This document shows, piece after piece, positions 1 to 23,445 of a stretch of 23,445 nucleotides of DNA. Made by a program: the position numbers and the translations under genes. Positions within the stretch are counted from its first letter, which is position 1; the number at the start of each line of letters is the position of its first letter. Source of the stretch: a virus. The stretch is from positions 1-23,445 of IMG/VR virus record IMGVR_UViG_3300032083_000291. One strand, given 5' to 3'. The notes under the pieces were generated by a model. The model was not told the DNA's origin. It worked only from the letters and a program-made list of their open reading frames with translations, and searched no databases.

Positions 1-78
1 GCTCTAAAGGAGCGGACGGGTAAAACTTTCTTGTTATCAGACATTGAAACTGCTGTAGAGGAATTTAATAGTGGCTAA
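1..78 (+). CDS. C-terminal end of an upstream protein (partial)
   Basis: Frame 1 is open from the first base to a TAA at 76-78 and encodes 25 residues ending in ETAVEEFNSG. The start lies outside the window. The end overlaps the GTG start of the next gene by 8 nt, as at other junctions in this phage, which supports it being a real gene end. Too little is visible to assign a function. Confidence 0.6.
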   Translation, partial: ALKERTGKTFLLSDIETAVEEFNSG

Positions 79-400
79 TAAACCAAAAAAGTATGACGGT
101 AAAACACTGCCACCGAGAAGACCTAAGAATAACGATGTATTAATTGGTGATAAAAATGAATCTTTGGGTTCGTCTGGTGCTATTAAAGATAGTGAAACCG
201 TAACTCCTACCCCAGACCCTGCTCGTCCTACCTATTCAATAGATGGGAAAAAAGTGTCTAAACAAGAATTTCAAAAAGCGGCAGGTATATTTTCTGACGG
301 TGGTTTAATCCCACCCAATAAACGTACGGGTAACATTGATTACCGTAAAACAGGTCTTGTACGTAATAAACGTGATAACAAACGAAAAGGAATGAAATAA
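71..400 (+). CDS. Small basic protein with a DGGL motif, function unknown
   Basis: This 109-residue protein has no recognised enzymatic domain. The start is a GTG preceded at 8 nt by AGAGGA (57-62), a good ribosome binding site; no better start exists. It is rich in Lys, Arg, Asn and Pro and looks disordered. Residues 76-79 read DGGL, followed by a strongly basic tail ending in KRKGMK, and YRKTGLV occurs near residue 91. This Gly-Gly-hydrophobic-basic pattern recurs in several other proteins of the window. Its TAA overlaps the next ATG by one base (TAATG), so the two are probably translationally coupled. It may be a minor virion or DNA-associated protein, but that is inference from charge and context only. 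Confidence 0.7.
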   Translation: MANKPKKYDGKTLPPRRPKNNDVLIGDKNESLGSSGAIKDSETVTPTPDPARPTYSIDGKKVSKQEFQKAAGIFSDGGLIPPNKRTGNIDYRKTGLVRNKRDNKRKGMK

Positions 401-1215
401 TGGCACTACCTATATTAATGGCACTAGGTCTTCTAGCAAAGGGCGCACGGGCAGCTTATAAAATTAATAAGTCAGCAAAAAGAGCAGGTAGAAAGCCTGA
501 CTTTACAGGCAAAAATGATCCTTTTAGTCCAGCAACGCCAGCACAAAAATCTATTATTGATCTTAAAAATAAAGTTAAATCAGCTTCTGATAGTGTTAAG
601 CCGCAGACATCCGCTCGTGGTAAAAGACCTGTACGGGGTGCTGCGGCGGCAGCCAGAGAAAGAAATAAATTGCTTAAAGCAGGCGCAGGTTTTGGTGTTG
701 CAGGTTATGCAGGAGCTAAGGCTATTGAGGCAACTCAAAACGCAGTAAAAAGGTATTTGGAGGATGATACACCTAATACAGAAACTGGTGTAAAAAAAGT
801 AATTAAAAAGGCTAAAGGTCTATCAGAGGCAGACGCCAATAAGATAATTCGTATACTAAGTCCAGAAATTAAGGAAGCCGCAAGCACAGGCAGAAAGAGT
901 GGTGCTAAAGATTCTGCTGAAAGGGCTGCGGCAGAGAAAAAAGAAACATTTAGCCAGCGTTTTGCTAAAGAAAGAAAAGCCGCTAAGAAAAGAGGCGACG
1001 AACTAACAGCTACCTTCACGTACAAAGGTAAGTCTTATAATACTCGTATTAAGTCCGAAGAAAAACCTAAGACTAGAGTTTTAAAACAAGAGGGTACGGG
1101 TAAAGGAAAAAAAGGTCGAGTTGAAGTTTCACCTTTAAAGGCTAACAAAGGTGCATTAGTAAGTCGCCAACGTAAGGGTCACACTGACATGCGTAAAGGC
1201 GGTCTATTTAGGTAG
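400..1215 (+). CDS. Basic Ala/Lys-rich protein with FTYKGKSYNTR module, function unknown
   Basis: 271 residues, very basic. A short hydrophobic N-terminus (MALPILMALGLLAKGARAAY) is followed by Lys/Ala-rich sequence with likely helices, and residues 95-108 are a Gly/Ala segment that could insert in a membrane. Residues 184-216 form a compact module: an amphipathic helix (FSQRFAKERKAAKKRG) followed by a beta-hairpin-like FTYKGKSYNTR. The next gene ends with a related module. The last residues, MRKGGLFR, carry the GG-hydrophobic-basic motif seen elsewhere in this phage. The gene starts inside the previous stop (TAATG at 398-402). I do not recognise a known function; a DNA-binding or internal virion role would fit the charge but is speculative. 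Confidence 0.7.
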   Translation: MALPILMALGLLAKGARAAYKINKSAKRAGRKPDFTGKNDPFSPATPAQKSIIDLKNKVKSASDSVKPQTSARGKRPVRGAAAAARERNKLLKAGAGFGVAGYAGAKAIEATQNAVKRYLEDDTPNTETGVKKVIKKAKGLSEADANKIIRILSPEIKEAASTGRKSGAKDSAERAAAEKKETFSQRFAKERKAAKKRGDELTATFTYKGKSYNTRIKSEEKPKTRVLKQEGTGKGKKGRVEVSPLKANKGALVSRQRKGHTDMRKGGLFR

Positions 1216-1221
1216 TATACT

Positions 1222-2154
1222 ATGAGTCTAGTTTCAAACCCCAAATATAAAGCAGCTAAGGTAAGCACAAATATTAGAGATGCTTATTCGAAGGGTAATA
1301 AATATAGGCTCGTAGGTAGCGGCCCTGTTGATATTAAGGGACTTTATGAGGACAATGATCTTTCTAGTTTAGGTATTTCTTTTAAAGATATTATGAATGC
1401 AGCTAAATATAATCCTGACTACATAGATTCTCTAGTAGAAAGATTTAATTATGCTAATATGGGTGCGTTTATTAGACCTAAGTCTGATATTACTAGAAGA
1501 GAAATGCAGGAGATAGACGCAGCTAGAGCAAAAAACTTTGACGCTATTACTACACCAAATCCAAACTATACGGAAGAAGAATACAATAGCCTTAATATGC
1601 CTGCTGGACAAGAGCTTCTACCTTTTTCTGTTGACCACCCTATGCACCCTAAAAATACGTTCATTACATTATCCAATGCTAAAAAGAGTAACAGAAAAGA
1701 ATATCAAGAAATTTTAGATTCAGTTTTAGAAGCTTATGGAGGATTTGAACCATACCGTGATGCTTTATCCGCGTATGCTAAAACAGAAGAAGGTTCTAAC
1801 TTTTTAAAGATGCCCTCTTCTGATGTTCAAAACATGCCATATACTGTAGACCAAAACAAAGATACCTCTGCGGCAGCGAATGATGACGTTCAAAACATGC
1901 CAGATATTAGAGACCCAGACAGAAATCCCAATAACGAAGATACGGTAAAATTGTTTTCTACGCAAGAGACGGGTAGTTCTGAGACAGATTCATTAGAAGA
2001 TACACAAGAAAAACCCGTTGACTATGAAGGGTCTTTTCCTATGTATAAAGTAGACTCCAAAAAAGCACAAAGTTTCCGTGATACTTTTTCTGCTGCGGAA
2101 GAGGGTGCTATATTTGAGTGGGATGGTAGAGAGTACCGTAAGGACTACGCATAA
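1222..2154 (+). CDS. Conserved-looking phage protein with C-terminal FEWDGREYR module, function unknown
   Basis: 310 residues. The first 190 look folded (mixed charge, many Tyr/Phe/Pro). Residues 195-270 are low complexity, acidic and Ser/Thr/Asn/Asp-rich, and contain DVQNMP twice, 63 nt apart (1822 and 1885). The last 29 residues (from AQSFRDTFSAAEEGA to the end) match in layout the C-terminal module of the preceding protein: helix, glycine, then an aromatic-rich strand pair. The ATG at 1222 lies 6 nt after the previous stop, with AGG at 1210 as a weak ribosome binding site. The C-terminal module suggests a shared partner for the two neighbours. No enzymatic motif was recognised. Confidence 0.7.
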   Translation: MSLVSNPKYKAAKVSTNIRDAYSKGNKYRLVGSGPVDIKGLYEDNDLSSLGISFKDIMNAAKYNPDYIDSLVERFNYANMGAFIRPKSDITRREMQEIDAARAKNFDAITTPNPNYTEEEYNSLNMPAGQELLPFSVDHPMHPKNTFITLSNAKKSNRKEYQEILDSVLEAYGGFEPYRDALSAYAKTEEGSNFLKMPSSDVQNMPYTVDQNKDTSAAANDDVQNMPDIRDPDRNPNNEDTVKLFSTQETGSSETDSLEDTQEKPVDYEGSFPMYKVDSKKAQSFRDTFSAAEEGAIFEWDGREYRKDYA

Positions 2155-2155
2155 C

Positions 2156-2533
2156 ATGCCTAATCAAAATACGTATAAGTACCACACAAAGGGTCTAACA
2201 CTTACGTCTTCCTCTGCATCAGGCAGTGCAGACGTAATTTATACTTGCCCTCTTAACTATAATGGTACTGTACGTTTTTTGCATTTGTCTAATAGCTCTA
2301 ACAGTACACGAACATGCAATGTTCAATTTTATCATGCTGAAGATACTGAGTATCACTACATTATTAAAGATACTTCATTTGCAGGTAACTCCCTATTAAA
2401 CTTAGTTAACGGTGGTTATTTCTTTATGCACTCCGGTGACAAGATAGTTGCCTTCTCTGCTAACCCAACAGACTTTGAAGTTATGGTGTCAGTAGAAGAA
2501 GAGCCTGCACAGTTTACATTTACAGGTGCATAA
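2156..2533 (+). CDS. Beta-rich small protein, probable virion component
   Basis: 125 residues starting at MPNQNTYKY; the same frame is open further upstream, but only inside the previous gene, and the ATG at 2156 sits one base after that gene's stop. The sequence alternates hydrophobic and Ser/Thr/Asn residues (VIYTCPLNYNGTVRFLHLSN), typical of a beta sandwich. A conserved-looking core follows, with FYHAEDTEYHYIIKD, GGYFFMHSGDKIVAFSA and a VSVEEE end. I recall similar small beta proteins in uncultured marine phages, where they are taken as virion proteins, but no named family is certain. It is TAATG-coupled to the next gene. Confidence 0.7.
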   Translation: MPNQNTYKYHTKGLTLTSSSASGSADVIYTCPLNYNGTVRFLHLSNSSNSTRTCNVQFYHAEDTEYHYIIKDTSFAGNSLLNLVNGGYFFMHSGDKIVAFSANPTDFEVMVSVEEEPAQFTFTGA

Positions 2534-2730
2534 TGGCAGCAAAAACTAAACCTAAATCAAAGTCTCGTGTTAATGAGGCGGGTAACTACACTAAGCCAAC
2601 CCTACGTAAAAGATTATTTAATAAAATTAAGGCTGGCACAAAAGGCGGTAAAGCTGGACAGTGGTCAGCTAGAAAAGCTCAATTACTAGCGAGCGAATAT
2701 AAGAAGGCTGGAGGCGGCTACAAGTCGTAA
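2533..2730 (+). CDS. Small basic protein with GQWSARKAQLLASEYKKAGG signature
   Basis: 65 residues, strongly basic. The hallmark is an N-terminal NYTKPTLRKRLFNKIKAGTK stretch followed by KGGKAGQWSARKAQLL and a C-terminal YKKAGGGYKS. This layout is recognisable from memory as a short family widespread in phages and bacteria (KASDKGGKPGQWSARK-type proteins, possibly what is catalogued as DUF5872; the name is uncertain). Its biochemical function is not known to me. It is coupled on both sides by TAATG overlaps (2531-2535 and 2728-2732). Confidence 0.75.
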   Translation: MAAKTKPKSKSRVNEAGNYTKPTLRKRLFNKIKAGTKGGKAGQWSARKAQLLASEYKKAGGGYKS

Positions 2731-3434
2731 TGGCTACATCTATCGCGGATGACCTGCGTGAGTGGTCTATGAATGTCTTAGAAGTTCCTAACCTGCATTT
2801 AGATGGATTGCCTGCCTGCCCCTATGCAAAGAAAGCGTGGCAAGATAATAAAGTGAAAATAGTAGAAACTAAGAATATATACAAAGAGACACTAAGACAG
2901 TGTACTGAATTTACAGATAATAGATACGAAGTGGTAGTATGTGCTTCTTTTACTATACCTAACATGCAAGAGTTCAGTACGTGGTGTGAAGAACGTAATA
3001 ACCTACTAGCTAAACAAGACCTGCACATTATGGGTTTTCACCCTGAGTTTGGTGCAGAAGAAGCTGAATTAGATTTTCTATACGAACACAGTTGGGAGAG
3101 TTCCGTAAAGGATGAATACTGTATGGTTTTCATACAGTCACTATCTCAAGTAGACGACGCTAGTTTAAAATTAGAAAAGCTAGATTACTACAAAGTCTAC
3201 CCTGAAGACGAATATCAGGAATTAGTTATTAACAGAAGGACTAAGAGAAATGGCAATGAAACCCAGAGCAATGAAAAAGAAAATGATGCGCGGTGGAGGA
3301 GCAGTAAAAAAGCCAGCAGCAAAGATGATGCGCGGCGGCGGAGCAGTAAAGAAACCAGCAGCAAAGATGATGCGCGGCGGGACTACGGCGCTTCCGGGCG
3401 GGTTACCAAAAAGAAGCAGACTAAGCAACACTGA
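2730..3434 (+). CDS. Protein with CPYAKKAW and FHPEF motifs, C-terminus overprinted on the next gene
   Basis: 234 residues. The first about 172 form a folded domain with LPACPYAKKAW (C30), a central strand YEVVVCASFT, LLAKQDLHIMGFHPEF (H104) and LSQVDDASLKLEKLDYYK. The paired C-P-[FY]-A-K and F-H-P signatures resemble the CPFA/FHP layout of DUF1415-like proteins of unknown function; I give this link low weight. From residue 174 on, the frame runs for 185 nt inside the MRGG-repeat gene in another phase and encodes a low-complexity Lys/Arg/Ser/Asp tail (DDARRRSSKETSSKDDARR) that mirrors that gene's DNA repeats. The domain probably ends near NRRTKR and the tail is a read-on extension. TAATG start. 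Confidence 0.7.
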   Translation: MATSIADDLREWSMNVLEVPNLHLDGLPACPYAKKAWQDNKVKIVETKNIYKETLRQCTEFTDNRYEVVVCASFTIPNMQEFSTWCEERNNLLAKQDLHIMGFHPEFGAEEAELDFLYEHSWESSVKDEYCMVFIQSLSQVDDASLKLEKLDYYKVYPEDEYQELVINRRTKRNGNETQSNEKENDARWRSSKKASSKDDARRRSSKETSSKDDARRDYGASGRVTKKKQTKQH

Positions 3435-3915
3435 GGCATTTAAGAGGAGGACTGAGTTAAATAAAAAAGCACAGGCTGCACGAGCAGCCGGTCGCCCTGT
3501 AAATGCAACTACTGCTATAAAGCGAGCCAATGCTGCGATTGCTCTTGAGCGTAAACGTAAAAATGCTGCGGATGCTCTTAAGAGTAGACGTGATGAGGCT
3601 AGAGATGCTCTTAATCTTAGACGTGCTAAGGCTAAAAAACCTGTAGCTAAAAAACCTGTAGCTAAAAAACCTGTAGTTAAAAAACCTAGCAAATCTGATC
3701 CAAAACGAGAAGTAGCCTACGGTTCTAGTTTTGTAGATGATAGCGGAATGTATACGCCTAAAAAACGCGTTTCGCCATCCTCTAAAGCCTCTAAAGCTAT
3801 TGGTTCAGCAAAGATGATGCGCGGCGGAATGAAAAAGCCAGTAGCAAAAATGCGCGGCGGCGGAATGAAAAAGCCAGTAGCAAAAATGCGCGGCGGCGGA
3901 TTAAAAAAGAAGTAG
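3250..3915 (+). CDS. MRGG/KKPVAK repeat protein, probably nucleic-acid binding
   Basis: 221 residues, extremely basic and repetitive. The N-terminus carries two and a half copies of a 14-residue MMRGGGAVKKPAAK unit (residues 12-44). The middle is a helical Lys/Arg/Ala segment with RKRKNAADALKSRRDEARD, then three to four AKKPV pentads (residues 128-147). The C-terminus repeats MRGGGMKKPVAK and ends GGGLKKK. RGG clusters are typical of RNA/DNA-binding disordered regions, and AKKPV pentads resemble histone-H1-like or AlgP-like tails, so nucleic-acid binding or condensation is a fair inference. The ATG at 3250 has AGAAGGA at 3234-3240. I recall MMRGG-rich proteins from marine phage genomes without a known role. 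The first 185 nt overlap the previous gene. Confidence 0.7.
   Translation: MAMKPRAMKKKMMRGGGAVKKPAAKMMRGGGAVKKPAAKMMRGGTTALPGGLPKRSRLSNTEAFKRRTELNKKAQAARAAGRPVNATTAIKRANAAIALERKRKNAADALKSRRDEARDALNLRRAKAKKPVAKKPVAKKPVVKKPSKSDPKREVAYGSSFVDDSGMYTPKKRVSPSSKASKAIGSAKMMRGGMKKPVAKMRGGGMKKPVAKMRGGGLKKK
3283..3381 (+). repeat. 42-bp tandem direct repeat (2.4 copies)
   Basis: Units start with atgatgcgcggcgg at 3283, 3325 and 3367 (the last one truncated). They encode MMRGGGAVKKPAAK in the main frame and DDARRRSSK-type sequence in the overlapping frame. Copies differ mainly at silent positions of the main frame. Confidence 0.9.
3631..3690 (+). repeat. 15-bp tandem repeat gctaaaaaacctgta (3 exact copies plus a variant)
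   Basis: Exact copies lie at 3631, 3646 and 3661, with a variant starting gttaaaaaacct at 3676. They encode AKKPV pentads in the middle of the MRGG repeat protein. Confidence 0.9.
3814..3912 (+). repeat. 36-bp tandem repeat, C-terminal MRGGGMKKPVAK units
   Basis: Copies begin at 3850 and 3886, with a related shorter unit from 3814. The DNA shares the atgcgcggcgg core with the 42-bp repeat at 3283, so the two arrays probably derive from one another. Confidence 0.85.
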
Positions 3916-3918
3916 TCG

Positions 3919-4182
3919 ATGCTTAAGCCCCGAAAACCTACGCCCACACGTAAGCGTAACTACCGCAGAGAGTATGACACGCACGGTAAACTTCCTGCCC
4001 AAAAGAAAAACAGGGCAGCAAGAAATACTGCTCGTAATGCTTTAGCTAAAGCTGGTGTAGTGCGTAAGGGTGATGGCAAAGAGGTGGATCATAAAAACAT
4101 GAATCCACGAGATAATAGACGCTCTAATCTGAGGGTAGTTCCTAAAGGCGTAAATAGGAGAAGACAACCCAAAAGAAAATAA
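3919..4182 (+). CDS. HNH-like endonuclease, small
   Basis: 87 residues, strongly basic. The C-terminal half carries GDGKEVDHKNMNPRDNRRSN followed by LRVV, the pattern of HNH-family nucleases: the D57-H58 pair, then N62-P63-D65-N66, then N70-L71 and a final N79 in place of the third His (an HNN-type variant). Related small HNH proteins with KVRKGDGK-VDH signatures are familiar from phages. HNH proteins coded near terminase genes can take part in cleaving DNA during packaging; this one lies about 2 kb upstream of the terminase genes, so that role is possible but not shown. The ATG is 4 nt after the previous stop, with no strong ribosome binding site. Confidence 0.75.
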   Translation: MLKPRKPTPTRKRNYRREYDTHGKLPAQKKNRAARNTARNALAKAGVVRKGDGKEVDHKNMNPRDNRRSNLRVVPKGVNRRRQPKRK

Positions 4183-4213
4183 TATTTGTTTGTATTTTTG
4201 GAGAGGGATATGA

Positions 4214-4555
4214 ATGGACATATTGGGTATACTGGAAACATTTGGTATTCCTGTTACAATGACAATAGCTTTTGGTTATTTCATATGGAAGCAGAATAAC
4301 TGGATACAGAACGAGCTATCTTCAGACTTAGATGAGAAACATAAAAGACTAGAGGCAATAGTAGTCAAGCTTATTGACGCCCAAAAAGTTATGCAGCTAC
4401 AACAACAAGACATTAAGTCTAGTTATCAAACTATCGTAGAAGTCATAGGGGCTAAATTTATTAAGCAGCTAGTTATAAGGGACGTAGTAGACAATGGCAC
4501 TAAAGAAACCACAGCGCAGCCTAAAAAAGTGGACAGGTCAAAAGTGGGGAACTAA
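4214..4555 (+). CDS. Small membrane protein with one helix and a coiled coil, holin-like
   Basis: 113 residues. Residues 7-25 (LETFGIPVTMTIAFGYFIW) form one transmembrane helix. A polar stretch likely to form a coiled coil follows (residues 33-85, with EKHKRLEAIVVKLIDAQKV), and the tail is basic. The order of N-terminal helix plus cytoplasmic coiled coil resembles BhlA/UviB-type small holin-like proteins, but the match is structural only. The ATG at 4214 follows GGAGAGGG (4200-4207), a strong ribosome binding site after a 31-nt gap. The last 62 nt overlap the next gene out of frame. It sits in a cluster of membrane proteins likely connected with lysis. Confidence 0.65.
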   Translation: MDILGILETFGIPVTMTIAFGYFIWKQNNWIQNELSSDLDEKHKRLEAIVVKLIDAQKVMQLQQQDIKSSYQTIVEVIGAKFIKQLVIRDVVDNGTKETTAQPKKVDRSKVGN

Positions 4556-4736
4556 GTCAGGTAAGCCATCTGCTAAAACAGGTGAGCGATACCTACCTAA
4601 AAAAGCTATTGCTGCTTTAACGCCTTCAGAGTATGCTAGAACTACAGCAGCTAAACGTAAAGGTACTGCTGCTGGTAAACAAGTAGTTAAACAACCTAAA
4701 GGTATTGCAAAGAAAGTAAGAAAATACCGTGCGTAA
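4494..4736 (+). CDS. Small basic conserved-looking protein (KWGTKSGKPS...TGERYLP)
   Basis: 80 residues, very basic: MALKKPQRSLKKWTGQKW, then TKSGKPSAKTGERYLPKKAI, LTPSEYARTTAAKRKG and a VVKQPKGIAKKVRKYR tail. I recall this signature from a family of short phage proteins of unknown role. The first 62 nt overlap the preceding membrane protein gene in another phase. The stop overlaps the GTG start of a tiny downstream gene. No catalytic residues are evident; nucleic-acid contact is suggested only by charge. Confidence 0.75.
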   Translation: MALKKPQRSLKKWTGQKWGTKSGKPSAKTGERYLPKKAIAALTPSEYARTTAAKRKGTAAGKQVVKQPKGIAKKVRKYRA

Positions 4737-4860
4737 GATTTTAGAAAAAACTATTACACTACAAAAGCGTATTCGTAGAAAAAACAGACACGCTAAAAAA
4801 CCTAATTTGCATAGCAGGCAAGCTAATGCAAAACAATCATATAGGGGGCAGGGTAGATAA
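4729..4860 (+). CDS. Tiny basic protein (43 residues), unknown function
   Basis: The GTG at 4729 overlaps the previous stop (4734-4736) and the frame stays open to a TAA at 4858-4860 that itself overlaps the next ATG (TAATG). The protein runs from MRKILEKTITLQKRIRRKNR to SYRGQGR and is rich in Lys/Arg/Gln. The exact fit between both neighbours argues that it is translated rather than being spacer. The ending SYRGQGR and the HAKKPNLHSRQANAK segment remind me of short basic proteins in other marine phages. No function can be assigned. Confidence 0.6.
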   Translation: MRKILEKTITLQKRIRRKNRHAKKPNLHSRQANAKQSYRGQGR

Positions 4861-5096
4861 TGAAAGCAGAACAGCTAGATAGTTGGCGCATTATACCACG
4901 TGTTATGATGCTGGCTTTAATTATTATGAATTTCCGTGTTATTGAGTGGTTCATGTCATTAGATACACCCACTATGGAGCAGGCAGGTATGCTTAGTGTT
5001 ATGACTGGCGCACTTACTGCTGCATTTGGTTTGTACTTAGGCAATTCAGAAAAATCTAGTCCCCCTATTGTACAGGCTAGTAAAAGCACAAAGTAA
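4860..5096 (+). CDS. Two-helix membrane protein, holin-like
   Basis: 78 residues with two predicted transmembrane helices (about 12-31, IPRVMMLALIIMNFRVIEWF, and 43-61, GMLSVMTGALTAAFGLYLG) joined by a short loop with DTPT. N- and C-termini are polar. Size and topology fit a class II holin. Small proteins with a VPRLMM-type first helix and a GALTGAFG-type second helix are familiar from podoviruses, where they are usually annotated as hypothetical or holin-like. TAATG coupling to the tiny upstream gene and proximity to the GTA-type holin gene support a lysis or membrane module. Confidence 0.6.
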   Translation: MKAEQLDSWRIIPRVMMLALIIMNFRVIEWFMSLDTPTMEQAGMLSVMTGALTAAFGLYLGNSEKSSPPIVQASKSTK

Positions 5097-5105
5097 GGGT
5101 TTATT

Positions 5106-5324
5106 ATGAACCAACAATTTGTAGAAGCATTATTGTTTACAATTGTTATTATGTTTAATAATGGTGCTTATCGTGTAGAATCGGGCATTGTAGAGGAGTG
5201 TCCACCCGCTGAAAAAGTTGTACCCGCTTTAGAAAGGGGTTTAAAAGACAACGAGTATAGAGGTTGGTACGCTACATGTCAAAAAATTGCTATTATTGCT
5301 AAAGGTAAAGGACAACCACTATGA
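5106..5324 (+). CDS. Small protein with signal-like N-terminus and two cysteines, unknown
   Basis: 72 residues. Residues 6-18 (VEALLFTIVIMFN) are hydrophobic and could act as a signal or anchor sequence. The rest is polar, with Cys in VEECPPAEKVVPALE and YATCQKIA, which could form a disulphide bond in the periplasm. It overlaps the next gene by four bases (ATGA, 5321-5324). The export idea is inference. A spanin-like role is conceivable given the holin next door, but no lipobox or typical coiled coil is visible. Confidence 0.6.
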   Translation: MNQQFVEALLFTIVIMFNNGAYRVESGIVEECPPAEKVVPALERGLKDNEYRGWYATCQKIAIIAKGKGQPL

Positions 5325-5704
5325 TTGGCGCTCTAATTGGACCTGTAGCTGGGCTTGTAGGTACGTGGTTACAGGGTAGTGTAGAAGAAAAGAAGGCTAA
5401 GACCGCTATGAAGGTAGCGGAAGCACAGGCTAAAGCTACTGTAATGGTAGAAGCAGCTACACACGAGAGTGGGTGGGAGCGTATTATGGCTGAAGGCACT
5501 AAAAATAGCTGGAAAGATGAATATCTTACAATTATCTTTAGTGTACCTATGATTCTAGCTTTTGTTCCGGGTATGGAAAACATTGTACAGCGGGGCTTTG
5601 AGCAACTACAGTCTATGCCTGAATGGTATCAATACTCTTTAGGTTGTGTAGTTGCTGCCAGCTTTGGTATTAGGGGTGCCACTAAGCTATTTAGTAAAAG
5701 ATAG
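5321..5704 (+). CDS. GTA-type three-helix holin
   Basis: 127 residues that match the layout of the GTA_holin_3TM family (holin used for gene transfer agent release in alphaproteobacteria). It has an N-terminal hydrophobic helix (about 1-18, IGPVAGLVGTWLQG), a Lys/Glu/Ala helix (22-48), then WERIMAEGTKNSWKDEYLT, a second membrane helix (68-84, SVPMILAFVPGME) and the PEWYQYSLGCVVAASFGIRG third helix. The SWKDE, FVPG and PEWYQ elements are the recognisable ones. Predicted role: membrane pores for release of endolysin. It starts within the previous stop (ATGA). No endolysin gene is seen in the window. Confidence 0.75.
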   Translation: MIGALIGPVAGLVGTWLQGSVEEKKAKTAMKVAEAQAKATVMVEAATHESGWERIMAEGTKNSWKDEYLTIIFSVPMILAFVPGMENIVQRGFEQLQSMPEWYQYSLGCVVAASFGIRGATKLFSKR

Positions 5705-5732
5705 TTGACAAGTAAAATAAAACACGTATAAT
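5705..5732 (+). promoter_or_regulatory. Sigma70-type promoter, TTGACA-N16-TATAAT
   Basis: TTGACA at 5705-5710 and TATAAT at 5727-5732 are both perfect consensus boxes, separated by 16 bp. The site begins just after the stop of the holin gene; transcription would start near 5738-5740, only about 5 nt before the ATG at 5745. The ten bases ATAGTTGACA (5701-5710) recur exactly upstream of the capsid gene with the same box spacing, which makes chance unlikely. It would drive the packaging and head genes using host RNA polymerase. Confidence 0.8.
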
Positions 5733-5744
5733 TAGGAAAAGTTA

Positions 5745-6077
5745 ATGTCTTTAAGTGAATCTGAAAAAGCAAAACTGAAAAGATATGGGTTGTCGGGTTT
5801 AAATAAACCTAAACGCACACCTAAACACCCTACAAAAAAAGCTATTGTTGCAGTGAGGGACGATGGAAACATTAAAATTATACGCTTTGGCGATCAAAAG
5901 ATGGGTCATAACTATTCTCCTGAAGCCCGTAAATCTTTTAAAGCGCGTCACGGCAAGAATATTGCAAAAGGCCCAACGTCTGCTGCATATTGGGCGAACA
6001 AAGTTTTTTGGTCTGGTAAAGGCGGCAGTACTAAGAGTCCGCCTAAAAGTCAGAAGCATAAAAAGGGCGTGGCGTAA
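5745..6077 (+). CDS. Small basic conserved-looking phage protein (KSFKARH...SAAYWANKVFW)
   Basis: 110 residues, basic. It begins MSLSESEKAKLKRYGLSGLN, continues with KPKRTPKHPTKKAIVAV and a beta-like DDGNIKIIRFGDQKMGHNY, and ends in the signature ARKSFKARHGKNIAKGPTSA-AYWANKVFW. I recognise this pattern from short proteins in many phages, where it sits close to packaging genes; its function is not known to me. It is the first gene after a consensus promoter, with AGGAAAAG (5734-5741) as ribosome binding site, so most of its leader is the binding site itself. TAATG-coupled to the small terminase gene, which suggests a packaging-linked role. Confidence 0.75.
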   Translation: MSLSESEKAKLKRYGLSGLNKPKRTPKHPTKKAIVAVRDDGNIKIIRFGDQKMGHNYSPEARKSFKARHGKNIAKGPTSAAYWANKVFWSGKGGSTKSPPKSQKHKKGVA

Positions 6078-6454
6078 TGGCTAAAAACTTAACAGAAAAG
6101 CAACAGGCTTTTATCAATGTTCTATTTGGTGATGCTAAAGGTGATCTATATGCAGCTAAACAGTTGGCTGGATACTCACCTAACACCGTCTTGTCAGAAA
6201 TTACGGCTGGCATTAAGGATGAGATTATTGAAGCCACTAAAAACTTTATGGCGCATAACGCCCCTAAAGCTGCATATGCTATTATTTCTGGTATTGATGA
6301 CCCTACCGAGTTAGGTATTCGTGATAAACTGAACGCTGCTAAAGACTTACTCGACAGAAGCGGCATTATTAAATCAGAAAAAATGCAAGTAGAAAGCACG
6401 GGTGGTGTATTTATTCTACCACCTAAAGCGGTAATTGAGGACGATGACGACTAA
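6077..6454 (+). CDS. Terminase small subunit-like protein
   Basis: 125 residues. The N-terminus LTEKQQAFINVLFG followed by an AAKQLAGYSPNT helix-turn-helix-like stretch is typical of small terminase subunits, which bind phage DNA and present it to the large subunit. DEIIEATKNFMAHNAPKAAY is the central helical region (oligomerisation). The end has IKSEKMQVESTGGVFILPPK and an acidic tail IEDDDD. The IxxEKMQVESxGGVFILPPK ending is common in this group. It is followed by a second HTH protein and the large terminase gene, in the standard order. Start coupled by TAATG. Confidence 0.8.
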   Translation: MAKNLTEKQQAFINVLFGDAKGDLYAAKQLAGYSPNTVLSEITAGIKDEIIEATKNFMAHNAPKAAYAIISGIDDPTELGIRDKLNAAKDLLDRSGIIKSEKMQVESTGGVFILPPKAVIEDDDD

Positions 6455-6896
6455 AGCATTACAACGTAGTATTGGAAGTTGGAAATTACCTCAACCACTT
6501 GATGTTAGAGAAGACGGTGAATGGGTTCCTATACCACGTATAGCTAGAACAGTACCGTTTGGCTATGAGCTAGATGAAGGCGACGATAAAGTTTTACTTC
6601 CTATTGAAACAGAACTAAATGCGTTGTCGGAAGCTAAAAAACATTTAAAGAAATATTCTTACAGAGAAGTATCTAATTGGTTAAGCACAAGAACAGGTCG
6701 CTACATATCACACGTAGGATTAATGAAACGGGTAAGAAATGAGCGAAAGCGTAAAAACAAAGCTACTATCCTCCGCAAGTGGGCAGCGTATGTCGAAGAG
6801 ACGCTCGCCAAAGCGGAGGAACTCGAAAAAGAAAGACTCGACGCCCAAACAGACACTACACGCAGCGGAGCTACTGAAGAACCCGCAAAAGATTGA
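6444..6896 (+). CDS. HTH protein between the terminase genes
   Basis: 150 residues from the ATG at 6444; a TTG three codons upstream (6435) is possible but weaker. The N-terminus SIGSWKLPQPLDVREDGEW leads to IARTVPFGYELDEGDDKVLL. A helix-turn-helix similar to resolvase/invertase DNA-binding domains follows (YSYREVSNWLSTRTGRYISH, then VGLMKRV), and the C-terminus is a long charged helix (AAYVEETLAKAEELEKERL). I recall equivalents beside large terminase genes in marine phages. A role as DNA-recognition partner of the terminase is inferred from the HTH and position. It overlaps the small subunit gene by 11 nt and the large subunit by 158 nt. Confidence 0.7.
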   Translation: MTTKALQRSIGSWKLPQPLDVREDGEWVPIPRIARTVPFGYELDEGDDKVLLPIETELNALSEAKKHLKKYSYREVSNWLSTRTGRYISHVGLMKRVRNERKRKNKATILRKWAAYVEETLAKAEELEKERLDAQTDTTRSGATEEPAKD

Positions 6897-8325
6897 GTCT
6901 TCTGTAGCACATCAACCACCTGAATCTGTAGAACAAAATGCTGTATTCAAACCTAATGCTGGCCCACAAACAGAGTTTTTAGAGGCCGCAGAACGAGAAG
7001 TATTGTATGGTGGTGCAGCAGGTGGTGGCAAGTCTTTTGCTATGTTAGCTGATCCTGTACGTTATTTTTCCCACCCCGATTTCAGTGGGCTACTGCTTAG
7101 ACATACAACAGAAGAACTTAGAGAACTTATTTTTAAGTCTCAAGAGATGTATCCTAAAGCAGTTCCGGGCATTAAATGGTCCGAAAGAAAGATGCAGTGG
7201 ACTGCGCCTTCCGGTGCGCGATTGTGGATGTCTTATCTGGATAGAGATGAAGACGTATTGCGTTATCAGGGTCTAGCATTTAGCTGGATAGGCTTTGATG
7301 AGTTGACTCAGTGGGCTACACCTTATGCGTGGGACTACATGCGATCTCGTCTACGGTCCACTGCTCCTGACTTACCTGTATATATGCGGGCTACAACCAA
7401 TCCGGGCGGCAGAGGGCATCATTGGGTTAAGAAAATGTTTCTTGATCCTGCACCACCGAACAGCAGATTTGTAGCTACTAACATTGAAACAGGCGAAGAT
7501 TTAAATTATCCGGCAGGTCATGCTAAAGCAGGAAAGCCTTTATTTAAAAGAAGGTTCATACCCGCTAAACTAATTGATAATCCATATCTAGCTGAAAGCG
7601 GAGACTATGAAGCAATGCTTCTTTCTTTGCCGGAGCAACAAAAAAGACAGCTATTAGACGGTGACTGGGATATTAAAGAAGGTGCAGCGTTTACGGAATT
7701 TAATAGAAACATTCATGTCGTTGAGCCATTTGACATACCAAATAATTGGGTTAAGTTTCGTGCTTGTGACTATGGCTATGGTTCATATAGTGGCGTGTTA
7801 TGGTTTGCTGTAAGTCCAGATGAACAACTAATCGTATACAGAGAGCTATACGTGTCTAAAGTATTAGCTACAGATTTAGCCGATATGGTATTAGAACTAG
7901 AGGCAGAAGACGGTAATATTAAATATGGTGTTCTTGATAGTTCTTTGTGGCATAAAAGAGGTGATACAGGCCCATCTTTGGCGGAACAAATGATTAGTAA
8001 AGGGTGTCGTTGGAGACCGTCTGATCGTAGTAAAGGTAGTAGAGTTGCAGGTAAAAACGAAATTCATCGTAGGCTTCAGGTTGATGAATTTACAGAAGAA
8101 CCCAGATTAATCTTTTTTAATAGTTGCACAAATATGGTATCTCAATTACCTGCTTTACCTATAGATAAGAAAAACCCCGAAGATATTGATACTCACTCAG
8201 AAGATCACTTGTATGATGCTTTACGTTACGGTATAATGTCAAGACCACGCTTTAGTATTTTTGACTTTGATTCACAAATGCCCAGAAATACTCATACACC
8301 AGCCGATGCTGTATTTGGATATTAA
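6739..8325 (+). CDS. terL: Terminase large subunit (packaging ATPase and nuclease)
   Basis: 528 residues, a usual length. KPNAGPQTEFLEAAEREVLY precedes the Walker A motif GGAAGGGKS (91-99). Walker B is WIGFDELT (D187 and catalytic E188), followed by the coupling motif RATTNPGG (218-224). The C-terminal RNase H-like nuclease has ACDYGYG (D344), YGVLDSS (D400) and HSEDHLYDALRYG (D489/D493), the expected acidic residues for two metals. It pumps DNA into the prohead and cuts concatemers. The start is uncertain: ATG 6739 is the longest, ATG 6790 the main alternative. The first about 52 residues are Lys/Arg/Ser-rich and overlap the HTH gene; similarity to the family starts near residue 45. Confidence 0.92.
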   Translation: MSESVKTKLLSSASGQRMSKRRSPKRRNSKKKDSTPKQTLHAAELLKNPQKIESSVAHQPPESVEQNAVFKPNAGPQTEFLEAAEREVLYGGAAGGGKSFAMLADPVRYFSHPDFSGLLLRHTTEELRELIFKSQEMYPKAVPGIKWSERKMQWTAPSGARLWMSYLDRDEDVLRYQGLAFSWIGFDELTQWATPYAWDYMRSRLRSTAPDLPVYMRATTNPGGRGHHWVKKMFLDPAPPNSRFVATNIETGEDLNYPAGHAKAGKPLFKRRFIPAKLIDNPYLAESGDYEAMLLSLPEQQKRQLLDGDWDIKEGAAFTEFNRNIHVVEPFDIPNNWVKFRACDYGYGSYSGVLWFAVSPDEQLIVYRELYVSKVLATDLADMVLELEAEDGNIKYGVLDSSLWHKRGDTGPSLAEQMISKGCRWRPSDRSKGSRVAGKNEIHRRLQVDEFTEEPRLIFFNSCTNMVSQLPALPIDKKNPEDIDTHSEDHLYDALRYGIMSRPRFSIFDFDSQMPRNTHTPADAVFGY

Positions 8326-8336
8326 AGGAATTATAA

Positions 8337-10478
8337 ATGGCTATTGAAGAAGATGACTTCCTAATCGAAGAGATGGGTGTAGCAGCAGAAGATGTGGATA
8401 ACGTAGATGAAGTAGACTACGGCTATACGCCTATTCTTAAATATATCAACGACAAATACGAAAAGGCTAAAACCTACCGTTTTACGGAAGAGCAACGCTG
8501 GCTAAAATCTTATCGTAATTACAGAGGCATTTATGGTCCTGACGTTCAGTTTATGGAAACAGAAAAATCTCGTGTATTTATTAAAATTACTAAAACTAAA
8601 ACACTTGCGGCATATGGTCAAATTGTAGATGTACTATTTGGTAATCAGCGTTTTCCTATTACTATTGATCCTACAGTATTACCCGAAGGTGTAGAAGACA
8701 CCGTACACTTTGATCCGTCACTTCCTGATGAGCTTAAAGAAGAAGGTCCAGTAGAACAAGATAGCCCGTATGGTTTTGCAGGTGATGGTGCAGACTTACC
8801 TGCGGGTTCTACAGAACGCTCTCTTATGCTTGCGGGTATGGAAGAAAAACTACAGGATGTAAAGGGTCTTAAAAAAGGTCCGGGTACAACGCCTTCCGCT
8901 ATTACCTTTCATCCTGCTATGGTTGCAGCAAAGAAAATGCAAAAGAAAGTTATGGATCAATTACAGGAATGTAATGCTTCCAAACATCTTCGCAGCACTT
9001 CTTTTGAAATGGCGTTATTTGGTACAGGTGTACTAAAGGGTCCATTTGCTGTAAATAAAGAATATGCAAACTGGGATGATGAGGGTACGTATACGCCAAC
9101 CATTAAAACTGTACCTCAAATTGGTCATGTAAGTGTTTGGAATTTTTATCCAGACCCAGATGCAAACAATATGGAAGAAGCACAGTACGTTGTAGAGCGT
9201 CATAAGATGAGCCGCAGCCAATTACTTAATCTTAAAAAACGCCCTCTCTTTAGGGGTAATGTCATTGACCAATGTGTTGAGCAGGGTGAGTCCTACGTAA
9301 AAGAATGGTGGGAAGATGATCTTGCTGATTACGAACAGACACATAGCATTGATCGTTTTGAAGTTTTAGAATACTGGGGTGTAATTGATACAGACCTTCT
9401 TGAAGATGAAGACATTGATATTCCAGAAGAGCTTGCAGATGCAGATCAAGTACAAGCTAATATCTGGACAGTTAATGGTCAAGTTATTCGTCTTGTAGTT
9501 AATCCCTTTAAACCTGTTCGTATTCCATATATGGCAGCACCGTATGAACTAAATCCATACAGCTTCTTTGGTGTAGGCATTGCTGAAAATATGGAAGACA
9601 CACAAATTCTTATGAACGGCTTTATGAGAATGGCTGTAGATAATGCTGTATTGTCTGGTAATCTTCTTATTGAAGTGGATGAAACAAATCTAACTCCGGG
9701 TCAAGACCTCAGTGTTTATCCCGGTAAAGTGTTTCGCCGTCAGGGTGGTGCGCCCGGACAGGCAATCTTTGGTACTAAGTTTCCAAATGTTGCTGGTGAA
9801 AATCTACAGCTATTTGATAAAGCTAGACAGCTTGCTGATGAAAGCACCGGCTTTCCTTCTTTCGCGCACGGACAAACGGGTGTGTCGGGTGTAGGTAGAA
9901 CTGCTAGTGGCATTAGTATGCTTATGGGCGCAGCAGCAGGCAGTATTAAGAACGTCATTAAGAATGTAGACGACTACCTACTAAAGCCTCTCGGTGACGG
10001 TCTATTTCAGTTTAACATGCAGTTTTCTTTTGATAAAGATATTAAGGGTGATCTTGAAGTTAAGGCACGTGGTACAGAAAGTCTGATGGCTAACGAAGTA
10101 CGTAGTCAACGCCTCATGCAATTTATTCAAGTTACTAGCAATCCAGCACTTGCACCTTTTGCAAAAATGGATTATATTATCACTGAGATTGCCAGATCAC
10201 TTGATCTTGATCCTGAAAAGGTTGTCAACAATATGGGTGACGCAGCACTTCAGGCAGAGATGATGAAGGCGTGGCAAGCAACTCAGCCACCACCGCCACA
10301 ACAGGGCGCTCCAGCAGGAGCTAATCCTCAAGACCCAACGGGTGCAGGCGGTGGAAACATTGGTGTAGGTATGGCACCCGGACCACAAGAACAGGGATTC
10401 TCAGGTAATGAACAACAACAGCCAGCAGAAGGCGGAGCGCCTCAAAGCACTGGTCAGCAACCCCCACCTGTGGGCTAA
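8337..10478 (+). CDS. Portal protein
   Basis: 713 residues, in the size range of podovirus portals of the P22 type. It follows the large terminase after 11 nt, with AAAGGAAT as ribosome binding site. Portal-like features are an acidic N-terminus, YRFTEEQRWLKSYRNYRGIY, a central WNFYPDPDANNMEEAQYVVE segment, YWGVIDTDLL, IPYMAAPYELNPYSFFGVG and a long helical region with MAVDNAVLSGNLLIEVDE and SGVGRTASGISMLMGAAAGS. The last 67 residues (647-713) are Pro/Gln/Gly-rich and disordered; the end overlaps the next gene out of frame by 71 nt. The portal is the dodecameric ring at the capsid vertex for DNA entry and exit. Confidence 0.9.
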   Translation: MAIEEDDFLIEEMGVAAEDVDNVDEVDYGYTPILKYINDKYEKAKTYRFTEEQRWLKSYRNYRGIYGPDVQFMETEKSRVFIKITKTKTLAAYGQIVDVLFGNQRFPITIDPTVLPEGVEDTVHFDPSLPDELKEEGPVEQDSPYGFAGDGADLPAGSTERSLMLAGMEEKLQDVKGLKKGPGTTPSAITFHPAMVAAKKMQKKVMDQLQECNASKHLRSTSFEMALFGTGVLKGPFAVNKEYANWDDEGTYTPTIKTVPQIGHVSVWNFYPDPDANNMEEAQYVVERHKMSRSQLLNLKKRPLFRGNVIDQCVEQGESYVKEWWEDDLADYEQTHSIDRFEVLEYWGVIDTDLLEDEDIDIPEELADADQVQANIWTVNGQVIRLVVNPFKPVRIPYMAAPYELNPYSFFGVGIAENMEDTQILMNGFMRMAVDNAVLSGNLLIEVDETNLTPGQDLSVYPGKVFRRQGGAPGQAIFGTKFPNVAGENLQLFDKARQLADESTGFPSFAHGQTGVSGVGRTASGISMLMGAAAGSIKNVIKNVDDYLLKPLGDGLFQFNMQFSFDKDIKGDLEVKARGTESLMANEVRSQRLMQFIQVTSNPALAPFAKMDYIITEIARSLDLDPEKVVNNMGDAALQAEMMKAWQATQPPPPQQGAPAGANPQDPTGAGGGNIGVGMAPGPQEQGFSGNEQQQPAEGGAPQSTGQQPPPVG

Positions 10479-10626
10479 CTTTGTAGAGTATTTAGACTAT
10501 CAAATAGAACAGCAGCATAAAGTGCTAGAACAATCTGAGTGTTCTGTTGGTGTACAAAGAGCGCAGGGTTACATTCAAGCCCTTAGAAAATTAAAGTCTT
10601 TGGATAATATAGTTAAGAGGGATTAA
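10408..10626 (+). CDS. Small helical protein coupled to the portal gene, unknown function
   Basis: 72 residues, mostly helical: LKALVSNPHLWANFVEYLDY, then QIEQQHKVLEQ and VGVQRAQGYIQALRKLKSL. The layout (NPxWxxFxEYLD, then RAQGxIxALRxLK) matches small proteins that I remember directly after the portal gene in other marine phages, so the frame is very probably real although its first 71 nt lie inside the portal gene. The region that overlaps it in the portal is the disordered Pro/Gln tail, which can tolerate overprinting. Its function is unknown. Confidence 0.75.
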   Translation: MNNNSQQKAERLKALVSNPHLWANFVEYLDYQIEQQHKVLEQSECSVGVQRAQGYIQALRKLKSLDNIVKRD

Positions 10627-10627
10627 T

Positions 10628-12316
10628 ATGCTAGAAAAACAAATGGAATTATTTGAAGAGGGTGGTCAGGTTGATCCCGTATCAGGCAATGACGTACCTT
10701 TAGGTAGCACGGAAAAAGAAGTACGTGATGACCAGCCTGCTATGCTTAGTGAAGGTGAGATGGTAATTCCTGCTGACGTTGTTCGTTATTTTGGCGTTGA
10801 GCATTTTATGAAGCTTCGAGATGAAGCTAAAATGGGCTACAAGAAAATGGAGGCTATGGGTCAATTTGGTACAGAAGAAGGACAAACATTACCAGACGAC
10901 ACATTATTTAATGCGGGTGGCCCACCTTTTACGATTGAGGATATTGAGGTTATTGAACCTGACGACTTAGAAAGCTTAGAAGGTGGTGAAGAAGATACTT
11001 TAGAAGCTAATGCAGGTGCCTTTGTTCAAGGAGGGCAGGGAACTAACCCTTTTGATAATAATGCTGCTACAACAGCAGGGCAACAATTTGCAGCAGGAAA
11101 ACCTATAACAGCTAGTAGCTTTAGTCAGCCTGCTTTTACATTTGATAGTTTTAAAGGTTTTTCTGGTCTTACTTCTGACTATATTCAAAGTTTTTTACCT
11201 GATGCTTTTAAAAATAAAAAACCAAAACAGGCTAATCTAGCTACTAACATATTAGATACATTTTATGGAGATAAGCTACGACAACAAGCTCAAGGAGCTT
11301 CCACAAAAGCTGGTCAAAGTGACCTACCAGATGCAGGAGGAAAATCTGATCTTTCTAGTGCTACACCCGGTATAGGATCAGTAAGTGAATTAATGAGTAA
11401 TCCTAGTACAGCTAGTTTAGGCTCTCTTGCAGGATTGGGTCAAATGTTAGACAGCACTATTGGTCGTGGTGTTTTAGGTTTTGCAGATTTAGCTATTGGT
11501 CAAGCATTAACCCCATCAACAGGCCTGATGGGACCAGTTGGCGGGCTTATGGCGACGGCATCTGCGCTTAGTCCTACTATAAGTAAGGGTTTTGATGTAG
11601 TAAACAATGTAGCTACTACGGACGCAAAAAAAGCTAAAGATGCAGCACTTTCTATAGAGTATGATTTAAGTAAAATGTCTCCGGCAGAAATTACAGACTT
11701 AAACACCTATGCACAATTTAATGCTATAAGTAATGTTACAGGTTACGACCCTACAGTAGACCCCGCTGTTAGTGCTGTTGGTATGACTTCTCAGGGAGTA
11801 CCCGGATTTTCTGTAGCGGGAACGTTTGGTGCCACATACGGGTGGAATGATGAGCTTGGCGAATTTGAAGTGGTAGCAGACAAACTTACCCCAACAGACG
11901 TTAATAAAGCTAAGACAACATCACAGAAGATGGCACAAAACGCTAAAAGCCATGTTAGTGCGGGTTTCACTGTCGATGAAGTTGAGGATGAAGACGACAT
12001 AGCAGATATTGATGATCCGGGTTTTGACCAATCTGCAACTACTGCTCCTGACTTTGACCCCAATGATCTTGGTGATGATGCTCAAGCTGATGCCGAAGCT
12101 GATGTTGATGATGCTGAAGCAACTTCTGCCGAAGAAGCGGGTGCGGGAGACGGTTCTTCTACAGGCGATGATAGCGGTAACGAAACTGAGGATGGAGATG
12201 ATGGAGCAGAAGGTGTAGGTGCAGCTAAAGGAGGATTAATCAAGCGTAAACCACGAAACAAAAAAAGAGGTGGAAGAAAAAGAAAGAAAAGAGGGGGCTT
12301 AGGTTCCCGAAAGTGA
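10628..12316 (+). CDS. Large protein with FEEGGQ and PAMLSEGEMVIPADVVRYFG motifs; acidic stretch and basic tail
   Basis: 562 residues, function unknown. Residues 1-80 are the conserved-looking part: FEEGGQVDPVSGNDVPLG, then STEKEVRDDQPAMLSEGEMV, IPADVVRYFGVEHFMKLRDE and AKMGYKKMEAMG. I know this segment from uncultured marine phage proteins. The middle (about 100-440) is Gly/Ser/Ala/Thr-rich with likely helices and Gly-rich hydrophobic stretches (SLAGLGQMLDSTIGRGVLGF). Residues 450-533 are very acidic (Asp/Glu/Ala), and the last 29 are very basic (AAKGGLIKRKPRNKKRGGRK and onward). An internal virion, ejection or assembly protein is plausible from its place between portal and scaffold. The ATG at 10628 has AGAGGG at 10616-10621. 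Confidence 0.75.
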   Translation: MLEKQMELFEEGGQVDPVSGNDVPLGSTEKEVRDDQPAMLSEGEMVIPADVVRYFGVEHFMKLRDEAKMGYKKMEAMGQFGTEEGQTLPDDTLFNAGGPPFTIEDIEVIEPDDLESLEGGEEDTLEANAGAFVQGGQGTNPFDNNAATTAGQQFAAGKPITASSFSQPAFTFDSFKGFSGLTSDYIQSFLPDAFKNKKPKQANLATNILDTFYGDKLRQQAQGASTKAGQSDLPDAGGKSDLSSATPGIGSVSELMSNPSTASLGSLAGLGQMLDSTIGRGVLGFADLAIGQALTPSTGLMGPVGGLMATASALSPTISKGFDVVNNVATTDAKKAKDAALSIEYDLSKMSPAEITDLNTYAQFNAISNVTGYDPTVDPAVSAVGMTSQGVPGFSVAGTFGATYGWNDELGEFEVVADKLTPTDVNKAKTTSQKMAQNAKSHVSAGFTVDEVEDEDDIADIDDPGFDQSATTAPDFDPNDLGDDAQADAEADVDDAEATSAEEAGAGDGSSTGDDSGNETEDGDDGAEGVGAAKGGLIKRKPRNKKRGGRKRKKRGGLGSRK

Positions 12317-12398
12317 TAGTCACACTTAAACAGACTAATTTGCTGGCTACTCATCCCCCTACACAGTAGGCTACGGTGGCCCCAGAGAAAGAAATATA

Positions 12399-13262
12399 AT
12401 GTCTGAAGTAGATACCGTACAGGTAGAAGAAAAGAAAGCCTTTATTAGTCGTCCGTATTCCAATTCGGAACGCATTAAGAAAGACGAAGAAGAACTAGAA
12501 GAAATGCTTCGCGTACAAAAGGGTGAAGTGTCCGAAGAAGAAGAAGAACAAGAGGCAGAACCCACTACCGCTGAAGAGCGTTCATTTAAAAAGAGATATG
12601 GTGACTTACGTAGACACACACAGAAACAACAGGAAGACCTACAATCTCAAATTAGTGAATTAAAGGAACAGCTTACGTCTGCCACTAAAAAGGAGATGAA
12701 GCTACCTAAAACAGACGATGAGATTGATGTGTGGATGTCTAAGTATCCAGACGTAGCAGCCATCGTAGAAACTATTGCAATTAAGAAAGCAAGAGAACAA
12801 TCTACAGAATTAGAAGAGCGTGTAACTAAAATTAATAAGATGCAAGAAGACGCAGAGCGTCAGAAGGCAGAAACTGTTTTGTTACAGTTACACCCAGACT
12901 TCGATGAAATTAGACAGGACGATGACTTCCACACGTGGGCAGAAGAACAACCGCGTTGGATTCAACAAGCCCTGTACGACAATGACAATGATGCTCAAGC
13001 AGCAGCAAGAGCCATTGATCTATATAAGGCAGACAGAGGTATTAGTACCAAAAAGAAAAGCAAGCGTTCTAGTAACGCCGCTGAAATGGTAGATACCCGT
13101 GCCACACGTAATCGGCCTACAGCCGAAGATACTTCCGGCGTCATTAAAGAATCAGACGTTCAGAAGATGTCAGCTACACAGTACGAAAAGAATCAAGATA
13201 CTATTATGGAAGCTATCCGTTCAGGAAAGTTTGTATATGATCTTTCTGGTTCAGCACGTTAA
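12399..13262 (+). CDS. Probable capsid scaffolding protein
   Basis: 287 residues, acidic at the N-terminus and strongly helical. Residues 25-58 are Glu-rich, residues about 70-95 form a coiled coil (KQQEDLQSQISELKEQLTSA), and a second coiled coil lies around 125-155 (EQSTELEERVTKINKMQEDA). A Lys-rich linker (STKKKSKRSS) and a C-terminal segment with YEKNQDTIMEAIRSGKFVYD follow. Acidic coiled-coil proteins coded directly before the major capsid gene are the usual scaffolds that guide prohead assembly. The C-terminal YEKNxDxIMEAIRSGKFxYD pattern is one I remember from putative scaffolds of marine phages. No protease motif is visible. It is separated from the upstream gene by 82 nt. Confidence 0.75.
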   Translation: MSEVDTVQVEEKKAFISRPYSNSERIKKDEEELEEMLRVQKGEVSEEEEEQEAEPTTAEERSFKKRYGDLRRHTQKQQEDLQSQISELKEQLTSATKKEMKLPKTDDEIDVWMSKYPDVAAIVETIAIKKAREQSTELEERVTKINKMQEDAERQKAETVLLQLHPDFDEIRQDDDFHTWAEEQPRWIQQALYDNDNDAQAAARAIDLYKADRGISTKKKSKRSSNAAEMVDTRATRNRPTAEDTSGVIKESDVQKMSATQYEKNQDTIMEAIRSGKFVYDLSGSAR

Positions 13263-13268
13263 TAATAG

Positions 13269-13296
13269 TTGACATTATAAAATAACCGTATATAAC
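13269..13296 (+). promoter_or_regulatory. Sigma70-type promoter of the capsid cassette, TTGACA-N16-TATAAC
   Basis: TTGACA at 13269-13274 and TATAAC at 13291-13296 with a 16-bp AT-rich spacer. The upstream decamer ATAGTTGACA (13265-13274) is identical to that of the promoter at 5701-5710, and both spacers contain TAAAATAA. The predicted start is about 13302-13304. It lies right after the stop of the scaffold gene and would give extra transcription of the major capsid gene. Confidence 0.78.
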
Positions 13297-13301
13297 TATA
13301 T

Positions 13302-13427
13302 CAAAATAAGTGGCCGCATTAGCCTACCCACTATTTTGGTGTAGTTTATACACCTTAGCAACTACATTTTTATCTATAGACTTACCTAAAGCGAGTAGCC
13401 CGTTAATAATACGTTAGGCCAAATGTA
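13302..13427 (+). ncRNA. Structured 5' leader of the capsid mRNA (three predicted stems)
   Basis: The 246 nt between 13263 and 13508 hold no plausible gene. Stem 1: 13302-13308 plus 13310-13313 pair with 13328-13338, giving 11 pairs with one bulged A, starting at the predicted transcript 5' end. Stem 2: GGTGTA (13338-13343) pairs with TACACC (13349-13354), loop GTTTA. Stem 3: TACATTT (13363-13369) pairs with AAATGTA (13421-13427), enclosing CCTAA (13385-13389) and TTAGG (13414-13418). A 5'-end hairpin of this kind commonly protects mRNA from decay. A regulatory role for stems 2 and 3 is not established. No known RNA family was recognised. Confidence 0.5.
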
Positions 13428-13508
13428 TTTTTAAGCGCACCTACTTTAATTAGCCTCTACAGGAAGTTTGGAGTTAGCATCTGATAGCTGTTTAAAGGAG
13501 TTAATGTT

Positions 13509-14564
13509 ATGGCATTTTCAGCAGCAGCAGGATACGGCAACCTACCTAACGGTGCATTTAGTCCTGTAATTTATTCTAAGCAGGTGCAGCTTGCGTTCCG
13601 TAAGTCATCTGTATGTGAAGAGATCACCAACTCTGATTATTTTGGTGAAATTGCTAATATGGGTGACACCGTTCGCATTATTAAGGAGCCTGAAATCTCC
13701 GTTAAAGCGTACACTCGTGGCACCGTTATTACACCTCAAGACCTAGACGATGAAGACTTCAGCCTCACGGTTGATAAGTCTAACTACTTTGCTTTTAAGG
13801 TTGATGACATTGAAGAAGCACATTCTCATGTTAACTTCCAGTCACTAGCTTCTGATCGTGCGGCTTTCCGCCTATCTGATCAGTACGATCAAGACGTTCT
13901 TGGTTATCTTTGTGGCTTTAAGCAGTCTGCACTACACAGTGTTGCTAGTGCTGTTAACACCACTGTTAACGGTGAAGTTGCTGTTGCAACCGCTGGCACA
14001 GACGAACTACTTTCTAGCATGAAGATTGAAGCCGACGACTTCGGTGGTTCTTCAGGAAGTGCTGTTGGTATTAAGGCTCGTGCTGGTAATGATGGTGCAG
14101 TCGTTGGTTCTGGTAATGCTTATGCTATTCAGGTTATTTCCCGTATGGCTCGTAAGCTTGACCAACAGAATGTTGATTCAAATGGTCGTTGGCTCGTTAT
14201 TGATCCAGTCTTTAAGGAAATTCTTCAGGACGAAGATTCCAGACTATTCAACAGCGACTTCGGCGGTTCTGGTCTTCAGAACGGTCTAGTTCTAAACAAC
14301 CTACTTGGCTTTAAAGTATACGTCTCTAACAACCTACCTTCAGTTGGTACAGGTTCCTCCACAACTGGTGGTACAAACGCTTCCAACTATGGTGTTGTTG
14401 TTGCAGGCCACTCTTCAGCCGTAGCTACTGCCGAACAGATCAACAAAACAGAAACCTATCGTGATCCAGATAGCTTTGCTGATGTTGTTCGTGGTATGCA
14501 TCTTTATGGCCGCAAGATTCTTCGTCCCGAAGCTCTTGTAAACGCCAAAGTTTGCTTAGTATAA
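13509..14564 (+). CDS. Major capsid protein
   Basis: 351 residues, the expected size for an HK97-fold major capsid protein without a large delta domain. It begins MAFSAAAGYGNLPNGAFSPV, then IYSKQVQLAFRKSSVCEEIT, the N-terminal arm and first helix. EIANMGDTVRIIKEPEISVK and VDKSNYFAFKVDDIEEAHSH look like the long strands of the E-loop and P-domain, and WLVIDPVFKEILQDEDSRLF plus LLGFKVYVSNNLP fit the A-domain. I recognise the NLPNGxFSPxIYSKxVQLAFRKSS start from marine phage capsid proteins. Strong ribosome binding site AAAGGAG (13494-13500), own promoter and leader upstream. Codon choice shifts to C-ending codons (AAC, GAC, TTC), in keeping with high expression. Confidence 0.92.
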   Translation: MAFSAAAGYGNLPNGAFSPVIYSKQVQLAFRKSSVCEEITNSDYFGEIANMGDTVRIIKEPEISVKAYTRGTVITPQDLDDEDFSLTVDKSNYFAFKVDDIEEAHSHVNFQSLASDRAAFRLSDQYDQDVLGYLCGFKQSALHSVASAVNTTVNGEVAVATAGTDELLSSMKIEADDFGGSSGSAVGIKARAGNDGAVVGSGNAYAIQVISRMARKLDQQNVDSNGRWLVIDPVFKEILQDEDSRLFNSDFGGSGLQNGLVLNNLLGFKVYVSNNLPSVGTGSSTTGGTNASNYGVVVAGHSSAVATAEQINKTETYRDPDSFADVVRGMHLYGRKILRPEALVNAKVCLV

Positions 14565-14577
14565 GGAGTATTGAAAA

Positions 14578-15057
14578 ATGGCTACAATTACTGCTACTCT
14601 TGCTCCCGCTCGTGGCAATGAAGCTCGCGGGCGTCAACCCTACTATGTACAACAGATCATTGATTTGACTGCTAATAGCATCAACCCAAATGGTGATGTT
14701 GTACAGGCTCTAACCATTCCTGCCAACACAAAAATTCTGTCGGCTGGTTTTCAGGTTACGTCAAGTGCTACTCAAAATACAGGCACTGATGCCACTGCCA
14801 CTCTCGGCACTGGTGCAGATGCTGATGAGTACGTTACAGCATTTGATATTGACGGGGCTGCGGATGGTGCTTATGCACCTAGCGTTACCGTGTCGGCTGA
14901 TCTAGTAATTACATCTGCTGATACTCTTGATCTAACGCTTGCTGGTGGCGGCGCATCTTTCACTGCTGGTGAAATTCGTGTCTTTGCTTGCTTGCTAGAC
15001 GTTAGTGACAATGGTATTGCGACTGCTGATGAAGTAGATCGTGACACTCTAGCGTAA
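14578..15057 (+). CDS. Beta-rich virion protein, possible capsid decoration protein
   Basis: 159 residues, Ala/Thr/Gly/Asp-rich with alternating hydrophobic residues (VVQALTIPANTKILSAGFQV), no signal peptide and no Cys cluster. It sits directly after the major capsid gene with AAGGAG at 14563-14568 and before a hairpin terminator, so it shares the capsid promoter. The codon choice resembles that of the capsid gene. Together these suggest an abundant virion protein, such as a capsid decoration or stabilising protein. The position supports this more than the sequence does; no named family was recognised. Confidence 0.7.
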   Translation: MATITATLAPARGNEARGRQPYYVQQIIDLTANSINPNGDVVQALTIPANTKILSAGFQVTSSATQNTGTDATATLGTGADADEYVTAFDIDGAADGAYAPSVTVSADLVITSADTLDLTLAGGGASFTAGEIRVFACLLDVSDNGIATADEVDRDTLA

Positions 15058-15065
15058 GCTAACTG

Positions 15066-15102
15066 AGTATGGGACTGGGAGTTAACGCTCTCAGTCCCTA
15101 CT
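15066..15102 (+). terminator. Hairpin terminator after the capsid cassette
   Basis: GGGACTGGGAG (15071-15081) pairs with CTCTCAGTCCC (15088-15098), 11 pairs including one G-U, around the loop ttaacg. AGTA (15066-15069) and TACT (15099-15102) extend the stem past a bulged T. The bases after it (tatatt) are T-rich but not a clean T-run, so termination may be partial, or the hairpin may protect the 3' end of the capsid mRNA. Confidence 0.65.
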
Positions 15103-15124
15103 TATATTAAGTAAGGAATAAGCT

Positions 15125-15562
15125 ATGGCAATTACTACAGCAATGTGTAGTTCCTTTAAGCAAGAGCTTTTAGGAGGTGTACATGACTTAGATACACACA
15201 CTATTAAGATTGCCTTAATTAAGGCTTCTCCATCTGGTACATATAATGCTGCCACAACAAACTACTCAAATGTTACGGATAATAGTGATGAAGCTTCAGG
15301 TACAAATTATAGTGCGGGAGGTCAGAATTTAGATTCTGCCTCTATTTCTCTTTCTGGTACTACTGCCATAGTAGACTTTGCGGATGAAGTATTTTCAACA
15401 GTAACTGTGTCTACAGACGGCTGTATTATTTATAATTCTTCTGCTAGTAATAAAGCAATTTGTGTTATTGATTTTGGAGGTACGGTGGGTGCTGTTGCGG
15501 GAAACTTAACTATTTCCTTTCCTGCCGCAGACGCCTCAAACGCTATTGTTCGTATAGCTTAG
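15125..15562 (+). CDS. Small beta-rich virion protein (MAITTAMCSSFKQELL type)
   Basis: 145 residues. It starts MAITTAMCSSFKQELLGGVHD, followed by THTIKIALIKAS, then Ser/Thr/Gly strands with SAGGQNLDSASISLSG, VDFADEVFSTVTVSTDGCII and YNSSASNKAICVIDFGG. Proteins with this exact design (SFKxELLxGxHDxxxHTIKxAL ... IYNSSASNKAxxVxDFG) are common in marine phages and are taken as head or tail structural proteins. AAGGAATAAGCT precedes the ATG. It is the first gene after the capsid terminator and begins the tail and connector block. Confidence 0.75.
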   Translation: MAITTAMCSSFKQELLGGVHDLDTHTIKIALIKASPSGTYNAATTNYSNVTDNSDEASGTNYSAGGQNLDSASISLSGTTAIVDFADEVFSTVTVSTDGCIIYNSSASNKAICVIDFGGTVGAVAGNLTISFPAADASNAIVRIA

Positions 15563-15574
15563 TAATAATATATT

Positions 15575-15973
15575 ATGGCTATTATATTAGCTTCCGCTAG
15601 ATTTGGTTCCGGTAGATACGGTGTTTCTAAATATGGCGAAATTAATTTAAGTAAAACACTTACTGGTGTTTCTGCTACCGGCGCAGTCAATGCTATAGGT
15701 AGTATTACTACTAGTGGTTCAATACTAAGCGGTGTAAGCAGTGTAGGTTCTATAGGAACTGTAAGCCCCGATTTAACCGTTAATGTCACTGGTGTTTCAG
15801 CAACATCCGCAGTAGGCTCAGATATTATTACTGCAACGGGTGGTGGTTTAACAGGCGTACAGGGTACAACTAATGTTGGAGATACTACTGAGACTGCTGT
15901 TGTTTTTGACTACGTAGCAGTAAAGGCTCAGTATAGTAGAAAACGCTGCGTTTATATTTCGAGAGCAGCTTAA
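15575..15973 (+). CDS. Virion protein with GVSATGAVG-type repeats
   Basis: 132 residues. The N-terminus MAIILASARFGSGRYGVSKYG is followed by four imperfect repeats of about 20-25 residues built on LTGVSATGAVNAIGSI, LSGVSSVGSIGTV, VTGVSATSAVGSD and LTGVQGTTNVGDT. It ends with FDYVAVKAQYSRKRCVYISR. The SARFGxxRYG start, GVSATGxVG repeats and the FDYxAVKxxYxRxRxVYI end are features I remember from small structural proteins of marine phages. The repeats are likely short beta strands. Ends in TAATG with the next tiny gene. Confidence 0.75.
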   Translation: MAIILASARFGSGRYGVSKYGEINLSKTLTGVSATGAVNAIGSITTSGSILSGVSSVGSIGTVSPDLTVNVTGVSATSAVGSDIITATGGGLTGVQGTTNVGDTTETAVVFDYVAVKAQYSRKRCVYISRAA

Positions 15974-16146
15974 TGTCTACTACATATGAACGAACAGTAA
16001 ATGTTCCTTTTGAAAGTCGTCTTATATTTGTATCAAGACAAACGACAACAAACGATAGAACAGTAGATATACCAAAAGAAGATCGTTACGTTTATGTTGA
16101 ACGTCAACCAACTTCATTTGAACGAACAGTGTACGTAACGGAGTAA
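15973..16146 (+). CDS. Tiny protein of three ERTV repeats, probable virion-associated
   Basis: The ATG at 15973 overlaps the preceding stop (TAATG) and the frame is open to TAA at 16144-16146, 57 residues. The protein is nearly all an imperfect repeat of about 20-23 residues: YERTVNVPFESRLIFVSRQ, DRTVDIPKEDRYVYVERQ and a last FERTVYVTE. Each repeat is two short beta strands joined by a charged turn. Its exact fit between two virion-protein genes and its clear repeat make it a real gene. Comparable RTVxVPxExR small proteins occur in this place in other marine phages, as far as I recall. Role unknown. Confidence 0.75.
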   Translation: MSTTYERTVNVPFESRLIFVSRQTTTNDRTVDIPKEDRYVYVERQPTSFERTVYVTE

Positions 16147-16150
16147 CTCT

Positions 16151-16495
16151 ATGTCCTTTAAATGGCCTGTAAAAGACCCAGATGAAACATTAGACTACAA
16201 TGCAGATTGGTCACGCTTCTTAGGCGATGCGACAATTAGCTCTGTAGAATGGTATGTTAAAACTAGTGAGATTGGTAAAACACTTTTGGGTGCAGGACAA
16301 ACACTAACGACTGCATCTAGCAGTGCGGTTACTGATAGTATTCAAAATGTGTCTCAAACTAACACAACTACTGTTGCTACTATCAACATTGGTGGTGGTG
16401 TTACTAATAGAGAATATACTTTTTCTTGTAGAATGACAGACAGTACAGGCAGTACGGCTGAACGTACCATTAAATTAACAGTGAGAGAAAAATAA
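16151..16495 (+). CDS. Small immunoglobulin-like virion protein
   Basis: 114 residues. MSFKWPVKDPDETLDYNADW is followed by SRFLGDATISSVEWYVKTSE, then Thr/Ser-rich strands and YTFSCRMTDSTGSTAERTIK with a final LTVREK. Tryptophan in FKWP, a DYxxDWSRFL segment and an end in ERTIxLxVRE are typical of short beta-sandwich proteins coded before the adaptor gene in marine podovirus-like phages, again from memory. It lies 4 nt after the tiny ERTV protein and is TAATG-coupled to the adaptor gene, so it probably belongs to the neck or tail complex. Confidence 0.75.
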   Translation: MSFKWPVKDPDETLDYNADWSRFLGDATISSVEWYVKTSEIGKTLLGAGQTLTTASSSAVTDSIQNVSQTNTTTVATINIGGGVTNREYTFSCRMTDSTGSTAERTIKLTVREK

Positions 16496-17247
16496 TGGCG
16501 TACAATTTTCTCGGTCTAGTAAACGAAGTTAATAGGCGACTTAATGAAGTTCAGCTTACTTCTTCTAACTTTGACTCAGCTACAGGTTTTTATTCTCATG
16601 CGAAGGATGCAGTTAATGCTTCTATTCGTTATATTAATCAGTCTGAATTTGAATGGCCTTTTAATCACGTAGAACAAGAAGACGTACTAACAACAGGTAC
16701 TACTAGATACCCATTTCCAGATGACGCTAAGACTATTAATTTTGATAGTTTTAGAATTAAAGAAGACACTACATTAGGCAACAATACAAAAAAGCTAAAG
16801 AATGTAGCTTATGAAGAATATTTACATAAGTCTGTATCTCAAGAGTATAAAGCTACTGCCGATAACAATGCTCTACCTAATTATGTGTTTAATGCTCCTT
16901 CATTAGAATACGGAATGATTCCTCCACCAGATCAAGCTTATAGTGTAATCTATGAATACTATCGTGTTCCTGTTGATTTAGAAAATGCAACTGACGTTCC
17001 AGTTATTCCTGAAAGATTTAAGCACATTATTACAGATGGCGCTATGCACTACGCATATCTTTTTAGGGGTGATGCACAAGCGTCTACTATAGCTATGCAA
17101 AAGTTTGAAGACGGTGTTAAACATATGCGTAGCATTTTAATTAATAGATTTTATTATCTTCGTAGTTCTATGGTTAGTAACAATCAGGGAGGAGGACGTA
17201 TTGCTACATCATCTTCTAATGTAGGTTCTTCTTTGGACGCACTATAA
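16495..17247 (+). CDS. Head-tail adaptor, T7 gp11-like (tail tubular protein A-like)
   Basis: 250 residues. MAYNFLGLVNEVNRRLNEVQ is the typical N-terminal helix of podovirus adaptor proteins (LVNEVxxRL), followed by AKDAVNASIRYINQSEFEWP, a strand region with TTRYPFPDDAKTINFDSFRI, then EYYRVPVDLENATDVPVIPE and a C-terminal helical bundle (HIITDGAMHYAYLFRGDAQA). The order adaptor, then large nozzle-like protein, is the standard one for short tails (gp11/gp12 of T7, or gp4/gp10 of P22). It would form the ring connecting the portal to the tail nozzle. TAATG overlaps at both ends point to tight coupling with its partners. Confidence 0.75.
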   Translation: MAYNFLGLVNEVNRRLNEVQLTSSNFDSATGFYSHAKDAVNASIRYINQSEFEWPFNHVEQEDVLTTGTTRYPFPDDAKTINFDSFRIKEDTTLGNNTKKLKNVAYEEYLHKSVSQEYKATADNNALPNYVFNAPSLEYGMIPPPDQAYSVIYEYYRVPVDLENATDVPVIPERFKHIITDGAMHYAYLFRGDAQASTIAMQKFEDGVKHMRSILINRFYYLRSSMVSNNQGGGRIATSSSNVGSSLDAL

Positions 17248-19223
17248 TGGAAGCGTGGCAAACTTTTCCTATTGAGTTTAAAGGGGGTCTTGTAACCAAT
17301 TTAAGCCCTCTACAGCAGGGTATTAACGCTCCGGGTAGTGCTAGAGTGCTACGCAACTTTGAACCCTCTATTGAGGGCGGCTACAGGCGTATATTAGGCT
17401 TTGATAAATACGACAGTAATATTATTCCTGCATACGGTGCGCCTGTTGTACACGGAGCTAGCCAAAGTGGTACGACATTAATTATAGGTAACATTCATAA
17501 AACACCTGAAGCTGGAGACACGCTTACAGTTGCTGGTGTAACAGGTACATATACTATTGCATCAGGTGGTGTTAGTTATGATGCCACTAATCGTAGGGCT
17601 ACACTGACACTAACAGGTTCTTTAAATAGTAGTCCCGCTAATGCTGCGGCAGTTACGTTTACAACAACTACAACCAATCACAAGACTACGGGTGTAGCTG
17701 TATTTAACGACACAGTTATTGTACAGAGAAACTTTGATCTGTTTAAAACGGCAGGCTCTGGTTATACACATATAAATGTACCTAATTACGGTACTGTATT
17801 AGTTAATGGTGCTAGTCAAACCGGCACCTCTTTAGCTATGGACGCCTTAACTGCTGCCCCACAAGCGGGTGATGTATTTAAAGTTGCTGGTATTGATTTA
17901 GTTTATACAGTAACGGCAAATGCTACTGTAAGCAGTGGAGGCTCTACAGTTAGCATTAATCCTGCTTTAGCTAGTAGCCCAGCGGACAATGCAGCAATTA
18001 CATTTTTATCTACTTCTCGTGTGTCAGCTAATAGGTTAAGATTTACAAGATATAATTTTAATGGTACAGATAAAATTATGCTGGTAGATGGAGCTAGTGT
18101 TCCAGCTATTTTTGATGGCACTACTTTTACCGCTTTAAATACTGCCCCCTCAGATGTTGTGTCAGCTACTCACACAATTAATTTTAAAAATACATTGTTT
18201 TTTGCTAAAGGTTCTGCTATAACTTTTACAGCAGTGTATACTGATACAGACTTTAGTGCCGCTAATGGTGCAGGAACGATTAATGTAGGTGCTGACATTA
18301 CAGGTCTTTCAGTATTTAGAGAAACACTTTTTATTTTTACAAACGAAAGTATTTTTAGAATATCGGGATCAACTATTGCAGACTTTAAACTAGACCCTGT
18401 AACTAGAGATATTGGTTGTATTGAAGGCGACTCTATTCAAGAAATTGGTTCTGACGTTATGTTCTTAGGACCAGACGGTCTTAGACTACTAAGTGCTACA
18501 GAACGAATTGGAGACTTTAATTTTTCTAATGCTTCTAAAGTAATCCAAAGTGAGTTTACTAACTTTGTTAGTTCAAGCACTAACTTTTGTAGTGTTGTTT
18601 TGAGGTCAAAGTCTCAATACAGAATAATGGGTTATGGTGCCAGCATTTCAAAAAATAATGCTAAAGGTATTTTAACAACACAGTTAGCAGAAGAAGGTGG
18701 TGGTGGTTTTGCATTTGCTGAAACTAGAGGTATACAAGCATATGTTGCGGACAGCTATTTAAATGAAAATGTAGAACTGGCTGTATTTGCAAATAAAGAT
18801 GGTTATTTATACCAACTAGAAAACGGTAATACCTTTGATGGTGCTAATATCTTAGCTACATTTTCTACACCTCATATGCCAGTTTCTGACCCGCGTGTGC
18901 GAAAAACTTTCTACAAAATGTTTTTATATACGGACCCGCAGGGCAGCGTAGACTTTAACGCAGCATTAAAATTAGACTTTGATGGTAAGGATGTTATTCA
19001 GCCATCACCTATTACATTTAGTAATACTACTAGTACTGTTGCTTTTTATGGTACTAGCGCATATGGAACAGGATCATATGGTGGTAAATTACAATATGTA
19101 TTTGAAAGCCAATTAATTGGTTCAGGTTACACAGGTTCTTTGCAGTTTAGTTCAGACAGCACTGATCCGCCATTTTCACTAGACGCCGTTACTCTTGAGT
19201 ACGGCACAAACGCAAGAAGGTAA
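17247..19223 (+). CDS. Tail nozzle/stabilisation protein (T7 gp12 or P22 gp10-like) with duplicated inserted domain
   Basis: 658 residues. The N-terminus FPIEFKGGLVTNLSPLQQGI, NAPGSARVLRNFEPSIEGGY and RRILGFDKYD is typical of short-tail nozzle proteins. Later blades include ATHTINFKNTLFFAKGS, VFRETLFIFTNESIFRISGS, SDVMFLGPDGLRLLSATERI and KDGYLYQLENGNTFDG, beta-propeller-like. Two related inserts (residues 68-138 and 186-253) share GASQxGTxL, PxAGD, VAG and SSPAxNAAxxTF, so a domain of about 70 residues has been duplicated. The protein would form the hexameric tail tip below the adaptor. Coupled to the adaptor gene by TAATG and followed after 4 nt by the fibre gene. Confidence 0.8.
   Translation: MEAWQTFPIEFKGGLVTNLSPLQQGINAPGSARVLRNFEPSIEGGYRRILGFDKYDSNIIPAYGAPVVHGASQSGTTLIIGNIHKTPEAGDTLTVAGVTGTYTIASGGVSYDATNRRATLTLTGSLNSSPANAAAVTFTTTTTNHKTTGVAVFNDTVIVQRNFDLFKTAGSGYTHINVPNYGTVLVNGASQTGTSLAMDALTAAPQAGDVFKVAGIDLVYTVTANATVSSGGSTVSINPALASSPADNAAITFLSTSRVSANRLRFTRYNFNGTDKIMLVDGASVPAIFDGTTFTALNTAPSDVVSATHTINFKNTLFFAKGSAITFTAVYTDTDFSAANGAGTINVGADITGLSVFRETLFIFTNESIFRISGSTIADFKLDPVTRDIGCIEGDSIQEIGSDVMFLGPDGLRLLSATERIGDFNFSNASKVIQSEFTNFVSSSTNFCSVVLRSKSQYRIMGYGASISKNNAKGILTTQLAEEGGGGFAFAETRGIQAYVADSYLNENVELAVFANKDGYLYQLENGNTFDGANILATFSTPHMPVSDPRVRKTFYKMFLYTDPQGSVDFNAALKLDFDGKDVIQPSPITFSNTTSTVAFYGTSAYGTGSYGGKLQYVFESQLIGSGYTGSLQFSSDSTDPPFSLDAVTLEYGTNARR
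17448..18005 (+). repeat. Duplicated domain of about 70 residues inside the nozzle protein
   Basis: Copy 1 lies at about 17448-17660 and copy 2 at about 17802-18005. Shared elements in the same order are [VL]-x-GASQ-[ST]-GT, P-[EQ]-AGD, VAG, YT[IV] and SSPA-[ND]-NAA-[AV/I]-TF. The DNA copies have diverged, so this is an older protein-level duplication. Confidence 0.75.
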
Positions 19224-19227
19224 AATT

Positions 19228-22200
19228 ATGGGTACAGGATATACAAGAAACGACGGCTCTAACAACATTGCAGATGGCAACGTAATTAACGCTTCTGATC
19301 TTGACGGTGAGTTTGATGCCGTTGTAAGTGCGTTTAGTACGTCAGGCCATACACATGATGGCACTGCCGCAGAAGGCGGTCCTGTTACTGTATTGGGTCC
19401 GGTTCAAGATTTTGTAGCTACAGCTACAGAGATTAAACCTAAAACTACTAATACACTAAGTATTGGTACAGCATCTTTACAGTTTAAAGACTTGTATATT
19501 GATGGTACTGCATATATTGATGGCATTGGAGAAGACACTCTTGTAGCCACAGATAAGAAAGTACAGTTTCGTGATTCTGCTATTTTTATTAATTCTAGCG
19601 CAGACGGGCAATTAGATATTGATGCAGATACGACATTGCAAATTACCGCACCTACTGTGGATATTGATGCTTCTACAGCAGTTACTATTAGTAATGATCT
19701 TAAACTTAATAATGATGACGCTGTATTGGGATTGGGTGCTGATAATGATGTAACACTAACTCATATTCCAGATACAGGTGTTAGACTAAATACTACAAGT
19801 GCTGTTCAGTTTAGGGATTCTGCCTTATCTATTAACTCTAGCACAGATGGTCAGCTAGATATTGACGCTGATACAGAAATTGAAATTACAGCACCTACTG
19901 TCGATCTTACAGCCTCTACGGCAGTCACAGTTAGTAACGATCTAAAACTAGCAAGTGACGCTGCGGTTTTGGGCTTTGGTGCTGACAATGATGTAACACT
20001 AACACACGTTCATAATACAGGTGTTCTACTAAATGACGCTATGGCTATTCAAATTAGAGATAGTGGTTTGTCCATTAACTCTAGCACAGATGGTCAGCTA
20101 GATATTGATGCAGATACAGAGATTGAAATTACTACTGGTACACTAGATATTAATGCTACTACTACAGACATTAGTGGTGCCTTAGATGTAAATGGTGCGT
20201 TGACTGCATCTGATACTGTAGACATTCAAGCTACGCACCCTACCGGCACCTCAAACGTCGGTTTTGGTAGTGGCACCTTTGCTGCGGTAGAAGCGGGGGC
20301 CACCCTCAACACAGCTATGGGTGTCAATGCCCTACAAGACTTGACTACGGGTAACAGTAACACAGCTATTGGGTATCATGCCGCTCTTAATGCCACAACA
20401 CCAGTTGGAACTATTGCTATTGGTAGAGAAGCTATTGGTTCGGGCATAACAACAGGTAATTACAATACGGCTATAGGCTATCAAGCTGGCTATGATTTAA
20501 CCAGCGGTACTTCCAACCTTCTTTCGGGCTATCAAGCAGGCTATAGTCTAACAACTGGCGATGGCAACGTATTCTCTGGGTATCAAGCAGGCGAAAATGC
20601 AACTACTTCCAATTATGCTATTGCTATCGGCTATGGCACTATGGGCACAGGTGTTGTTACCGGCACAGATAACACCGCTATTGGACGAAACGCAGGTGCA
20701 GATTTAACCAGCGGCATATACAATAATTTTATGGGCTATACAGCAGGCTTTAACGCAACTACTGGTGAGAGCAACATCGCTATTGGTAGACAGGCTATTG
20801 GCTTAGGCGTTCTTACTGGCTCAAACAATGTTGCTCTTGGCTATCAAGCTGGCTACGATTTAACCAGCGGCGATCACAACATTTTTTCGGGGTTTCAAGC
20901 AGGCGCTAATGTAACCACAGGTACGGGCAACATATTTCAGGGCAACGAAGCAGGGGAAAATGCAACTACTGCTAGTTATGGCATCGCCATAGGTCACGAA
21001 GCCATTGCATCAGGCGTTATGACGGGTAATGATAACACCGCTATTGGTCGAATAGCCGGTCACGATTTAACCAGCGGCACATTCAATAATTTTATAGGTT
21101 ATTTCGCTGGTGCTAACGCAACTACTGCTACAAATACAATCGCTATTGGTACTACCGCAATTAGTTCAGGTGTCCTAACGGGAACGGATAATATCGCTAT
21201 TGGTCGTCTAACTGGCAACGATTTAACCAGCGGCACCTACAACAACTTTATCGGCTACACATCAGGCGCTAACGCAACTACTGGCAATTACAATGTCGCT
21301 ATCGGCTATGCACCAATCAACACAGGTGTTCTTACTGGCGATGATAATATTGCTATTGGTCGTCTAGCAGGTAGAAACACAACTACTGCCAGCAACACTA
21401 TAGCTATTGGTAGAAACGCTATTGGCTTAGGTGTTCTTACTGGCACTACTAACACCGCTATTGGCTATGGCGCGGGTCAGGATTTAACCAGTGGTACTTA
21501 TAACAACTTTATGGGCTATGAAGCAGGCTTTAACGCAACTACTGCCGCTAATACAATCGCTATTGGCCGTTCTGCTATTGGCGTTGGTGTCCTTACTGGC
21601 ACTGATAACCTCGCTATTGGTAATGCTGCTGGGGCCGATTTAACCAGCGGCACCTACAACAACTTTATGGGCTATAGAGCAGGCTTTAACGCAACTGAAG
21701 CCAACAACACTATCGCTATTGGTAAAAACGCTATTGGCTTAGGTGTTCTTACTGGCGATGATAATGTCGCTATTGGTAATGGTGCTGGCACCGATTTAAC
21801 CAGTGGCGCAAGCAACGTCTTTGTTGGCTACATAGCAGGCGGTAACGTAACCACAGGCGCTGACAATACAATTCTCGGCACGAATGCTGGTATCTCACTA
21901 ACAACCGGCAGCAACAACACCATCATTGGACACGACGCAGCCCCAACATCCGCTACCGTTTCTAACGAGATTACGCTAGGCAATGGGTCTATTGCGACCA
22001 TCCGCGCTCAAGTTACGTCCATCACTGCACTGTCAGATCGCAGAGACAAGAAGGACATTAAAGACCTGTCCGTTGGTCTGGACTTTGTTAACTCGCTGAA
22101 CCCAGTCGAGTTCACTTGGAACATGCGTGATGGCGCTAAGGTTGGGCAGAAGGAAGCAGGCTTCATTGCTCAAGAATTAGATGAAGCGCAGCAGGATGCT

Positions 22201-22347
22201 GGCGTTGACGAAATACTGAATCTTGTGTTAAAATCTAATCCAGATAGATTGGAAGCCACTCAGGGTAAATTAATTCCTGTTCTAGTTAAGGCAATTCAAG
22301 AACTATCTGCTGAAGTTAACACGTTAAAGGAAAGACTAAATGCCTGA
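19228..22347 (+). CDS. Tail fibre with YadA-head-like repeats and S74 self-cleaving chaperone
   Basis: 1039 residues from ATG 19228, which follows AGAAGG (19215-19220) by 7 nt; an upstream ATG at 19195 lies inside the nozzle gene and is less likely. The N-terminus (GYTRNDGSNNIADGNVINAS, then DLDGEFDAV and HTHDGTAAEG) is the marine phage fibre anchor. Residues 112 to about 290 are three 81-residue repeats (VQFRDSAIFINSSADGQLD-type). Residues about 361-905 are some 32 modules of 17-18 residues like YadA adhesin heads (NTAIGYQAGYDLTSG). The end is a Peptidase S74 chaperone, SDRRDKKDIKDL onward, with Ser936 the likely cleavage residue, then a coiled coil. It would form trimeric host-binding fibres. 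Confidence 0.88.
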   Translation: MGTGYTRNDGSNNIADGNVINASDLDGEFDAVVSAFSTSGHTHDGTAAEGGPVTVLGPVQDFVATATEIKPKTTNTLSIGTASLQFKDLYIDGTAYIDGIGEDTLVATDKKVQFRDSAIFINSSADGQLDIDADTTLQITAPTVDIDASTAVTISNDLKLNNDDAVLGLGADNDVTLTHIPDTGVRLNTTSAVQFRDSALSINSSTDGQLDIDADTEIEITAPTVDLTASTAVTVSNDLKLASDAAVLGFGADNDVTLTHVHNTGVLLNDAMAIQIRDSGLSINSSTDGQLDIDADTEIEITTGTLDINATTTDISGALDVNGALTASDTVDIQATHPTGTSNVGFGSGTFAAVEAGATLNTAMGVNALQDLTTGNSNTAIGYHAALNATTPVGTIAIGREAIGSGITTGNYNTAIGYQAGYDLTSGTSNLLSGYQAGYSLTTGDGNVFSGYQAGENATTSNYAIAIGYGTMGTGVVTGTDNTAIGRNAGADLTSGIYNNFMGYTAGFNATTGESNIAIGRQAIGLGVLTGSNNVALGYQAGYDLTSGDHNIFSGFQAGANVTTGTGNIFQGNEAGENATTASYGIAIGHEAIASGVMTGNDNTAIGRIAGHDLTSGTFNNFIGYFAGANATTATNTIAIGTTAISSGVLTGTDNIAIGRLTGNDLTSGTYNNFIGYTSGANATTGNYNVAIGYAPINTGVLTGDDNIAIGRLAGRNTTTASNTIAIGRNAIGLGVLTGTTNTAIGYGAGQDLTSGTYNNFMGYEAGFNATTAANTIAIGRSAIGVGVLTGTDNLAIGNAAGADLTSGTYNNFMGYRAGFNATEANNTIAIGKNAIGLGVLTGDDNVAIGNGAGTDLTSGASNVFVGYIAGGNVTTGADNTILGTNAGISLTTGSNNTIIGHDAAPTSATVSNEITLGNGSIATIRAQVTSITALSDRRDKKDIKDLSVGLDFVNSLNPVEFTWNMRDGAKVGQKEAGFIAQELDEAQQDAGVDEILNLVLKSNPDRLEATQGKLIPVLVKAIQELSAEVNTLKERLNA
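19561..20100 (+). repeat. 243-bp tandem repeat (two full copies, one partial) in the fibre gene
   Basis: Copies start at 19561, 19804 and 20047, each opening with [VI]Q[FI]RDS and NSS-[AT]-DGQLDIDADT. Period exactly 81 codons. The third copy is cut after about 35 residues and passes into ITTGTLDINATTTDISG. Confidence 0.9.
20308..21945 (+). repeat. YadA-like module array with a 156-bp super-repeat
   Basis: About 32 modules of 17 or 18 codons in three classes: A (IAIGxxAIxxGVLTGxD, 18), B (NxAIGxxAGxDLTSGxx, 17) and C (NNFxGYxAGxNATTxxN, 17). The B-class string gatttaaccag is identical in eight copies at 20494, 20701, 20857, 21064, 21220, 21481, 21637 and 21793. Intervals are 156 or 207 bp, with one of 261, which fit whole-module additions. 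Confidence 0.92.
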
Positions 22348-22561
22348 AGAAGAAAATAAAACTATCACGGTTAACGACAAGTCTTACAATGTCGAAGACC
22401 TTAGCAAGCAAGAAATTGTTATGCTTAAACACGTGGCTGATTTAGACCAAAAACTAATGAGTGCGCGGTTTAGCGTAGATCAATTGCAAGTTGCTCGTGA
22501 TTCGTTTGTTGGTATGTTAACTAACTCACTTGAAAACCCAACACCCGCAGAAAAGGAATAA
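22340..22561 (+). CDS. Small helical protein, DUF6447-like
   Basis: 73 residues. ITVNDKSYNVEDLSKQEIVM is followed by a helical heptad-like region (LKHVADLDQKLMSARFSVDQ) and ARDSFVGMLTNSL. The pattern of a short beta hairpin (ITVNxxxYxxEDLS) plus a helical pair with a late ARDxFxxML matches what I remember as DUF6447, short phage proteins of unknown role that often follow the fibre gene. The ATG lies within the last codons of the fibre gene (8-nt overlap) with AAAGGAAAG upstream. Possibly a fibre or tail chaperone from position, but that is a guess. Confidence 0.75.
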   Translation: MPEEENKTITVNDKSYNVEDLSKQEIVMLKHVADLDQKLMSARFSVDQLQVARDSFVGMLTNSLENPTPAEKE

Positions 22562-22565
22562 CATA

Positions 22566-22805
22566 ATGTCTGAAGAAGCAGAAATTGAAATGACGGCAGA
22601 AGATATTGCTCGGCACTACAGTGCAGCAATGGATTCCGTAAATTTAATCAATGCAGTTATTGCTGCGCCTGATAATTACACGGATGATCCTACTGTACTC
22701 CAACGTAACATTGACCATCTAAAGGGTGCGCTAGTACTTGACTATTGGACTACAGAAGATATGACTCCCTTTACAAATGCTATTGCTGCTGGTGAAGCAG
22801 TTTAG
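22566..22805 (+). CDS. Small acidic protein (DYWTTEDMTPFTNAIAAG end), unknown
   Basis: 79 residues from the ATG at 22566, preceded by AAAAGGAATAAC; an upstream in-frame ATG at 22530 lies inside the previous gene and is less likely. The protein is acidic and helical: EMTAEDIARHYSAAMDSVNL, INAVIAAPDN, then NIDHLKGALVLDYWTTEDMT and PFTNAIAAGEAV. The ending resembles that of short proteins which I recall next to fibre genes in other marine phages (KDYWTDEDLTPFxxAIAAG). Function unknown; the position suggests a late accessory or chaperone role. Confidence 0.7.
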   Translation: MSEEAEIEMTAEDIARHYSAAMDSVNLINAVIAAPDNYTDDPTVLQRNIDHLKGALVLDYWTTEDMTPFTNAIAAGEAV

Positions 22806-22813
22806 TATTAATT

Positions 22814-22972
22814 ATGGGTCCAACAGAAAAAACATTAATTGATTGGTCTGCAATTACTGTGTCTGTAGGGGCGCTGTTTCAATTTCTTCCGGCTGTGGCG
22901 TCCCTACTCTCTGTAATTTGGTTATCTTTAAGAATATATCAAACGATTAAAGAAATAAAAAATAAGGATTAA
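22814..22972 (+). CDS. Tiny membrane protein, class II holin-like
   Basis: Translation from the ATG at 22814 to TAA at 22970-22972 gives 52 residues: an N-terminal MGPTEKTLIDWSAITV followed by hydrophobic SVGALFQFLPAVASLLSVIW and LSLRIYQTIKEIKNKD with a basic tail. One long or two short membrane helices turn at a Pro (LPAVASLL), and an aromatic/charged end (IWLSLRIYQT) follows. The LPAVAxLLSVIWxxLRIY pattern is one I remember from very short phage membrane proteins labelled holin-like. It would be a second holin candidate besides the GTA-type one at 5321, here in the late region next to the fibre. Confidence 0.7.
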   Translation: MGPTEKTLIDWSAITVSVGALFQFLPAVASLLSVIWLSLRIYQTIKEIKNKD

Positions 22973-22975
22973 GAT

Positions 22976-23445
22976 ATGGCTGCCCCATATACCAACATTA
23001 AATTTTCTGATGCTGCTATGCCACGCATTGCACAAGCAACAGGCTATAGTAATCCCAACTATAATAAGGCGGGATTCCAACAGTTTCTAGCTCAGAATCC
23101 AGATGCCAAAGCTAAGTATGATCAATTTCAGCAGCAGGCTGTAGGTACTATGATGGCAGCTAGAGGTGGTGTTGTCAAGTTTGTTGATGGTGGAATGGTT
23201 AAAAAAGTTAAACGCTTTGATGACGGTGGTGATGCTGGTGATGACGGGGGTGATGCTAAGACACCTGAAGAAATAGCTGAAAAAGAAGCGGCAAAATTAA
23301 GATTGTCTACAACTGGTGGAAATACTACAACTGGTGGAAATACTACAACTGTTTCTACAACTACACCTACTGTTTTATCACCCGAAGACATTACTAAGAA
23401 TACTGATAGATTATCAACACTAAGTAAGTTTGATCCCAATAAACT
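22976..23445 (+). CDS. N-terminal part of a protein with RGGVVKFVDGGMVKK motif (runs off the window)
   Basis: Open from ATG 22976 to the window end, 156 residues visible and no stop reached. Residues 1-58 look folded: MAAPYTNIKFSDAAMPRIAQ, ATGYSNPNYNKAGFQQFLAQ and NPDAKAKYDQFQQQAVG. Then comes MMAARGGVVKFVDGGMVKK (59-77), the GG-hydrophobic-basic motif, followed by an acidic Gly/Asp run. After that is a Thr/Gly region with an exact 18-bp repeat (23309-23326, 23327-23344, acaactggtggaaatact). GATTAAGATATGG gives a usable ribosome binding site. The pairing of this motif with a disordered acidic tail is like the 10628-12316 protein. The function is unknown. Confidence 0.75.
   Translation, partial: MAAPYTNIKFSDAAMPRIAQATGYSNPNYNKAGFQQFLAQNPDAKAKYDQFQQQAVGTMMAARGGVVKFVDGGMVKKVKRFDDGGDAGDDGGDAKTPEEIAEKEAAKLRLSTTGGNTTTGGNTTTVSTTTPTVLSPEDITKNTDRLSTLSKFDPNK

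Follow-up and report, generated by a model that had tools for sequence, protein, structure and literature searches.

Tape measure protein (TMP) genes sit among the tail genes of phages. Passages in several structural papers place part of a TMP chain in the particle: residues 1022-1066 of the JBD30 TMP are predicted by the authors to form a hook that retains the TMP within the baseplate (PMC11445458), the T5 TMP is observed with its end anchored in the hub once opened (PMC10038345), and the modelled parts are residues 818-842 only in lambda (PMC10721106) and 1658-1699 in Douge (PMC13033339). A second described group, the polyvalent proteins, is portrayed in sections of PMC5512222 as injected with the DNA, the phage members probably being packaged in the capsid. 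Here we compare both groups with a gene, X, that lies between the portal gene and a presumed scaffold gene and is labelled 'hypothetical protein' in all nine of the HMO-2011, CRP and ctYwJ313 records inspected. HMO-2011 is termed a podovirus in a passage of PMC6256558, and HMO-2011-type phages are termed dominant and broadly distributed in the sea in a passage of PMC9038755.

The portal-scaffold locus and its RNA element

The window, by which we mean the whole stretch of DNA analysed, is an IMG/VR record of 23,445 bases. Its late genes run in the following order:

6739-8325, terminase (Pfam Terminase_6N, E 1.2e-6)
8337..10478, + strand, portal gene, upstream neighbour of X (phrog_332, 7.8e-76; phrog_1216 portal, 1e-37; Pfam SU10_portal, 6.1e-28)
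10408..10626, + strand, 72-aa ORF between portal and X (ORF list)
10628..12316, + strand, gene X (562 aa), short form of a mosaic locus family (ORF call and family comparison)
12399..13262, + strand, presumed scaffold gene, downstream neighbour of X (phrog_13678, unknown function, 3.5e-65)
13509-14564, presumed coat gene, by position

The label 'scaffold' reflects position and look; no model names a scaffold. In a tblastn search of 50,697 phage records, X matched 14 (11 Roseobacter phages, HMO-2011 twice and one spring Caudoviricetes sp.), which bears out the original prediction that its N-terminal segment recurs in marine phages, and all 14 matches are confined to the first 109 residues. Together with a portal that is 71% identical to that of HMO-2011, these matches identify the window as part of an HMO-2011-type phage.

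Our family set comprises at least 111 distinct domain proteins, 87 of them complete, drawn from two IMG/VR scans (the best 80 in the second) and from named phages, with identical protein sequences merged before counting. The 24 of 111 left out of the complete set have a contig end in or beside the gene; a few doubtful ends close to a contig end, such as that of L010, were kept. A portal gene lies upstream of X relatives in 95 of the 96 cases with more than 900 bases upstream (the exception is L092), and a scaffold homologue lies downstream in all 83 with more than 600 bases downstream. Small ORFs resembling the 72-aa ORF, as judged by eye, follow the portal in relatives, even where X is missing. 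A portal search matched 224 records, and seven of those unmatched by X were inspected. In CHOED, Slicky01 and MQM1, three gammaproteobacterial phages whose portals are 41-42% identical, the interval from portal to scaffold contains no X, suggesting that this head type can be built without it. The same absence counts against X being a head-assembly accessory, that is, a procapsid protein or scaffold partner acting before packaging and missing from mature virions. The scaffold gene adjoining X in 83 of 83 cases fits such a role, as do charge blocks that could bind scaffold or portal; the cell-wall hydrolase and lysozyme fusions described below, however, suit a pure assembly factor badly, as does a module common to TMPs, and we consider this explanation unlikely.

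The gap between X and the presumed scaffold gene contains a further feature:

12333-12394, covarying RNA element between the X stop and the scaffold start (covariance model)

The element has the layout CUGG-CUAC-UCAUC-CC-CCUAC-loop-GUAGG-CUAC-GGUGG-CC-CCAG. RNA searches covered 90 of 134 sources, chosen to reach past X where possible, and the covariance model found the element once each in 83 of them (80 at E<=0.012 and three at E 0.03-0.3, these E-values being rough); the seven unmatched sources are CRP-603, CRP-738, HTVC033P, HTVC104P, Slicky01, CHOED and MQM1. The first in-frame ATG of the scaffold gene follows the element by 1-9 bases in 76 of 82. In 72 distinct rows, aligned by fitting to a structure (R2) that was drawn by eye after seeing those sequences, pairing holds in 94.5% of pair cells, and both sides have changed in 11 of 14 pairs; two-sided changes occupy 161 cells against a shuffled mean of 47, a count never reached in 500 shuffles. 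When the partner is slid by one base, pairing is 52-55% and two-sided changes occupy 29-33 cells. In the 11 seed sequences, whose alignment used sequence only, pairing reaches 97.8% of cells and five pairs are two-sided (0/500 shuffles); the number of pair types, one of five measures, was not above shuffles (424/500 reach it). In a first hand parse, which took in 63 of 81 rows, the middle helix was supported (3/2000 shuffles reach it) and the outer one was not (886/2000); the outer register of this parse was off by one base, and later counts use the corrected register. RNAalifold on 11 sequences had proposed a different helix set (model R1), which was rejected. When run on the 81 sequences that R1 had aligned, RNAalifold gave 0 pairs, although the R1 structure as stored did count above shuffles.

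Rfam gave no match at gathering score in the window and none at E<=5 in 12280-12420, and literature on such an RNA element was not seen among the matches listed. By eye, two 'CUAC opposite CC' internal loops face in a pseudo-twofold arrangement just before the start codon. The scaffolding protein of P22 limits its own synthesis, and one idea is that the element is a candidate autogenous operator for scaffold autoregulation. It is possibly more novel than protein X itself.

Make-up of X and its tape-measure module

Comparison with three close relatives divides X as follows:

10628..10957, + strand, conserved N-terminal region, residues 1-110 (alignments; dN/dS 0.19-0.47 against three close relatives)
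10718..10822, + strand, core common to TMPs, residues 31-65 (hhalign against seven TMP segments; PHROG matches)
10958..11974, + strand, variable middle, residues 111-449 (AlphaFold; three close relatives)
11975..12226, + strand, acidic block, residues 450-533, predicted disordered and unconserved in sequence (charge count, AlphaFold, relatives)
12227..12313, + strand, basic tail, residues 534-562, bipartite 'KGGL...KRGGLGSRK' (charge count, relatives)

The charge segmentation first noticed in X is real: the 84-residue acidic block has 33 D/E and 0 K/R, the 29-residue basic tail 16 K/R and 0 D/E, and such extremes were reached in 0 of 20,000 shuffles of the protein's charges. The supposed Gly/Ala middle is present but mild (24% G+A in 111-449), and the conserved segment PAMLSEGEMVIPADVVRYFG lies at 37-56, one residue off the predicted 38-57. 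Identity to the three relatives is 94-96% over residues 1-110, 74-83% in the middle (dN/dS 0.55-0.96), 31-33% in the acidic block and 89-100% in the tail. Judged from these comparisons, the acidic block is kept in character and not in sequence, and the domain and the tail are the parts held by selection. It had been proposed that the two blocks could fold back onto one another, which would make an electrostatic clasp. We find this very improbable: the blocks are indeed above chance, but the acidic sequence has drifted where the tail has not, both blocks are predicted to be disordered (pLDDT <50 over residues 446-562), and part of the family carries an unrelated C-terminal domain in place of the tail. 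Binding of DNA or portal is a possible, candidate role for the basic tail.

AlphaFold gave a pLDDT of 47.1 and a pTM of 0.32 for the whole of X (16 sequences), with helices predicted within residues 252-371, where 10-residue blocks have pLDDT 41-87. Pfam yields no match for X at E<=1, and NCBIfam a single sub-threshold one, to an unrelated enzyme (E 0.019); no enzymatic domain was recognised with either database. Nor does X have a hydrophobic membrane-spanning stretch, its maximal 25-residue hydropathy being reached by 271 of 500 shuffles. In a hydropathy scan of 36 proteins none rose above its own shuffles (the lowest count reaching the maximum was 58/500), and a membrane segment was dropped as evidence.

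The N-terminal region follows the pattern 'SGN..P.GS..VRDD.PA.LSEGE.V.PADVVRY.G...LRDEAKMG..KMEAMGQ.G', and a 17-member alignment (A1) the pattern SGN..P.G....V.DD..A.LSEGE.V.P.DVVRY.G....LRDEAKMG..KMEAMGQ.G, with 13 invariant columns over the 17 members. At least 584 of at least 600 matches in an IMG/VR pattern search encode an X relative. The domain had been thought to have no assigned role, and it indeed has no family name and no Pfam match (the 17 domain sequences gave noise only), but its core corresponds to a module found in tape measure proteins, with residues 31-65 matching the TMP module 'GTGTSDSIPAxLSxGEFV'. Aligned by hhalign against seven TMP segments, A1 scored 48 (probability 95.2, E 2.8e-8), against 17 for the best of 100 column shuffles and 12.8 for a reversed control, a result on which the selection of the seven segments as matches to phage HTVC104P bears. 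When the 17 domain sequences were searched one by one against PHROG (E<=1), 14 matched phrog_3547 (tape measure; best E 3.6e-6) and 11 matched phrog_5448 (also tape measure). Tape measure families make up 8 of the 15 PHROGs matched; many of these single-sequence E-values are weak, the window domain's own best being 0.019. Ten reversed domain sequences matched no tape measure family, and neither did whole window X at E<=1; among whole long members, only 2 of 46 matched phrog_3547 at E<=0.001.

The Pelagibacter phage HTVC104P connects the two groups. Its protein at the X locus ends in GPGTGTSDSIPALLSDGEFVFTAKAVKHLGVDKL plus 29 more residues, a canonical TMP module, and has a PHROG tape measure match of 1.3e-10. 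The A1 HMM, built without HTVC104P, gives this protein 28.6 bits, against 6.0 for the best of 200 shuffles. Its last 63 aa match 1327 phage records (E<=1), and 44 of the 59 non-self rows among the matches listed, which are spread down the ranking, are annotated tape measure. The three best PDB matches of the HTVC104P protein are the TMPs of Douge, JBD30 and lambda. Without HTVC104P, the A1 HMM does not list JBD30 or T5 and gives lambda 3.1 bits, within shuffles; with HTVC104P, the domain HMM scores are 11.5 for JBD30 and 7.5 for lambda, the best shuffle reaching 6.1, and T5 is again unmatched. The whole T5 TMP was searched and its residues 1060-1140 were inspected, with no match to the module. 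A PDB search with the domain profile itself found nothing credible (best E 0.065), and a full-text literature search with six forms of the module sequence found no paper, which is no proof of its being undescribed.

The residues of the JBD30 TMP that match the module are 1025-1057, and by analogy with the hook predicted there X would be held at the portal or tail nozzle by its module. The lambda TMP matches over 740-786 (E 0.065). The Douge TMP (1699 residues) carries the module twice, at 971-1001 and 1419-1449, far from its modelled part and away from the C-terminus, so that a hook role is not general. Since the modelled parts in lambda and Douge exclude the module, and the anchored T5 TMP is unmatched, anchoring is proposed by analogy and not as a result. 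The domain modelled on its own (15 sequences) reached a pLDDT of 54.3 and a pTM of 0.31; short strands followed by predicted helices at 49-55 and 57-76 recall the 'two helices and a short hairpin' of the JBD30 hook, a likeness that we set aside as its confidence is too low.

Mosaic flanks and the role of X

X had been described as a charge-segmented protein; the segments are real, and X is one form of a mosaic family. The 87 complete members are 263-1730 aa long. In 42 of them the domain begins no more than 40 residues from the N-terminus, in 41 it is internal, and in four its end is at most 120 residues short of the C-terminus. Pfam searches (E<=0.001) used 46 of the 47 complete members of at least 640 aa, one of equal length and domain position having been dropped. 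LPD23 was found in five (best 3.6e-8), and phage tail lysozyme (8.1e-18), Hydrolase_2 (CRP-3, E 5.9e-16), DUF7178 (also CRP-3), Phage_L5_gp82 and a Hint domain (Pfam Vint, 4.3e-4) in one each; a DUF6782 metallopeptidase match in one was sub-threshold, and at least 36 of the 46 had no match. CRP-3 has a further, weak match to Methyltransf_23 (E 0.001) and CRP-738 gp40 one to TIGR04096 (E 2.2e-4), both below cut-off; the neighbouring gp39 bears the module. The module was not found in the locus proteins of phiM6, RHph_N3_19 and HTVC033P. The first two have sub-threshold Hydrolase_2 matches (1.3e-5 and 0.0024), and the third has a Cys-started C-terminal domain related to those of L023 (6.3e-11) and HMO-2011 X (5.6e-9). 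Two observations may be added: by eye, the C-terminus of one long relative (L109:4060-6240) looks Hint-like, and a 'W[TV]Q[VI]G' motif occurs in the N-terminal parts of 5 of the 46 (L036, L037, L096, L101 and L130). The N-terminal pieces of L036 and L037 matched no Pfam family above cut-off.

The C-terminal ends vary as well. A bipartite 'GGL-basic-GL' tail, by a pattern that we wrote ourselves, ends 36 of the 87 members and another basic GG tail a further 11; by pattern the full basic GG tail is absent in 40, some of which keep a short form such as KGGLIKRKK. A frameshift at the short tails of L008, L009, L014, L016 and L021 was rejected, as the tail is continued in neither of the remaining frames. 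Among 1068 ORFs of at least 90 aa at X loci, the tail pattern matched 49, near-identical loci included, against 0.0 expected from shuffled ends. All but one (48) belong to the X family, the other being window ORF 400-1215; as most of what these loci cover is the portal region, the count would miss carriers elsewhere. Two upstream window proteins, 400-1215 and 71-400, end in X-like tails (KGALVSRQRKGHTDMRKGGLFR; GGLIPPNKRTGNIDYRKTGLVRNKR...), of which only that of 400-1215 passes the pattern. Such tails suggest a common sorting or DNA-binding tag. The window also encodes, at 3250-3915, a basic protein of 221 aa in which units of MRGGG type recur, followed by KKP(A/V)AK.

About 17 of the 87 members, picked by eye, end instead in a Cys-started C-terminal domain. 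The C-terminus of the ctYwJ313 relative (L036) scores 52.1 bits for CFI-box-CTERM (NF041770), where the cut-off is 40; of the other Cys-ended members, the four that were tested (L034, L035, L041 and L042) do not match it, nor does window X, which has the basic GGL tail instead. In L041, L042 and L036, long Gly or Ser runs, spacer-like, directly precede the Cys-started domain.

The TMP module, the variable flanks with hydrolase and polyvalent domains, and the absence of X from phages with a related portal lead us to favour, with moderate confidence, a virion-internal protein of polyvalent type that is ejected with the DNA, carries a tape-measure-type anchor and, in the window, is reduced to a minimal form that lacks any known enzyme. 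The data show the homology of the module, the synteny of the locus, the modularity of the family and the conservation of module and tail; virion presence, ejection, anchoring and the tail's role are what we infer here. X would be made late, built into the head or the portal/tail channel, and leave the particle with the DNA at infection; the module of about 35 residues would hold it at the portal or tail nozzle, and the stretches around the module would be exchangeable cargo. In window X this cargo would amount to a helical middle, a disordered acidic spacer and the basic GGL tail, which may serve as a sorting tag or in binding packaged DNA. We found no virion proteomics for any protein of the X family, and PMC9038755 and PMC6918029, both on HMO-2011-type phages, mention neither proteomics nor mass spectrometry. 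HMO-2011 has other large genes (706 and 1128 aa) at the end of its structural module, and their products could be the main ejection proteins instead of X. The ORF at 22976-23445, cut by the window end, starts by eye like the N-terminus of the 706-aa product, HMO-2011 gp25, which itself ends in a Cys-started stretch.

Alternatively, X might be an injected effector of the polyvalent class that acts early in the host, the module serving as a mere packaging tag with no structural role in the exit channel. Among the 46 long members, the five that carry LPD23, the one with DUF7178 and the one with a Hint domain point this way, as do the weak methyltransferase matches of CRP-3 and CRP-738 gp40 and the prediction, in a part of PMC5512222, that phage polyvalent proteins are packaged and injected. 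Window X, however, lacks a recognisable enzymatic domain, at least 36 of the 46 long members have no Pfam match at E<=0.001, and we judge this alternative improbable. Beyond the favoured account of an ejected virion protein, we tentatively put forward that the LSxGE module is a portable anchor of unrelated ejected proteins, the TMPs of long-tailed phages and the mosaic cargo of short-tailed ones. On this view X would be a tail-less relative of tape measure proteins whose module holds cargo at the DNA exit and whose GGL-basic-GGL tail, as on window protein 400-1215, sorts it into the head. If true, presence of the module would predict ejected cargo in uncultured phages. The link to TMPs already gives a 'hypothetical' gene beside the portal a testable role and suggests a signature for ejected cargo, and a module common to long- and short-tailed phages would bear on the evolution of DNA-delivery proteins.

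With TMPs (phrog_3547, phrog_5448 and phrog_6090; JBD30 gp46, lambda gpH), X shares the LSxGE core of its residues 31-65 and a GG motif just before the module. The T5 TMP has a muralytic metallopeptidase motif, according to a passage of PMC10038345, and some X relatives likewise carry cell-wall hydrolases. In contrast to TMPs, X is encoded between portal and scaffold and not among tail genes, its family varies from 263 to 1730 aa with the module at any chain position, HMO-2011 is a podovirus, and window X has no hydrophobic membrane-spanning stretch. The HTVC104P protein occupies the X locus and ends in the canonical tape measure module; unlike X, it has 433 aa with the module at its very C-terminus, and the domain HMM aligns this end only. 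With the polyvalent proteins (Iyer et al. 2017, PMC5512222, whose main text contains neither 'tape measure' nor 'LPD23'), the X family shares the mosaic of unrelated domains in one chain and a phage with portal-terminase packaging, X lying among virion genes, and the Pfam family LPD23 in 5 of 46 long relatives. CRP-3 joins several different domains in a single chain (Hydrolase_2, DUF7178 and the weak methyltransferase), unlike window X, a short form with no recognised enzyme, and in contrast to the polyvalent proteins the fixed part of the X family is a tape-measure module.

Follow-up and report, generated by a model that had tools for sequence, protein, structure and literature searches.

The window analysed here, the whole 23,445-base stretch of a virus record in IMG/VR, encodes a marine phage tail fibre that contains a long array of short modules of three classes, A, B and C. 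The locus raises the question of why the modules follow one another in a regular A-B-C order, and what that order implies for the fold of the array, its place in the fibre and the way in which it changes.

Layout of the fibre gene

The window carries genes for terminase, portal, major capsid and tail proteins. The fibre protein matches PHROGs 23837, 4636 and 6002 (virion structural or tail spike), and the two genes preceding its gene match phrog_10775, a tail protein, together with mixed tail and virion families. The gene and its main parts are as follows.

16495-17247 and 17247-19223: two tail genes directly before the fibre gene.
19228-22347, + strand: tail fibre gene, 1039 amino acids (open reading frame and translation).
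19228-19530, + strand: N-terminal segment, residues 1 to about 101, boundary approximate.
19564-20132, + strand: proximal repeat region, 2.3 copies of a 243-bp (81-residue) unit (Tandem Repeats Finder).
20308-21966, + strand: array of 32 modules, residues 361-913 (module parsing, permutation test and lag-3 autocorrelation).
22033-22203, + strand: Peptidase_S74 intramolecular chaperone domain, residues 936-992 (Pfam PF13884).

The N-terminal segment is the fibre part most widely shared among viral contigs and is presumed to be the tail-attachment end. Over residues 1-196, identity to the tail fibre of Roseobacter phage CRP-345 is 58%. This isolate appears in a paper on HMO-2011-type phages (PMC9038755); its fibre is likewise preceded by two tail structure genes, and the likeness may point to a Roseobacter host. 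The 81-residue units upstream of the module array are a second, different repeat type of the same fibre, and residues 184-245 give a weak Pfam match to DUF3540, below the cut-off for that family.

Module classes and their order

The original prediction of about 32 modules in three classes was confirmed by module-by-module parsing, which gave 32 contiguous units: 9 A, 11 B and 12 C under a rule that uses module length and the residues at module positions 11-12 and takes any 18-residue module as class A, the counts depending on this rule for intermediate modules (denoted by lower-case b and c). Class A has 18 residues and is of the GVLTG type, class B has 17 and mostly reads DLTSG, and class C has 17 and is of the NATT or NVTT type. 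The final C module is degenerate; once it is counted, the array extends to 21966, beyond the end at 21945 first proposed.

The module order is BCABBCABCABCCABCABCACABCABCABCBC. Cyclic steps (A to B, B to C or C to A) make up 27 of the 31 neighbour steps, a number matched by none of 200,000 shuffles (shuffle maximum 22), and the regular order predicted for the array is thus real. Self-similarity of modules within the fibre is highest at lag 3 (z = 4.5), and Tandem Repeats Finder independently reported 156-bp periods at 21022-21366 and 21376-21807, with 75-78% matches. Eight modules have a strict DLTSG motif; they start at 20464, 20671, 20827, 21034, 21190, 21451, 21607 and 21763, at intervals of 207, 156, 207, 156, 261, 156 and 156 bp. 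The earlier reading of 207 and 261 bp as additions of 51 and 105 bp holds, but the 156-bp interval occurs in four of the seven cases rather than five. Among the units that are not three modules long are the following.

20773-20979, + strand: four-module unit A-B-C-C, 69 residues (clustering of 69-residue units).
21292-21396, + strand: two-module unit A-C, 35 residues (module parsing).

Conservation of the order in related fibres

Fifteen related metagenomic fibres, with 457 distinct modules among them, keep the A-B-C order. Their steps are A to B 141 times, C to A 136 times and B to C 163 times, against off-order steps of BB 24, CC 22, CB 14, BA 5, AC 1 and AA never; these family counts include some double counting because the 15 fibres are not independent, L082 being flagged as having the same array as L083, with an identical unit in both. 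The distance between successive A modules (n = 126) is 52 residues in 91 cases, 69 in 27, 86 in three, 104 in two, and 35, 87 and 119 in one each, the 35-residue case being the A-C unit at 21292-21396. Hence 122 of the 126 spacings equal 52 residues plus or minus whole 17-residue modules, the exceptions being 87, 104 (twice) and 119. This agrees with the expectation that length would change in whole modules and that homologues would differ in module number by such units: they vary almost only in steps of 17 residues. Module position 3 is Ala in 92% of A and 71% of B modules, and Phe in 67% of C modules.

In most members of the ordered group lag 3 gives the highest peak, whereas the similarity-by-lag test gave no such peak in distant 17-residue fibres. 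The original prediction supposed that homologues would share the order; this is so within the ordered group but not among the more distant fibres. Single-protein queries placed the relatives in viral contigs and the more distant ones in bacterial genomes. Several relatives align only from about residue 305-361 onward, so ordered arrays sit behind differing N-termini. The best nine-module matches among 50,697 phage records were 34-41% identical, and thus no named isolate in that set has a close array relative. The same kind of repeat occurs in Pelagibacter phage HTVC111P, Roseobacter phage CRP-1 and virus vir515 (37-41% identity over nine modules), and the HTVC111P fibre also has an S74 domain; unlike the window fibre, HTVC111P and CRP-1 lack both a regular 18-residue class and the lag-3 order. 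In another related fibre (L056, 6413-9511), modules repeat at lag 4 (z = 5.1) rather than 3, which suggests that other ordered super-repeats exist.

Predicted fold of the array

Two AlphaFold2 monomer models were obtained, one of the C-terminal half (pLDDT 68.7, pTM 0.60, with pLDDT below 50 over much of the chaperone) and one of nine in-register modules (pLDDT 80.1, pTM 0.74); alignment A3, whose overlapping rows were drawn from repeated units, may favour a regular model. The array is predicted with moderate confidence to be a beta-solenoid. In both models each module, whatever its class, has the same strand at positions 2-4 and forms one coil; in class A the second strand is shorter or absent. 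With one coil per module irrespective of class, these moderate-confidence monomer models imply that the classes would be successive layers along the fibre axis and not faces. Foldseek searches of the models against the PDB gave no significant match, nor did searches of array profiles against the PDB. Against predicted viral structures, Foldseek gave seven matches at E <= 0.001 (best 2e-6, TMq up to 0.83), and two of the matches listed are named as intramolecular-chaperone proteins.

Relation to YadA-type adhesins

The modules had been described as YadA-like, a term that stands as a resemblance only, as the Pfam and PDB searches for YadA did not support it. The Pfam family YadA_head (PF05658) had no match at E <= 1 in the whole fibre protein; among 39 nine-module blocks, 7 matched, with a best E of 0.17, and none reached the cut-off. 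The YadA coil has 14 residues (15 in UspA1), whereas modules here have 17 and 18. Filing the array under YadA_head was rejected on the failed Pfam and PDB searches. With regard to left-handed beta-rolls, a solenoid is predicted, but without a significant PDB match. For the anchor barrel of trimeric autotransporter adhesins, the Pfam scan found no anchor family, and the C-terminus is instead a Peptidase_S74 domain; the position of the fibre gene within a phage tail region is likewise unfitting for such an adhesin. In a Flavobacteriaceae metagenome-assembled genome (L140), one minus-strand frame contains both a PF05658 match and 17-residue modules, a possible link between YadA-type and 17-residue repeats that hints at kinship.

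The closest parallel is the C-terminal head of BpaC, which is a trimeric autotransporter adhesin; this head is a left-handed parallel beta-roll (Kiessling 2022, PMC9543794). It has a 42-residue super-repeat of three layers, GDN-GEN-GSN, so that ordering in threes was already known (PMC9543794), and the statement that typical YadA repeats are not so ordered was too strong. The phage array, as predicted, shares two features with the BpaC head: many short coils stacked at length, with a glycine that does not vary, and a super-repeat of three layers in regular order. BpaC, however, is a bacterial surface adhesin with 14-residue coils of a single length in almost identical copies, whereas the phage array has coils of 17, 17 and 18 residues, units about 62% alike and an order common to many phage proteins. 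YadA-type domains are already known in marine phage structural proteins. A literature search for left-handed beta-roll phage tails found none, and a 17/17/18-residue triplet order conserved across a phage fibre group was not found described in the literature searched. The element that appears to be new is this triplet order across a group of phage fibres, threefold ordering itself being known.

The chaperone domain and the orientation of the fibre

The Peptidase_S74 domain scores 51.7 bits against a PF13884 cut-off of 22, and profile matches in the PDB are confined to it (two tail fibre proteins and a neck appendage protein). Its predicted catalytic residues, both invariant in alignment A2, are encoded as follows.

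22033-22035, + strand: Ser936, predicted scissile residue.
22048-22050, + strand: Lys941.

In T5 pb1 the corresponding residues are Ser1264 and Lys1269, and the chaperone is removed once the protein has folded (PMC4690869). The window fibre shares the Ser-Lys spacing of five with T5 pb1 (PMC4690869) but differs in what precedes the chaperone, which is another domain type in T5 pb1 and here the array, reaching to about 22 residues from the predicted cut. An analogous cut here would place the end of the mature fibre near residue 935, some 22 residues past the array. The array would be the distal end of the fibre if S74 is released by cleavage, as happens in other fibres, and its original description as a shaft is doubtful. 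An array that is the distal end and not a passive shaft would change where host specificity should be sought.

How arrays change

Comparison with close relatives revealed patchy divergence in two parts of the array.

20490-20608, + strand: 119-bp patch in modules 4-6 with all ten SNPs relative to L002 (DNA comparison).
20541-21658, + strand: array part without a significant DNA match in L003 and L006 (blastn).

Relative to L002, ten sites differ in the first 2550 bp of the gene, every one within the patch, and seven residues are changed; the 5 kb upstream of the fibre gene differ at 11 sites. L004 has the same ten differences and one more, while L096 has the window-type patch (2 differences in 139) and is about 90% identical where aligned over the array start. 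No patch donor above about 84% was found outside the closest relatives. L003 and L006 are 94% identical to the window over 15025-20541 but have a different array in its place; the L006 match resumes near 21658 at 85%, and that of L003 ends earlier. Metagenomic contigs can possibly be chimeric within repeats, which would mimic such an exchange.

Blocks are also shared among fibres. Single-linkage clustering at 72% identity puts 18 of the 27 four-module (69-residue) units, the one at 20773-20979 included, into one group that is found in 13 of the 15 fibres. In 87 of 90 cases a 52-residue unit is matched more closely by a unit of another fibre than by any of its own fibre, and adjacent units are 63.6% identical, against 62.6% for units of different fibres. 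These values indicate that exchange explains the arrays better than recent tandem duplication, which the within- and between-fibre identities do not support as the main source of length. The A-B-C order is common to uncultured phages of one group, which seem to trade module blocks, and the sequence comparisons point to recombination as the likely cause of the patches. In the YadA-domain tail fibre protein ORF108 of cyanophage S-TIM4, 15 SNPs in 120 bp are attributed to recombination between similar regions of the same genome (PMC6224464). Both are phage structural proteins with SNPs clustered in a short region; those of ORF108 are synonymous and arose in laboratory evolution, whereas the ten in the window fibre change seven residues and separate natural variants, and the account of ORF108 in its available part describes no class order (PMC6224464).

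A diversity-generating retroelement or errors of assembly might instead account for the patchy divergence, and the confinement of the variation to one short patch would fit either. However, the changes are not limited to adenines, and DGR-like mutation was rejected on that pattern; no reverse transcriptase was found among ten other proteins scanned in this record, which is a fragment. Assembly error is countered by the same ten differences in L002 and L004, which are different records, and by the window-type patch in L096. We consider this alternative to inter-fibre recombination improbable.

Origin and meaning of the order

Overall, the following account is probable. In the distal half of the fibre, the array would form a beta-solenoid with one coil per 17- or 18-residue module, similar to the head of trimeric autotransporter adhesins. 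Trimerisation and folding of the fibre are probably the work of the S74 domain, which would then release itself by a cut before Ser936; the solenoid would remain as the outermost, cell-facing part and may bind the receptor. The A-B-C order would be an inherited stacking grammar, with C before A and A before B, in which extra 17-residue layers are nearly always placed in the B/C part, and arrays may diversify mainly through in-register exchange of blocks between related fibres.

What maintains the order can be read in several ways. One proposal assigned the classes to distinct faces of a trimeric beta-roll, a picture that the fixed order of three classes and a probably threefold fibre might suggest. 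This is very improbable: each module forms a whole coil in both models, the classes are largely equivalent in structure apart from the shorter second strand of A, and units of two, four and five modules would break the assignment to faces. Alternatively, the order may be an accident of descent, in which tandem duplication of one ancestral block of three modules set the order, and duplication and recombination of 52-residue blocks have preserved it, with no structural need for three layers. The restriction of threefold order to one group, while 17-residue repeats of the same kind in other fibres lack it, is consistent with descent, as are the nearly identical strand pattern of all classes and the 156-bp periods in the DNA. 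However, units do not arise mainly by recent local duplication, and class-specific positions (Ala or Phe at position 3) are fixed despite much divergence, which suggests selection. We regard descent as a serious possibility, if somewhat short of an even chance. In a third reading, which we hold plausible but rather doubtful, three-layer units give the best packing in the core or at the interface of a trimer, as proposed for BpaC; C layers, with bulky Phe or Leu at position 3 and a varied, often small or polar position 4, would alternate with Ala-Ile layers. The residue profiles of the classes favour such packing, but four- and five-module units are tolerated (27 and 3 of 126 A-A steps), and the matching of positions to the 14-residue numbering is itself tentative.

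A more specific form of the stacking grammar, which at present seems somewhat unlikely, is a modular code with obligatory C-A-B neighbours and a variable B/C slot, such that exchanged blocks would always restore a stable solenoid and the fibres would form a recombination-ready library of adhesins. Should the grammar stem from packing rules, it would show how phages can extend and rearrange the host-facing section of a fibre while the fold is kept, and the distinct modules of the 15 fibres are a ready data set for learning such rules. Even if descent is its only basis, the order clearly marks the exchange of blocks among uncultured marine phages.

Other repeats in the window

The proteins encoded at 3250-3915 and 10628-12316, which have no PHROG match, and the protein at 23160-23445 contain repeated stretches rich in Gly, Lys and Arg (KKPVAKMRGGG, GGLIKRK and VDGGMVKK).
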